Below, piece after piece: positions 1 through 57,665 of a stretch of DNA of 57,665 nucleotides. The DNA is from Muribaculaceae bacterium (lineage in GTDB: Bacteria > Bacteroidota > Bacteroidia > Bacteroidales > G3-4614). The position numbers and the translations under genes are program-made. The stretch is from NCBI GenBank assembly GCA_017546805.1, contig JAFYRT010000019.1:1-57665 (forward strand), written 5' to 3'. Positions within the stretch are counted from its first letter, which is position 1. Each line of letters starts with the position of its first letter. Under the pieces are notes generated by a model. That model saw nothing but the letters and a program-made list of their open reading frames with translations, had not been told where the DNA came from and searched no databases.

Positions 1-25
1 AACTAACAACTAACAACTAACAACT
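1..25. repeat. tandem heptamer repeat (AACTAAC)n
   Basis: Three full AACTAAC units and a partial fourth abut the stop codon (24-26) of the minus-strand CotH gene. Read on the other strand this is the GTTAGTT unit that also borders the structured repeats around pheA (54694-54790 and 55674-55785). It may be the edge of another such element lying left of the window. Confidence 0.7.
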
Positions 26-2654
26 ATTTAACCACTTTTAGGCTCTCCTCGCCTACTTTCACAAGCAATACTCCGGTTGCAGTGGTTTTTATTGTAGTTA
101 CTGAGTCTTCGCTGATTGCGTTAGTTATTACTGTTCCGTTTGCAGAGTAAAGAGTCACTGTCTCTCCTGCTGTTGTTCCGTAGATTTTTATCTCGTTTTC
201 CAAAACAACTGCTTTAAGTGTTTGTTCTGCCACCTCTGTCGAAATAATTCCTGTCACCCCGCTGAAGTTTGCTACAATCTCGGTATTTGATGAGATAGTT
301 GCTGTGTATGGATTCTCAATTGAAACCTCTACTCCGTTTATAGTCCAGTTTTCGAATTGATATCCCTCTTCTGCTGTTGCAGTTACTGTTACTTGGTCGT
401 TTGCAAAGGCATAAATTGAGTTACTTGATGCACTACCCATTGTTGCATCAGCCGATGATGCAGTTACTGTAAACATTTGTGGCAACGAGAATTGGTTATC
501 CAAATATGATATGCGGTTGCCTACATATTGTCTTAGGAATGTAACCTCTGCCTCATATGAACCACGTGCTGCAAGCTCGTTATATACAATCTTGTTCAAA
601 ATATCCCATTTTTGGAAGTTGTTTTGTTGAGACATTTGCAAGTAGTTTTCTGTTGAGTTGATGTAGTTTATCATAAACTCTTTAACTCCTGCTTTACGAA
701 CCTCTGCCCAACGTGCTTTTACGTTTGCTTGAAAATCTGCATCTTGCCACCAACGTGCAATCCAAGTTTTGGGGTCGTGTGCATATGTGCGCATTAATTT
801 GTTTGTTGCATCACCTAAACGGCTGTCGTTATTGAATGCTATATCGAAATCCCATAGCGGACCAAATTTAAATACATCGTTGCGCTCTTTATACATATAT
901 GTACTCCACCAAGCATCAGAGTTTCCGAACAACTCACATGCGATGTACCAATCCACCATTGATGCCTCGTCGATGTATTTTCTCCAGCCTGTCTCTGCAT
1001 TTGTGTAGCTTGTGCTGAATAGAGCATTTTCCATTTGTTGAGTATAGTTAGAGATATAGTAACTTTGGTCTGAGTTTATCTCGTCATCTTTGGGGTATTT
1101 GATTGTAACCTTCATTCCCTTGGTTGTTTGGAACCATGAGATTTCGCTATCAGCAAATCCGTCAACCTCTATCAAGTATCCGCCTGTTATTTCAGGGTCA
1201 TTGATTGTTGTGGTTTCGTCTTGCTCGGTTACGGGTACACGTTTTGATTTCACCTCTACTTGGTCGGTTAGCATATAGTTACCCAAGTTCTCGCCATTCA
1301 ATACAACGTCAACGAATGTTACCGATGGAGTAAATCCGAACTCAAACATATTTCGTGCTGTCTCAAATGCAAGGGCGTTACGCATAAGTGTTTTATCGGC
1401 ATAGTTTGCCAACAACACCCAGTTTTTCTCTTTTGCTTCGTTGCCCAAGAATTTGATTTTTTTGTCGAATTTCAAGCGGTATGGTTTTTTTGCCATTCCC
1501 CATGTTGAGTTTCCGCGTCCTTTTATCTCAGCCAATACATCTGTGATATTGTCATCAGCATTTTCTGCTCCACGAACCGAAACGTATGCAGTAACATAAT
1601 CTTCTTTGCTTACAACAGGAACGCCACCCTCTGTATTGATGTAGATTGTGGGAACATTTGTTATTTGAGGATATTTATCTGTGAAGTTTGCAACCACATT
1701 CATATCTTTTGTAACTGCTGCTGTGTATGGGTTATCGAACGATACAATTTTTCCGTCAACAGTCCAATTTACAAATTTGTTGTCGCCTGTTGCTGATGCA
1801 GTAAACACTACCTCTGTATCCTCTACCAACTCTCCTGTTTGTGATGCTGTTGCGCTACCCATATCTGCATCGTTTACAGATACACTTACATTGAATGATC
1901 CCAACTCACGGAAGTTTGCAACATATGCTTTGTCTCCCTCTGTTATGTCGGTATATGAGGCATTTGTTGACACCTCTTCTCCTGCAACTGTCCAATTTAT
2001 GAATTTATATCCTTCAAAAGGAACTGCAGTAATAGCTACAGGATCAGTTTGGTCTGTAACCTCGGTTACACCCTCGCTTCCAATGTAAGCTGTTCCCATA
2101 TCTGCGTTGTTTACAGATACTGAAATTTTTCTTTCTGCAACTTTTGACGACTTATAAACCTCAAACTCATATAGCACAAGCCATGAACCTCCTGGCTCCA
2201 CAATCAACATTCTTACATATTTTGCGGCATAACCTTTTGCATTTATGGTAACAATATACAACCCTGTATAAGTATCATACTTTGCAACGTTATTTGGCAC
2301 TACCTCAGACCCTTCAACATCTGCCCAAGTTAAATTATCAGTTGATACTTGCACCTTAAGTTTGGCAGGGCTGTAATAATAGTGATTGTTTCCGAAGAAG
2401 AATTTCACATTATCCAATTGAACCTCTTCCGGTAATGTTACTGTTACTGTAGTTCCTACTTCTTGGCTATTCAACGACTCAAATCTTGTAGAATATACTC
2501 CATCGATAAGTTTATCAGCAGTATTATTTGAGTAAGGTTGAACACTTACCTCTGCCGAAACAGGAGATACTTTTTCTACGTCTTGTGCCAATAGTGTTTG
2601 GCAAGTGAACAATGCCATTACTGACATTAAAACAACTTGTAATAGTTTTTTCAT
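24..2654 (-). CDS. secreted CotH kinase family protein with sorting domain (paralogue 1)
   Basis: The 876-residue protein starts with a signal peptide (about 1-23, ending LLAQ). A discoidin/F5-8 type C-like domain (about 28-170) follows, then two divergent InlB-type repeats (about 176-326, each with an xxNWTV core and ending VANF). The CotH kinase-like domain spans about 330-715 and carries KGRGNSTWG, NYADKTLMRNALA and FGPLWDFDIAF, the last holding the metal/ATP-binding aspartates of the family. A further InlB-like repeat (about 725-797) precedes a C-terminal Por/type IX-like sorting domain (about 803-876, ending LLVKVGEESLKVVK). Known CotH proteins are secretory-pathway protein kinases, first described for spore coat protein; a surface or extracellular kinase or adhesin role here is inference. 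The gene lies downstream of, and is closely related to, the next minus-strand gene. Confidence 0.88.
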   Translation of the reverse strand: MKKLLQVVLMSVMALFTCQTLLAQDVEKVSPVSAEVSVQPYSNNTADKLIDGVYSTRFESLNSQEVGTTVTVTLPEEVQLDNVKFFFGNNHYYYSPAKLKVQVSTDNLTWADVEGSEVVPNNVAKYDTYTGLYIVTINAKGYAAKYVRMLIVEPGGSWLVLYEFEVYKSSKVAERKISVSVNNADMGTAYIGSEGVTEVTDQTDPVAITAVPFEGYKFINWTVAGEEVSTNASYTDITEGDKAYVANFRELGSFNVSVSVNDADMGSATASQTGELVEDTEVVFTASATGDNKFVNWTVDGKIVSFDNPYTAAVTKDMNVVANFTDKYPQITNVPTIYINTEGGVPVVSKEDYVTAYVSVRGAENADDNITDVLAEIKGRGNSTWGMAKKPYRLKFDKKIKFLGNEAKEKNWVLLANYADKTLMRNALAFETARNMFEFGFTPSVTFVDVVLNGENLGNYMLTDQVEVKSKRVPVTEQDETTTINDPEITGGYLIEVDGFADSEISWFQTTKGMKVTIKYPKDDEINSDQSYYISNYTQQMENALFSTSYTNAETGWRKYIDEASMVDWYIACELFGNSDAWWSTYMYKERNDVFKFGPLWDFDIAFNNDSRLGDATNKLMRTYAHDPKTWIARWWQDADFQANVKARWAEVRKAGVKEFMINYINSTENYLQMSQQNNFQKWDILNKIVYNELAARGSYEAEVTFLRQYVGNRISYLDNQFSLPQMFTVTASSADATMGSASSNSIYAFANDQVTVTATAEEGYQFENWTINGVEVSIENPYTATISSNTEIVANFSGVTGIISTEVAEQTLKAVVLENEIKIYGTTAGETVTLYSANGTVITNAISEDSVTTIKTTATGVLLVKVGEESLKVVK

Positions 2655-2698
2655 AATAGTTATTTTGTTTGATTTTTTTGAACATAATTATCAGTGTA

Positions 2699-2730
2699 CA
2701 AATTTATACGAAATTATTTAAAATAGCAAC
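2699..2730 (-). promoter_or_regulatory. promoter of CotH paralogue 1
   Basis: On the minus strand GTTG (2727-2730) lies exactly 20 nt upstream of TAAATTTG (2699-2706). This matches the Bacteroidota sigma-ABfr pattern TTTG-N19/21-TAnnTTTG with one weak position in the -33 box. The -7 box is about 45 nt upstream of the start codon. Confidence 0.6.
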
Positions 2731-2740
2731 CTTATTATTG

Positions 2741-2783
2741 AATTAGGAATGAGGAATGAGGAATGAGGAATGAGAAATTAGGG
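2741..2783. repeat. AATTAGGAATGAG low-complexity intergenic repeat, left part
   Basis: Iterated aattaggaat/gaggaatgag units of the repeat family that recurs at 2943-3022, 7930-8087, 14812-14881, 38163-38256, 45586-45634 and 51870-52003. The block is interrupted by the 159-bp insertion at 2784-2942 and resumes after it. Together with that insertion and the promoter it fills the 384-bp space 2655-3038. Confidence 0.7.
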
Positions 2784-2942
2784 GACACTATCCATAATTT
2801 TGTGTAAATAGAGATTACAGGGTTCAGTATGAACCTTGTAATTTTTTTATTAATAACTTTGTAAAATTTGAAAACAGAATTCAGATATAAAGGTGGTATC
2901 TGAATCCTGTTTTCTCATTTACACAATCTATTGAACACTGCC
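2784..2942. mobile_element. 159-bp MITE-like insertion with IS256-like ends
   Basis: The ends are imperfect inverted repeats of about 30 bp that share TTGTGTAAAT (from 2799) and ATTTACACAA (to 2926), a motif typical of IS256-family termini. An 8-bp direct repeat AATTAGGG flanks the element (2776-2783 and 2943-2950), as expected for a target-site duplication. The interior has no ORF but holds two strong hairpins: ATTACAGGGTTCA with its complement, followed by a T run (2814-2849), and arms starting GAAAACAG with their complement (2870-2914). The flanking repeat is low-complexity, so the duplication could be coincidental. Confidence 0.6.
2814..2849 (+). terminator. intrinsic terminator-like hairpin inside the MITE
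   Basis: Two 13-nt arms (ATTACAGGGTTCA / TGAACCTTGTAAT, one G-T pair) with a 3-nt loop are followed by seven T residues. No plus-strand gene ends just upstream, so this is probably a structural feature of the insertion that can terminate read-through. Confidence 0.5.
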
Positions 2943-3022
2943 AATTAGGGATTAATTTCTAATTAGCACGAAGTGCCGTACTAATTCCTAATTGCGACAA
3001 AGTCGCGAACTAATTTCTAATT
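2943..3022. repeat. AATTAGG-linked small-hairpin repeat
   Basis: Alternating AT-rich linker (taattcctaatt) and tiny hairpins: GCAC-GAA-GTGC (about 2966-2976) and GCGAC-AAA-GTCGC (2993-3005). It continues the block split by the insertion at 2784-2942. Confidence 0.7.
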
Positions 3023-3038
3023 TAAGTATATCCGACAG

Positions 3039-6000
3039 TTACTTCACCACTTTAAATACCTGTTCTCCAATTTTTATTATCAGAACTCCTTTGACAGAAG
3101 TGCTTATGGTTGTTATCTCTCCTTCACTAACACCATTTGATATGACCATTCCGTTGGCTGAATATACAGCTATTGGTTCGCCTTGCGTTGTTCCGTAAAG
3201 TTTTATCTCATCACCTAACACAGCAACTTTTATTTGTTCTGCGTTATTTGCTGAATCTATACCCGACACAACCTCAAATACCGCAACAAAATTGGTATGC
3301 TCGGTAATGGTCGGCTGGTAGATGGACTCTGTTGATACAACCTCTCCGTTTACTGTCCAATTTACAAATTCATAACCCTCTTTTGGTGTAGCCATAAGGG
3401 TTACAGATGAGCCTTTTTCAACCGAATTTGAAGATACATCTACAATACCCTTAACTGTATTCTCCGAAGTGGCTGTTACATATAAATCGTACAAATCATC
3501 TATATATCCCTCTGTAAAGACAAATGGTATTGAAATGTATTTATTTGAACCCTCTGATATAATCTGCACATCGTACAAACATGCCACCAAATCTTTATTT
3601 GCGCCTCCACTCAACAGTTTATTATCATCGTCAGGAGCGGACTCAAAATCCCAATAACCAATAAGAGTTTCATCTGTTACAGTATCGATATGTTCCATAG
3701 CTGCCTTAACCTCGTCTTCAGAAAGGACTTTTTTGTACAAACGAACCTCATCAATTGTTCCGTCTATTGGCGCACGCCCATATGCAAGACCTCCAACCAT
3801 TATAACATTAGATGATTTCCAGCTATACAATGATTGTGGAGCTGTGGATGAACCTATTTTCTTTCCGTTAACAAACAATTCAAATGTTCTATTGCTGGTA
3901 TATCCACACGCCATTGCCACATGATACCATTTTTGAGGTTCAAACTTAACATAAGTTGGGGTTGCAACAGAGGCTCCGTATGATGCCATAAGTCGATAAT
4001 CGAAAAGCCAATTGCCCTCTTCAGCAACATCTCCTTGATCATTTGTATCCCCTTCGTTTGCAATCACACTCCACAAATAGCCCCAATCACTTGCTGGGTA
4101 ACCATCTTGTGGAGAGCGAATGTTTATAAATTGAGTACCCAGGTAATCATGATTGAATTCATTGAAATATATCCAAAATGCAAGAGTAAAGGGTGTTTGA
4201 TTGTTAAATCCAAGCTGATCGGCAGGAATACCAAACGCTTTTCCTTCCAACACTGCTCCTTGAACTGTAGCTCCGAATTCAACAAAGTTAGCCACGAATT
4301 CAGAATTTGCAGTAACAGGTACAGTACAACTGCTCTTGGTTGAAACTGTTTTTCCGTTAAGTGTCCAATTCAAGAATCTATATCCCGGTTTGGCTGTTGC
4401 TGTAAGGGTTACGCTACCACCCTCTTCTACCTCAGATGCCGAAATCTCAGCCATACCCTTTTCTTCATCTGACGGTATTGCCGATACAGAGAAGATTAGT
4501 TGCGACAAACCAAATTCATCATCAAGGAAGCCGACACGACTTGTTACATAATTTTTCAAGAATTCAACCTCTGCCGCATACGAACCTCGTGTTGCAAGTT
4601 CGCGATACACTTTTGTATTTAGGATGTTCCATACCTGGAAGTTATTTTGTTGCGAAGTTTGCAGATAATCGGCTGTATTATCAATGTAGTTTGTCATAAA
4701 TGCCGCTACTCCTGCTTTACGCAACTCCTCCCAACGTGCTTTTACTTTTGCCTGGAAGCCTGCATCTTGCCACCAACGTGCAATCCAAGTTTTGGGATCG
4801 TGTGCATATGTGCGCATTAGTTTGTTTGTTGCATCACCCAAACGATCATCGTTATTGAATGCTATATCGAAATCCCATAGCGGACCAAATTTGAATACAT
4901 CGTCACGCTCTTTGTACATATATGTACCCCACCAAGCGTCAGAGTTTCCGAACAACTCACATGCGATGTACCAATCCACCATTGATGCCTCGTCGATGTA
5001 TTTTCTCCAGCCTGTCTCTGCATCTGTATAGTTTGCACCGAACAGTGCATTCTCCATTTGTTGTGTGTAGTTTTTGATATAGTAACTTTGGTCAGAGTTT
5101 ATTTCATCGTCTTTGGGATACTTGATTGTTACCTTCATTCCTTTGGTTGTTTGGAACCATGAGATTTCGCTATCGGCAAATCCGTCAACCTCAATCAAAT
5201 ATCCTCCTGTTATTTCGGGGTCAGATGAGGTTGTGGTTTCGTCTTGCTCGGTTACCGGTACGCGTTTTGGTTTCACCTCAACTTGGTCGGTTAACATATA
5301 GCTTCCTATATTCTCGCCATTAAGCACTACATCAACGAATGTTACCGATGGAGTGAAACCAAAGTCAAATATATTGCGTGCGGTCTCAAATGCAAGAGCA
5401 TTACGCATAAGAGTTTTATCGGCGTAGTTTGCCAACAACACCCAGTTTTTCTCTTTTGCCTCGTTACCCAAGAATTTGATTTTCTCATCGAATTTCAAAC
5501 GGTATGGCTTTTTAGCCATTCCCCATGTTGAATTTCCACGTCCTTTTATCTCGGTTAACACCTCGGTGATGTTGTCCTCGTCGTTTTTTGCTCCACGAAC
5601 GGTTACATAAGCCGTTACATAATCCTCTTTGCTTGTTACTTCTACTCCACTCTCTGTATTGATATATATTGTTGGTACATTTGTAAGCTTTGAATAAGCA
5701 TCGGTAAAGTTTGCCACTATATCAACATCCTCTGTTATGGCCACCTCATATGGATTGGCTGTTGAGACAACCTCTCCGTTTATTGTCCAATTCACAAATT
5801 TGCATCCTCCGCCAGGATTTGCAGTGAACAAAATCTCTTCTCCCTCATACACATTACCGGTTTTTGAGCCAATTGCATATCCCTGTTTGATATTTGCCGA
5901 TGATACTTTCACATCGAATATTTCAGAAATATCGAAGTTTGCCACATATGATTTATTACCTTCTGTTACATCGTAAAAGTGAGGATTGGTTGACACCACC

Positions 6001-7814
6001 TCTCCGTTTAGTGTCCAATTCAAAAACTTATATGATGGATTAGCCGGAGTTGCCACCAACACAAGAGGTTCTATGTTGTTCGAAACAGTTGTCATACCTT
6101 GGGTGTAAATATAGGCTGTTCCCATTGTTGAACTGTTTACCGATACAGAAATTGCTCTTGGTGCAATATCTACAGGATAAGCATATACCTCAAACTCTTT
6201 CATCAGCAAAGACTGATATGTTCCAGAGGTAATATACATTCTCAAATATTTTGCCACTACGGGCGAGGAGATATATTTCGATATCAAATATCCTGAAGCT
6301 TTCTGATGATATTTTGCTTCACTTCCACTAAAACCTGTTCCCTCAATATCAAACCAATGCTTGTTATCTACCGAAGCTTGTATTTTTGCCGTTGACGGAC
6401 GCTGATATGTATCAAAAAAGAGATTGACTCTTCCGATTACAGATTCTTGTGCTAAAGCTACCGTAACTGTTGAACCGACAGATACATAATTCTGTGTCTG
6501 GAAATAGGTGTTATATTTACCATCTATTATATTACTTACCGCAGAAGTTCCACCCTGCGCTAAAGATAACTCTGCCGCTATTGTTTGTATTTTTTTTAAA
6601 GCTACTTGGAAGTTTGCGACATACTCAATTTCTGAATTTACAATAAAAGTATACTCAGGGCTAATACTAACAACGTTTCCGTCCACTGTCCAATTTACAA
6701 ACTCATACCCCTCATTCGGGTATGCTATAAGTGTTATCTCCTCGCCTTCGTACAATTGTCGGTTTATCTCTATGACACTACCCATTGTGGGATTGCTTGA
6801 GATTATACTAATATCATATTTAGGCAGCTCTTCAAAATTTGCAACATAGTGATGAGTTCCGGGAATTGTACACAAATAGTCAAGCTCGGTACTTACCACC
6901 ACACCATTCAAGGTCCAATTCAAAAACCTACAATTGCTATATGATTGCGCCCTAATAAGAACAGGCTCTGTTTGATTTGTTACTTCGTTGATTTCTATAT
7001 AACCTATAAAGGCATTACCCAATGTTGGATCATTCTCCGATACACTGATATTGTACGGTAATAATTCTGAGAAATTGGCAACATATGCTCTGTCTTCTCC
7101 AAACAAATCAATATATGTGGCCTCGGTACTTACCACCTCGCCATTCACTGTCCAACTTTCAAACATATAGCCTTCGGCAGGAATAGCCACAAGATTAACA
7201 GCCCCCGATTTATTCTCAACCTTTGTTACCCCTTCCTCTCCGATATATGCCGTACCCATCTGCGAATTGTTTACCGATACGGATACAGTTCTTGGTGTAA
7301 TATCCGCCTGTTGTCCATACACCTCAAATTCATAAAGATATAAATAAGAGTTTCCTTTCTCTACAATTGCCATTCTTACATATTTAGCAGCATATGCACT
7401 TACGTTTATTGCAACACAATAAGAGTTTTTGTCAGATTCATACTCCACTGCATTGGCAACCGTAACTTCAGAACCTGCCACATCGGTCCATACCACATTG
7501 TCCGGTGATACCTGTAATTTTATTTTTTTTGGACAATAATAGGTCGTATTTCCAAAATATAACTTTACTGTTTGCAATTGGCACATATCATCCAAGGTTA
7601 ATGTAGCTGTTGTTCCTTCCGACTGATAATCATACGACTCAAAACGGGTTGAATAAGATCCATCTATAATCTTATCTGCAGTATTTGTTGACCATGCTTT
7701 AACACTTACCTCGACTGCTCGAATATCCAATTTTGCTGCCAACATTTGTTGGGTGGCAAACAATGCCATCACAGACATTAAAACAAATAGTAATACTCTT
7801 TTCATAATCAGCAT
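3039..7814 (-). CDS. large secreted CotH kinase family protein with LamG domain (paralogue 2)
   Basis: The protein has 1591 residues from the first ATG; the second ATG at 7805 (MKRVLLFVLMSVMALF) gives a better signal peptide start. Visible modules are, in order: a discoidin-like domain (about 30-175), three InlB-like repeats (about 180-400), a second discoidin-like domain (about 405-545), two more repeats (about 555-705), the CotH kinase-like domain (about 705-1090, with KGRGNSTWG and FGPLWDFDIAF), one repeat, a LamG/concanavalin-like domain (about 1165-1400, with WYHVAMACG and IDEVRLYKKVLS), a seventh repeat and a C-terminal Por-like sorting domain ending KVVK. The CotH portion is nearly identical to that of the 24-2654 gene, so the two arose by tandem duplication with module gain or loss. 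The substrate is unknown; secretion and surface attachment are inferred from the signal and sorting domains. Confidence 0.88.
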   Translation of the reverse strand: MLIMKRVLLFVLMSVMALFATQQMLAAKLDIRAVEVSVKAWSTNTADKIIDGSYSTRFESYDYQSEGTTATLTLDDMCQLQTVKLYFGNTTYYCPKKIKLQVSPDNVVWTDVAGSEVTVANAVEYESDKNSYCVAINVSAYAAKYVRMAIVEKGNSYLYLYEFEVYGQQADITPRTVSVSVNNSQMGTAYIGEEGVTKVENKSGAVNLVAIPAEGYMFESWTVNGEVVSTEATYIDLFGEDRAYVANFSELLPYNISVSENDPTLGNAFIGYIEINEVTNQTEPVLIRAQSYSNCRFLNWTLNGVVVSTELDYLCTIPGTHHYVANFEELPKYDISIISSNPTMGSVIEINRQLYEGEEITLIAYPNEGYEFVNWTVDGNVVSISPEYTFIVNSEIEYVANFQVALKKIQTIAAELSLAQGGTSAVSNIIDGKYNTYFQTQNYVSVGSTVTVALAQESVIGRVNLFFDTYQRPSTAKIQASVDNKHWFDIEGTGFSGSEAKYHQKASGYLISKYISSPVVAKYLRMYITSGTYQSLLMKEFEVYAYPVDIAPRAISVSVNSSTMGTAYIYTQGMTTVSNNIEPLVLVATPANPSYKFLNWTLNGEVVSTNPHFYDVTEGNKSYVANFDISEIFDVKVSSANIKQGYAIGSKTGNVYEGEEILFTANPGGGCKFVNWTINGEVVSTANPYEVAITEDVDIVANFTDAYSKLTNVPTIYINTESGVEVTSKEDYVTAYVTVRGAKNDEDNITEVLTEIKGRGNSTWGMAKKPYRLKFDEKIKFLGNEAKEKNWVLLANYADKTLMRNALAFETARNIFDFGFTPSVTFVDVVLNGENIGSYMLTDQVEVKPKRVPVTEQDETTTSSDPEITGGYLIEVDGFADSEISWFQTTKGMKVTIKYPKDDEINSDQSYYIKNYTQQMENALFGANYTDAETGWRKYIDEASMVDWYIACELFGNSDAWWGTYMYKERDDVFKFGPLWDFDIAFNNDDRLGDATNKLMRTYAHDPKTWIARWWQDAGFQAKVKARWEELRKAGVAAFMTNYIDNTADYLQTSQQNNFQVWNILNTKVYRELATRGSYAAEVEFLKNYVTSRVGFLDDEFGLSQLIFSVSAIPSDEEKGMAEISASEVEEGGSVTLTATAKPGYRFLNWTLNGKTVSTKSSCTVPVTANSEFVANFVEFGATVQGAVLEGKAFGIPADQLGFNNQTPFTLAFWIYFNEFNHDYLGTQFINIRSPQDGYPASDWGYLWSVIANEGDTNDQGDVAEEGNWLFDYRLMASYGASVATPTYVKFEPQKWYHVAMACGYTSNRTFELFVNGKKIGSSTAPQSLYSWKSSNVIMVGGLAYGRAPIDGTIDEVRLYKKVLSEDEVKAAMEHIDTVTDETLIGYWDFESAPDDDNKLLSGGANKDLVACLYDVQIISEGSNKYISIPFVFTEGYIDDLYDLYVTATSENTVKGIVDVSSNSVEKGSSVTLMATPKEGYEFVNWTVNGEVVSTESIYQPTITEHTNFVAVFEVVSGIDSANNAEQIKVAVLGDEIKLYGTTQGEPIAVYSANGMVISNGVSEGEITTISTSVKGVLIIKIGEQVFKVVK

Positions 7815-7834
7815 ATTTAGGGGTTATCTCGCTA

Positions 7835-7866
7835 TAAAAGTATGAAAAAAGTTTTAAAAGAGCAAT
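7835..7866 (-). promoter_or_regulatory. promoter of CotH paralogue 2
   Basis: On the minus strand ATTG (7863-7866) is 20 nt upstream of TACTTTTA (7835-7842), a near match to TTTG-N19/21-TAnnTTTG. It lies about 20 nt upstream of the ATG at 7814 and about 30 nt upstream of that at 7805. Confidence 0.5.
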
Positions 7867-7887
7867 AAACACATACAAAAATATATA

Positions 7888-7896
7888 GGGGGGGGG
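7888..7896. repeat. homopolymeric G9 tract
   Basis: Nine consecutive G residues sit 22 bp upstream of the -33 box of CotH paralogue 2, in otherwise AT-rich DNA. Tracts of this length are prone to slipped-strand length change. Confidence 0.75.
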
Positions 7897-7929
7897 TAAA
7901 TATTTGATTATCAAGAGATTTTTTTTGCA

Positions 7930-8087
7930 AATTAGGAATTAGGAATGAGAAATTAGGGATTAATTTCTAATTGGTACGAAGTGACGTACTAATTCCTAAT
8001 TGCGACAAAGTCGCGAACTAATTGTTGCGAAGCAACGTACTAATTCCTAATTGTGGCTTTAGCCACGAACTCACTCCTAATTTAAAT
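7930..8087. repeat. AATTAGG-linked small-hairpin repeat block
   Basis: The block holds four or five linker-plus-hairpin units: a degenerate GTAC unit (about 7973-7990), GCGAC-AAA-GTCGC (8003-8015), GTTGC-GAA-GCAAC (8023-8035) and GTGGC-TTTA-GCCAC (8053-8066). They are separated by copies of taattcctaatt. It fills the space between the CotH and portal genes. Confidence 0.75.
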
Positions 8088-8090
8088 TAA

Positions 8091-9929
8091 CTACTTAAGC
8101 CTCTGCAATAATTTGTCGGCAAAGGGGAAAGACCCATTTTCGAGCAACATCTTCAAATCGATTTGTCCCATTTTAAAGAGGTCTAATAAAAACTCGTTTG
8201 AGGCAATACGATATACCGGCGACGATACCGATTCGGTTATATTTATGTCAAACTCCGCATTTTTGACCTCCTCCTCGCCTATCTTCTCCAACACTTCGAG
8301 ACTATCTTCTCCTACAATCTTTTGGTATCGCTCCATATCGTAGTATTGTTGTATTGTCTTCACAAGTTTGGTATCGCGGTCCACTCTAAAACATTTGAAA
8401 CTCTCAAATAGATCAACAAGATTTAATGATGAATTTTGTATTTGCTGTGCATATAGTGCATATGGTGTTCCCGACGGAGCGGCCTTACCCTGCATGGCTC
8501 CATGCACTCCCGATATATTATCGAACATTCTCATCTGAAGATTGAGCATATCATATGCTCCTACGTTTGTTCCGTTAACCGATATCTGTTGCGGCACAGG
8601 AGAGCCCGGACGCGGACGATACATTATTATTCCATTGTAACGAGTCCACTCCTCCATTACATCGCGAATTGTCATACCGTCTGGAATTTGGTCTTCGGGG
8701 AATAGCAACACTCCTTTTGCACTTGAACCCATTATAAAGTCGAGCATGGTTATCATTCGGTTTATATAACGTTGTTGGTCAATTACATCTTCCACCAAAG
8801 AGTGTACCTCGCCATCCACCAACGGATATAGTTTTATCACATATGGGTGAGAGCCATGCCAATAGGGTGTTTCTCCCTCGTCAAGGATATGCCCCAATGG
8901 AGAGAGATGACGATAATACCAGACCTTATCAATGAACCATTGGGTATTTATCAAAGGAACTTCTTCTTTACCCACACCCTGCTCTGCAGCCTCTCTTATT
9001 CGTCGGGCATTCTCTGCCTCAATATCATCCAACGCTGTTATTTCGGCTTTGTATATTGTTCCCGAAAGGGTATCGTGACATTTTAAACGCTCTCTGCTCT
9101 CGTTGTGCCAAACCTCTATTACTCTGCACATATTATTTTCTGATGGAGTATAAAAATCGAGGTTATCTATAGGCTCTTTCGACAATGTGGGATAGCGTCT
9201 CTCAAACTCAGCATCCCTCACATCGCTATATATTTGACGTAATGCCACCGCTCGTTCTCTGTTTCCTTTTGCGTAACGCGATATTAAATCGGCTATAGGC
9301 ATATCGTGCAACTCACCTATTAGATTGCAATCATTGTGGCGAATATCGCTCATTTGATTAAAAAAAATTCGAGAAGGCGCTACCTCATCAACCCAAACAT
9401 CGGTTTTTCCATTGCGTGTCTCGTACAATATTTTATGGGCGCAACTACCCGATATAACAAACTCCTCAAGAGTGCGACCATCCAATTCCCAAACCCTGTT
9501 ATGCTGATGTGCATACTCTACGGCATTGCTCAAAATCTCGCCAAGGGTTTGCTCGTTTCTGTCGCGAGCCACACAAACAGGCTGGGTTATCATTGAGCGA
9601 AATTGCCCAACTATGTTTTTTACCAACTGCCTGATGAGGTTATTCTTCAAAGGAACCTTTCCCTGCTCCTTAAGATACTGCTCCTCGGTTATGGTACGAC
9701 CGTCGGAGAGAGTTATCAAATCGCTCCACTGACGACCAAAGGTGTAGTTACGGTTTCGGATACGGTTTTCGCGAAACTCCTGTAACTCATCCCATGCTCT
9801 GTATGCCATCAGCAACGACTCTTTATCCTCCTTGAAATTTTGCTCTTTAACTCTTTTTTTCTCGTCTTGTTGTGGTAGTAAATTCGTTTTGTTAAAACGC
9901 CTGAAATCAATCTTTTTTTGCTTCTTCAT
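8091..9929 (-). CDS. phage portal protein (P22-like podoviral type)
   Basis: The 612-residue protein has the character of a podoviral portal. Its N-terminus is charged (MKKQKKIDFRRFNK), followed by a YRAWDELQEFRENRIRNRNY region, a mixed alpha/beta core with DVWVDEVAPSRIFF, and a long C-terminal part with YINRMITMLDFIMGSSAKGVLLFPEDQ and the helical crown-like end. Portals form the dodecameric ring through which DNA enters and leaves the capsid and which docks the tail. The gene is transcribed away from all other phage genes in the block, diverging from the gp10-like gene. No terminase is adjacent, which is unusual because portal and terminase genes normally sit together. Assignment rests on overall sequence character rather than on a short diagnostic motif. 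Confidence 0.75.
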   Translation of the reverse strand: MKKQKKIDFRRFNKTNLLPQQDEKKRVKEQNFKEDKESLLMAYRAWDELQEFRENRIRNRNYTFGRQWSDLITLSDGRTITEEQYLKEQGKVPLKNNLIRQLVKNIVGQFRSMITQPVCVARDRNEQTLGEILSNAVEYAHQHNRVWELDGRTLEEFVISGSCAHKILYETRNGKTDVWVDEVAPSRIFFNQMSDIRHNDCNLIGELHDMPIADLISRYAKGNRERAVALRQIYSDVRDAEFERRYPTLSKEPIDNLDFYTPSENNMCRVIEVWHNESRERLKCHDTLSGTIYKAEITALDDIEAENARRIREAAEQGVGKEEVPLINTQWFIDKVWYYRHLSPLGHILDEGETPYWHGSHPYVIKLYPLVDGEVHSLVEDVIDQQRYINRMITMLDFIMGSSAKGVLLFPEDQIPDGMTIRDVMEEWTRYNGIIMYRPRPGSPVPQQISVNGTNVGAYDMLNLQMRMFDNISGVHGAMQGKAAPSGTPYALYAQQIQNSSLNLVDLFESFKCFRVDRDTKLVKTIQQYYDMERYQKIVGEDSLEVLEKIGEEEVKNAEFDINITESVSSPVYRIASNEFLLDLFKMGQIDLKMLLENGSFPFADKLLQRLK

Positions 9930-10024
9930 AACTAATCTGTTTTTAATGTTTTTTGTGATGCAAATAAAAGATGTGCGAGTTATAATTCGGTGTTATATCT
10001 ATCTGTTCTCGCCTGTTATCTTCA

Positions 10025-10037
10025 TATAATTTTACCA
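10025..10037 (+). promoter_or_regulatory. shared 13-mer upstream of phage unit 1
   Basis: TATAATTTTACCA lies 55 nt before the ATG at 10093. The identical 13-mer recurs at 13968-13980 upstream of the scaffold gene. It contains a TATAAT core unlike the host TAnnTTTG box, so it may be a phage-type promoter or operator. Confidence 0.4.
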
Positions 10038-10092
10038 GCTCATGCAACTGCTCTTGGTCTATTTTTGCTCAAAATTTTAATTGAAGTTTATT

Positions 10093-12681
10093 ATGGAAAA
10101 GTTTTCGAAAGAGATTGAACTTTTAGGCATCTCGAATAGCAATGTTGCTGATATTTGTGAAGATGGCGCATGTTGCGATATTATAAATATGCGCAACAGC
10201 AATGGCATATGGAACGTTTGCAATATGCCCGAAAAGATTATTGAGTGTGATAATGGTTTGTGTAAATTTGTTCATTGCAACAACGACTTCTCTCACCTGA
10301 TATCCTACGATGGAAGTAGGGTATATTGGGAAGCGAATATTAATGAGAATGTGTGCGAAAGAGTAAAAACTCCCATTGCAGAGATTGACGATGTTGTATC
10401 GTTTGAAGCAATGGGCAATGTTCTTGTTTCGGTTTGTAAAAGCGGAAATCAATACTCCATATTTAATAATGGGGTATATTCTCATATTGGCAATATTGAG
10501 ACTCCGTTATTGAATTTCAGACTTAAAAATTTTATAGAATCGAGCCACTACCTTCCGGGAATCACCCTGCCAACATATATGAGCAGTACAATAAGCAATG
10601 TACTAAATTATCAGCATATAGCAAAGACATTCTATGAAACCACCGTAATGGAGATGGCAAACAGCGCCAATAAGGATAAATGTTTTAACTCTCCGTTTTT
10701 GATAAGATACGCAATACGCCTTTTTGATGGTTCGTATATTAAACCCTCTGCCCCAATCCTTATGTTTCCCGAACAAAACATAAAAGAGGTCTTTAGAAGG
10801 AATATTACGATAGAGTCAACAGATGCAGGATACGTGACATCGCCATTATACACAACATATAAGAACTATTATCTCTATTTCGAAGCAAGTTCGTTACCTT
10901 CGGACGAATGGAATGATATTATAAGCAGCATAGATGTTTTTATTTCTAAACCATTGTCAATTGCATCGGATAATTTCTACGATGTGAAAGAGCATGGCAT
11001 TTCTGCCGATAACAAGACGTTCTATGTGGATTTGGAGCTTCCTACGCTATCAGACAAAGAGATTAAAAAGAAGATTGCCGAGGAATCGCTTTTTTTCAAG
11101 ATTGCATCATATAAATTGTCGGAACTAAGGGAGGAGAAGACTTTTGAAGATCCTATCATCTCACCGGTTTCGATTGATGAGATTCCAACTCAAGAGGCTC
11201 TTGCCATAGACAATTTCTCGCACTACAACTTTAGTGGAGATGTATGTTTTTTATATAATTCACGATTTCATGTTGGCAATATTCGCAGATATTTACCTCT
11301 CCCTTTTAATATCTCGAGTTTTATTGTTCCACAAAACATGTTTAACGGACACACAAGCGAATGCGAGATTAAGGGTATAACTAATTGTCATATCAGAGTT
11401 CTGGTAAAAGCAACTTCAGAAGATAAATATATTGAGACCGATTGCACTGTCTCAAAAGAGGGATTTTTAACTCCGTTTATATCATATCCTGATAGCAGAG
11501 CCATCCAAATGGAGATATGGCTTAAACATGAAGATGGAACAAAACGTTACATTTCCCTTCCGCTTATCAGGTCAACCGTGGAGAATATGGCATATTTCAT
11601 CAATGATGAATATAAGGGCATTGAGCCAACAGAGTTCGAAGGAGAGATACCAACAGAAAAGAGATTCGATTATGACTATTTCCCAAATTTATTAAGAGTG
11701 TCGAACAGCGAAAATCCTTTCTATTTTCCTCAAGAATTAAATTATAGTGTATCAAATGGAGAGATTTTAAATATTGCCACCGTTACAACAGAACTATCGC
11801 AGGGAAGATATGGGGATTTTCCTCTATATATATTTACCTCTGACGGTATTTGGGCTCTACAACATGGCGACGGAGATGTTATATACAAATCGTTGCTACC
11901 CGTAAGCCGAGATATTGCGCTATCTAAAAACGGAATTGTAAACACCGACAAAGCTATTGTATTTTTATCGGAGAAGGGGTTGATGATTCTTAATGGTAGT
12001 GAAGTTTCTCAACTCTCGTCTTTTGGGTTGGAACGACACGATTCGATAAACGAAATTGAGGTTGAGGGCAGAGAGTTCGGTATAAAATCGGAACAAAAGA
12101 TAGTTGACACCTTTAAGCAGTATATTTCTGCATCAGATATAGAATTCAACTACAACAATAACGAATTGCTGTTCTTAAAAGAGGGAGAAAATTATCTATA
12201 TTCATTTTCGCTAAACAGTGGGATGTGGAGCAGAATCAGATTCTCGGATAAAGCAATGCTGTCGTTTATAAAATTCTATCCACAACTGCTCATCTCTGAT
12301 AGCGAAGGCGATGTCTATAATTTATCAAAGGAAGGAAAAGAGTCTATCATGCCTTTTGCCTTTACAACTCGTGCAATTAAAGTTTCGAACAACTACACTC
12401 TTAAACAACTTAAAGAGGTTATTTTTAAAGGGGAGTTCAACTTTATCGACGAGAACGGTATGAGCCTCGAGCTGTTTGGTTCGAATTACCCCGATAGAGG
12501 ATTTCACACAATAGCAAAAGCTCATATTAAAAACTCTTTTGTTGATGGCGTCAGAATTTCTGTATATGCTCCTGCGTATAAATATTTCAGGATATCGGGT
12601 TACGGAAATGCCAAAAGCGGAATGAATATTAACAATATTCATCTCTCTTGCACCCTTAAATACAATTCAAGGATTAGGTAA
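10093..12681 (+). CDS. phage tail protein, P22 gp10-like tail hub/stabilisation protein
   Basis: The 862-residue protein starts at ATG 10093; the reading frame opens at a TTG at 10081, but the ATG gives the better start (MEKFSKEIELLGIS). Repeated beta-strand-rich segments resemble a propeller or hub. About residues 540-640 carry a stretch typical of this tail-protein group: RVSNSENPFYFPQEL, then GRYGDFPLYIFTSDGIWALQ, then GLMILNGSEVSQLS. In P22-like phages the gp10 hub plugs the portal and anchors the tail. It is divergently transcribed from the portal gene across a 160-bp spacer. The family name is recognition-based; that it is a phage virion protein is more secure than its exact position in the tail. 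Confidence 0.65.
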   Translation: MEKFSKEIELLGISNSNVADICEDGACCDIINMRNSNGIWNVCNMPEKIIECDNGLCKFVHCNNDFSHLISYDGSRVYWEANINENVCERVKTPIAEIDDVVSFEAMGNVLVSVCKSGNQYSIFNNGVYSHIGNIETPLLNFRLKNFIESSHYLPGITLPTYMSSTISNVLNYQHIAKTFYETTVMEMANSANKDKCFNSPFLIRYAIRLFDGSYIKPSAPILMFPEQNIKEVFRRNITIESTDAGYVTSPLYTTYKNYYLYFEASSLPSDEWNDIISSIDVFISKPLSIASDNFYDVKEHGISADNKTFYVDLELPTLSDKEIKKKIAEESLFFKIASYKLSELREEKTFEDPIISPVSIDEIPTQEALAIDNFSHYNFSGDVCFLYNSRFHVGNIRRYLPLPFNISSFIVPQNMFNGHTSECEIKGITNCHIRVLVKATSEDKYIETDCTVSKEGFLTPFISYPDSRAIQMEIWLKHEDGTKRYISLPLIRSTVENMAYFINDEYKGIEPTEFEGEIPTEKRFDYDYFPNLLRVSNSENPFYFPQELNYSVSNGEILNIATVTTELSQGRYGDFPLYIFTSDGIWALQHGDGDVIYKSLLPVSRDIALSKNGIVNTDKAIVFLSEKGLMILNGSEVSQLSSFGLERHDSINEIEVEGREFGIKSEQKIVDTFKQYISASDIEFNYNNNELLFLKEGENYLYSFSLNSGMWSRIRFSDKAMLSFIKFYPQLLISDSEGDVYNLSKEGKESIMPFAFTTRAIKVSNNYTLKQLKEVIFKGEFNFIDENGMSLELFGSNYPDRGFHTIAKAHIKNSFVDGVRISVYAPAYKYFRISGYGNAKSGMNINNIHLSCTLKYNSRIR

Positions 12682-12747
12682 AATAAAAAAATGTGTCATT
12701 GATGAAATTTTGTGATATTTTAATGAATTTAAGTAATCAATTTTATT

Positions 12748-12755
12748 TACTTTTG
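12748..12755 (+). promoter_or_regulatory. -7 box upstream of the outer-membrane protein gene
   Basis: TACTTTTG matches the host TAnnTTTG consensus and lies 43 nt before the ATG at 12798. No good TTTG is seen at the expected distance upstream. A host-type box here suggests this gene is expressed separately from the phage genes around it. Confidence 0.4.
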
Positions 12756-12797
12756 TCATATCCATTTTTAATAATCAATTAACTAAAAAATATCACA

Positions 12798-13592
12798 ATG
12801 AAAAAACTTGGAATTTTATCTATTCTTGTTGCCATTGCAATAGGAGTAAATGCTCAAAACATATTCGATAAGGGTTCTAAAAAGATTGATCTAACCATCG
12901 GTATTGGATCTGTAAGACACTTAGGCGCAACATTTGACCAACATGTAAATATGGAATGGGGTGTTGCAAAGATTGGCGATAAATTTACCATTGGTGTAGG
13001 TTTCGCAGTAAACAACTCTTATGGTGGAGTAAATGAATCGACAATTTACGGAGAGTATGATTACACCTATTCTCAAACATATACTACAAAAATAAAGAAT
13101 TCGCATAATCGTTGGGTACAATCGAGCGAAAAGAAAGATGTTAAAAGAGAGGGTTATGGTAGTGCAACAGCCAATGTGGGACGAGAAGACTTTAATACAA
13201 TGCTGACTGCATCGTTCCACTATAGTCCAATTAAAAAACTTGATACTTATGCAAAAATTGGATTGGGTGTTGGTTGCAAAACTTATGTATTTAATAAAAT
13301 AAGAAACGAAAATGGTTTCAAGGAGGCTAATATTAAAGACAAAAAAATATTGGATAACAGCGAAAGAAAGTCTTGGATAAGTTACAGTTACAACGACCTT
13401 GACAATGTTGAGTGGCAAGGTTATAAAGCTAAAGTTGCAGCTTCAATGGCTTTATATGTTGGTGCAACATATTACATTACTGACAACTGGGGTATTGATA
13501 CCCAAATAGGTATGATTAGTAGTAATCTTGAAGGTAAATACTATCCAAATTCATTCGGCATTTTTGCAGTTGGTGCTTCTTATAAATTCTAA
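12798..13592 (+). CDS. outer-membrane beta-barrel protein
   Basis: The 264-residue protein has a clear signal peptide (MKKLGILSILVAIAIGVNAQ, cleavage after residue 20). Amphipathic beta-strands follow, and the protein ends in FGIFAVGASYKF; a C-terminal aromatic residue is the usual outer-membrane insertion signal. Strand-like segments such as MTASFHYSPIKKLDTYAKIGLGVG and GWIDTQIGMISS-type stretches fit a small porin-like or OmpX-like barrel of about eight strands. No specific ligand can be assigned. It sits between the phage tail-hub and scaffold genes, has its own host-type -7 box and is followed by a terminator hairpin. It is therefore a separate unit: either a cargo gene of the phage block or a host gene caught between two phage segments. 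Confidence 0.75.
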   Translation: MKKLGILSILVAIAIGVNAQNIFDKGSKKIDLTIGIGSVRHLGATFDQHVNMEWGVAKIGDKFTIGVGFAVNNSYGGVNESTIYGEYDYTYSQTYTTKIKNSHNRWVQSSEKKDVKREGYGSATANVGREDFNTMLTASFHYSPIKKLDTYAKIGLGVGCKTYVFNKIRNENGFKEANIKDKKILDNSERKSWISYSYNDLDNVEWQGYKAKVAASMALYVGATYYITDNWGIDTQIGMISSNLEGKYYPNSFGIFAVGASYKF

Positions 13593-13678
13593 TTACATAG
13601 AGATTAGACAACAAGAGTATATGTCAAAAACAATATGAATCCAAGAAATTGGATTGATTCATAATAAATTTATCAACT

Positions 13679-13711
13679 GAGGGTGACCCAAAAGGAAAAC
13701 GGGTTACCCTC
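13679..13711 (+). terminator. terminator hairpin, repeat copy 1
   Basis: Arms GAGGGTGACCC and GGGTTACCCTC (10 of 11 Watson-Crick plus one G-T) enclose an 11-nt loop and are followed by TCTTGTCT. It follows the outer-membrane protein gene. The same hairpin design recurs at 21718-21751 and 39521-39551 with changed base pairs. Confidence 0.65.
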
Positions 13712-13722
13712 TCTTGTCTAAG

Positions 13723-13838
13723 GGTTGAATAAAAAGAGCTATTTTTAGGCTTGTGAAGACTCCAAAACCGCAGTTTACTAATCGTAAATGAGGATTTTGG
13801 AGACAAGCATAACGACAAAAGAGCCTTTTTAGTCAACC
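13723..13838. repeat. 116-nt fold-back repeat, copy 1
   Basis: The ends pair as a 17-bp, slightly imperfect stem (GGTTGAATAAAAAGAGCT with AGCCTTTTTAGTCAACC). Inside it, GCTTGT pairs with ACAAGC and CTCCAAAA with TTTTGGAG. About 100 of 116 positions recur at 21762-21880, both copies directly downstream of a terminator hairpin and in the same orientation. This could be a MITE-like fold-back element or a structured RNA. A minus-strand frame through it is judged not to be a gene. Confidence 0.7.
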
Positions 13839-14066
13839 TCTTCTTTTTCTGCATATTATCCTCACATAACCATCTCTAAATATCTGATATAATTTCTCAC
13901 ACATTCCTATAGCTCTATATTCAAACCTTTGCTCATAAATCAAAAATCACTATCAGAAATCAGTTTGTATAATTTTACCACACTCTCTCCCTCTTTTAGT
14001 ATTTCCTTTGCAGTGTAAAAACACCACAATAGTGTGGTAAAATACTAACTTAATATTTTTTGTTTT
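13839..14066. other. leader region of the scaffold-capsid unit
   Basis: No gene is seen between the fold-back repeat and the scaffold ATG. The stretch contains the 13-mer TATAATTTTACCA (13968-13980) shared with 10025-10037. It also contains overlapping complementary segments: TTTTACCACAC (13973-13983) pairs with GTGTGGTAAAA (14032-14042), TTAGTATTT (13996-14004) pairs with AAATACTAA (14040-14048), and ACCACA (14023-14028) can alternatively pair with TGTGGT (14033-14038). Confidence 0.5.
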
Positions 14067-14810
14067 ATGAAAAACTTTTATGAAAATGACGAAACTCTGC
14101 CACAAACTTCGCGCGGAGTAATCGTAAAGAGACTTATCAAACATTTCCCCGACAGAGATTTTGATAATGACGATGAGTTGTTTGAGGTGCTTGCAAATTA
14201 CGATGCAGACCTTGATGAACGTTTTGAAAAGTTGCGCAACGACCAAACCAAATTGGCACGCATCTTTACATCAAACCCCAAGATGGCAGGGTTCATCTCA
14301 ACTGTTATTGAAGGAGAAGATCCTTTGATTGCTTGTGTTCGCTACTTCGGTGGAGATGTATTGGAATGTGCCTACGACGAAAATCGTCTAATGCAACTTC
14401 GCAAAGAGAATGATGCCTACTTGCAACGTATGCATTCGTTTGCAAAAACCGAAAAGGAGATTGAGGAGAACTGGAAAATGAGTTCAAAATCAATTGAGCG
14501 TTTTAAGGAGTCAAAAGGAATGACCGACGAGGAGTTCGACCTCTTTATTGAAAAGGTTTGTCACTTGTGCGAACATGTCTTTATGTGCGACTTCAGTTTC
14601 GAGGTACTCGACACCCTTTTCAAAGGCATAAATTACGACACAGACATCGACATTGCCGAACAGGCCGGAGAGGTAAAGGGACGTAATCAACGTATAATCT
14701 TCAGCAAAGAGAAATCGACCGAGAGTTCTGCTCATTCCAAACACGATTCATCGGCAGATCTTACTCCTATGTTCGGACTCCGTCGCAGAAAAAGTGTTTG
14801 GGACTTATAG
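14067..14810 (+). CDS. probable phage scaffolding protein
   Basis: The 247-residue protein is acidic, highly charged and largely helical, without a signal peptide or membrane segment. The middle contains coiled-coil-like stretches (about 100-165, with NDAYLQRMHSFAKTEKEIEENWKM). The C-terminus is basic (FGLRRRKSVWDL), as in many scaffold proteins that bind coat protein through a basic tail. It lies immediately upstream of the major-capsid-like gene, the classical scaffold position. No catalytic motif is seen. The scaffold call is inference from position and composition; a head-associated or packaging-related protein is the alternative. Confidence 0.5.
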   Translation: MKNFYENDETLPQTSRGVIVKRLIKHFPDRDFDNDDELFEVLANYDADLDERFEKLRNDQTKLARIFTSNPKMAGFISTVIEGEDPLIACVRYFGGDVLECAYDENRLMQLRKENDAYLQRMHSFAKTEKEIEENWKMSSKSIERFKESKGMTDEEFDLFIEKVCHLCEHVFMCDFSFEVLDTLFKGINYDTDIDIAEQAGEVKGRNQRIIFSKEKSTESSAHSKHDSSADLTPMFGLRRRKSVWDL

Positions 14811-14811
14811 T

Positions 14812-14881
14812 TAATGAGGAATGAGAAATTCCTGATTGTGGCATAGCCACAAACTAATTGTTTTGGCTCATGCCAAAACGA
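14812..14881. repeat. small-hairpin repeat between scaffold and capsid genes
   Basis: Two units of the AATTAGG-linked family: GTGGC-ATA-GCCAC (14837-14849) and GTTTTGGC-TCAT-GCCAAAAC (14859-14878), joined by aaactaatt. The block separates two phage genes, so the repeat has moved into the phage block or came with it. It also argues against a capsid start codon at 14836. Confidence 0.65.
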
Positions 14882-14934
14882 AATCACATCGCAAAAAACA
14901 AAGTTTATTAACATTTAAAATTTTAGAAAGAGTT

Positions 14935-16323
14935 ATGAAAAAGATTTTTGAGTTTATTAAAAAGAATGACGTTTGGGTTCTATTAGCATTAGTTGCAATT
15001 ACATTGGTTATCGCTTACATGTCGGCAGATGCATCATGCGCTTTGGCAGCAGTAATTCCTTCGGCAAGTGTCGGCAAAATTGTTTCGGGAGAACCGCTGA
15101 CTCGCTCACTTGCTGCTCGCCATAGCGACGGACTTATTAAAAGTGCCATTGATGACAGAATTACAAAGATTCGACCTATGTCTACACCTATCGACCAACT
15201 TTCTCGTTGGGCTGGAGCACGCAAAGCAGATTCTATGGTTGTTGATTACTACTCTGTTGATATTAAACCTACCAAAGCAACTTTAAGTGTGGCATATACA
15301 GAACCTTCTGCTTCGGCAGTAACCTCAGCGGCTCAAAAGGTAACCATTACCACAAGCAATAACGATATTTTTGAGGTATCTGAGACATTGCTTGTTCAAG
15401 GGGTTAAGGGTTATGAGGCAGATGGCGTTACACCTGCCAAATCGGATTTGGTTCTATACATTACAAGTAAAGAGGAGAACGGCAACCTAAATGTATATGC
15501 CATTAATGGTAAGAAAATTGGTTCGATAGAGGGTTGTGTTCCTTCAATTCCTGCATCATCTACTCTAATCCGTATGGGACGTGCAGCTACAGAGTTGGAT
15601 GTTCAAACTGCTCAATTCGAAGCTCTTCCTGTTAAAGAGCAAAACAACTGCCAGATTTTTAAAATTCAAGTTGAACAATCTACATTCCAAAAAATTGCTG
15701 CGAAGAATGTTCCTTGGGACTTCAGCGATTCAGAGGAGGCAGCTATCTATGATATGCGTTTAGGTATGGAGAAAACTTTTATGTTTGGTGTTAAAAACAC
15801 TCTTTACGATTCTCGCAAGAAAGAGAATGTAATGCTTACCGGTGGTATCTGGTGGCAAGCAGGTAAGGAGTATGAATTTGATCCTTCAAAAGAGCTTACT
15901 CAAAACGACCTTATCGACATGATGAAAGAAGCATTTACAGGTAACGGTGGCAACAAACGCAAAGTGCTTATTGGTGGTAGCGACTTTATTGGCAGAATCA
16001 ACAAACTTGACGTCACAAAAGTTATCAGTGCAGAAGATGAGTTTGTAAAATGGGGCATCGATTTCTCTGAAATTCGCTCGAAATTTGGAAAATTCTATAT
16101 TCTTTACTCTGAGGTATTCGACGATTGCGGAATGAGCGATTACGGTTTTGCTTTCGATCCTGAGTTTATTACTCGCTGGGCACACGTTCCTTTCGGACAC
16201 CAAAAACTTGACCTTAAGAGTGCGGGTATTCGCAATACAGATGCTGTAGTTATGACAGAGGCAAGCTGTTTGACTCTTCGTTATCCCGCAGCCCATATGC
16301 GAATTGTTCCTAAAAAGGGTTAG
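14935..16323 (+). CDS. phage major-capsid-like protein with N-terminal membrane helix
   Basis: The ATG at 14935, preceded by AGAAAGAG, gives 462 residues. Residues about 12-30 (VWVLLALVAITLVIAYM) form a convincing transmembrane segment after a short basic N-terminus. The rest resembles tailed-phage coat proteins of the SU10/DUF5309 kind: a long N-terminal arm (SVGKIVSGEPLTRSLAARHSDG), paired beta strands, then an HK97-like P/A-domain region with KRKVLIGGSDFIGRI, FGKFYILYSEVFDDCG and GFAFDPEFITRWAH. The C-terminus is APDMRIVPKKG-like (AAHMRIVPKKG). Coat proteins normally have no membrane helix. Starting instead at Met29 (15019) would remove most of it, but there is no AG-rich ribosome site there. 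It could be a membrane-anchored or N-terminally processed coat. Confidence 0.68.
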   Translation: MKKIFEFIKKNDVWVLLALVAITLVIAYMSADASCALAAVIPSASVGKIVSGEPLTRSLAARHSDGLIKSAIDDRITKIRPMSTPIDQLSRWAGARKADSMVVDYYSVDIKPTKATLSVAYTEPSASAVTSAAQKVTITTSNNDIFEVSETLLVQGVKGYEADGVTPAKSDLVLYITSKEENGNLNVYAINGKKIGSIEGCVPSIPASSTLIRMGRAATELDVQTAQFEALPVKEQNNCQIFKIQVEQSTFQKIAAKNVPWDFSDSEEAAIYDMRLGMEKTFMFGVKNTLYDSRKKENVMLTGGIWWQAGKEYEFDPSKELTQNDLIDMMKEAFTGNGGNKRKVLIGGSDFIGRINKLDVTKVISAEDEFVKWGIDFSEIRSKFGKFYILYSEVFDDCGMSDYGFAFDPEFITRWAHVPFGHQKLDLKSAGIRNTDAVVMTEASCLTLRYPAAHMRIVPKKG

Positions 16324-16391
16324 TTATTTAAATAGTTGTCGGGGTAACCTGACAACTATTACATTTATTAAAATACAAAATAGGATAAGTT

Positions 16392-16751
16392 ATGAAAAGA
16401 TATAAGACTAACAGAGGTAATCTCAACTCGGTGATAAGGGTTGGAGATAACAATGTAAGAATAAAATTTGTAGCCGGAAGTGGAGGCATAGGTTATTTCG
16501 AAACGAACGATACTTCTCTTCAAAAAGCAATTGAAAAAGACTCGGGCTTTGGTGTTAAGTTTTTTGAAGACTCTCCCCTATGCGAGGCTATCCCAGAGTT
16601 TACAATTATTGATAATATCAACTCGTGGCAAGAGGCTCGTAAATTTCTGCAAAACGAACCCTATTGTGTTTCTCCACAAGATATATCATCCCCCAAAAAG
16701 ATAAAGTCTGTAGCAAAAAGCTTGGGATTGCAGTTTAAAAATTTAGAATAG
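16392..16751 (+). CDS. small phage protein of unknown function
   Basis: The 119-residue basic protein follows the capsid gene by 68 bp, with TAGGATAAG before its ATG. The first half is predicted beta (VIRVGDNNVRIKFVAGSGGIGYFET). The second half has IPEFTIIDNINSWQEARKFLQ and a helical C-terminus (KKIKSVAKSLGLQFKNLE). No known motif is recognised. Its place between the coat and the next small gene suggests a head-completion, decoration or connector role, but this is positional inference only. Confidence 0.6.
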   Translation: MKRYKTNRGNLNSVIRVGDNNVRIKFVAGSGGIGYFETNDTSLQKAIEKDSGFGVKFFEDSPLCEAIPEFTIIDNINSWQEARKFLQNEPYCVSPQDISSPKKIKSVAKSLGLQFKNLE

Positions 16752-16760
16752 CAAAGATGT

Positions 16761-17390
16761 ATGTTGTATAGTAAAGATGTTTTAATAGAGTTGGTAAAGA
16801 TTAATATGGAGGAGGGATTTTCTGATACTCTATATAGCGAGGTTGAGAAATGCGGAGGAATTGGAATTGATTCATATATAGAGAGTAAACTACCAGAAGC
16901 CATTACTCAAGTATTTTTGGCAGCCCCTGATAGTTTATTGCCTCAAATCGATGCCTCCTCGCTATTAACGCCTCAAAAGCACCAAAATGGTAGCGGCGAG
17001 ATTCTGCTACCCAAAGATATGTTGCGCTTCACTCTTTTAAAGATGAAAGGTTGGGACAGGGCAGTAACTGTTATTAACAATCAAAACAGTTCGGTGGCAA
17101 TGCTTCAAAAAAATCCATACACAATGGCAGGAAGGAGTAAACCGGTTGTAGTGCTTGAGAATGGTCATAATGGCGATAAAGTATTGCGTTACTACTCACT
17201 ACCTCCCGAAATTCGCAACCACGAGATAGAGGATGCCCTATATGTAAAGATTCCTGATTTATCTTCTCCTATAGAGATACACGAATTGCTTTTGCCCTCA
17301 ATAACATATCTGACCGCATCTATTGTGTTTAATATTTTGGGAGATACCGAACGCGCTGCCTTAATGCGTTCGCACGTATCAATTGGTTAA
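16761..17390 (+). CDS. probable phage head-tail connector protein
   Basis: The 209-residue protein begins 9 bp after the preceding gene, so the two are probably co-transcribed. It contains ITQVFLAAPDSLLPQ near residue 50, GEILLPKDMLRFTLLKMKGWDRAV near 90-115, KNPYTMAGRSKPVVVLENG near 125-145 and a C-terminal helical part ending in LGDTERAALMRSHVSIG. The arrangement of alpha-helices around a small beta core, and a location between the coat and tail-fibre genes, fit a connector or adaptor placed under the portal (P22 gp4-like role). There is no catalytic motif. The call is moderate and based on context and general resemblance. Confidence 0.5.
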   Translation: MLYSKDVLIELVKINMEEGFSDTLYSEVEKCGGIGIDSYIESKLPEAITQVFLAAPDSLLPQIDASSLLTPQKHQNGSGEILLPKDMLRFTLLKMKGWDRAVTVINNQNSSVAMLQKNPYTMAGRSKPVVVLENGHNGDKVLRYYSLPPEIRNHEIEDALYVKIPDLSSPIEIHELLLPSITYLTASIVFNILGDTERAALMRSHVSIG

Positions 17391-17413
17391 TTAATATATA
17401 TTTTAATTTAGTT

Positions 17414-20400
17414 ATGAATAGTTCTATTGATATTGATAAAAACAACCATTTTTTAGGATATTATTATGGGGTTGCCGAGGTTCTGTCATTAAACTTTACG
17501 CCACAACCCGGTATGTTCTTCGTGAATGGTGAGACTAATTCAGTGTGGATGTGGGATGCCTTAACCCGTATGTGGATTGACACTAACCGTGTGGATAGTG
17601 GCATGAAAGGTATGCTAAATAATGATAAGGGTAACTCACCAAGTGATTTTGTGCCAGCTCCTCAAAGCGGAGTTAACGAAAGCTACTTTTATGTGGCTGA
17701 GTGTGAGGATTGCGACGTGAATACTGCTGCCAAACCAAAGGATATTACTTTTACAAATTTTAAAAACGGAAACAGCTCGGTGTCTGTTACCGTGCGTAAA
17801 ACTTCTATTGTTTCTCTGTTTTGGAACGGTACTTATTGGGAGACAAGTGTTGTGCCAATGAATATTGATTTGGACCGCTTATTCAAGGGGATTTTGTATG
17901 CTTATTCCTCTGGAGGCAAACTTAAATTGTATTCTGATAAGGAAAAGAGCACGGAGTTTAGATCGAATTCCATAGGTGGTAAACTTGGTAGTGTATGGAG
18001 AGTAAATGGTGAAGCAGCCGGTATTCTTATTTCGAGTTATGGAACGCTTAGTCTTATTACTCCAAAAAATATGTATCTGTTTGAATATAGCGATATCGAC
18101 GGCAACAAATTAGAGTCCAGCAGTGACGATTATAAGAATGGCAATGGTTATTGGGGAAAGGTTACACAATGTGAGAATCTTAAACCAGAGGAGCGTACGA
18201 AATGGAATAAGGCTGTTACGGATTTGGCGACTGAGACACAAACCAGGGAAAATGCCATTACGGAGTTGACAACAAGGGCTTTTACTAAGACAATTTACAC
18301 TAAAAACGAAGCTGATGGGTGGAAACTTTATAAAGATGAAAACTACACTGCTAACTTAGGTTATGAATCAAAGGGTAATGTATTTAAGGTTTTAGGCGAA
18401 TCTGTAAATGGTATAGCTGTTTCTGTTGGTAGTAATATTCTTGTTTTGAGTGCAAAAAGAAGTTTGTTTTTCGGATGGGATAACAGTAACAATAAATACA
18501 TATTCGACAAAGAATATAATTATGTCACTGCAACCGATATTTCGGCATGGAATAAGGCTGTTACGGATTTGGCGACTGAAACACAAACCAGGGTAAATGC
18601 TATTGCGGAGTTGACAGCAAAGGCTTTTGATGCGACTGTTTATATTGATACAGCGAACAATGCCAATATCCTTTACAGAGAGTATGATAGTAATACCAAA
18701 ACATTTTCTTCGGAATTGGGTTTCCAAACCAATGGCAAAGTATTTAAAGTCTATAATTCTATTTTTAGTGGTATTGGTATTTCAATTGGTGGTAATATTC
18801 TTGTTTTGAGTGCAAAAAGAAGTTTGTTTTTCAAATGGAATAACAATAAATACATATTCGATAAAGAATATAATTATGTCACTGCAACCGATATTTCGGC
18901 ATGGAATAAGGCTGTTACGGATTTGGCGGCTGTTAAGGGTGATATTACGGATTTAAAGAATAATCCAAGTTCTGCGTCTACGGTTGAATATGCTACTTCT
19001 GTGTCTGTTCCGAAAGGTGGTTTTGTTTTTGCGGATGGGGCGTCGTTTTTAGCTGGGAAAAACGAAGTGTGGTTAAGTTCTGCAATGAAAGAGTTGGGTC
19101 TTAAGTACAAGAGTGTGGCTGTTGGTGGACAGTCTATAAAAGATACTGCTTATCGTTTATGTATGGACAATGAAGACTATTCTGAGAGTTTGGAAAAAAT
19201 GGATGTTTTCTTAATCGACCATGTTCATAATCAGGATGTGTTTACTCTTTCTCGTGAACGCTCCATTGAGGAGTATGAAGAAATTATAAGAAATCTGAAT
19301 ATTGACGATAACGGGAAAGTTTCAGATTATAGCATCTCTTATGCCGAAGCTTTTGATTATGTTATTAAAAAGCACATGGCTAATTGCTATAATCTTAAAG
19401 ATAATGCAGATTCTAAATGGCATGGTGTAAAAAGTGGTAAGCCTGTGCAGATGCTTTTGTGTACTCATTGGCATGATGCAAGAACGACATATAATGAGTC
19501 GGTGAGAAAATTGTGTGCTAAATGGGGTATTGCTTTGTGCGAAATGGATATCAATATCGGTTTTGCTAAAACAGGTACACATCCCGTGGCTGTTTATAAT
19601 GGCGAGCCTGCTCAAATTTCTTTGTTTTACGCTCAGGACGGAAGTAAAGGGTATGGTTTGGGGGCTCTTGAAGATTCTGATATTGATAAGCAAGTTACAC
19701 CTCATATATATGGATTACATCAGTATTTAGGTGAAGAAAATCACAACTTCCTTACTTATAAAATGGCTTCTATTTTAATGAGGTGTTTTGTGGTTTCGAA
19801 TGTGATTGAGTGGTCTTCGTCTTTTAATATGAACGACTACAAAACTCAGGGTGTCTATTATATCAATGGGGTAAGATTGAGTTCTGAACGTGATAATCTG
19901 CCTATTCTAAATGCGGCAAGCGGACACTCGATAAGTGGTGAGTTCACGGTCTTGGATGCTTCGTTAAGCGAGGAGGAGATGTGTGTTACTCAATACTTGA
20001 AACTGTCTAATAGATTAGGTAGGGAGGGTAAAGAGTATATACGCACTTACAATCGATTCAAAGATGGCAGAGAGGAGTGGAGTTTGTGGAGAGAGTTAAA
20101 GGGTACTTTGAACCTTAATCAAATCAGTGATGAGCAACTTAAATCTTATACCGAGAATGGTTGTTATGAGGGGGTTATAGTTAACTCTACTGATGTAGCC
20201 TATGTATCCAGAGAATATGAAGAGTTCAATGCAAGTAATGAAGTAAATGAGTTAAGGACAATCCCAACTGCATGTTTGTTTACAATGGAGGTACAAAACA
20301 ACTATGCAGTTATAGAGAAATTCAGTGAAATGGTTGGGGATGCAGTGCCTCATACGATTGTTCAGCGAGTTAAATTTGTTGCAGTAAACAGTAATGCCGT

Positions 20401-20461
20401 TGAGGTTAAACGTGTTTGCACAGACGGTATATGGGGTAATTGGACGAAAATTAATCAATAG
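17414..20461 (+). CDS. phage tail fibre protein with SGNH-like hydrolase domain
   Basis: The 1015-residue protein has an N-terminal virion-attachment-like region (1-120, with FTPQPGMFFVNGETNSVWMW). Modular repeats follow (about 155-500): two clear units of about 115 residues beginning WNKAVTDLATETQTR and ending YIFDKEYNYVTATDIS, plus an upstream degenerate copy and a downstream partial one. Residues about 525-795 look like an SGNH/GDSL-type domain (FVFADGASFLAG, then VAVGGQSIKDTAYR, and a late His-containing LHQYLGEENHNFLTYK). The C-terminal part has two tail-knob-like sections (TQGVYYINGVRLSS and WSLWRELKG; IVQRVKFV and GIWGNWTKINQ). The likely role is receptor binding with surface-glycan deacylation or esterase activity. 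The following gene starts 3 bp downstream. Confidence 0.75.
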   Translation: MNSSIDIDKNNHFLGYYYGVAEVLSLNFTPQPGMFFVNGETNSVWMWDALTRMWIDTNRVDSGMKGMLNNDKGNSPSDFVPAPQSGVNESYFYVAECEDCDVNTAAKPKDITFTNFKNGNSSVSVTVRKTSIVSLFWNGTYWETSVVPMNIDLDRLFKGILYAYSSGGKLKLYSDKEKSTEFRSNSIGGKLGSVWRVNGEAAGILISSYGTLSLITPKNMYLFEYSDIDGNKLESSSDDYKNGNGYWGKVTQCENLKPEERTKWNKAVTDLATETQTRENAITELTTRAFTKTIYTKNEADGWKLYKDENYTANLGYESKGNVFKVLGESVNGIAVSVGSNILVLSAKRSLFFGWDNSNNKYIFDKEYNYVTATDISAWNKAVTDLATETQTRVNAIAELTAKAFDATVYIDTANNANILYREYDSNTKTFSSELGFQTNGKVFKVYNSIFSGIGISIGGNILVLSAKRSLFFKWNNNKYIFDKEYNYVTATDISAWNKAVTDLAAVKGDITDLKNNPSSASTVEYATSVSVPKGGFVFADGASFLAGKNEVWLSSAMKELGLKYKSVAVGGQSIKDTAYRLCMDNEDYSESLEKMDVFLIDHVHNQDVFTLSRERSIEEYEEIIRNLNIDDNGKVSDYSISYAEAFDYVIKKHMANCYNLKDNADSKWHGVKSGKPVQMLLCTHWHDARTTYNESVRKLCAKWGIALCEMDINIGFAKTGTHPVAVYNGEPAQISLFYAQDGSKGYGLGALEDSDIDKQVTPHIYGLHQYLGEENHNFLTYKMASILMRCFVVSNVIEWSSSFNMNDYKTQGVYYINGVRLSSERDNLPILNAASGHSISGEFTVLDASLSEEEMCVTQYLKLSNRLGREGKEYIRTYNRFKDGREEWSLWRELKGTLNLNQISDEQLKSYTENGCYEGVIVNSTDVAYVSREYEEFNASNEVNELRTIPTACLFTMEVQNNYAVIEKFSEMVGDAVPHTIVQRVKFVAVNSNAVEVKRVCTDGIWGNWTKINQ
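18206..18914 (+). repeat. tandem ~350-bp coding repeat in the tail fibre gene
   Basis: The word AATAAGGCTGTTACGGATTT recurs at 18206, 18551 and 18905 (spacings 345 and 354 bp). Between them, long blocks such as that encoding ILVLSAKRSLFF and YIFDKEYNYVTATDIS are almost identical, while intervening receptor-facing segments differ. This marks two tandem modules produced by intragenic duplication. Confidence 0.85.
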
Positions 20462-20464
20462 CAT

Positions 20465-20818
20465 ATGGAGACTGCAGGCGAAATAGCTACAGTTGTAACA
20501 GCAATAGGCGGTTTTGAATTGATAAAGTGGGTAGTAACATGGTTTGCTACCCGCAAATCCACTCAAAAGAAAGTAAGAGAAGAGGCGGAAGCTCTGCAAA
20601 TTGGCAATGAACAGAAACGGGTGGACTGGCTTGAGAAACGAATTTGTGAGCGAGATGCAAAGATTGATTCTTTATATATTGAACTGCGTGCCGAACAACA
20701 GAACCGATTAGAGGAGATTTTTAAGCGCCACGAAGTGGAACTTAAATTCAGAGAGAGCGAGGTAAAACGTTGCGATATACGCAAATGTTCAAATCGCAGA
20801 CCTCCAAGTGATTATTGA
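20465..20818 (+). CDS. small membrane/coiled-coil phage protein, holin candidate
   Basis: The 117-residue protein starts 3 bp after the tail fibre stop codon. Residues 5-28 (GEIATVVTAIGGFELIKWVVTWFA) form one moderately hydrophobic segment. A long charged coiled coil follows (about 33-105, with EEAEALQIGNEQKRVDWLEKRI) and the end is basic. It is directly followed by a DUF5675 protein and a spanin-like lipoprotein, so it occupies the holin slot of a lysis cassette. Bacteroidota prophages often carry a comparable single-span/coiled-coil protein there. Holin function is inferred from position; an alternative is a tail-associated or signalling-type membrane protein. Confidence 0.5.
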   Translation: METAGEIATVVTAIGGFELIKWVVTWFATRKSTQKKVREEAEALQIGNEQKRVDWLEKRICERDAKIDSLYIELRAEQQNRLEEIFKRHEVELKFRESEVKRCDIRKCSNRRPPSDY

Positions 20819-20836
20819 ATATAAAAAAGGGTAGTT

Positions 20837-21271
20837 ATGAAATTATTGGTAAAAAGAAAGTTTTTAGGGAAAAACTATACGATAGGAGCTTTGTACATCG
20901 ATGGCAAATATTTTTGCGACACTCTCGAAGATAGAGTAATTGATGTTGACCAAAGCGGGAAATTTGATGGTGATGAAAAGAAGATTCCAGGGAAAAGCGC
21001 AATTCCTTATGGAGAGTACAAAGTTGTGATAAATCGTTCTCCCAAGTTCAAACGAGAGTTACCTCGACTGATTGATGTTCCCCACTTTGAGGGGATATTA
21101 ATTCACAGAGGAAATAGTGCGTCTGACACATCGGGGTGTATTCTTGTGGGAGAGAACAGCATAAGAGGACGCCTTTCAAACTCCTCAATATACGAGGATA
21201 TATTGGTAATGGAGTGTAAGGCTGCTTTAAAAAGAGGAGAAGATATAAACATAAAAATAGAGGAGTCATGA
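20837..21271 (+). CDS. DUF5675 family protein, probable phage endolysin-type enzyme
   Basis: The 144-residue protein matches the DUF5675 pattern: an N-terminal beta meander (YTIGALYIDGKYFCDTLED), IPYGEYKVVI at about 56-65, then GILIHRGNSASDTSGCILVG at 86-105. His90 and Cys101 in this last motif are spaced like the His/Cys of L,D-transpeptidase (YkuD) active sites, which suggests action on peptidoglycan cross-links; this is inference, since the family's reaction is not established. No signal peptide is present, so release would need the upstream holin candidate. Its stop overlaps the next start (ATGA at 21268-21271), indicating translational coupling in a lysis cassette. Confidence 0.75.
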   Translation: MKLLVKRKFLGKNYTIGALYIDGKYFCDTLEDRVIDVDQSGKFDGDEKKIPGKSAIPYGEYKVVINRSPKFKRELPRLIDVPHFEGILIHRGNSASDTSGCILVGENSIRGRLSNSSIYEDILVMECKAALKRGEDINIKIEES

Positions 21272-21687
21272 AGCAATACAGAATAGGAATATTAACAATA
21301 TGCATTCTCTTTATGGTAATACCATTTTTGTTTTGCCTAATGGGATGCTCCTCGCCTTCTCGAACTGTTGTTGTGGAGCGAGATACATTATATATTGAAC
21401 GAGTTGCCGAGAGGCAAACTATTGTTTGTGATACGATAGAGACTTCGAGCAGAATTGTTGAGTATCTTATTGATTCGTTAGGAGATTGGCGTCCTCAAAA
21501 AATGGTGGAGAAGACAACTTTACAACACCATACGCAAAAAAGCGGAGAGGAAGAGATTGTCTCGGAAGTGTCGTCATTAAAAACCAAAACAGAAATTGAG
21601 AAGAATTCTCCCACAATTAGCAAATGGCATATTTGGGGTATATTTTCGCTATTGATTTTTTTCGTTTTTATATTGATAAAATTCTGA
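21268..21687 (+). CDS. unimolecular-spanin-like lipoprotein
   Basis: The 139-residue protein has an N-terminal lipoprotein signal with lipobox LMGC (Cys27 as the lipidation site). A periplasmic-type middle is rich in charged and beta/coil residues, and a C-terminal transmembrane segment lies at about 120-138 (WGIFSLLIFFVFILIKF). Outer-membrane lipid anchor at one end and inner-membrane helix at the other is the defining topology of unimolecular spanins such as T1 gp11, which fuse inner and outer membranes in the last step of lysis. It overlaps the DUF5675 gene by 4 bp and ends the phage unit just before the second terminator and fold-back repeat. Topology is seen directly; function is inferred from it. 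Confidence 0.68.
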   Translation: MKQYRIGILTICILFMVIPFLFCLMGCSSPSRTVVVERDTLYIERVAERQTIVCDTIETSSRIVEYLIDSLGDWRPQKMVEKTTLQHHTQKSGEEEIVSEVSSLKTKTEIEKNSPTISKWHIWGIFSLLIFFVFILIKF

Positions 21688-21717
21688 TATTTCAAATATT
21701 TACCAAACGAAGAGAGG

Positions 21718-21756
21718 GAGGTTGACCCAAAAGTATTAAAGGGTCATCCTCTTTTT
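21718..21756 (+). terminator. terminator hairpin, repeat copy 2
   Basis: Arms GAGGTTGACCC and GGGTCATCCTC (one mismatch) surround a 12-nt loop and are followed by TTTTTG. It follows the spanin gene. It is the same hairpin design as 13679-13711, with altered pairs. Confidence 0.7.
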
Positions 21757-21761
21757 GTTGG

Positions 21762-21880
21762 GGATTGAATAAAAAGAGCTATTTTAAGGCTTGCGAAGGC
21801 TACAAAACCGCAGTTTACTAATCGTAAATGAGGATTTTGGAGACAAGCGTAACGACAAAAGAGCCTTTTTAGTCAACCCC
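21762..21880. repeat. fold-back repeat, copy 2
   Basis: This is a near-identical second copy of 13723-13838 in the same orientation, again directly after a terminator hairpin. The outer stem, the CCAAAACCGCAGTTTACTAA core and its partner are kept; there are few substitutions. It lies between the convergent spanin and TonB genes. Copies 1 and 2 bracket the 8-kb scaffold-to-spanin segment. Confidence 0.7.
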
Positions 21881-21907
21881 CTCCTCTAAGTTTATAAAGT
21901 ATCTGTT

Positions 21908-22657
21908 TTATCTATTTATTTTGAAGTAGTAGATAATTGTTCCGTTTTGGTTGTTGTTCTCTTTTATCGACTCAAACGTTGCCTTACGTGCAGCCTCAAG
22001 AGCCCTGTTCCTCATATTTAAATTAGAAGCTATCTTATTATCACTCTTTTGTAAATTAATAGAGGCATTTATCACTCTTCCTGCGGGATTCACGGTTATG
22101 TCCACCACAAGTTTTCCCTCAATGTTTGTATTGTCATATTGTGGGCGTGGCAAACTTTCTCCTTTGGCAAGACCTCTTCCTCCGAGGTCAAAACTTCCGT
22201 ATCCTGCATTACCACTCTCGGCTCCTTCTGTTGAGTTTCCATTAGGAGAACCTTTGCTATCGGAGCTGTTTTGCGAAGAAGATGCCGATAATGCTCCCGA
22301 CACAAGAGAGTTTATTCTATCAGTCTCTTTACGTTCAGCCTCCTCTTTTGCCTTGCGCTCCTCCTCTATACGTTGCTCTTCTTTACGTTTCTTTTCGTCG
22401 TCCTCTGATGAGATAGATGGCTCTTCACTATCTTGAGTTATCTCCTCGGCAGAAGATGTCACTTTTGGAGGAATATATCCCGATGGTTTTTCAGTAACAA
22501 TCTCGTAATTGTTTCCGTATGCCACCAATATACCTCCTCCCTCATCACTCACCGGAGAGTATAGCTTTGTAAAAAAGAGAATAAGTATTATGGCAACGTG
22601 AAAAAACAAGGTGCCAACAACGCCTAAAATCTTATCTTTTTTATCGGGGTTGTTCAT
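21908..22657 (-). CDS. tonB: TonB-family energy transducer
   Basis: The 249-residue protein has one N-terminal transmembrane helix (about 11-31, ILGVVGTLFFHVAIILILFF). A Glu/Lys/Arg-rich periplasmic linker follows (about 78-112), then a Ser/Gly-rich spacer and a C-terminal TonB-like fold (about 165-249, with NIEGKLVVDITVNPAGRVINASI and GTIIYYFKINR). It would span the periplasm and pass proton-motive energy from ExbB/ExbD to outer-membrane TonB-dependent receptors. It is the last gene of an exbB-exbD-tonB operon: the ExbD stop is 11 bp upstream. TolA-like function is the alternative, because linker composition is similar, but the C-terminal domain reads as TonB type. Confidence 0.82.
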   Translation of the reverse strand: MNNPDKKDKILGVVGTLFFHVAIILILFFTKLYSPVSDEGGGILVAYGNNYEIVTEKPSGYIPPKVTSSAEEITQDSEEPSISSEDDEKKRKEEQRIEEERKAKEEAERKETDRINSLVSGALSASSSQNSSDSKGSPNGNSTEGAESGNAGYGSFDLGGRGLAKGESLPRPQYDNTNIEGKLVVDITVNPAGRVINASINLQKSDNKIASNLNMRNRALEAARKATFESIKENNNQNGTIIYYFKINR

Positions 22658-22668
22658 TAGTTTTACAA

Positions 22669-23082
22669 TTATTTCTTAACAGGTTGAGTTGCCAAAACCA
22701 TTTTCACACCTTTTTCGGCACCAACACCAAGCACTCTAACCACTTCGCCATACTCAATACTCTTGTCGGCGTTTATTGCAACAAACACCTCGCCCTCTTC
22801 AAGGACAAGAGCCTCTAACATATCATCTAATTGTTCGGGTAAAATCTCCATAGGAGCTTTGTTCCCTTTTGAAAAGTAGTAGCGGTTATCCTTATCTATG
22901 GTAACTCTTGCCGCAGGAGTTGATGATACCTGATTTTTGCTTTGAGGCAACATTACCTTAATGGCATTTGGGAATACCGCTGTAGAGGTAACCATAAAGA
23001 ATATAAGCAACAAGAATATAACGTCGGTCATTGACGCCATACTGAAGGTTGCATTTATATTATGTCTACGTTTAAAAGCCAT
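22669..23082 (-). CDS. exbD: ExbD/TolR biopolymer transport protein
   Basis: The 137-residue protein has the usual layout: a short cytoplasmic N-terminus (MAFKRRHNINATF), one transmembrane helix containing the proton-path aspartate (Asp20 in MASMTDVIFLLLIFFMV), and a periplasmic domain with VEVF-type strands (VTIDKDNRYYF, VFVAINADKSIEYGEVV). It forms the ion-conducting stator with ExbB and drives TonB. Its length is normal for the family. It lies 3 bp after exbB and 11 bp before tonB, which makes one operon. Confidence 0.93.
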   Translation of the reverse strand: MAFKRRHNINATFSMASMTDVIFLLLIFFMVTSTAVFPNAIKVMLPQSKNQVSSTPAARVTIDKDNRYYFSKGNKAPMEILPEQLDDMLEALVLEEGEVFVAINADKSIEYGEVVRVLGVGAEKGVKMVLATQPVKK

Positions 23083-23085
23083 ACT

Positions 23086-23784
23086 CTATTTTTGTGCAGG
23101 TTCATTTATAAGATCCATAAACTCCATTGTCTTTGACTCCAAGTCTCTAACAACGCCATCAACACGAGCAACAAGGAAGTTGTATGCAAACAATGCTATA
23201 ATACCAACAACCAAACCAGCCACAGTGGTAACAAGAGCCTCGTATATACCGGCTGAAAGGGTTGTAATATCAGCACTACCTCCAGCCTCTGCCATATTGA
23301 AGAATGCTCTAACCATTCCCGATACTGTTCCCAAGAAACCAATCATGGGCGCACCTGCTGCAGTTGTTGCCAACCAAGGGAAGTTTTTCTCCAATTTTGC
23401 AATCTCAATATTACCTGTGTTTTCTATTGCAACAAGCACATCGTTCATAGGGCGTCCCAAACGAGATATTCCCTTCTCTATCAAACGAGCATAAGGAGTA
23501 TCTATCTTTTTGCAAAGGTTACGAGCCGAAGCAATATCTCCTTCGTAAATACAGTCTTTAATGCGAGCCATAAAGGTATTATCAGCCTTGGCAGCTTTAC
23601 GAATAGCACTCCATCGCTCGAAGAATACATATATAGCCAAAATAGACAATAGTAGCAACGGAATCATAATTATTCCACCCTTCATTGTCAATGCCAAAAG
23701 ATCAAACTCTTTTACACTCTCTTCGGCAACCTCAACAACGGGAGTAGTTGCCACATCAGCTAAAATTGTTGCTAAAATATTCAT
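23086..23784 (-). CDS. exbB: ExbB/TolQ/MotA proton channel family protein
   Basis: The 232-residue inner-membrane protein has an N-terminal hydrophobic segment before the core. It then shows the three family helices: about 35-55 (GGIIMIPLLLLSILAIYVFF), about 135-160 (LATTAAGAPMIGFLGTVSGMVRAF) and about 175-200 (TTVAGLVVGIIALFAYNFLV). The GFLGTVxGMV and AGLVVGIxA motifs are those of the ExbB/MotA/TolQ family. With ExbD it converts the proton gradient into movement transmitted by TonB. It is the first gene of exbB-exbD-tonB and is preceded by pdxJ on the same strand after 102 bp. Confidence 0.93.
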   Translation of the reverse strand: MNILATILADVATTPVVEVAEESVKEFDLLALTMKGGIIMIPLLLLSILAIYVFFERWSAIRKAAKADNTFMARIKDCIYEGDIASARNLCKKIDTPYARLIEKGISRLGRPMNDVLVAIENTGNIEIAKLEKNFPWLATTAAGAPMIGFLGTVSGMVRAFFNMAEAGGSADITTLSAGIYEALVTTVAGLVVGIIALFAYNFLVARVDGVVRDLESKTMEFMDLINEPAQK

Positions 23785-23853
23785 AGTTTAGTACTTATAT
23801 TACAAATGTGATAAATCTTTATATTGTAAGACTCTTTTTTATCTTATTGGTTT

Positions 23854-23871
23854 AAAACAGAGTACTGTTTT
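23854..23871 (-). terminator. weak hairpin after pdxJ
   Basis: AAAACAG and CTGTTTT arms with a 4-nt loop, flanked by A/T runs, lie between pdxJ and exbB. The hairpin is short and AT-rich, so termination would be partial at best. Confidence 0.3.
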
Positions 23872-23886
23872 TAACAAAAGGAGTCT

Positions 23887-24609
23887 CTATTTTGCACCTT
23901 TAAGTTGTTGTTTATATTGTTTTATGGTCTCCTCTAAGCCTAAATAGAGTGCATCGCAAATTAAAGCGTGACCAATTGATACCTCCTTAAGCCATGGTAT
24001 ATTCTCTGCAAAATATGCAAGATTCTCAAGACTTAAGTCGTGACCTGCGTTAAGCCCCAAACCAAGAGAACGAGCCTTTTTGGCTGCAACAATAAATGGA
24101 GCAATAGCCTGCTCTCTGTTTTTGCTGTAGTTTGCGGCATATGGTTCGGTATATAGTTCCACTCTGTCGGCATCGCATTTAGCAGCCCACTCAATCATCT
24201 CTTCATCTGCATCAACAAAAATCGAAGTTCTGATTCCTGCATTTTTAAACTTTGCAACAACCTCCGACAAAAACTCAAAGTTATCGCGAGTGTTCCAACC
24301 TGCATTAGAAGTTATGGCATCGGGGCTGTCAGGAACAAGAGTCACTTGAGCAGGACGCACTTGCAATACCTTTTCAATGAATTTGGGGCATGGATTACCC
24401 TCAATATTGAACTCTGTCTTCAGAGCAGGAGCCAAAACATCGAGGTCGGCATATCTGATATGACGCTCATCGGGACGAGGGTGAACGGTTATTCCATCAG
24501 CTCCGAACTTTTCGCAGTCGATAGCAGTTTGCAATATGTTGGGGCGATTACCTCCGCGTGCATTTCGAATAGAGGCAACCTTGTTTATATTAACACTTAA
24601 TCTAATCAT
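23887..24609 (-). CDS. pdxJ: pyridoxine 5'-phosphate synthase
   Basis: The 240-residue cytosolic TIM-barrel enzyme makes pyridoxine 5'-phosphate from 1-deoxy-D-xylulose 5-phosphate and 3-amino-2-oxopropyl phosphate, the last ring-forming step of the DXP-dependent vitamin B6 pathway. The N-terminal signature [20 protein letters not shown] is typical. [16 protein letters not shown] provides the early His/Arg residues, NIEGNP the third strand, and [15 protein letters not shown] the phosphate-binding end. Length is normal. It diverges from nadK across a 126-bp spacer. Confidence 0.96.
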
Positions 24610-24690
24610 ATATTTGTTATTGTTTTTTCTATTTTAGTCTCTATAATTTAACAGAATACGGTTCAAAATTTATCAATTTAAATAATTTCC

Positions 24691-24710
24691 GTAACTTTGC
24701 ACAAAGTTAC
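24691..24710 (+). promoter_or_regulatory. nadK -7 box within a palindrome
   Basis: TAACTTTG (24692-24699) matches the host -7 consensus 36 nt before the nadK ATG. It is one arm of a perfect 9-bp inverted repeat (GTAACTTTG, 2-nt spacer, CAAAGTTAC). A symmetrical site over the -7 box would suit a repressor, but no regulator is identified. Confidence 0.5.
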
Positions 24711-24735
24711 TACTTTTTATTCGTATATTAAAATA

Positions 24736-25608
24736 ATGAAAATAGCCCTTTACGGAAATACATACCAACGCTCAAAAAGCGAGCATATAGTAACGCTTTT
24801 AGAGGCATTACGCAAATATGATGTTCAACTTTTCGTAGAACAAAATTACTATGATTTTCTATGCGAACAGGTCATCGACACCTTGTCTGCAACACCCTTT
24901 ACCTCTATTGATGATAACATTGATGTTGTAATAAGTGTTGGTGGAGATGGAACTTTTTTACGCACAGCCGAGCAAGTGGCAGGAAAATGTATTCCGATTT
25001 TGGGAATAAATGCAGGGCGATTGGGCTTTCTCGCCGACATATCAAAGGAGCAAATAGCTTGTGCCATTGATGAACTCTTTGCAGGAAACTACAAGGTTGA
25101 GGAACGTACAATGTTGCAAGTAGAGGTTGACTCTCTTCCTGCAGATTACACCCCATATGCACTTAATGAAGTTGCCATATTAAAGCAAGACACTTCATCG
25201 ATGATAAGCATAAATGCAACTTTGGGCGGAAACTTCCTAAACAACTACCAAGCCGACGGTTTGTTGGTTGCCACACCCACAGGTTCAACAGGGTATGCTT
25301 TGAGCATTGGAGGTCCTGTGTTAATACCTGAATGTTCTAATTTTGTTATAGCACCCGTAGCCCCACACATGCTAAACGTACGCCCATTGGTGGTACCTGA
25401 TAACGAAACCATTACACTCTCTGTCGACAGCCGTTCAGGAAACTATCTTATCTCTCTTGATGGCAGATCGTTGGTAATATCATGCAACAACAGTGTTACG
25501 CTTCGCAAAGCACCATTTAAAACATTGGTAATAAAACGCAATAATCATATCTTCGTTTCAACTCTACGCAACAAACTTATGTGGGGAGCAGATAACCGAA
25601 ATACTTAA
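24736..25608 (+). CDS. nadK: NAD kinase
   Basis: The start is ATG 24736 (MKIALYGNTYQR), giving 290 residues; the in-frame ATG at 24697 lies inside the -7 box and is unlikely to be used. The enzyme phosphorylates NAD to NADP with ATP or polyphosphate in the cytosol. GGDGTFLRTA (69-78) is the diagnostic nucleotide/catalytic motif, with NEVAILK and ADGLLVATPTGSTGYALSIGGPVL following. Size and motif order are standard. The next gene starts 20 bp downstream, so the two are probably co-transcribed. Confidence 0.96.
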   Translation: MKIALYGNTYQRSKSEHIVTLLEALRKYDVQLFVEQNYYDFLCEQVIDTLSATPFTSIDDNIDVVISVGGDGTFLRTAEQVAGKCIPILGINAGRLGFLADISKEQIACAIDELFAGNYKVEERTMLQVEVDSLPADYTPYALNEVAILKQDTSSMISINATLGGNFLNNYQADGLLVATPTGSTGYALSIGGPVLIPECSNFVIAPVAPHMLNVRPLVVPDNETITLSVDSRSGNYLISLDGRSLVISCNNSVTLRKAPFKTLVIKRNNHIFVSTLRNKLMWGADNRNT

Positions 25609-25628
25609 AAAAAGAGTTTTGTAAAAAT

Positions 25629-26330
25629 ATGCCTGTAACATCATTCCAAGACAGAGAATTCGGGTTGATTAAAGTACGATACGACGCTCGTGCTTGCCGA
25701 CTGATATTCAGAGTAAAAGATGGGGCTTTGATTATAACTGCACCTGTGGCAACTTCCCTATCTCTAATAGAGAAAAGCCTGAACGAAAAACGCACTGCAA
25801 TATCTCAACTCTTTACAAAACACACTCCAAAAATATTACGTCCCGGAGACGCTCTGCAAACTCGTTGTTTTAAAATAGAGCTATACTCCCACCCTCTCCC
25901 CCAAATATTGTTCTCCCTAAAAAACGGAGTGCTTAATATTTTTATACCACAAAACATTGATGTAGAAAATATTGCTTTTCAAAAACTACTAAAGCAGAAC
26001 ATCATAAAAGTTGCAAAGAGGGTATCTGCTACATATCTCTTTACCCGACTTAAAGAATTGGCTCAGTCAAAGGGGTTGAAGTTCAACGATTTTGCTGTTT
26101 CAACAGCACGAACAAGAATGGGCGTTTGCACCACAAAAAAGAAAATAACTCTCTCTGCTTATCTAATATTCTACCCACAACATTTGGTAGACTATGTAAT
26201 CCTACATGAATTGGCACACTTAACAGAGATGAATCACGGACCACGTTTTCATGCTCTCTGCAACTCATATTGCGGAGGAAAAGAGCGTGAATTGGAACAA
26301 GAATTTAAGAGATTCAAGTTGCCATTATAA
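25629..26330 (+). CDS. YgjP-like metal-dependent hydrolase (M48/WLM family)
   Basis: The 233-residue protein has a C-terminal zinc-peptidase signature: HELAH (His193, Glu194, His197) followed by LTEMNHGPRFHALC, which provides the third ligand. YPQHLVDYVILHELAH is the usual preceding context in YgjP/DUF45 proteins. The N-terminal half is beta-rich (VRYDARACRLIFRVKDGALIITAPV). No signal peptide is seen, so it should be cytosolic. The natural substrate of this family is not established. It follows nadK closely and likely shares its transcript. Confidence 0.85.
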   Translation: MPVTSFQDREFGLIKVRYDARACRLIFRVKDGALIITAPVATSLSLIEKSLNEKRTAISQLFTKHTPKILRPGDALQTRCFKIELYSHPLPQILFSLKNGVLNIFIPQNIDVENIAFQKLLKQNIIKVAKRVSATYLFTRLKELAQSKGLKFNDFAVSTARTRMGVCTTKKKITLSAYLIFYPQHLVDYVILHELAHLTEMNHGPRFHALCNSYCGGKERELEQEFKRFKLPL

Positions 26331-26439
26331 AAGCATAATTACTATCAATCTTTTGGTAATAAGCAGTGGCACACTTCGGTTCCTGCTCATTATTTTTAGC
26401 ACTCCGTTGTGTAAAAAAGGTTAAGACAGCAAAAATATT

Positions 26440-26470
26440 TTTGAAATTTTAAATATTAATTTTACCTTTA
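26440..26470 (+). promoter_or_regulatory. promoter of propeller protein 1
   Basis: TTTG (26440-26443) is followed after 19 nt by TACCTTTA (26463-26470). This is close to the Bacteroidota consensus and lies 41 nt before the ATG at 26511. Confidence 0.6.
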
Positions 26471-26510
26471 AAGCAACAATTAATTATTAACCCTAACAAG
26501 AGGAGATATA

Positions 26511-27866
26511 ATGCAAAATCAGAGGGAAAACAATAAATTTAGTATCAGGTTTTTATTGGTAATAACATTTATTTTACCATTCAATATATGCTTTGGTAAT
26601 TACTACGACATTAAAAACGAGCTACATACCAATAGATTAGCTCTTAAAGATAATGCTATATGGATAACAGCAAGCAAGGGCTTGCTAAAATATGATAAAG
26701 GATTAGGTAGGGTTACTTCAGCATCAGAAGAGTTGGGAGTAAATTCAGATATCGAATACTTGTCTATAGCTACAGCTCCCGATAACTCATTATGGTTTGC
26801 ATCAGAGGAGGAAGGAATAAAAAAGTATGATGAAGTATTATCTTCATATCGAGCATTTAGTCTTATAGGAATTGATACATATCATGGATTATTATATTCT
26901 TTTGCATTTGATTCTAGTGAAAGAGTATTTGCGGGAGAAATGGATTATGTATTTTATGTAGATAAATTGAACCCTATAGATGAGTATCCCAGTTGTAAAC
27001 AGATGTATCAATTAGCTACTACGAAAGATGGAGGAAATGGAGCAAACCGTCCAACAATGGATATGGCATTTGATAGTAATGGAGCTATTTGGATTGTATC
27101 AGATAATAGAGAGGCTTCTAACAATTATAAAGACGGGAAGGTTAATTTAGCTACGTTGGTAAAAAAAGATAAAGCCAGTTTAGATAATACATTAAACACC
27201 ATACATACATATCCGTATGTATATTTTAAAGCAACTCCTGTGTTAGAATATGATGATATAAATGCAACCTCTATTGTGGTTGATAACAATGATAATATTT
27301 GGTTTACATCTAATTATGGAATACATTACTATAACCAATCGACCGAAGAAGCTTCCTTAATGAACAACACAACAAATTCATCAATACCAAACGAGCATTT
27401 CTATGCCAACGAAAAAGATAGCGATGGAAATATTTGGTTCTCTTCATCAACTACGTTAATGAAGTACGATGGTGAGAATTTCACGACCTATACTTGCCCC
27501 GATTATAACGAGGCTCGCTCAATTCTTTGTGATGGAGATATTGTTTGGGTTTTATTAAAGAACGATACTTTATTGAAGTTCCAGAATAACGAATTTGAGA
27601 CAATAGATTTGACTCTTGCTGTAACAGGCATTAAGGAGAGTATTGCAGAGGTTAGCAATACCAAAGCATTTATCTCAAACGAAATGTTAAACATCGAAAA
27701 TGCAGAAGGCATAAATTCTGTAGTAATTTATGATGCAATGGGTAAGATTATAACTTCTGCTAATGCCAATGGAGCAACTTCTACTCAAATTGCATTGTCT
27801 GCAACCATTAAAGGAGTGTTGATTGTTAAGGTAAACAATGAGGTTGTAAAGGTAGTGCGTGATTAA
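26511..27866 (+). CDS. secreted beta-propeller protein with sorting domain (paralogue 1)
   Basis: The 451-residue protein has a signal peptide (about 1-33, hydrophobic FLLVITFILPFNICFG). A series of propeller-type blades follows, similar to two-component-regulator propellers: NAIWITASKGLLKYD, NSLWFASEEEGIKKYD, GAIWIVSDN, DNIWFTSNYGIHYYN and GNIWFSSSTTLMKYDG. The last 75 or so residues form a Por/type IX-like sorting domain (GINSVVIYDAMGKIIT, ending LIVKVNNEVVKVVRD). No histidine-kinase part is present, so this is a free secreted propeller. The 3' end is nearly identical in DNA to that of the next gene, although the propellers differ. Ligand unknown. Confidence 0.8.
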   Translation: MQNQRENNKFSIRFLLVITFILPFNICFGNYYDIKNELHTNRLALKDNAIWITASKGLLKYDKGLGRVTSASEELGVNSDIEYLSIATAPDNSLWFASEEEGIKKYDEVLSSYRAFSLIGIDTYHGLLYSFAFDSSERVFAGEMDYVFYVDKLNPIDEYPSCKQMYQLATTKDGGNGANRPTMDMAFDSNGAIWIVSDNREASNNYKDGKVNLATLVKKDKASLDNTLNTIHTYPYVYFKATPVLEYDDINATSIVVDNNDNIWFTSNYGIHYYNQSTEEASLMNNTTNSSIPNEHFYANEKDSDGNIWFSSSTTLMKYDGENFTTYTCPDYNEARSILCDGDIVWVLLKNDTLLKFQNNEFETIDLTLAVTGIKESIAEVSNTKAFISNEMLNIENAEGINSVVIYDAMGKIITSANANGATSTQIALSATIKGVLIVKVNNEVVKVVRD

Positions 27867-27904
27867 GCAAAATATTCGCATATAATTTTTAATTACGAGA
27901 TAAC

Positions 27905-28042
27905 TATGTTCAAACTGTAGTTCCTGAAATTAGAGTACAAGCAGGAGAATATGAACATACAGTTAATGTTCCTAATGGAATTTATGTTGTAGTATATTAC
28001 TTAAACGGAAATATTAACTCTAAAAAAATTCAAATAAAATGA
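27905..28042 (+). pseudogene. fossil of a C-terminal sorting domain
   Basis: An open frame with no start codon encodes about 40 residues, including VQAGEYEHTVNVPNGIYVVV and ending NSKKIQIK. This is the end of a Por/type IX-like sorting domain different from those of its neighbours. It begins where similarity between the regions after the two propeller genes stops. Its TGA (28040-28042) overlaps the ATG of the next gene, an arrangement expected for a former upstream gene. It is best read as the displaced original C-terminus of propeller protein 1. Confidence 0.65.
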
Positions 28043-29328
28043 AACTTGTAAAGTTCCTCACATTGTATTCTCTTTTGAATATTTTATGTTCGCCAGTATT
28101 CGCTAATTTAGATGTAAATGCCCCCAATATCAATTTAAAATTTCAAGCGGATCCAGAAGATTACATAAATTACAAATTATGGACTTACGAATTCTATTCC
28201 AATCGTATATCTGACGATGGTGCTAATCTTTGGATAACTCCAAGTGTTGGTATTTTAAAATACAACAAAATTACAGGAGAGTGTTACAATGTTGCATCTG
28301 AAATATATGCTAATAATGAAGCTACATATACAGCAATTGAGACAACATCAGATGGAATAGTATGTTATTCAGAAATGCATGGGTTCGCTCAAGTATGGGA
28401 CGGAGCTAAAATAGATACATATGGTTATACAAATGGTTTTGTATACTCTTTTGCAATAAGGCCAAATGGAGATGTTTGGGCTTCAATGGGAGCAAGTTAT
28501 ATACCTCCTGCTGATTCAGTATATCATTTCTGGGGATATCAGACATATAATGCAATCTCATCACAAATACAATCTCCTATTACCGATATGGCTTTTGATA
28601 GCAAAGGTCGATTATGGATTGCAATGTTTGGTAAATATGATTATTTAGGATATCATGAATATATTAATGAAGCAGATGTTACTAAATATGTTGGTTCAAA
28701 TCCTTATTCAGGACCATACAAAAAAATTACCTCAATAGCTATTGACAAAAATGATAATATTTGGTATGCAAGCGATGAGGGCATAAACTGTTACTATCAA
28801 GAAACAGGAAAGGAGGTTTGTATGACTAAGGAGCAATATCCTGCAATGCTTGAAAACAGGTATTTCGGCAATGACATTGATGATAATGGAAATATTTGGT
28901 TTACCTCTGAGAATAACTTGCTCAAATGGGATGGCACAGAATTTACGACATACACTTGTCCTGGCTACGAAGAGGCTCGTTCTATGCTTTGCGATGGGAA
29001 TATTGTTTGGGTTCTGTTAAAGAACGATACTTTATTGAAGTTCCAGAATAACGAATTTGAGACAATAGATTTGACTCCTGCTGTAACAGGCATTAAGGAG
29101 AGTATTGCAGAGGTTAGCAATACCAAAGCATTTATCTCGAACGAAATATTGAACATCGAAAATGCAGAAGGCATAAATTCTGTAGTAGTTTATGATGCAA
29201 TGGGCAAGGTTATAACATCTGCTAATGCAAATGGTGCAACATCTGCTCAAATTACACTTCCTTCAAACACGAAAGGGGCATTGATTGTAAAAGTAAACAA
29301 TGAGGTTGTAAAGGTAGTGCGTGATTAA
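28039..29328 (+). CDS. secreted beta-propeller protein with sorting domain (paralogue 2)
   Basis: The 429-residue protein starts with a signal peptide (MKLVKFLTLYSLLNILCSPVFA, about 22). It carries the same blade type as paralogue 1: NLWITPSVGILKYN, GRLWIAMFGKYDYLG, DNIWYASDEGINCYY and GNIWFTSENNLLKWDG. The C-terminal region from CDGNIVWVLLKNDTLLKF to the end is almost the same as in paralogue 1 and contains the sorting domain (GINSVVVYDAMGKVI, ending KVNNEVVKVVRD). The propeller parts have diverged strongly, which contrasts with the shared 3' end. A cell-surface or secreted binding role is inferred. Confidence 0.8.
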   Translation: MKLVKFLTLYSLLNILCSPVFANLDVNAPNINLKFQADPEDYINYKLWTYEFYSNRISDDGANLWITPSVGILKYNKITGECYNVASEIYANNEATYTAIETTSDGIVCYSEMHGFAQVWDGAKIDTYGYTNGFVYSFAIRPNGDVWASMGASYIPPADSVYHFWGYQTYNAISSQIQSPITDMAFDSKGRLWIAMFGKYDYLGYHEYINEADVTKYVGSNPYSGPYKKITSIAIDKNDNIWYASDEGINCYYQETGKEVCMTKEQYPAMLENRYFGNDIDDNGNIWFTSENNLLKWDGTEFTTYTCPGYEEARSMLCDGNIVWVLLKNDTLLKFQNNEFETIDLTPAVTGIKESIAEVSNTKAFISNEILNIENAEGINSVVVYDAMGKVITSANANGATSAQITLPSNTKGALIVKVNNEVVKVVRD

Positions 29329-29348
29329 GCAAAATATTTGCATATAAT

Positions 29349-29379
29349 TTTGTAATTACGAGATAATTATATATTTTTG
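29349..29379 (+). promoter_or_regulatory. candidate promoter of the rimP-nusA-infB operon
   Basis: TTTG (29349-29352) is followed after 19 nt by TATTTTTG (29372-29379), a full consensus match. It lies between propeller gene 2 and rimP. Transcripts from it would start just before a terminator-like hairpin. Confidence 0.6.
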
Positions 29380-29396
29380 TAACGTAAATCATGGTG

Positions 29397-29425
29397 GAGG
29401 GGGCAAGCAAGCCCCCTCGCTTTTT
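29397..29425 (+). terminator. GC-rich terminator/attenuator hairpin before rimP
   Basis: Arms GAGGGGGC and GCCCCCTC with a 6-nt loop (29397-29418) are followed by GCTTTTT. It could end propeller gene 2 transcription. If the promoter at 29349-29379 is used, it sits in the rimP leader 26 nt before the ATG and would act as an attenuator. Confidence 0.75.
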
Positions 29426-29450
29426 ATCCCATATTTAACTCATTAACGAT

Positions 29451-29915
29451 ATGATTAACGCAAAAGAGATTGAAAATAAAGTAGTTGAGTTACTTGGCGA
29501 CGGTTCTGCATTTTTAGTTGGAGTAACCGTTTCGCCCGATAATACCATAGTTGTAACCATCGATGATGATGACCGTGTTGATATTGAGTTCTGCGAAAAA
29601 TTGCACCGCGATTTGGAGGCTTGCTTCGACAGAGAGGTTGAAGATTACTCTCTTGAGGTTGGTTCTGCAGGATTGACATCTCCATTGGTATTACCCCGTC
29701 AGTACAAAAAGAACATTGGCGGAGAGGTTGAAGTTTTGACAAAAGCAGGTCAAAAATTTTATGCAGTACTCTCTTCTGCCGACGATGATTCGTTCACGGT
29801 AGAGGTTACAAAAAAGGTAAAACCCGAAGGCTCTAAACGTAAAATAGAGGTTGTTGAAGAGGAGAAATATCTGTACACAGATGTTAAATACGTTAAGAAC
29901 GTAATCACATTTTAA
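29451..29915 (+). CDS. rimP: ribosome maturation factor RimP
   Basis: The 154-residue cytosolic protein is required for 30S subunit maturation. It shows the RimP order: an alpha/beta N-terminal domain with VVTIDDDDRVDIEFCEKLHRDLEACF, then YSLEVGSAGLTSPLVLPRQYKKNIG, corresponding to the family's LEVSSPGLxRPL motif with S-P changed to S-A. A C-terminal SH3-like barrel follows. Length is normal. It is the first gene of the conserved rimP-nusA-infB cluster. Confidence 0.94.
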   Translation: MINAKEIENKVVELLGDGSAFLVGVTVSPDNTIVVTIDDDDRVDIEFCEKLHRDLEACFDREVEDYSLEVGSAGLTSPLVLPRQYKKNIGGEVEVLTKAGQKFYAVLSSADDDSFTVEVTKKVKPEGSKRKIEVVEEEKYLYTDVKYVKNVITF

Positions 29916-29961
29916 TTGAGTTAAACAGAACAAGAAAATAATAATTAAAAAAGATATAAAA

Positions 29962-31218
29962 ATGGCAAAGAAAGAGATTGTAAACACAATGATTGAAACG
30001 TTCTCTGAGTTTAAACTTTTGAAGAACATTGACAGAACAACACTTGTAAGTGTTTTGGAAGAGTCGTTCCGTAACGTACTTGCAAAAATGTACGGTACTG
30101 ACGAGAACCTTGACGTTATCGTAAACCCCGACAAAGGAGACTGCGAAATTTGGCGTAACCGCGAGGTTGTTGCTGATGGAGAGATTACAGATGCAAATCT
30201 TCAAATATCTCTTTCTGATGCTAAAAAGATAGATGAGTCTTACGAGGTTGGAGAAGAGGTTGCCGAGGAGGTATTGTTCTCTGATTTTGACCGCCGTACT
30301 ATTTTGAACCTTCGCCAAACATTGGCGTCTAAAATATTGGAACTTCAAAAAGATGCAATCTACAATATCTACAAAAACAAAGTTGGAGAGATTGTTTCGG
30401 GTGAGGTTTACCAAATATGGAAAAAAGAGATATTGCTTATCGATGATGAGGGTAACGAGTTGCTTTTGCCTCGTGAGGAACAAATTCCTAACGAGTTCTT
30501 CCACAAAGGAGATACAGTTCGCGCCGTAGTTATTCGCGTTGACAACTTCAACAACACTCCAAAAATCATCGTATCTCGCACATCAGAGATGTTCTTGAAA
30601 CGTTTGTTCGAATTGGAAGTTCCAGAAATTCACGACGGACTTATCACAATTCACCGCGTTGCACGCATTCCTGGATTCAGAGCTAAAATCGCAGTTGAAT
30701 CATATGACGACCGTATCGATCCCGTAGGAGCATGCGTAGGAGTGAAAGGTTCTCGTATTCACGGAATCGTTCGCGAATTGTGCAACGAAAACATCGACGT
30801 AATTAACTACACTAAAAATACAATGTTGTTTATCCAACGAGCTTTGGCTCCTGCTAAAGTTTCAACATCGGCAATTCGTGTTGACGAAGAGAACATGAAA
30901 GCAGAAGTTTTGTTGCGTCCCGAAGAGATGGCATTGGCTATCGGTAAAGACGGATACAACATTCGCCTTGCAATAAAACTTACAGGATACGATATCGAGG
31001 TGTTCCGCGATACTGCAGAGGCAGGAGAAGAAGATATCTATTTGGATGAGTTTAACGACGAAATAGAGGATTGGGTAATTGAACAATTGAAAGAGATTGG
31101 TTGCAATACTGCTAAAGACGTATTGGCACGATCTAATGAGGAGTTGCTTGAAAAAACAGATCTTGAAGAAAGCTCAATTGAAGACATTAAAGCTATATTG
31201 GCAGCAGAGTTTGAGTAA
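29962..31218 (+). CDS. nusA: transcription termination/antitermination factor NusA
   Basis: The 418-residue protein binds RNA polymerase and nascent RNA, affecting pausing, termination and antitermination. Visible parts are the N-terminal polymerase-binding domain (1-130, with LVSVLEESFRNVLAKMYG), an S1 domain (about 135-200, with GEIVSGEVYQIWKKEILLI) and two KH domains (about 230-375, with DPVGACVGVKGSRIHGIV and EEMALAIGKDGYNIRLA). The C-terminus has a helix-hairpin-helix stretch (IGCNTAKDVLARSNEELLEKT). It lacks the extra acidic repeats of E. coli NusA. It lies 46 bp after rimP. Confidence 0.97.
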   Translation: MAKKEIVNTMIETFSEFKLLKNIDRTTLVSVLEESFRNVLAKMYGTDENLDVIVNPDKGDCEIWRNREVVADGEITDANLQISLSDAKKIDESYEVGEEVAEEVLFSDFDRRTILNLRQTLASKILELQKDAIYNIYKNKVGEIVSGEVYQIWKKEILLIDDEGNELLLPREEQIPNEFFHKGDTVRAVVIRVDNFNNTPKIIVSRTSEMFLKRLFELEVPEIHDGLITIHRVARIPGFRAKIAVESYDDRIDPVGACVGVKGSRIHGIVRELCNENIDVINYTKNTMLFIQRALAPAKVSTSAIRVDEENMKAEVLLRPEEMALAIGKDGYNIRLAIKLTGYDIEVFRDTAEAGEEDIYLDEFNDEIEDWVIEQLKEIGCNTAKDVLARSNEELLEKTDLEESSIEDIKAILAAEFE

Positions 31219-31258
31219 TCAAGAAATTTTAAGTAACCCATAAAAATTAAGTATATAT

Positions 31259-33973
31259 ATGATTAGACTAAATAAAGTAGCACGAGACCTTAACGTTGGA
31301 ATTCAAACATTAATAGATTTCTTGCAAAAGAACGGATACGCCAATGAGAGTTTTTCTCCAAATACTCAAATTGACGAAAAACAATTATCTCTTTTGCAAA
31401 AAGAGTTTAATGGAGATAAGAGCGTAAAGGAGGGAGCAGATAAAATGCTCCATGGTCGTCAAAAAGAGAAACCTGCACAACGAAAAGTTGAGAAAGAGGT
31501 TGAAATCACAAGAACAGAAGATATTAAACGCCCACAATTTAAAGCAGTCGGGAAAATAGACCTTGATACTTTGAATAAGAAACCAGCTCCAAAACCTGCA
31601 GAGGTTAAGAAAGAGGAGCCAAAGGCTGAGCAACCCAAACCTGTTCAAAAACCTGTAGAGAAAAAGGCTGAACAACAAAAACCTGCACAAAAACCTGCAG
31701 AGGTTAAGAAAGAGGAACCCAAAGTACAAGAAGAGAAAATATTTGATTTGGGTAAACCTCAACAAACAACACAATTCAACATTGTGGGAAAAATTGACCT
31801 TGACTCACTTAATCAAAAAACACGTCCTCAAAAGAAAAGCAAAGAGGAGCGTCAAAGAGAGCGTGAGGAGAAAGAGCGTCAAAGAAGTGAAATGTTTAAA
31901 CGCCCTTCTCAAAAAGAGGATAAAGGTGGTGATGGTGAGCGCAAAAAACGTCAACGCATTAAAAAAGATAAAATCGATATCAACAACCCCAATGTACAGG
32001 CTGTAGAGGGTGGTAAAAAACAAAAACCACAAAAGGTAAAACAACCTCGTCCTGTAAGAGTTGAGGTATCGGAAGAGGATGTACAACGCCAAGTAAAAGA
32101 GACTCTTGCTCGTTTGACATCTAAAAACTCTGCTCAAAAGAAAGGAGCAAAATGGCGTAAAGAGAAACGCGAGGCTAACTTGATGCGTGAGCAAGAGTTG
32201 GCAAATCAAGAGCGTCTTGAGAGCAAGATACTTAAAATTACAGAGTTTGTAACTGCCAACGACCTTGCAACCATGATGGGTGTTGAGGTTAACAAAGTTA
32301 TCTCAACCTGTATGAGTATCGGTATGATGGTTTCAATCAACCAACGCCTTGATGCGGAAACAATAAACATTGTTGCCGAAGAGTTTGGATTTAAAACCGA
32401 GTACGTTAGTGCAGAGGTTGTATCGGCAATTGAGCAACAAGTTGACGCAGAAGAGGATTTATTGCCTCGTCCACCAATCGTAACTGTGATGGGACACGTT
32501 GACCACGGTAAAACTTCATTGCTTGACTATATCCGTAGTGCAAACGTAATTGCCGGAGAGGCAGGAGGTATTACTCAGCACATTGGTGCATACAATGTTA
32601 AGTTGGACGACGGACGAAGAATTACATTCCTTGACACTCCGGGTCACGAAGCATTTACTGCGATGCGTGCACGTGGAGCTCAAGTTACCGACATTGCTAT
32701 TATTATTGTTGCAGCCGATGATAACGTCATGCCACAAACAGTTGAGGCTATCAACCACGCTGCAGCCGCAGGAGTACCCATTGTATTTGCAATAAACAAA
32801 ATTGACAAGCCAACTGCCAACCCAGAAAAGATTAAAGAGTCTTTGGCTGCAATGAACTATCTTGTTGAGGATTGGGGAGGAAAATACCAATCACAAGATA
32901 TCTCTGCGAAAAAAGGTCTTGGTGTAGAGGAGTTGTTGGAGAAAGTATTGTTGGAGGCTGAGATGTTGGAATTGAAAGCCAATCCTAAAGCCAAAGCACG
33001 TGGTTCAATCATTGAGTCGGCTTTGGATAAAGGACGCGGATATGTTTCGACAGTATTGGTAGAGAACGGAACTTTGAAAGTTGGAGATATTGTAGTTGCA
33101 GGACAATACTACGGACGCGTAAAAGCAATGTTCAACGAGCGTAACAGCAAAATCAAAGAGGCAGGGCCCGCAGCTCCTGCACTAATCTTAGGATTTAACG
33201 GTGCACCCCAAGCAGGAGACACTTTCAACGTATTTGACACAGAGCAAGAGGCTCGCGAGTTGGCTAACAAACGCGAACAATTGCAACGCGAACAAGGATT
33301 CCGTACAAGTACCCGTGTAACTCTTGAGGAGATTGGACGTCGTATCGCTATCGGTAACTTCCAACAATTGAACATTGTTGTTAAAGCCGACGTGGACGGT
33401 TCGGTTGAGGCATTGAGCGATTCATTGATTCGTTTGTCAACAGAACAAATACAAGTTAATGTAATCCACAAAGGTGTGGGACAAATTTCAGAGTCTGACG
33501 TAACACTTGCCGCTGCTTCAGATGCAATTATCGTCGGTTTCCAAGTACGTCCTTCAATGGCCGCTCGTAAAGATGCAGAGAAAGAGGGTGTGGATATTCG
33601 TCTATACTCAATTATCTACGATGCTATCGAAGAGGTTAAATCGGCAATGGAAGGTATGTTGTCTCCCGAAATCAAAGAGAATATTACTGCTACTGTTGAG
33701 GTTCGCGAGACATTCCACATATCTAAAGTGGGTACTGTTGCCGGAGGTATGGTTAAAGAGGGTAAAATCAAACGTGGCAACAAGGTTCGTTTGATTCGCG
33801 ACGGTATTGTAATATATACAGGTGAACTTGCTTCACTTAAACGTATGAAGGACGACGTTAAAGAGGTTGCTACAGGATACGAATGTGGTTTGAGTATTCA
33901 AAACTACAACGACGTTAAAGTAGGAGATATAATTGAGTCGTTTGAGGAGATAGAGGTAAAACAAACTTTGTAA
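31259..33973 (+). CDS. infB: translation initiation factor IF-2
   Basis: The 904-residue GTPase brings initiator tRNA to the 30S subunit. The N-terminus has an IF2-N domain ([22 protein letters not shown]). A long Lys/Glu/Pro-rich linker follows (about 70-300), including repeated [14 protein letters not shown] and two copies of an FxxVGKIDLDxLN motif. A second IF2-N domain lies near 325-385. The G domain starts near residue 410 with GHVDHGKTS, then [17 protein letters not shown] (G3) and NKIDKP (G4). Domains II to IV complete it. Length is typical for Bacteroidota. It is in an operon with nusA and the gene downstream. Confidence 0.98.
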
Positions 33974-33999
33974 TAAGTTAAAACAATAACTAACACACT

Positions 34000-34503
34000 G
34001 TGAGTATAAGCATATTTGATATAATTGTATTGGCTCTGTTACTATTTGCCGTTGTGCGAGGTGCCATTACAGGAATATTCAGACAGTTAGGCATTTTGGT
34101 GGGAGTAGTGATAGCACTACTCTTTACCAAGTTGCTATCGTCACTGTTTTCAGACTTAGTGTACAATTTGACTTCGGGCGGAACTCGCCTTGAGGGAACT
34201 TTATACTACACTCTGGTGTTTGTGGTGATTGTTTTACTTACTTTCATAATTTCAATATTGCTACACAAGACAACCAAGGTTTTAAAAATAGCTTGGGTTG
34301 ACCGTTTGGCAGGAGCAGCTTTTGGAGGAGTGAAAATGCTATTGATAGCAGGAGTGCTTTTAAATGTATATGAAGGTATATATAAATCGATATTCGATAC
34401 ACCTCCCACTCCAATAGAGAGTTATTCATATGAACCTCTTTTGAAAAGTGTTTCTGTGGTAATGGATTTCATCGGCAATTATGGAATAACCTTCGGAAGT
34501 TAA
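34000..34503 (+). CDS. CvpA family membrane protein
   Basis: The 167-residue protein starts with GTG (no ATG fits) 26 bp after infB. It has four hydrophobic helices, starting with ISIFDIIVLALLLFAVVRGAITGIFRQLG, the family's conserved first helix with RG..G..R. Others are GVVIALLFTKLLSSLF, YYTLVFVVIVLLTFIISIL and AAFGGVKMLLIAGVLLNVY. CvpA proteins are inner-membrane proteins linked to colicin V production, peptidoglycan and envelope stress; the exact role is unclear. It sits between infB and the suf genes. Confidence 0.88.
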   Translation: MSISIFDIIVLALLLFAVVRGAITGIFRQLGILVGVVIALLFTKLLSSLFSDLVYNLTSGGTRLEGTLYYTLVFVVIVLLTFIISILLHKTTKVLKIAWVDRLAGAAFGGVKMLLIAGVLLNVYEGIYKSIFDTPPTPIESYSYEPLLKSVSVVMDFIGNYGITFGS

Positions 34504-34606
34504 AATATCCGATACAAACTATTACCTTTTTCTTACCATAAGTAACGTAACTAAAACTAAATTACCGCCTTAATGGTTACATAAAAGCGGGAATAAGTTT
34601 AGGACT

Positions 34607-36064
34607 ATGGAGAAAGATAAAAACAGAGAAAAGAATGATATACTCGATGACGTAACAACTTCGGAATACAAACACGGATTTGTTACAGAAATCGAAACAG
34701 ATATAATACCTGAAGGTCTTGATGAGGATATAATTCGCCTTATTTCACAAAAAAAAGGTGAACCCGAGTGGCTTTTGGATTTCCGTTTGCGAGCATTTGC
34801 ATATTGGAAAACAATGCCTATGCCCCAATGGGCGCACTTGAATATCCCCGAAATAGATTTTCAGGCAATAAGTTATTATGCCGCACCAAAGACTAAAGAT
34901 GCACCAAAGAGTCTTGATGAGGTAGACCCCGAAATTATAAAAACGTTCGATAAGCTGGGAATACCCCTTGAGGAGCGTATGCATCTTGCAGGTGTTGCTG
35001 TTGATGCTGTCATGGATAGTGTCTCGGTGAGAACAACTTATCGCGAAAAGTTGGCTGAATTGGGAGTAATATTCTGCTCGTTCAACGAGGCAGTAAAAGA
35101 GTACCCCGATTTAGTGAAGAAATATTTGGGTAGCGTGGTGGGCTATCGCGACAACTTCTATGCCGCACTAAACTCGGCAGTCTTCAGCGATGGCTCCTTT
35201 GTATATATCCCCAAAGGAGTGCGTTGTCCAATGGAGTTGTCAACATATTTCAGAATAAACGCAGGCGGAACAGGACAATTTGAGAGAACCCTTATTGTGG
35301 CAGATGACGAAAGCTATGTAAGTTACCTCGAAGGTTGTACAGCCCCAATGCGCGACGAGAATCAGTTACACGCAGCTATTGTGGAGATTGTTGTAAACGA
35401 CCGTGCAGAGGTAAAATACTCAACCGTACAAAACTGGTATCCCGGCGATAAAGAGGGAAAAGGAGGAGTATATAACTTTGTAACAAAACGCGGAATCTGT
35501 CGTGAGAGTGCAAAACTCTCATGGACACAAGTCGAAACAGGCTCGGCCATCACTTGGAAATACCCAAGTTGTATTCTTGCCGGAGACAACTCAATTGGAG
35601 AGTTCTATTCGGTAGCCGTAACAAACAACTACCAACAAGCCGATACAGGAACAAAAATGATACACATGGGTAAAAATACTCGAAGCACAATTGTATCAAA
35701 GGGGATATCGGCAGGAAAAAGCCAAAACAGCTATCGCGGATTGGTTCGCGTAGCTCCAAATGCCGATGGGGCACGCAACTACACTCAATGCGACAGTTTG
35801 TTGCTATCGGCAGAGTGTGGAGCGCATACATTCCCATACGTGGATGTGAAAAACAAAAGTGCAGTTGTTGAACACGAAGCAACAACTTCAAAAATAAACG
35901 AAGAGCAAATATTCTATTGCAACCAACGCGGAATTCCTACAGAGGAGGCCGTTGCACTAATTGTAAACGGATATGCTAAAGAGGTTATGAACAAACTACC
36001 TATGGAGTTTGCAGTAGAGGCTCAAAAATTATTACAAGTATCGTTAGAAGGTTCAGTAGGATAA
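34607..36064 (+). CDS. sufB: Fe-S cluster assembly scaffold SufB
   Basis: The 485-residue cytosolic protein forms the SufBC2D complex, on which Fe-S clusters are built. Family stretches include [20 protein letters not shown] near the N-terminus and [28 protein letters not shown] in the middle. The beta-helix core has [25 protein letters not shown], and [14 protein letters not shown] and [11 protein letters not shown] lie near the C-terminus. Its length is normal. It opens a tight sufB-sufC-sufD cluster with sufS just downstream. The 103-bp spacer before it may hold its own promoter, though no clear consensus pair is seen. Confidence 0.97.
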
Positions 36065-36075
36065 ACCATAAAAGT

Positions 36076-36828
36076 ATGTTACAAGTAAAAGAATTACGTG
36101 CCAATATAGGCGACAAAGAGATATTAAAAGGAGTAAACCTGACAGTAAAACCAGGAGAAGTACACGCAATAATGGGACCTAACGGTTCGGGAAAAAGTAC
36201 CTTATCGAGTGTTTTGGCAGGAAATCCTGTATTTACAGTAACAGGAGGTGAGGTAACATTTTGCGGGAAAGACCTGTTGAGCCTCACTCCAGAAGATCGT
36301 TCTCACGAAGGATTGTTCTTAAGTTTCCAATACCCCGTTGAGATACCCGGAGTAAGCATGGTAAACTTTATGCGTGCAGCAGTAAACGAACAACGCAAAT
36401 ACAGAGGCGAAGAGCCATTGTCGGCAACCGACTTTTTGCGCATAATGCGCGAGAAACGCGAAATTGTAGAGTTGGACAACAAACTTGCAAGTCGTTCGGT
36501 AAATGAGGGATTCTCGGGCGGAGAGAAAAAACGTAACGAGATATTTCAAATGGCAATGCTTCAACCCAAGCTATCAATATTGGACGAAACCGACAGCGGT
36601 TTGGACATAGATGCTTTGAGAGTAGTTGCAGGTGGAGTAAACAAACTTAAAACCGATAAAAACGCAACAATTGTAATTACTCACTACCAACGATTGTTGG
36701 ACTATATTGCCCCTGACTTTGTTCACGTTTTGTATAAAGGACGCATTGTAAAATCAGGCGGTCCTGAACTTGCTTTGGAACTTGAGGAGAAGGGATACGA
36801 TTGGATTAAGAAAGAATTAGGTGAGTAG
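36076..36828 (+). CDS. sufC: Fe-S cluster assembly ATPase SufC
   Basis: The 250-residue ABC-type ATPase powers the SufBCD scaffold. Walker A is GPNGSGKST (34-42), the signature FSGGEKKRNEI starts near 146, and Walker B is LSILDETDSGLDID (about 167-179), the form typical of SufC. The H-loop is ITHYQRLLDYI. It has no membrane domain, as expected for this soluble ABC protein. It follows sufB by 11 bp and abuts sufD. Confidence 0.98.
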   Translation: MLQVKELRANIGDKEILKGVNLTVKPGEVHAIMGPNGSGKSTLSSVLAGNPVFTVTGGEVTFCGKDLLSLTPEDRSHEGLFLSFQYPVEIPGVSMVNFMRAAVNEQRKYRGEEPLSATDFLRIMREKREIVELDNKLASRSVNEGFSGGEKKRNEIFQMAMLQPKLSILDETDSGLDIDALRVVAGGVNKLKTDKNATIVITHYQRLLDYIAPDFVHVLYKGRIVKSGGPELALELEEKGYDWIKKELGE

Positions 36829-36835
36829 TAAAAAT

Positions 36836-38161
36836 ATGGCAGCGTCAGAACAATATAAACAACTATTGGAAGAGCATATCTCCTTAATAAACAAAGGAGC
36901 ATGCGAAACAATGAACATAGCTCGAGGAGAGGCAATAAAAGCCTTTCTGAAATATGGCATACCCTCACAAAAAGAGGAGTTGTTTCGTCATATAGACATT
37001 GAAAAAATATATTCGCCCGATTACGGAATAAATCTTGCTCGAGTATCACAATCAACAACAAACGATGTTTACCGATGCAGTGTGCCGGGATTAAAGACAC
37101 AAACACTTTATGTGGTGGGAGACACTCCTCAAATAGGCGAAGGACAAGAGGGGGTGGAGATAATGAATATGACACAATTTACCAATCGTTATCCTCAACT
37201 TGCCCAAAAATATTATAACCGTCTTGCTGAGACATCAACCGATGGAACCGTTGCATTAAACACAGCCTTGGCGCAAGATGCCACAGTTGTATACATCCCC
37301 GATGGAGCAACAATGAAGACCCCATTGCAAATTGTCAACATCCTAAATTCGTCAACACCCGTTATGGTAAATCGCCGATTGTTGATAGTGGCAGGAAAAA
37401 ACAGCTCGGCAACAATATTGACATGCGAACATAACCTATCGGAGAGTGCAACATTGGCAACACAGGTAACTGAGATATATGCAGGAGAAAACTCTCAAAT
37501 TGAGTATTACGAAATTGAAGAGACAAGCTCAACATCATATCGTGTTGCATCGCTATTTGCTCAACAAGAGGCAAATGCAAATATGATTATTGCACCAATT
37601 TCACTGCATAACGGACAGACTCGAACCAACTACAACGTAACACTATCAGGGAAAGGAGCAAACCTAAACCTTACGGGATTGGCTATATGCGACAACAAAC
37701 AGGTGGCTGATGTTTATACAAACGTGCATCACTCTTCGTCGCACTGCGAGAGCAACCAGCTATTCAAAAACATAGTGTCAGACGAGGCAATAGTCTCAAT
37801 GACAGGAAAAGTTTTGGTAGATGAAGGAGCAGTAAAAACAATTTCACAACAGTCTAACAAAAACATATCTATGTCGCAAACAGCGCGTATATACACCGAA
37901 CCACAGTTGGAGATATATGCCGATGACGTAAAATGCGGACACGGAGCAACAGTTGGACAGTTAGACGAATCGGCACTGTTCTATCTTCGTCAACGCGGAA
38001 TACCCGAAGCAGAAGCTCGTATGATGTTGATGTTGGCATTTGCCGATGATATATTGCAACGTATAAAATTAGAACCCTTGCGCGACCGTTTGCGTACTTT
38101 AATTGAGAACCGCTTGCGCAAAGAAGATATAAAATGTGCAGGATGCACTATGTGTAAATAG
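36836..38161 (+). CDS. sufD: Fe-S cluster assembly protein SufD
   Basis: The ATG at 36836 gives 441 residues. A GTG at 36821 that overlaps the sufC stop would add five. SufD pairs with SufB in the SufBC2D scaffold. The N-terminus is helical, followed by a beta-helix (VALNTALAQDATVVYIPDGATMKTPLQIVN) and late motifs SRH-like HHSSSHCESNQLFKNIVSDEAIVSMTGKV and DVKCGHGATVGQLDESALFYLRQRGIPEAEAR, which is diagnostic of SufD. It ends in a Cys-containing tail (KCAGCTMCK) that could help bind a metal or cluster. It is followed by a low-complexity repeat before sufS. Confidence 0.96.
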   Translation: MAASEQYKQLLEEHISLINKGACETMNIARGEAIKAFLKYGIPSQKEELFRHIDIEKIYSPDYGINLARVSQSTTNDVYRCSVPGLKTQTLYVVGDTPQIGEGQEGVEIMNMTQFTNRYPQLAQKYYNRLAETSTDGTVALNTALAQDATVVYIPDGATMKTPLQIVNILNSSTPVMVNRRLLIVAGKNSSATILTCEHNLSESATLATQVTEIYAGENSQIEYYEIEETSSTSYRVASLFAQQEANANMIIAPISLHNGQTRTNYNVTLSGKGANLNLTGLAICDNKQVADVYTNVHHSSSHCESNQLFKNIVSDEAIVSMTGKVLVDEGAVKTISQQSNKNISMSQTARIYTEPQLEIYADDVKCGHGATVGQLDESALFYLRQRGIPEAEARMMLMLAFADDILQRIKLEPLRDRLRTLIENRLRKEDIKCAGCTMCK

Positions 38162-38162
38162 T

Positions 38163-38256
38163 ATTTATTAATTAGGAATTAGAAATTAGAGATTAGAGAT
38201 TAATTAGTTTCTCATTCCTCATTCCTAATTCCTCATTCCTAATTTCTCATTCCTAA
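38163..38256. repeat. AATTAGG/CTAATTCC repeat with inverted halves
   Basis: The left half carries aattaggaattag units and the right half ctcattcctaatt units. The ends are inverted repeats and the whole could fold on itself. It lies between sufD and sufS and has no GC-rich mini-hairpins. Confidence 0.65.
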
Positions 38257-38265
38257 TTATAAAAA

Positions 38266-39486
38266 ATGGATATAACCAAAATAAGGGAAGATTTTCCGAT
38301 ACTAAAGCAAGAGGTTTATAAAAAGCCTCTTATCTATTTTGATAATGCAGCCACAACACAAAAACCTCGTGTTGTGATAGATGCTATATCCAACGCATAC
38401 TGCACCATAAATGCAAATGTGCATCGTGGAGTACACCACCTAAGTCAGCTTTCGACCGAAGGGCATGAGGGCGGACGAGAAAAGGTGCGACAATTCCTAA
38501 ACGCAAAATCTACCAAAGAGATAATCTTTACTCGCGGAACAACCGAGAGCATAAATCTTGTGGCATCGTCATTTTCCGAGGCTTTCCTATCGGAGGGAGA
38601 CGAGGTGATAGTTTCAGAAATGGAGCATCACTCAAACATTGTGCCTTGGCAATTGTTAGAGGGGAAAAAGGGTATAAAACTTAAAGTAATACCCATAACT
38701 CCGCAAGGAGAGTTGGATATGGAAACATTCCGTTCTCTAATAAGCGAACATACAAAATTGGTGTCGGTGGCGCATGTATCAAACGTATTGGGAACTGTAA
38801 ACCCAATTGAGGAGATAATAAGCATAGCCCACTCAAAAAACATTCCCGTTCTTATTGACGGAGCACAAGGAGCACCCCACATAAAGATAGATGTTCAGGC
38901 ATTGGACGTAGACTTCTATGTATTCTCGGGTCACAAAATATACGCTCCCACAGGAGTAGGTGTACTATATGGCAAAGAGGAGTGGTTAGAGAAGATGCCT
39001 CCATATCAAGGTGGAGGAGAGATGATTGGCAAAGTAACCTTTAAAAAGACCACATTCAACGAATTGCCCTTTAAATTTGAGGCAGGCACACCCGACTATG
39101 TAGGAGTAATGGCAATGACTGAAGCATTAAACTATGTAGAGAACTTGGGTATAGAAAACATTGCAACATACGAAATCGAATTGTTGACCTATACTACTCA
39201 AAAATTAAAAGAGATTGAGGGTGTAACAATATACGGCAATGCACCACACAAAAGCGGAGTAATTTCGTTTAATGTAGAGGGAATCCACCCATACGACATT
39301 GGCATGTTGCTCGACAAACAAGGCGTTGCAGTCCGCACAGGTCACCTATGCGCTCAACCCCTGATGGATAAATTAGGAATACCCGGAGTGGTAAGAGCCT
39401 CGTTTGCACTTTACAACACAAAAGATGAGTGCGATAAATTTATAGTTGCACTGAACCGAGCATTAGAGATACTTAAGAGAGGATAA
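38266..39486 (+). CDS. sufS: cysteine desulfurase SufS
   Basis: The 406-residue PLP enzyme takes sulfur from cysteine for Fe-S cluster assembly. The PLP lysine is Lys224 in SGHKIYAPTG, and the catalytic Cys is Cys362 in RTGHLCAQPLM, within a short loop typical of group II (SufS) enzymes. Other motifs are YFDNAATTQKP near the N-terminus and EMEHHSNIVPWQLL with the active-site histidine. Length is normal. It ends the suf cluster; no sufE or sufU gene follows. A terminator-like hairpin of the dispersed type lies 35 bp downstream. Confidence 0.97.
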   Translation: MDITKIREDFPILKQEVYKKPLIYFDNAATTQKPRVVIDAISNAYCTINANVHRGVHHLSQLSTEGHEGGREKVRQFLNAKSTKEIIFTRGTTESINLVASSFSEAFLSEGDEVIVSEMEHHSNIVPWQLLEGKKGIKLKVIPITPQGELDMETFRSLISEHTKLVSVAHVSNVLGTVNPIEEIISIAHSKNIPVLIDGAQGAPHIKIDVQALDVDFYVFSGHKIYAPTGVGVLYGKEEWLEKMPPYQGGGEMIGKVTFKKTTFNELPFKFEAGTPDYVGVMAMTEALNYVENLGIENIATYEIELLTYTTQKLKEIEGVTIYGNAPHKSGVISFNVEGIHPYDIGMLLDKQGVAVRTGHLCAQPLMDKLGIPGVVRASFALYNTKDECDKFIVALNRALEILKRG

Positions 39487-39520
39487 TAGATATTATCCGA
39501 CACTTCGTTGATATTATTAT

Positions 39521-39558
39521 GAGGGCAACCCAAAACTAAATGGGTTGCTCTCTCTTTT
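39521..39558 (+). terminator. terminator hairpin after sufS, repeat copy 3
   Basis: Arms GAGGGCAACCC and GGGTTGCTCTC (one mismatch) surround a 10-nt loop and are followed by TCTTTTG. The design equals 13679-13711 and 21718-21751, and the sequence after it (ttaggattgaat) still resembles the start of the fold-back repeat. The rest of that repeat is missing. Confidence 0.7.
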
Positions 39559-39680
39559 GCTTAGGATTGAATATTGAAATCTAAATATAGAATACCCCTA
39601 CTTCATCTTTGCTATTTGACAGACGTAACAGCCACATCATAGATTATTACAAATTAAATGTTAGAAAGTTGTTGAAATTC

Positions 39681-39712
39681 TTTGTTTGGCAAAGGCTAAT
39701 TTATTACTTTTG
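39681..39712 (+). promoter_or_regulatory. promoter of the fumarase gene
   Basis: TTTG (39681-39684), 20-nt spacer, TACTTTTG (39705-39712): an exact consensus match. It implies a leader of about 115 nt before the ATG at 39836. Confidence 0.75.
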
Positions 39713-39744
39713 CAGAAGAAGAACTTTTGCGAAAATAAGCAACA

Positions 39745-39790
39745 CCTCGGCATAGTTCAATCAGGTTTGGCTCTGCTCTCGGTTTGCTCT
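39745..39790 (+). promoter_or_regulatory. structured leader motif before fumarase
   Basis: The CTCGGCATAGTT and GCTCTGCTCTCGG words, with pairing inner arms, match the core of the repeat downstream of pheA (55721-55758), with changes that keep pairing. It lies inside the predicted untranslated leader of the fumarase mRNA. Its role is unknown. Confidence 0.45.
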
Positions 39791-39835
39791 ATCTTCACAG
39801 AATAGGAATTAAAAAACCAATTAAACATTCATAAT

Positions 39836-41479
39836 ATGGCAACAGAACCATTTAAGTATCAAGACCCTTTTGAAATGGGCAAGGATAACACAGAGTACTA
39901 TTTGCTTACAAAAGATTATGTGAGCGTTAAAGAGTTTGGCGACCGCAAAATTGTTTGTGTTGAGCCTGAAGGATTAACTGCATTGGCAAAAGCTGCCATG
40001 CGCGATGTTTCATTCTTGTTGCGCAGAGAGCACAACGAAATGGTTGCTAAAATACTTTCTGACCCCGAAGCAAGCGAGAACGACAAATATGTTGCACTAA
40101 CCATGTTGCGTAACGCAGAGGTTGCTGCAAAAGGTCAACTACCCGTATGTCAAGATACAGGTACAGCAATTGTAATGGGTAAAAAAGGAGAGAACATCTA
40201 CACAGGCGGTGGAGATGCAGAGGCTCTTTCAAAAGGTATTTACCAAACTTATACAGAGGAGAACTTGCGTTACTCTCAAAATGCGCCATTGGATATGTAC
40301 AAAGAGGTTAACACAGGCTGTAACCTTCCTGCACAAATCGACCTATACGCTATCGACGGAGATGAGTATAAATTCTTGTTTATGGCAAAAGGCGGTGGTT
40401 CTGCAAACAAAACATACCTTTACCAAGAGACTAAAGCTTTGCTAAACCCCGACTCTTTGGTAAAATTCCTTGTTGAGAAGATGAAAACTTTGGGCACAGC
40501 TGCTTGTCCTCCATACCACATTGCTTTTGTTATTGGTGGAACATCGGCTGAGACCAACCTTAAAACAGTTAAACTTGCATCGGCTAAATATCTTGACAAC
40601 CTACCAACAACAGGTAACGAGTTAGGACGTTCGTTCCGCGATGTTGAGTTAGAGAAAGAGGTTTTACGCGCAGCTCAAGAGGCAGGAATCGGAGCTCAAT
40701 TTGGAGGTAAATATTTTGCACACGATATCAGAATCATCCGTATGTCTCGTCACGGAGCAAGCTGTCCTGTAGGTTTGGGAGTTTCTTGTTCGGCTGACCG
40801 TAACATCAAAGCTAAAATCAATGCTGAAGGTCTTTGGATTGAGAAAATGGATGACCAACCAGGCAACCTTATCCCCGAAGAGTTGCGTCAAGCAGGTGAG
40901 GGCGATGCAGTAAAAATCGACCTTAACCGCCCAATGAACGAGATTCTTGAGGAGTTAAGCAAATATCCTGTTTCGACTCGTTTGTCTTTGAACGGAACTA
41001 TCATTGTAGGTAGAGATATCGCTCACGCTAAACTTAAAGAGCGCATCGACAACGGTGAGGGATTACCTCAATATATTAAAGACCACCCAATCTACTACGC
41101 AGGACCTGCAAAAACTCCTAAAGGAATGCCTTCAGGTTCGTTTGGACCAACAACTGCAGGACGTATGGACTCTTACGTTGACCTATTCCAAGCAAACGGT
41201 GGTTCAATGATTATGATTGCAAAAGGTAACCGTAGCCAACAAGTTACTGATGCTTGCCACAAACATGGAGGTTTCTACCTTGGAAGTATTGGTGGACCTG
41301 CTGCAATTCTTGCTCAAAACAACATTAAGAGTGTTGAGTGTATTGAGTATCCTGAATTGGGAATGGAGGCTATCTGGAAAATTGAAGTTGAAGATTTCCC
41401 TGCATTCATCCTTGTTGATGACAAAGGAAACGATTTCTTCAAACAAATCAAACCTCTTTGCCTTGGCAACTGCAAATAA
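39836..41479 (+). CDS. class I (iron-sulfur) fumarate hydratase
   Basis: The 547-residue cytosolic enzyme interconverts fumarate and malate in the partial TCA cycle and fumarate respiration. It is the single-chain class I type: an N-terminal alpha domain with [17 protein letters not shown] and [35 protein letters not shown], and a C-terminal beta domain with [31 protein letters not shown] and [19 protein letters not shown]. The cysteines in the first three motifs are the expected [4Fe-4S] ligands. Length is close to E. coli FumA. It has its own promoter, a structured leader and a strong shared terminator downstream. Its Fe-S need fits the adjacent suf cluster. Confidence 0.95.
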
Positions 41480-41505
41480 TAATTAAATAGAGATTATTAT
41501 ACGAC

Positions 41506-41538
41506 AAAATAGAGCATCCCGCGGGATGCTCTATTTTT
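41506..41538. terminator. bidirectional terminator between fumarase and TPR gene
   Basis: Perfect 15-bp arms (AAAATAGAGCATCCC and GGGATGCTCTATTTT) with a GC step between them, with A run before and T run after. It serves both convergent genes. Confidence 0.88.
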
Positions 41539-41566
41539 GGTATCAACCATTTTGTGTAAGGAGTCG

Positions 41567-43762
41567 CTATCTATTCTCCATTTTTTGTTTTATCCTCTCC
41601 TTGTTTCCTCCTGTTTTTATGGCCTTGTTCCAATAATCCATTGCCTCGGAATGTCTGCCAAGAGCATACAAAACGTCGCCATAGTGTTCTAATATATCAG
41701 GATCGATGTCCATTTTTTTCTTTTTCAATATGTCCAATGACTTTAAGCAATAATCATACGCATCTTCAAACTCCCCCATACATGCACATGTTATTGATGT
41801 CCTAACATATAAGCCAACAAATGAGACATCATCTTTTGGCAATCTCTTTTCGGTCTTCTCCAAAAGTTTTTCGAAATAGTATAGCGATTGAGGATACTCC
41901 TTTAAATTGTAGTGGATACAAGCCATGTAGTCATACAACGACTCAAGCATATCCTCATCAGTAACCTCCTCCTCTTTAAGAAGCAATGCAGCTTTAAAAT
42001 TCTCCAATGCTTTAACATTCTCCCCTATCTTTAAATACAAATCGCCTATTTTCATATAATATTCGGCAAGTTCAGGACTATTTTTACCCAATTCCGCTAC
42101 TGCTATATCAAGAGCAGAACGAGAATATTTCAATGTATTTTCGTAATCTCCGATGCTGTAATATATAGTTGCTTTTTTGATGAGTGATTCCGCTTTTTCT
42201 ATGCAATCCGTTCCAAGTTTATTCTCGATTAACGCCAATGCACGATTGTAAAGTTCCATTGCTTGAGCATTATCGTTGTTCCAATAATATATATCACCAA
42301 GCCTATTGCATGAGTTTATAATGCAATAGTGATTACCTCCCAATCGTTCGTATACATCTATTGCTTTGCAATAATAGTCGTATGCCGCTACATAATTTTT
42401 ATTATTGAAACATTCTTCGGCCAATGCATAATAGACATTAACCGAAAAGCTGTAATCTCCACCTAAAACATCTGCCATCAACAAAAGGTGTGTTACCTCC
42501 ACAGCCTTTGAATTAGCTTCATCCTCAAGTTTTAAATATACATCTGCCAACTTCGGATAAACTCCCATGGTCTTATAATGCACCTGAGTCAACTCCTTTT
42601 CATATATACGCAATGCTTTCAGATAGTACGTCAAAGATTCGTCATATATCTCGGTTTCAAACAGCAAGTCTCCTATCCTTTCGTTGGCGTCGGCACACTT
42701 AACATGATTTTCACCATGAAGTTCTTCTTGTTGTGCAATATACTTTTTATATGCTAAAAATGCAACCTGATAGTCCCCTCCATTCATCGCATCTTTACCA
42801 ATGTTGTTAAGCAGAAGCGCCACTTCTCTATCTCCTATCGACTCTTTAGCTTTATTGTATTTTAAAATTCTTTCGTAGTAACGGTCAGACATGTTAGGCG
42901 TAAATGTATAATTCCTATAGAAGGCTGCCGCTTCGGCCTGCCACATGGGGTTGGTAACATCCAAATTGGCCTTTACTCCCAAATAGTGAGCAGCCATATC
43001 CAAATCAAATTGAGATGCATATAAAATATGAGCTTTATCATAATAATTTGCAAGTCGCATCACCGTCTTTCGTGGCATGGGTTGGTTTGAATATCTATAA
43101 TCATCAGGAATCTCAATAGTTCTGAACATTGAGTCTGCTTTTTGAAATTGATATGTATGGAGATAATAAAAAAACTCTCTGTCAAAATTGTTGAGTTGAT
43201 CATAATCAATTGACGAGAATCGAAGAGACAAATCTTCTACCAATTTTTTCGCCACATCTCTATAACAATTCATATAAAAATGCTTAATATCGGTATTTAC
43301 TCCACTTAATTCTCTTTCAAGAGCAAAGTTTTCTATCTCGTCTTTGTCTGCCTCTACCATATTATCCAAGACAGTAGTAAAATAGTATCTGGTCTCCAGA
43401 ATGTCTCTTAACTGCTCTTTTGGAGTGGAAATAATAATAAATTTAGGTGTTTCAGAACAGCTATACTCCTCGCCCAATTCGTCAAAGTTCATTATCTGAT
43501 ACTTATCCCCTTTTTTATTGGTATATGACACTTTTACCACTGTATATTTACCTTTTTCAGGAGAAAAGAAGAACTCTCCATTCTTATTAGTTACATACTT
43601 ATGTCCGTTTTTAATCTTAACAAAAGCCCCCTTTACATATTCTCCGGGAACATAATTCCCCTCTGCATCAATTTTACCGCGTGTTTTTACCACCACTTTC
43701 TGCTCCTGAGCCAAAATTGTAACAGAAAAAAGTAACGAGAGTATAAAAATTAGGTGTTTCAT
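41567..43762 (-). CDS. secreted/periplasmic TPR-repeat protein
   Basis: The 731-residue protein has a signal peptide (MKHLIFILSLLFSVTILAQ). A small beta domain (about 20-110) resembles a carboxypeptidase-regulatory-like fold (GAFVKIKNGHKYVTNKNGEFFFSPEKGKYTVVKVSY). From about 240 to the end there are at least ten TPR-type repeats with tetratricopeptide spacing, such as YQVAFLAYKKYIAQQEELHGENHVKCA, YDESLTYYLKALRIYEKEL and HSEAMDYWNKAIKTGG. Such proteins act as protein-binding scaffolds in the periplasm; no partner can be named from context. It is monocistronic and convergent with fumarase. Confidence 0.8.
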   Translation of the reverse strand: MKHLIFILSLLFSVTILAQEQKVVVKTRGKIDAEGNYVPGEYVKGAFVKIKNGHKYVTNKNGEFFFSPEKGKYTVVKVSYTNKKGDKYQIMNFDELGEEYSCSETPKFIIISTPKEQLRDILETRYYFTTVLDNMVEADKDEIENFALERELSGVNTDIKHFYMNCYRDVAKKLVEDLSLRFSSIDYDQLNNFDREFFYYLHTYQFQKADSMFRTIEIPDDYRYSNQPMPRKTVMRLANYYDKAHILYASQFDLDMAAHYLGVKANLDVTNPMWQAEAAAFYRNYTFTPNMSDRYYERILKYNKAKESIGDREVALLLNNIGKDAMNGGDYQVAFLAYKKYIAQQEELHGENHVKCADANERIGDLLFETEIYDESLTYYLKALRIYEKELTQVHYKTMGVYPKLADVYLKLEDEANSKAVEVTHLLLMADVLGGDYSFSVNVYYALAEECFNNKNYVAAYDYYCKAIDVYERLGGNHYCIINSCNRLGDIYYWNNDNAQAMELYNRALALIENKLGTDCIEKAESLIKKATIYYSIGDYENTLKYSRSALDIAVAELGKNSPELAEYYMKIGDLYLKIGENVKALENFKAALLLKEEEVTDEDMLESLYDYMACIHYNLKEYPQSLYYFEKLLEKTEKRLPKDDVSFVGLYVRTSITCACMGEFEDAYDYCLKSLDILKKKKMDIDPDILEHYGDVLYALGRHSEAMDYWNKAIKTGGNKERIKQKMENR

Positions 43763-43954
43763 ATATCTGTTTTGAATAAAAAGATAATCGTAAATTCAGT
43801 TTTTGTAAAGTTACAAAATATATTAGAAGAATAGTATCACAAAAAAGTCATTTTTTTCTTCAAAAAATATCAAATTTTAATTACCTGATTTATAGAGACT
43901 AAAGAAAAATCTTTAAAAAAAGTGCATTTTTTTCGAAAAAAAGTTGTCGAAAAA

Positions 43955-43986
43955 TTTGGTGGATATAAAAAAACGCACTACCTTTG
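43955..43986 (+). promoter_or_regulatory. promoter of tRNA-Val
   Basis: TTTG (43955-43958), 20-nt spacer, TACCTTTG (43979-43986): an exact consensus match ending 34 nt before the tRNA gene. Confidence 0.75.
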
Positions 43987-44020
43987 CATCGCATTTGAGA
44001 AACAAACCACCTCAATAATC

Positions 44021-44095
44021 GGGCGTTTAGCTCAGCTGGTTTAGAGCATCTGCCTTACAAGCAGAGGGTCGGCGGTTCGAATCCGTCAACGCCCA
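44021..44095 (+). tRNA. tRNA-Val (anticodon UAC)
   Basis: The cloverleaf is complete. The acceptor stem is GGGCGTT/AACGCCC with discriminator A at 44095. The D-arm contains AGCTGGTTTAGAGC. The anticodon stem is TCTGC/GCAGA with loop CTTACAA (anticodon TAC). The T-arm is GGCGG-TTCGAAT-CCGTC with one G-T pair. CCA is not encoded. Confidence 0.97.
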
Positions 44096-44101
44096 CAACA
44101 G

Positions 44102-44132
44102 AAAACACTTGTCATTCGGCAAGTGTTTTTTT
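44102..44132 (+). terminator. terminator after tRNA-Val
   Basis: Arms AAAACACTTG and CAAGTGTTTT with an 8-nt loop and a T run start 7 nt after the tRNA end. Confidence 0.8.
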
Positions 44133-44235
44133 GTTTTACACCAAAAACATTCCACAAATACCCTCACAAAAGAGCAAGTACGCAAAAAAAGTATTATCTT
44201 CGCAAAATAATTCAGAAACTATTTAATTTACAGAT

Positions 44236-45582
44236 ATGGAACTATCACCACTTACAGCGGTATCGCCTATTGACGGACGCTACACCTCAAAAACATCGAT
44301 GTTGGCAGACTACTTCTCGGAGTATGCACTTATCCGTTATCGTGTCTATGTTGAGATAGAGTATTTCATTGCTTTGGCAGATATGGGACTTCCCCAAATG
44401 GCAGGCATAACTTCAGACATCTATCCCGCATTGAGAAGCATCTACAAATGTTTTACAGAGGAAGATGCAAAACACGTTAAAGAGATTGAGAGCGTAACAA
44501 ATCACGACGTTAAAGCAGTTGAGTATTTCATTAAAGAGAAGTTCGATGCCATTGGCGGATTGGAGGCTTACAAAGAGTTTATCCACTTTGGTTTAACTTC
44601 ACAAGATATTAACAATACATCAATTCCCGTTTCAATCAAAGAGGCATTGACAAACGTATACTACCCTGCAATTGAGGAGTTGATTGAGAAATGTCGCACA
44701 TTCGCTGAGGAGTGGAAAGATATTCCTATGCTTGCAAAAACTCACGGACAACCTGCATCTCCAACTCGCTTAGGCAAAGAGATGATGGTATTCGTATATC
44801 GTTTGGAGAAACAATTAAACATTCTTAAAACTACACCCATCAGCGGTAAATTTGGTGGCGCAACAGGAAACTTCAACGCTCACCATGTAGCATATCCTCA
44901 ATACAATTGGAGAGAGTTTGCAAACAACTTCCTTGCAAACAACTTAGGCATTGAGCGCGAGGAGTGGACAACTCAAATTTCGAACTACGACAACCTTGCA
45001 GCTCTTTTTGACGGCATGCGTCGCATCAACACAATTTTGATGGACTTGGATAAGGACTTCTGGCAATATATCTCAATGGAGTACTTTAAACAAAAAATCA
45101 AAGCCGGAGAGGTTGGTTCATCTGCCATGCCTCACAAAGTAAACCCAATTGACTTTGAGAATTCAGAGGGTAACTTAGGTATTGCAAATGCAATTCTTGA
45201 CCACCTTGCAATGAAATTACCTATCTCACGCCTACAACGCGACTTAACAGACTCAACTGTTCTTCGTAACGTTGGTGTACCTATGGGACACATGATGATT
45301 GCCATTGCATCTACAATGAAGGGATTAGGCAAACTTCTTCTTAACGAGGAGGCTATTGCAGCAGACCTTAACAATATGTGGAATGTTTGTGCAGAGGCTA
45401 TTCAAACAATTCTTCGTCGTGAGGGTTATCCAAAACCATACGAAGCATTGAAAGCACTTACCCGCAAAAACTCAGTTGTTGACGCAAACTCAATCAGCGA
45501 GTTTATTGACACTCTAAACGTTAGTGACGAGATTAAAGCTGAGTTGCGTCAAATCACTCCAATGAACTATACAGGTATGTAG
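44236..45582 (+). CDS. purB: adenylosuccinate lyase
   Basis: The 448-residue cytosolic enzyme of the fumarase/aspartase superfamily acts twice in purine synthesis, releasing fumarate from SAICAR and from adenylosuccinate. The N-terminal SPIDGRYTSKT matches the E. coli-type PurB. The superfamily signature is SSAMPHKVNPIDFENSEGN (about 295-313) with the mobile-loop serine. HGQPASPTRLGKEM holds a catalytic histidine. Length is normal. It is followed by a strong palindromic terminator. Confidence 0.97.
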   Translation: MELSPLTAVSPIDGRYTSKTSMLADYFSEYALIRYRVYVEIEYFIALADMGLPQMAGITSDIYPALRSIYKCFTEEDAKHVKEIESVTNHDVKAVEYFIKEKFDAIGGLEAYKEFIHFGLTSQDINNTSIPVSIKEALTNVYYPAIEELIEKCRTFAEEWKDIPMLAKTHGQPASPTRLGKEMMVFVYRLEKQLNILKTTPISGKFGGATGNFNAHHVAYPQYNWREFANNFLANNLGIEREEWTTQISNYDNLAALFDGMRRINTILMDLDKDFWQYISMEYFKQKIKAGEVGSSAMPHKVNPIDFENSEGNLGIANAILDHLAMKLPISRLQRDLTDSTVLRNVGVPMGHMMIAIASTMKGLGKLLLNEEAIAADLNNMWNVCAEAIQTILRREGYPKPYEALKALTRKNSVVDANSISEFIDTLNVSDEIKAELRQITPMNYTGM

Positions 45583-45585
45583 TTT

Positions 45586-45634
45586 TCGTGGCTTTGCCAC
45601 AATTAGGAATGAGGAATTAGAAATTAGGAATTTT
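45586..45634. repeat. small-hairpin/AATTAGG repeat after purB
   Basis: GTGGC-TTT-GCCAC (about 45588-45600) is followed directly by aattaggaatgaggaattag units. It is one unit of the family described at 7930-8087. Confidence 0.65.
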
Positions 45635-45733
45635 GCGAATATCTGAACACTATTCAAACTTATTTGATTATTGTTGTATATAAGCGAAAATCAAGCAGGA
45701 AATCAGCCTGCTACGTCCTCGGGATAATATAGA

Positions 45734-45761
45734 AAAAGTGCGACGACATCGTCGCACTTTT
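45734..45761. terminator. bidirectional terminator between purB and lipoprotein gene
   Basis: Perfect 13-bp arms (AAAAGTGCGACGA and TCGTCGCACTTTT) with a 2-nt centre; A and T runs flank it on each side. Confidence 0.88.
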
Positions 45762-45824
45762 CTTATTTTAATATTTTGTTTTGCTGACAAAGATGTATTT
45801 CTACTACTTTTAAACTTATACTCT

Positions 45825-46706
45825 CTATTCCCAAAAGTATTCGAAAACAGATTCAATTACACTAATGCACTCTGCCTCTGTTCCTACATTTTGGGTGTGC
45901 GTTTCTATTTCAGTACAGGTTTTTAAATAGCCATCATCGTAATACGTGTAAGCAAACGCAATATTCCTTAGGTCCTTTGCTATGTTTGTATAATCACCTT
46001 CTTCATATATATCTATGCCCTCTTTTTGAATCTTTTGAGGTAAATTTTGTTGCTCCATTCCAAGCATCCAGGGCATTGCACAAAACTCATAAGATTCTCC
46101 ATAATACAATGTCATATTGGGGAAAAAACCATTGCATCTTTCTTGAGTGGAAGACGAATATTCATATTCTGCAGTCTCCGTACGAATTACGGAAGAAGAC
46201 TCTGATACAGATTCATAAGTATAATTGGCTCTTATAAGTTTTCCCTCTCCCCATGTAAATATATTCCTAAAGTTATCATCATAATCAGTAAACAAGCGGT
46301 TATTATTATCATATTTGAATTTTGGTGCATTTGTTGACCACAAGCCTTCTACAACTTTGTTATCTGAAATTTTATAATATTCTTCGTACTCAACTCCATT
46401 TTCAGAGAAGTAAAGAACATTTTTATCCCATTTTAAATAAAATCTCTCTGTCCCTTCAAAAAGACCATCCCCATAATCTGCCACATCAACAGAAGTAAGT
46501 ATTCCATCTTTATCGTAATTGAAATAACATCTTTCTTCTACGTCGCCTCCTTCTTTCATATTCATCTGAACCAACTTTTTGTAGCCTTTGTCTGGCATTG
46601 GGGATTGAGAGCCTAAATCATCGTCTTCTCCATTATTAGTACACGAAATAATTGACAAAGAGATAATTGCCAAAAATAAAATTCTTAAAAATTTAAATGT
46701 TTTCAT
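45825..46706 (-). CDS. putative lipoprotein (DUF4595-like), paralogue 1
   Basis: The 293-residue protein has a lipoprotein signal (FLAIISLSIISC, lipidated Cys at about 22) followed by an Asp/Glu-rich tether (TNNGEDDDLGS), which in Bacteroidota favours export to the cell surface. The body has repeated beta-strand hairpins with Tyr/Asp motifs (CYFNYDKDGILTSVDVADY, FKYDNNNRLFTDYDD, YTYYDDGYLKTC) resembling RHS-like or DUF4595 folds. It ends in VFEYFWE. The next gene on the same strand is a paralogue with the same signal and ending. Function unknown. Confidence 0.75.
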   Translation of the reverse strand: MKTFKFLRILFLAIISLSIISCTNNGEDDDLGSQSPMPDKGYKKLVQMNMKEGGDVEERCYFNYDKDGILTSVDVADYGDGLFEGTERFYLKWDKNVLYFSENGVEYEEYYKISDNKVVEGLWSTNAPKFKYDNNNRLFTDYDDNFRNIFTWGEGKLIRANYTYESVSESSSVIRTETAEYEYSSSTQERCNGFFPNMTLYYGESYEFCAMPWMLGMEQQNLPQKIQKEGIDIYEEGDYTNIAKDLRNIAFAYTYYDDGYLKTCTEIETHTQNVGTEAECISVIESVFEYFWE

Positions 46707-47120
46707 GATATAAAACTTAATTTATCTATCGATCCTCAAATAGACATAGTTATACTGAATAAAAAACGCAGGACCTGTATTGCTGCTCGTCCCACATTTC
46801 GAGGCTCTGGTATGCCCATTACTGCCAGAACGAGCAACGCAGACCCCACGCCTATTGTATTCATCCAATACAATTATTACTTGTGATATGGATATACAGA
46901 CACAGGCATCTATCATTGCTTTGCCTTTGACAGTAATTGAAATTTACCAGATTCCGAAATGTCAAGAACAAAGCGTCAATAAACGCTTTTTTAAATAACA
47001 AAGTAAAAATATCCCTTAATCTTGTATCTCAGATTAAAAGATATTGTCGCAAATATATAATTTTTTACGCATATTGCACAATATTTAAATTCATTTAATA
47101 GATATAGGGTGTAATTAAAA
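46707..47120. other. intergenic region between lipoprotein paralogues
   Basis: No gene is recognised. About 46740-46930 is richer in GC than its surroundings and has short open frames on both strands without homology I recognise. 46990-47100 is very AT-rich. A weak -7-like TCTATTTG for the downstream lipoprotein gene is present on the minus strand near 46731. The GC-richer patch may be a worn remnant of another gene. Confidence 0.5.
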
Positions 47121-47150
47121 AAAAGATTGAGTTTTACACCCAATCTTTTC
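47121..47150 (-). terminator. terminator of lipoprotein paralogue 2
   Basis: Arms AAAAGATTG and CAATCTTTT with an 11-nt loop. On the minus strand a run of T residues follows. Confidence 0.7.
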
Positions 47151-47202
47151 TCTTCTATGTAATATATTTAGTTCCTCTTTGCAGCTTAGAAACAGAGACT
47201 CT

Positions 47203-48102
47203 CTATTCCCAAAAATATTCGTATACTGTGACCCACTCTTTATCCTCTTTATACTCCCCCGATTTTTCATCTCTATTAAAGTATCTTCTTGTACAACTCT
47301 TTAAATATCCATCATCATAAAAAGTGTAGTCATAAACATATCTGCTAGCAGATATTAATTTATGAATTATAGATACAGATACTATTTCCTTTTCTATCAT
47401 TTGCGGCAAATCTTGCTGTTCGATTCCAAGCACACAAGGAATGGCACTAAACACAAAATCATCTCCATCGAATACATAAACCTTATCACCTCCATCCCAA
47501 TAATGTATTGCCATATTTGGAAAGAATCCTTTGCATCTCTGCAGAGCATGTGAAGAATATGTATATCTTTCTGTTATTGAGTATGAACTCTCACCATAAT
47601 TGTAATTTTCTTTAGTATTCACAAGTTTTCCCGCATCCCATGTAAAAACCTTTTTCCCAATAGATTCCGGATATAAACTTAGCAAAATTGACAAACAGCC
47701 ATTAGCATCGTACCCATACTCAGTAAAATGCAAATCTTTCACAACCTTGCCATTTGAAATTGTATAAGCCTCATCATATACCGTACCATCAGCAGAATAA
47801 AGGATTGCATTGTCAGTCCACTTTAAATGAGAATCCCATTTATAGACCTCTCCACAATCATATTCAGTTATATTTACCAATGAAAGAAGACCATTCTTAT
47901 CATATTTATAATAAATTATAGTCCCCCTATTTTCACCGGCATCAACATCTATCTTTACCAATTTTTTAGGTCTTTCATCGGGTATTGACGATGATGTTTG
48001 CGAGCCTAACAAAGCATTATCTTCATCATCGTTATTACACGAAATAATTGACAAAGAAAAAATTGCCAAAAATAAAATTCTTAAATAATTAAACGCTTTC
48101 AT
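47203..48102 (-). CDS. putative lipoprotein (DUF4595-like), paralogue 2
   Basis: The 299-residue protein has lipobox SIISC (Cys at about 22) and an acidic tether (NNDDEDNALLGS). The body repeats beta-hairpins with YKYDKNGLLSLVNITEYD, YGYDANGCLSILLSL and YDYTFYDDGYLKSC, and ends VYEYFWE. The signal peptide and ending are almost those of the 45825-46706 gene, while the middle differs, so this is a duplicated and diversified surface lipoprotein. Its start is 41 bp downstream of the thioesterase stop on the same strand, so it may be read from the MerR-thioesterase transcript. Confidence 0.75.
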   Translation of the reverse strand: MKAFNYLRILFLAIFSLSIISCNNDDEDNALLGSQTSSSIPDERPKKLVKIDVDAGENRGTIIYYKYDKNGLLSLVNITEYDCGEVYKWDSHLKWTDNAILYSADGTVYDEAYTISNGKVVKDLHFTEYGYDANGCLSILLSLYPESIGKKVFTWDAGKLVNTKENYNYGESSYSITERYTYSSHALQRCKGFFPNMAIHYWDGGDKVYVFDGDDFVFSAIPCVLGIEQQDLPQMIEKEIVSVSIIHKLISASRYVYDYTFYDDGYLKSCTRRYFNRDEKSGEYKEDKEWVTVYEYFWE

Positions 48103-48143
48103 AATCGTATATTTTTTGTTGTAATAAAATGCGATGGCTATTT

Positions 48144-48515
48144 CTAACCAATTTTACTCATAAACTTTTCGATATTAATTACATAGCGAACGTGAGTTCC
48201 CTCGCCAATTGTTCCGTTTCTGTCGGTTGCAACAACCGAGAATGTTAGCTTGCGTCCCTCTTGCGCGGTCAGGGTTGCAGTTGCACTAACCTCCTCTCCC
48301 ATTGCGGTTGGGCGAAGATGCTTGATATTTATCTCACTTCCAACGGTTGATTCTCCCGCTTGTAGGAGTTGCTCCGAGGCTTTCATCGCAGCATTTTCCA
48401 TTAAAGCAACCATCATTGGGGTTGCAAATACCGGAAGATTTCCGCTACCTACAGCTTGTGCAGTATCGCACTCTCTCACGATTCTTTGAGAGGTGTATTC
48501 TATTTTGTTTTCCAT
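48144..48515 (-). CDS. thioesterase of the FlK/hotdog type
   Basis: ATG 48515 (MENKIEYTSQRIVRECDTA) gives 123 residues; longer forms upstream are Arg/Leu-rich and overlap the MerR gene. The hotdog-fold pattern is clear: VFATPMMVALMENAAMKASEQLL forms the long central helix, then VGSEINIKHLRPTAMGEEVSATATL and KLTFSVVATDRNGTIGEGTHVRYVI. Glu/Thr/His residues of FlK-type fluoroacetyl-CoA thioesterases have counterparts here (LMENAA; GEGTHVR). It should hydrolyse an acyl-CoA in the cytosol; the substrate is unknown. It follows the MerR gene by 22 bp. Confidence 0.82.
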   Translation of the reverse strand: MENKIEYTSQRIVRECDTAQAVGSGNLPVFATPMMVALMENAAMKASEQLLQAGESTVGSEINIKHLRPTAMGEEVSATATLTAQEGRKLTFSVVATDRNGTIGEGTHVRYVINIEKFMSKIG

Positions 48516-48537
48516 ACTTGATTGTGATTTATTTTTT

Positions 48538-49056
48538 TTAGAATAGAGATAAAGGCGTTGTCGTTTTTGGCTCCTCCTCTTCAAAAGCAATATCAACAAC
48601 ACTCTCCTCTGCCAACATCTCCTCCTCACTTACCTCAACGTAAGTTTGTTGTGGCTCTGATACAGTCTTTTTTGTCTCTTTTTGCAACGCTCGTTCACGC
48701 TCCTCGGTCTCAAGAAAATCGATGTAATTACGTATTGCCAAAAGCTCTGCACGCACCTCCTTCAAACGATTCATGACCTCCATTATGGAGTTCTCTTTAG
48801 CAGAGTTTTCTTTTAGGCGTTTTTTTGCTCCATCGAGAGTCAGTCCCTTCTCTTTTACAAGGTGATAAATAAGTTTTACAATCTGCAAATCGGCATTGCT
48901 GTAAAGGCGGATTCCTCGCGATGCACGACGAGGTTTTATCTCTTTGAATTCTCGCTCCCAAAAACGGAGTGTAGATTCGTTTGTGCCTACAATTTCTGCC
49001 ACCTCACTTATTGAGTAAAACTGCTTTTTAGGGTATTCTGAACGCTCGCCTTCCAT
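48538..49056 (-). CDS. MerR family transcriptional regulator
   Basis: The 172-residue protein has an N-terminal MerR-type winged helix-turn-helix (about 10-80: YSISEVAEIVGTNESTLRFWEREFKEIKPRR, then RGIRLYSNADLQIVKLIYHLVKEKGLTLDGAKKRLK). The helical middle (MNRLKEVRAELLAIRNYIDFLETEER) gives dimerisation. An acidic low-complexity tail follows. There is no effector-binding domain of the metal or drug type; it is the FWERE subgroup common in Bacteroidota. It diverges from alaS, with a palindrome between the two, and is followed by the thioesterase gene. Confidence 0.9.
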   Translation of the reverse strand: MEGERSEYPKKQFYSISEVAEIVGTNESTLRFWEREFKEIKPRRASRGIRLYSNADLQIVKLIYHLVKEKGLTLDGAKKRLKENSAKENSIMEVMNRLKEVRAELLAIRNYIDFLETEERERALQKETKKTVSEPQQTYVEVSEEEMLAEESVVDIAFEEEEPKTTTPLSLF

Positions 49057-49148
49057 ATTTTCGGGATAATTTTATAAAAAACCGCTATTTTTTAGTACCT
49101 GCGGTCAACTTATTGGTTTATAATTAACGCAAAATTAATATTTTGAAT

Positions 49149-49156
49149 TATTTTTG
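49149..49156 (+). promoter_or_regulatory. alaS -7 box
   Basis: TATTTTTG matches the host -7 consensus 86 nt before the alaS start. No good -33 TTTG is found at 19-21 nt upstream. Confidence 0.35.
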
Positions 49157-49179
49157 CAAATTGTTTAGGGCATTTTTGT

Positions 49180-49195
49180 ATGATACAAGTATCAT
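49180..49195. promoter_or_regulatory. palindrome in the merR-alaS intergenic region
   Basis: ATGATAC and GTATCAT arms with a 2-nt spacer lie between the divergent merR and alaS genes, downstream of the alaS -7 box. The size and symmetry suit a dimeric regulator; binding by the adjacent MerR protein is a guess. Confidence 0.4.
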
Positions 49196-49242
49196 AGACC
49201 TCAAACTTTGATTTTTTTTGAATAAAATAATTTAAAACATAT

Positions 49243-51867
49243 ATGCTTACATCTAAAGAAATTCGCGAATCGTTTAAAGAGTTTTTCAAATCGAAAGCTC
49301 ACGAAATTGTACCTTCTGCACCTATGGTTATCAAAGGCGACCCTACGCTAATGTTCACCAATGCAGGTATGAACCAATTTAAAGATATTATTCTTGGTAA
49401 TGCACCAATTAAATACCCAAGAGTGGCAGACTCTCAAAAGTGTTTGCGTGTAAGTGGTAAACACAACGACCTTGAGGAGGTTGGTTTGGATACTTACCAC
49501 CACACAATGTTTGAGATGTTGGGTAACTGGTCGTTTGGCGACTACTTCAAAAAAGAGGCTATCGACTGGGCTTGGGAATATTTGACAGAGGTTTTGAAAA
49601 TCGATAAAAACCGCCTTTACGCTACAGTATTTGAGGGATATGCTCCCGAAGGTTTGGAGCGTGACGATGAGGCTGCTTCGTATTGGGAAAAACACCTTCC
49701 TGCTTCGCACATCATCAACGGTAACCGTAAAGACAACTTCTGGGAGATGGGCGATACAGGTCCTTGCGGTCCTTGCTCGGAAATTCACATCGACCTTCGT
49801 ACCGATGCTGAACGTGCAGAGAAAGATGGTCGCGAACTTGTAAACGAGAGCCACCCTCAAGTTATTGAGATTTGGAACCTTGTATTTATGCAATACAACC
49901 GCAAAGCAGATGGCTCATTAGAGGGACTTCCTGCAAAGGTTATTGACACAGGTATGGGATTTGAGCGTTTGTGTATGGCTATTCAAGGCAAAACTTCGAA
50001 CTACGACACTGACGTTTTCCAACCAATCATCCTTGCATTAGGACAACTTTGCGGTAAAAAATATGGCGAAGATACTCAAGCAGACATTGCAATGCGCGTT
50101 ATTGCCGACCACGTTCGTACAATCTCTTTTGCTATCACCGACGGTCAATTACCTTCAAATGCAAAAGCAGGTTACGTAATACGTCGCATCTTGCGTCGTG
50201 CCGTTCGTTACGGATACACATTCTTGGGCCGTCAATCGGCATTTATATACTCTCTAATTCCTACGCTTGCCGACCTTATGGGCGAGGCTTATCCCGAATT
50301 GATTGCTCAAAAAGAGCTTATCATGAAGGTTGTTAAAGAGGAGGAAGAGGCTTTCTTGAGAACTCTTGCAACAGGTATCAAACTTTTGGATAAAGTTATG
50401 GCAGAGACTAAAGAGGCAGGAAAAGATAAAATTGGCGGGAAAGAGGCATTTACTCTTTACGACACTTACGGATTCCCTCTTGACTTGACAGAACTTATCC
50501 TTAAAGAAAACAACTTGGGTGTTGACATTGAGGAGTTCAACAAAAACATGCAAGCTCAAAAAGAGCGCGCTCGTAACGCTGCCGCTACTGAAACAGGCGA
50601 CTGGGTTATTGTTAAAGAGGGCGACCAAGAGTTTGTTGGATACGACTTTACAGAATGCGATGTCGAGATTTTGCGCTACCGCAAAATGAAACAAAAAGAT
50701 AAAGTATTCTATCAATTGATATTAGACAAAACTCCTTTCTACGCTGAAATGGGAGGTCAAGTGGGAGACACAGGTACTCTTACTGCCGACAACGGAGAGG
50801 TTGTTAAAATCATCAACACAGTTTCGGAAAACAACTTGGGTATGCAAATTACCGAGAAACTTCCCGAAGACCTTACTTGCGGATATGTAGCAAAAATTGA
50901 CACAGAGAAACGTTTGGCTACAGCTTGTAACCACACTGCGACACACCTTCTTCACGAGGCATTGCGCGAGGTGTTGGGTTCACACGTAGAGCAAAAAGGA
51001 TCGTATGTAAATCCTCAAACATTGCGTTTCGACTTCTCTCACTTCCAAAAAGTAACACAAGAGGAGTTGCGTAAAGTTGAGATGCTTGCTAACAAGAAAG
51101 TACGCGAGTGTATTGCTCTTGACGAGCACAGAAACATGCCTATAGCTGATGCTAAAGCAATGGGAGCCATGGCATTGTTCGGCGAGAAATATGGCGATGC
51201 AGTTCGTGTTATCCGCTACGGTTCTTCAGTTGAGCTTTGTGGTGGTACTCACGTTGCGAACACAGGTATGATTGGTCAAATCAGAATCATATCTGAAAGT
51301 TCTGTCGCTGCAGGTATCCGTCGTATTGAGGCTATCACAGCAGAGATTTGCGAGAAATCGCTATACGACCTTGAAGATTTGATGGCAGCCATGAGAGAGA
51401 TGCTTAACAACGCTCCCGACATCAAAACTTCTATCAAAAAAATGATGGAAGACAACGCTGCTCTTCGTCAACAAGCTCAAGAGTTTGCCAAAGAGCGTGC
51501 AAAACGTCTAAAAGAACATATCATCAAAAACATCGACGAGCGTTCGGGAATTAAAGTGGCTTCGATAGTTAATGTTGTTGCTCCCGAAACAATCAAAGAT
51601 ATTGCATTCCAACTTCGTGGAGAGTTTACAGAGAACTTTGCATTTGTAGCAGGTACAATCTCAGGCGAAGACAAACCTTTGCTTACAGTTATGCTAAGCG
51701 ACGACTTGGTTCAAAATGGATTTAACGCATCGGCTCTTGTTCGCGAGGGTGCTAAACTTATCCAAGGTGGTGGTGGAGGCCAACCTCACTTCGCTCAAGC
51801 AGGAGGTAAAAACAAAGAGGGCATCGCTAACGCAGTTGAGATGATTATTGAGAAAATTAGTTGTTAG
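49243..51867 (+). CDS. alaS: alanyl-tRNA synthetase
   Basis: The 874-residue class II enzyme charges tRNA-Ala and corrects mis-activated Ser and Gly. The N-terminal catalytic domain carries [47 protein letters not shown] (motif 1/2 region) and GMGFERL. The editing domain has [11 protein letters not shown] (His564, His568) and CGGTH (Cys666), the full zinc-binding set. The C-Ala domain ends in [15 protein letters not shown]. Length and order are standard. Confidence 0.99.
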
Positions 51868-51869
51868 TA

Positions 51870-52003
51870 CTAATTAGGAATGAGGAATTAAATTTCTAAT
51901 TCCTAATTGTGGCGAAGCCACGAACTAATTCCTAATTAGCACAAAGTGCCGAATTAATTCCTAATTGTTGCGAAGCAACGAACTAATTTCTAATTAAAAA
52001 AAG
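51870..52003. repeat. AATTAGG-linked small-hairpin repeat block after alaS
   Basis: Three units: GTGGC-GAA-GCCAC (51908-51920), GCAC-AAA-GTGC (51940-51950) and GTTGC-GAA-GCAAC (51967-51979), joined by taattcctaatt linkers. The hairpins match those at 7930-8087 in form but carry different combinations of stem and loop. Confidence 0.75.
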
Positions 52004-52037
52004 AAGATTTGTTTAACTTTTTATTACGAGAATATAA

Positions 52038-53939
52038 ATGAGAAAATGGCGTATTGAAGACTCAATGGAGTTGTACAACATCAACGGTTGGGGTCTTAAA
52101 TATTTCACTATTAATGACAAAGGACACGTTTCGGTAACTCCAAAAGAGGGTGGTGCAAGCGTGGATTTAAAAGAGCTTATGGACGAACTTCAAGTACGCG
52201 ACGTTACTGCTCCCGTATTGGTTCGCTTTCCGGATATTCTCGATAACCGTATCGAAAAAATATCGAACTGCTTTAGAAGAGCAGCTGATGAGTATGGTTA
52301 TACTGCTCAAAACTTTGTGATTTATCCAATCAAGGTAAATCAAATGCGTCAAGTGGTTGAAGAGATTGTAAGCCACGGTAAAAAGTTTAACATAGGTTTG
52401 GAGGCAGGTTCTAAACCCGAACTTCATGCTGTGTTGGCAACAAATGCAGGTAAAGACTCTTTGATTATCTGCAACGGATACAAAGACGAAAACTACATTG
52501 AGTTGGCTCTGCTTGCACAAAAGATGGGCCGTAAAATCTTCCTTGTTGTTGAGAAGATGAACGAGCTTGTACTTATTGCCGACATTGCTAAACGTTTGAA
52601 TATTCGTCCAAATATCGGTATCCGCATTAAACTTGCAAGTAGCGGTAGCGGTAAATGGGAAGAGTCGGGAGGTGACGTAAGTAAGTTCGGATTGAACTCG
52701 AGCGAACTTTTGGATGCTCTCGATTTCATTGACAAAAAACAGTTACGCGACTGCGTACGATTGATACACTTCCACATCGGAAGCCAGGTTACAAAAATTC
52801 GTCGTATCAAAAACGCACTTAAAGAGGCATCGCAATTCTACGTGCAAATGCGTAAATTGGGATTCAATGTTGAGTTTGTTGATATTGGCGGAGGTTTGGG
52901 TGTCGACTATGACGGTACTCGTTCATCGGCAAGCGAAAGCAGTATGAACTACTCAATTCAAGAGTATGTAAACGACTCTATTTGGGCATTGGTTGATGCT
53001 TCGAACAAAAACAACATCCCCCACCCCAACATCATTACCGAATCGGGACGTTCACTAACAGCACACCACTCGGTACTTGTATTTGAGGTATTGGAGACTG
53101 CATGCCTACCTAAATGGGAGCGCGACGATGAGCTACCTGAAGATGCTCACGAATTGGTAAAAGAGCTTTATCACCTTCGTAACAAAGTATCGGGCTCTCA
53201 ACTTATTGAGACTTGGCACGATGCTCTACAAATACGCGAGGAGGCTCTCGACCTTTTCAGCATGGGACTTTTAGACTTGCCAAACCGTGCAACAATGGAG
53301 CGTCTGTTCTGGAGCATTGCAAGAGATGTATATGCTGAATCATCAGCACTAAAACACATCCCCGATGAGTTGAAGAAAATTTCGAAAATGTTGCCCGATA
53401 AATATTTCTGCAACTTCTCATTGTTCCAATCATTGCCCGACCTTTGGGCTATTGACCAAGTATTCCCAATCATGCCGATTGCACGTTTGGATGAGAAGCC
53501 CGATTGCAACGCAACTCTACAAGACATTACTTGCGACTCTGACGGTAAGATTACAAACTTTATCTCATACCAAAGTTTGAGCAACAGTTTGCCTGTTCAC
53601 TCAATCAAAAACAAAAAAGAGTCATATTATATAGGAGTATTCCTTGTAGGTGCTTACCAAGAGATTTTGGGAGACCTTCACAACTTGTTTGGCGACACTA
53701 ACGCTGTTCACGTAAGCGTTTATGACGACCACTATGAGATTGACCAAATTATAGACGGCGAGACAGTTGCAGAGGTGTTGGATTACGTTCAATACAATCC
53801 CAAAAAGATGGTTCGCTCGTTGGAAACTTGGGTTACATCGTCAATGAAAGCAGGAATCATCACCCCCGAAGAGGGACGTGAGTTCTTGTCGAACTACCGT
53901 TCGGGACTATATGGTTACACATATCTCGAAAGAGATTAA
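52038..53939 (+). CDS. speA: biosynthetic arginine decarboxylase
   Basis: The 633-residue PLP enzyme converts arginine to agmatine, the first step of the agmatine route to putrescine and spermidine. The PLP-binding lysine is Lys99 in YPIKVNQMRQVVEEI. GLEAGSKPEL, HFHIGSQV and FVDIGGGLGVDYDGT form the barrel's substrate and phosphate sites, and NIITESGRSLTAHHSVLV follows. The long form with an inserted helical domain is typical of SpeA rather than of the short ornithine/DAP type. A start at MELYNINGWG is possible but ATG 52038 is adopted. It is followed by truA after 18 bp. Confidence 0.97.
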   Translation: MRKWRIEDSMELYNINGWGLKYFTINDKGHVSVTPKEGGASVDLKELMDELQVRDVTAPVLVRFPDILDNRIEKISNCFRRAADEYGYTAQNFVIYPIKVNQMRQVVEEIVSHGKKFNIGLEAGSKPELHAVLATNAGKDSLIICNGYKDENYIELALLAQKMGRKIFLVVEKMNELVLIADIAKRLNIRPNIGIRIKLASSGSGKWEESGGDVSKFGLNSSELLDALDFIDKKQLRDCVRLIHFHIGSQVTKIRRIKNALKEASQFYVQMRKLGFNVEFVDIGGGLGVDYDGTRSSASESSMNYSIQEYVNDSIWALVDASNKNNIPHPNIITESGRSLTAHHSVLVFEVLETACLPKWERDDELPEDAHELVKELYHLRNKVSGSQLIETWHDALQIREEALDLFSMGLLDLPNRATMERLFWSIARDVYAESSALKHIPDELKKISKMLPDKYFCNFSLFQSLPDLWAIDQVFPIMPIARLDEKPDCNATLQDITCDSDGKITNFISYQSLSNSLPVHSIKNKKESYYIGVFLVGAYQEILGDLHNLFGDTNAVHVSVYDDHYEIDQIIDGETVAEVLDYVQYNPKKMVRSLETWVTSSMKAGIITPEEGREFLSNYRSGLYGYTYLERD

Positions 53940-53957
53940 TATATAAATAAGAGTAGT

Positions 53958-54701
53958 ATGCGATATTTCCTCGAAATTGCTTATGACGGAACAGCCTACC
54001 ACGGTTGGCAGGTACAACCAAATGCCATAAGCGTACAACAAGTTATTGAGGAGATATTGCATAAACTTCTCGGAATGCCAACCCCCGTTGTTGGTGCAGG
54101 AAGAACCGATGCAGGAGTACACGCTCGAAAAATGTTTCTGCATTTCGACACAGAGCGAGAGCTGAATAACGACGACTTTGTACGTCGCCTTAACTCAATT
54201 CTACCGCAAGATATTTCGGTATATGCAGTTCACAGAGTAAAGGATGATGCTCACGCCCGATTCGATGCCACCTACCGCACCTACAACTACTATATAACAA
54301 ACGTAAAGAGCCCCTTTACTCGACACTATTTCCACAGATATTTTGGTACGCTCGACTTTGAGGCTATGAACAAAGCAGCGGAGATGTTGAAAACATTTAC
54401 CGATTTTACAAGTTTCAGCAAACTGCATACCGACACACTTACCAATAACTGCAAAGTTATGGAGGCTCGCTGGGAAGAGTGCGAGGGTGGACACCGATTT
54501 GTTATTACTGCCGACCGTTTTTTACGCAATATGGTGCGTTCGGTTGTAGGCACACTGATTGAGGTTGGCAGAGGCAAACTCACAATTGAGGAGTTTTGCA
54601 AAATAATTGAGGCTAAAGACCGATGCAAAGCTGGAACATCAATGCCCGGCAATGCCCTATTCTTAGTTGAAGTGGGATACCCGGAATCAGTTTTTAGTTG
54701 A
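53958..54701 (+). CDS. truA: tRNA pseudouridine(38-40) synthase
   Basis: The 247-residue enzyme modifies U38-U40 in the anticodon stem-loop of tRNAs. The catalytic aspartate lies in [11 protein letters not shown] (about 48-58). Other TruA motifs are [52 protein letters not shown] and [20 protein letters not shown]. Length is normal. The last codons overlap the structured repeat that begins at 54694. Confidence 0.98.
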
Positions 54702-54790
54702 GAAACTTTCGTTTCTCGAACCTACTATTGCTCAACAATACACAAACAAGTTTGCTATTGTATTCGCTTAATCGTAGCTTTGTTAGTTGA
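54694..54790. repeat. structured TTAGTTG-bordered repeat, copy A (upstream of pheA)
   Basis: The element is bordered by TTAGTTGA on both sides. The first hairpin is GAGAAAC-TTTC-GTTTCTC (54700-54717), followed by GAACC and a second stem around a central AA. From GAACC to the right border it is 72 nt, exactly the length of the matching part of copy B (55709-55780). Most stem bases differ between copies, yet pairing is kept. Confidence 0.75.
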
Positions 54791-54836
54791 GTAGGTATGG
54801 AATATATTACATGTGTAAATTTTAGTAGAAAGAAAA

Positions 54837-55667
54837 GTGAAGAAAGTTACAATACAAGGTGTTACAGGATGCTTCCACGAAGCAGCGGCACGAAACTATT
54901 TTGCAGGAGAGGAGATTGAGACAGTACCATGTCAAACATTTAAGGAGTTATTCAATACAATGGCTCGCGAAAGCGACTATTATGGCATTATCGCTATAGA
55001 GAACACCATTGCAGGCTCTCTGCTTCAAAACTACGAGCTATTGCGTGCAAGCGAGTTGCAAATCATAGGAGAGTATAAACTTCGGATATCGCACGTATTG
55101 GCAGCACTTAAAGGACAAAATATTGAAGATTTAAAAGAGGTAAACTCACACCCCATTGCTCTTGCTCAATGCGATAACTTCTTGAATGCACATCCCTACC
55201 TTAAAGTTGTTGAGAAGGATGATACCGCAGGTTCGGCAAAAGAGATTGCAGAAAACAACCTAATAGGTCACGCAGCCATTTGTGCAGATATTGCAGCGGA
55301 GTATTACAATCTTAACATACTCGAAAGAGGTATCGAAACCAACAAACGCAACTTTACACGTTTTCTTATATTGGCTAATGCAAACAAAACCGAAAACACA
55401 GCAGCCATTCCGGGAATAAACAAAGCTTCGCTTGTATTCAGCCTGCCCCACGCACATGGTAGTTTGTCAAAGATATTGACAATATTCTCGTTCTACGACA
55501 TCAACCTGACCAAGATTGAGTCAATGCCAATAATCGGATGCGAGTGGGAATATCGTTTCTATGTTGATGTAACTTTCGACAACTACGTTCGCTATCGTCA
55601 ATCACTGACAGCCATAACTCCCCTGACAAAATCGTTCAGAATTTTGGGAGAATATAAAGAGTTTTAG
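54837..55667 (+). CDS. pheA: prephenate dehydratase
   Basis: The 276-residue enzyme starts at GTG, preceded by AGAAAGAAAA. It converts prephenate to phenylpyruvate in phenylalanine synthesis. The catalytic domain has TGCFHEAAARNYF, AIENTIAGSLLQNYELL and the substrate-binding TRF (Thr174-Arg175-Phe176). The C-terminal ACT domain (about 195-276) has HGSLSKILTIFSFYDINLTKIESMP, which replaces the usual ESRP with ESMP. This is the monofunctional form without chorismate mutase. It is flanked on both sides by copies of one structured repeat. Confidence 0.96.
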   Translation: MKKVTIQGVTGCFHEAAARNYFAGEEIETVPCQTFKELFNTMARESDYYGIIAIENTIAGSLLQNYELLRASELQIIGEYKLRISHVLAALKGQNIEDLKEVNSHPIALAQCDNFLNAHPYLKVVEKDDTAGSAKEIAENNLIGHAAICADIAAEYYNLNILERGIETNKRNFTRFLILANANKTENTAAIPGINKASLVFSLPHAHGSLSKILTIFSFYDINLTKIESMPIIGCEWEYRFYVDVTFDNYVRYRQSLTAITPLTKSFRILGEYKEF

Positions 55668-55673
55668 CTGTCA

Positions 55674-55785
55674 GTTGTTAGTTGTTAGTTAACGAGCATT
55701 CGCTCGTTGAACCTGCTCACGCTCGGCATAGTTTATGCAAGCATAACTCTGCTCTCGCTTATTCGCAGCTTTGTTAGTTGTTAGA
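55674..55785. repeat. structured TTAGTTG-bordered repeat, copy B (downstream of pheA)
   Basis: It starts 7 nt after the pheA stop with iterated GTTAGTT, then AACGAGC-ATTC-GCTCGTT (55691-55708), GAACC, and a second stem (AGTTTATGC with GCATAACT around AA), ending in CTTTGTTAGTTG. It aligns without gaps to copy A over 72 nt after the first hairpin. Confidence 0.75.
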
Positions 55786-56124
55786 TTAAGATTATATAAT
55801 ATCAAAGAAAGTACAGGGCTTAACCTTGAACTTTTTTATTTGTTCAATCTGTTCTTTTTTCGGACACAGCGTGCTGTGTCCCTACTTGCACAGTTGCAAT
55901 ATCGCATTGTATTATCCTAGAAAAAATTTTGACTCAACAGTAGGGACACACGATCGTGTGTACGAAATACTTCATTGTCTGATAAGACTTTTGACAAACA
56001 TTGTTTGACATTTAATAGCCGTAGGTTTTTAAACCTACGGAAAAAGGGATAGTCCTTTTATGCGTCTGAAAGACGCGGAACCTATATATCTACACCCCCG
56101 TCTTTGCAGAGAGCTGTGTTTTTT
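55786..56124. other. hairpin-rich gene-free stretch before the AbiE module
   Basis: No gene is seen. Perfect hairpins or palindromes are: GGACACAGC/GCTGTGTCC (55862-55881), ACACACGATCGTGTGT (55946-55961), CCGTAGGTTT/AAACCTACGG (56019-56040) and GCGTCT-GAA-AGACGC (56062-56076, followed by GGAACC). TGTGTCCCTACT (about 55876-55887) and AGTAGGGACACA (55939-55950) are also perfect 12-nt inverted repeats around the first two, forming one larger fold of about 90 bp. Confidence 0.7.
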
Positions 56125-57084
56125 TTACAATATGTGATTCATTATTTCCTCAAAGCTTTTTGCAACAACATCTTCTTTAGGTATTTCCGAAAAAGCAATT
56201 GCCGGCAACTCTTTCAAATAAGTATCTTTCAGATTAGACCACAAATTAGAGAAGTCTGATAGCAATGGAGATTGTTCTATTTTCATTGTATTCCAACCTT
56301 CAGGTTTATCAAATGTTTCCCTGTCATGAGCTAACAAGGTAATGAAATCCGTCTTGAATTGTTCCGATTGTAGATACTCTGCACACTCTGAGTCTTGCAA
56401 CAAATAATGCAAGTCATAGAAGTGTCGTATCTTGGCTGCCACATCGTATATATAATTATTCGACAATGAAAAACGGATAAGAGACACCAACTTTTCTGTC
56501 AATGTCTGTCTTTTATCCAATACATTCAATGTGAAGGACTGTAGTCCATATTCTTCTATCAATGCATCATTACCTGTCCGACGGAAAAACTGTACTATAA
56601 AGCAATCTATATTTTTTGAGACATATGGATAAGGATTGGCAAATGAATTTATCTCCACCAATAACTGCCCGATATTGACTGCCTCTTTAATCGCTTTGCC
56701 AAGAACATTCGGATACGAATACATCGCTTTATAGTAACGAGAGCCTTTGCTTGTAACTCCAGGCACTACCACCTCCTCCAATCCCGATGTCATTTCCTTG
56801 GCTATCTTTTTAATCAACATTTTCAATTGGTTACCCGTTAAAGTATCTGCATCAGATATGGCTATATCAATGTCTTCCGAAAAGCGATTCCCTATTTTAT
56901 GAGCCTTGGATAATGATGTTCCACCCTTAAATATAGCCTTCTCTGCATTAGTATTCTGCACCATAAGTTTAAGAGAGCGAGTTATCCAATAATCTTTCTC
57001 AATATAGACAGGGCGTATATCCAAATATTCAGATGCAGCAAGAACGGCATCGGTGAAGAGTTTCTTATTTTCGTGAAGGTTCAT
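56125..57084 (-). CDS. AbiEii-type nucleotidyltransferase toxin
   Basis: The 319-residue protein is the toxin half of an AbiE type IV-like toxin-antitoxin or abortive infection pair. Nucleotidyltransferase motifs are clear: FKGGTSLSKAH (52-62) and NRFSEDIDI (66-74, with Asp71 and Asp73 as metal ligands). GRYYKAMY-like SRYYKAMYSYP and ADKIRHFYDLHYLL-type AAKIRHFYDLHYLLQ sections follow, as in the family. AbiEii enzymes transfer nucleotides to tRNA 3' ends or similar acceptors to stop growth during phage infection. Its start overlaps the antitoxin gene by 20 bp, the usual coupling. Confidence 0.88.
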   Translation of the reverse strand: MNLHENKKLFTDAVLAASEYLDIRPVYIEKDYWITRSLKLMVQNTNAEKAIFKGGTSLSKAHKIGNRFSEDIDIAISDADTLTGNQLKMLIKKIAKEMTSGLEEVVVPGVTSKGSRYYKAMYSYPNVLGKAIKEAVNIGQLLVEINSFANPYPYVSKNIDCFIVQFFRRTGNDALIEEYGLQSFTLNVLDKRQTLTEKLVSLIRFSLSNNYIYDVAAKIRHFYDLHYLLQDSECAEYLQSEQFKTDFITLLAHDRETFDKPEGWNTMKIEQSPLLSDFSNLWSNLKDTYLKELPAIAFSEIPKEDVVAKSFEEIMNHIL

Positions 57085-57665
57085 ATATTTTCCAATTTAG
57101 TTTAGTTGGCAAAACAGATTCTGATATAGGTAATTTGTATTCAGTCACCCCGTTTAAAGTTTTGCGTATAGACTCTAAAAGACTATCATTGCAACCTACA
57201 TCCTCCAATATTGCACCACATAATGCACGAACATAATTTGTATATTTTGTAACGCATTTAACAAGCATTTCCCTTTGCTCGTCATTTAGACCTCTAACAA
57301 TCTCTTTAAGTCTGAAACAAGCATCATTAGGAGTGGTCGCCGGGATTTCACGAATAAATCTTATGGCATCCAATATTCGTAAGATTTCAATATTCTTTTT
57401 AGTTATCTGATTCTGTTGTAAGATAAAAGATATTGTATATTTCTCACGTTTGACTGAACGGCGACTTTTGTTTGTGCCGATTTGAATATAAGAAGATATC
57501 TGTGTGGTAAGCCCTAATGCATTATATGCAGAATACCCCGTTATATAGCCTATGAGTTTACCATCACGTTCAATATAGTCTTTAGCAATCTGATAAGCGG
57601 AAGGTTTTAACTCTCCAAATTGAGTCTTACGAGGTTTATAGAACCTTCCTTTTGCCAATTTAGAG
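57065..57665 (-). CDS. AbiEi-like antitoxin/regulator (DUF6088 family), 5' end outside the window
   Basis: The frame is open to the right edge; the first possible start inside the window is a weak TTG at 57658, so the true start probably lies beyond. The visible 197-plus residues resemble DUF6088 proteins, which accompany AbiEii toxins in Bacteroidota: FGELKPSAYQIAKDYIERDGKLIGYITGYSAYNALGLTTQ, then YIQIGTNKSRRSVKREKYTISFI and LRILDAIRFIREIPATT. The family acts as antitoxin and probable autorepressor. An upstream winged-helix part may be the missing piece. It overlaps the toxin gene by 20 bp. Confidence 0.8.
   Translation of the reverse strand, partial: SKLAKGRFYKPRKTQFGELKPSAYQIAKDYIERDGKLIGYITGYSAYNALGLTTQISSYIQIGTNKSRRSVKREKYTISFILQQNQITKKNIEILRILDAIRFIREIPATTPNDACFRLKEIVRGLNDEQREMLVKCVTKYTNYVRALCGAILEDVGCNDSLLESIRKTLNGVTEYKLPISESVLPTKLNWKIYEPSRK

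Follow-up and report, generated by a model that had tools for sequence, protein, structure and literature searches.

The window, by which we mean the whole stretch of 57,665 nucleotides that was analysed, carries on its plus strand a run of features in the order hydrolase, gene 1, fossil, gene 2 and rimP. The upstream anchor (25629..26330) encodes a metal-dependent hydrolase with a HELAHL motif, which we take to be DUF45-like, and is also found at the orthologous rimP locus of G002, G004, G005 and G006 (genomes, contigs and loci are referred to here by G, C and L numbers). The downstream anchor used for finding orthologous loci is rimP itself (29451..29915). Gene 1 (26511..27866, 451 aa) encodes a Reg_prop propeller followed by a T9SS sorting domain, the cassette of which occupies 76 codons (27636..27863), and is preceded by an upstream or promoter region at 26431..26518. 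Gene 2 (28039..29328, 429 aa) has the same architecture, with its sorting-domain cassette at 29098..29325. Two more large proteins, whose sorting domains at the C-terminus are weakly similar, are encoded on the minus strand of the window (27-2687 and 3042-7823), the second of which includes a LamG region.

The sorting domains were scored against curated cut-offs of 23 bits for TIGR04183, 27 bits for PF18962 and 40 for the type C model NF033708. With TIGR04183, gene 1 scores 23.7, above the cut-off, and gene 2 scores 22.2 in the protein scan and 25.3 in the genome scan; both genes remain below the cut-offs of PF18962 (23.0 and 21.4) and NF033708 (34.0 and 27.2). In the predicted structure of gene 2, residues 363-428 form seven strands with pLDDT of about 70-78. 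The SprA model (TIGR04189) was matched far above its cut-off in 8 of 8 genomes of the genus and in 0 of 14 control genomes.

The propeller bodies of the two genes share about 36-43% protein identity, and their 3' ends are nearly identical to a point past the stop codons, as the initial annotation had pointed out. The 3' block of gene 1 (27544..27903), comprising the propeller end, the cassette and a post-stop piece, corresponds to a source block at 29006..29366. Alignment of 27544-27904 with 29006-29367 revealed 30 differences (92% identity), and the identity is patchy: 95.7% over 27544-27750, 80% over 27751-27840 and 95.3% over 27841-27904. The likeness extends 37 bases beyond the stop of gene 1, up to GAGATAA, and these bases (27867..27903) duplicate the rimP upstream region in truncated form. 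The post-stop element is native at 29329-29366 after gene 2 and is conserved before rimP in congeners, where the sequences preceding rimP in G002-G006 align with it. A pattern search returned one copy in each of five genomes, always just before rimP; the copy behind gene 1, which has a 1-nt deletion, went unmatched. The possibility that this element of 37-40 bp is a dispersed recombination site was rejected, as the search matched solely before rimP. Since the post-stop part is rimP upstream region, the proposal that gene 1 received a copy of gene 2's 3' end found support; the 3' end of gene 1 is a young copy from the gene 2 (rimP-proximal) side, and the shared ends are younger than the propellers rather than equally old. 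A patch of 150-200 nt in the gene 2 cassette has 90-97% identity with the cassettes that LamG and propeller genes carry on C38. In the middle patch, gene 2 shares 97% identity over 30 nt with C38_39723/40965, and gene 1 shares 87% with C38_13997. The resemblance of the two middle patches to different cassettes elsewhere in the genome suggests that this part of the cassette was altered in the window by later conversion.

Behind the copied block lies the fossil (27904..28042), the last 45 codons and stop of a gene designated X, which combines a DUF7689 domain with a T9SS type A sorting domain. The junction (27900..27903) is the microhomology ATAA, common to GAGATAATTAT from the rimP upstream region and AGTAATAACTATGT from the tail of X. 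After gene 1's copied block the fossil translates as NYVQTVVPEIRVQAGEYEHTVNVPNGIYVVVYYLNGNINSKKIQIK, a single open frame of 46 residues (NYVQTVV...KKIQIK) devoid of in-frame ATG, GTG or TTG. Its TGA (28040-28042) overlaps the ATG of gene 2 (28039-28041), and the same stop/start overlap, AAAATGAAAC, is present in G002 and G003. The fossil matches positions 31/32-72 of TIGR04183, the end of the model, with E values of 0.004-0.045, below the curated cut-off; the open sorting-domain remnant overlapping the start of gene 2, described in the initial annotation, is thus real. At the DNA level it is up to 87% identical over 139 nt to the ends of sorting-domain genes in congeners (E 1e-44), and none of 200 codon-shuffled versions gave a match, which together exclude a chance likeness. 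Readthrough or recoding of gene 1 into the fossil was rejected because the frames differ and the post-stop spacer lies between them. An independent small gene was likewise rejected, given the lack of an in-frame ATG, GTG or TTG and an internal stop in the comparable remnant of G005.

Across the eight genomes of the genus that were compared, X is a separate gene of about 815-859 aa, and the next gene downstream always encodes a propeller or LamG protein (L117, L118, L124, L059 and L120, in addition to truncated copies). It is intact in L117 (G003), in L118 and L124 (G002) and in L059 of the window's own genome, and is interrupted by stops in G005. Truncated X occupies the same position in L059, L074, L118, L119, L121, L128, L129 and L130; several of these copies are internal deletions running from the signal peptide to the tail, and one such deletion is common to two species (L129/L130). 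The fossil shares 77-87% DNA identity with X tails of the propeller-associated kind, in the same position relative to the next gene, the closest being L130 (87%) and L129 (86%), in both of which the stop likewise overlaps, as ATGA, the start of a gene 2-type body. Intact X with this overlap to a gene 2-type propeller was not found, truncated X alone having it in G002 and G003. The DUF7689 domain is absent from the window, where the last 45 codons alone remain, a remnant and not a gene. Judged from these alignments, the fossil is the end of the separate gene X and not the own tail of gene 1. A sequence search of X against the PDB gave weak matches only (E 0.006 or worse). Some further remnants were also noted. 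In L119 (3999-4295), X has lost an internal segment without a shift of frame, and what remains is an open frame of 99 residues in which the signal peptide directly adjoins the sorting domain. In L059, two further X-tail fossils follow cassette genes (7838-7966, and after the stop at 2987, minus strand), and an N stretch lies beside one of them at about 1755-2890.

The orthologous rimP loci indicate where X belongs. The order in G005, read across contigs C38 and C45 through an exact 138-nt overlap, is hydrolase, X remnant, LamG gene and rimP, with the X remnant occupying gene 1's place; in G003 it is X tail, propeller and rimP, the contig ending upstream. Homology (75.6%, E 7e-10) also links the sequence preceding gene 1 with the sequence preceding the X remnant of G005. 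By this upstream homology and the position of the G005 remnant, gene 1 stands where X stood, and the fossil is the end of X. According to the initial annotation, gene 1 itself formerly ended in the fossil sorting domain, which was displaced by an inserted copy of gene 2's 3' end. Copy and fossil are indeed both real and adjacent, and the copying and the cassette exchange in that account stand. Nevertheless, in five congeneric loci this tail terminates X (DUF7689), and it never terminates a propeller; gene 1's position in G005 is taken by an X remnant; and the orthologue of gene 1's body (G005:C30:74786-76096, about 60% aa identity), which was expected to run into the fossil, has a normal cassette without an X tail. 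The joining of the fossil to gene 1 is consequently the part of the account that fell, and displacement of gene 1's own tag is now very unlikely. In the rimP loci of G002 and G004 (L077 9371-9484, L076 about 7750-7850), all that is left of the gene preceding rimP is a cassette end of roughly 26 codons.

Comparison across the genus, using draft assemblies with one genome per species, revealed the cassette on 45 genes in six congeneric genomes, namely 20 propellers, 15 LamG proteins and 10 members of a third family. Mantel analysis of these 45 genes gave r = 0.03 (p = 0.16) for body against cassette and r = 0.34 (0 of 5000 permutations) for genome against cassette. A body partner at least 75% identical exists for 28 genes, and in only 2 of the 28 is the best cassette partner the same. 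The nearest neighbour of a cassette is in the same genome for 26 of the 45 genes, as compared with 6 of 45 for bodies; the shuffle mean for cassettes was 8.7 and the maximum 24 in 10000, label-shuffle tests being inflated by near-copies. Bodies 95-100% identical were found with differing tags. For example, G002_C8_49165 and G005_C23_34943 have bodies identical in protein (100%) and 99.1% identical in DNA, against 85.5% for rimP-nusA between these two genomes, with cassettes 60% identical in protein and unrelated flanks. Conversely, unrelated bodies carry tags 92-97% identical in DNA, as in G002_C3_63042 and G004_C51_93128 (97%). The cassette tree unites six G005 cassettes, taken from both propeller and LamG genes, in a single clade (SH-aLRT 100), whereas the corresponding bodies fall with those of other species. 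G002 and G003 are sister species whose cassettes intermix, and for this reason homogenisation is by species group and not strictly by genome.

A simpler explanation, that cassettes merely evolve faster than bodies with no exchange taking place, would accommodate the average identities of orthologous bodies (89%) and of their cassettes (67%). It is contradicted by the control orthologue pair G003_C104/G002_C8_190567, in which the body is 99% and the cassette 98-99% identical, so that the cassette is not intrinsically fast, by the near-identical cassettes of unrelated bodies, and by the clustering of cassettes by genome and the crossovers seen in aligned loci (see below). Fast evolution alone is therefore scarcely credible. 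Exchange of sorting domains as cassettes between genes, which the initial annotation had suggested from the window, is strongly supported by the 45 genes of the six genomes, with r = 0.03, and by crossovers at two orthologous loci.

At the first of these loci, G004 and G002 match through the upstream region and the propeller body (92%), and G004 then resumes 4.77 kb further on at the cassette of a LamG gene. The 4.77-kb block, present in G002 only and lying between two cassettes, contains, besides X, the cassette of the propeller gene, a gene of the third family and the body of the LamG gene. At the second locus, a block of 1.13 kb (cassette, flank and third-family body), again only in G002, is flanked by two cassettes, and the switch falls inside the cassette. 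These differences could be either deletions in G004 or insertions in G002; in both cases, to judge by the alignments, crossovers in the cassette delete or add whole genes. In L128 of G005 (1000-1420), the cassette end of a LamG gene is spliced out of frame into X and an X tail is left before the propeller gene, a second, independent event like that of the window. X tails appear to recombine too, because L074 and L130 of G003 have the X deletion junction in common and stay nearly identical for about 105 bases before they diverge. Short-read misassembly, by which the junction of gene 1 with the X tail and the other apparent swaps would be chimeras at repeats, deserves consideration since these are MAG assemblies and several X copies lie at contig ends. 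Yet the 4-nt microhomology at the junction is shorter than any assembly word, the 30 differing sites between the 3' blocks of genes 1 and 2 are not those of a collapsed repeat, and like swaps lie within contigs of up to 292 kb in several genomes. We consider such an artefact quite improbable.

Taken together, these observations suggest the following course of events. The genus, which belongs to the Bacteroidales, would possess a set of secreted proteins (propellers, LamG proteins and a third family of roughly 320-340 aa) with a common T9SS cassette of 80 residues, and homologous recombination between cassettes would swap tags, delete or add the genes between two cassettes, and homogenise the cassettes within a genome. 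The ancestral locus in the window would have been hydrolase, X, a body with cassette, and rimP. The body of gene 1 would have come into the place of X, behind an X-like promoter, and its 3' end would have been taken from the cassette of gene 2, extending into the rimP upstream region for 37 bases. The copied end would then have been joined through the ATAA microhomology into the X tail, leaving the last 45 codons of X as a fossil whose stop retains the overlap with the start of gene 2. The join may have been made by a template switch, by homology-facilitated illegitimate recombination, or by tandem duplication of a 1463-bp unit of X tail and gene 2 followed by deletion between cassettes. Homologous recombination in the cassette combined with a short-homology join is probably the simplest account of both the window and L128, duplication plus deletion being equally possible. 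For the locus as a whole, we regard cassette exchange together with an X-tail remnant as highly probable.

Tandem duplication on its own would make genes 1 and 2 a duplicated pair with diverged 5' parts and the X tail trapped between them. A duplication at the ATAA microhomology would account for the direct-repeat unit of 1463 bp, which extends from the X tail to the piece of rimP upstream region. The body tree places the two genes apart, however, gene 1 with G005_C30_75872 (SH-aLRT 100) and gene 2 with propeller-LamG fusions (SH-aLRT 99), the latter including relatives in G000:C68, G002, G003 and G005 at 61-69% identity; they are thus not recent duplicates, and a later replacement of a body would still be required. 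Duplication as the sole event is accordingly most improbable, and cassette exchange remains the preferred explanation.

Near-identical tags have been documented in the KLIKK proteases of Tannerella forsythia, the C-terminal sorting domains of which are nearly identical and whose authors left the origin and impact to further research (PMC4404884). Like the present genes, these are unrelated T9SS cargo proteins with a near-identical tag in one genome (PMC4404884). The bodies described here are propellers (Reg_prop in genes 1 and 2) or LamG proteins and not proteases, the ends read KVVRD or KIQIK instead of KLIKK, and a comparison of orthologous loci between species lets the exchange itself be seen. 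No account of sorting-domain exchange as such was found in the open-access literature. Domain rearrangement and allelic exchange in the gingipain and adhesin genes of Porphyromonas gingivalis were attributed to gene conversion (PMC5266723), a similar case of recombination between repeated domains of T9SS surface proteins (PMC5266723). There, adhesin and catalytic domains vary between strains, whereas here it is the sorting domain that is exchanged or anchors the exchange, and whole bodies change. Homology-facilitated illegitimate recombination (PMC3240628) resembles the junctions of the window and L128 in having homology at one end, the cassette, and microhomology at the other, the X tail. Template switching or duplication plus deletion fit the window equally well. 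Integron gene cassettes are modular gene bodies beside a shared recombination segment, with attC sites and an integrase. The modular bodies next to a common recombination segment are alike in both systems, but the shared segment here is coding, the breakpoints lie inside coding homology, and neither attC nor integrase is needed.

The sorting domains of P. gingivalis and T. forsythia are reported not to substitute for each other, a T. forsythia tag being faulty in P. gingivalis (PMC11285876), and selection for a locally compatible tag is plausible on that ground. We infer the order and enzymology of the events in the window, and likewise that T9SS compatibility would select for resident cassettes. 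Tentatively, at somewhat less than an even chance, the coding sequence of the sorting domain might serve as a recombination dock for gene capture, in which bodies with their own promoter, even those of other species, enter through homology with resident tags and gain a locally matched tag, conversion then keeping the tags alike. Such a dock may be an integrase-free analogue of gene cassettes, with X tails and promoters as the upstream shoulder. A tag acting as a recombining module would explain how new surface proteins become secretable after horizontal transfer as well as the likeness of tags within a genome, and the question is testable by comparing bodies with tags in any T9SS genus.

Many cassettes also contain a palindrome, CCCCTCTC-5 nt-GAGAGGGG, inserted in frame in the middle of the sorting domain (LTPNPSPVERG). 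It was observed in cassettes of L118, L124 (about 5050-5095), L134, L117, L122, L156 and L158, and G005 cassettes have GTPLFRREAGGED at its site. The invaded version of the cassette has spread onto unrelated bodies, and copies of the palindrome are found elsewhere in the genomes too, including G000:C41.
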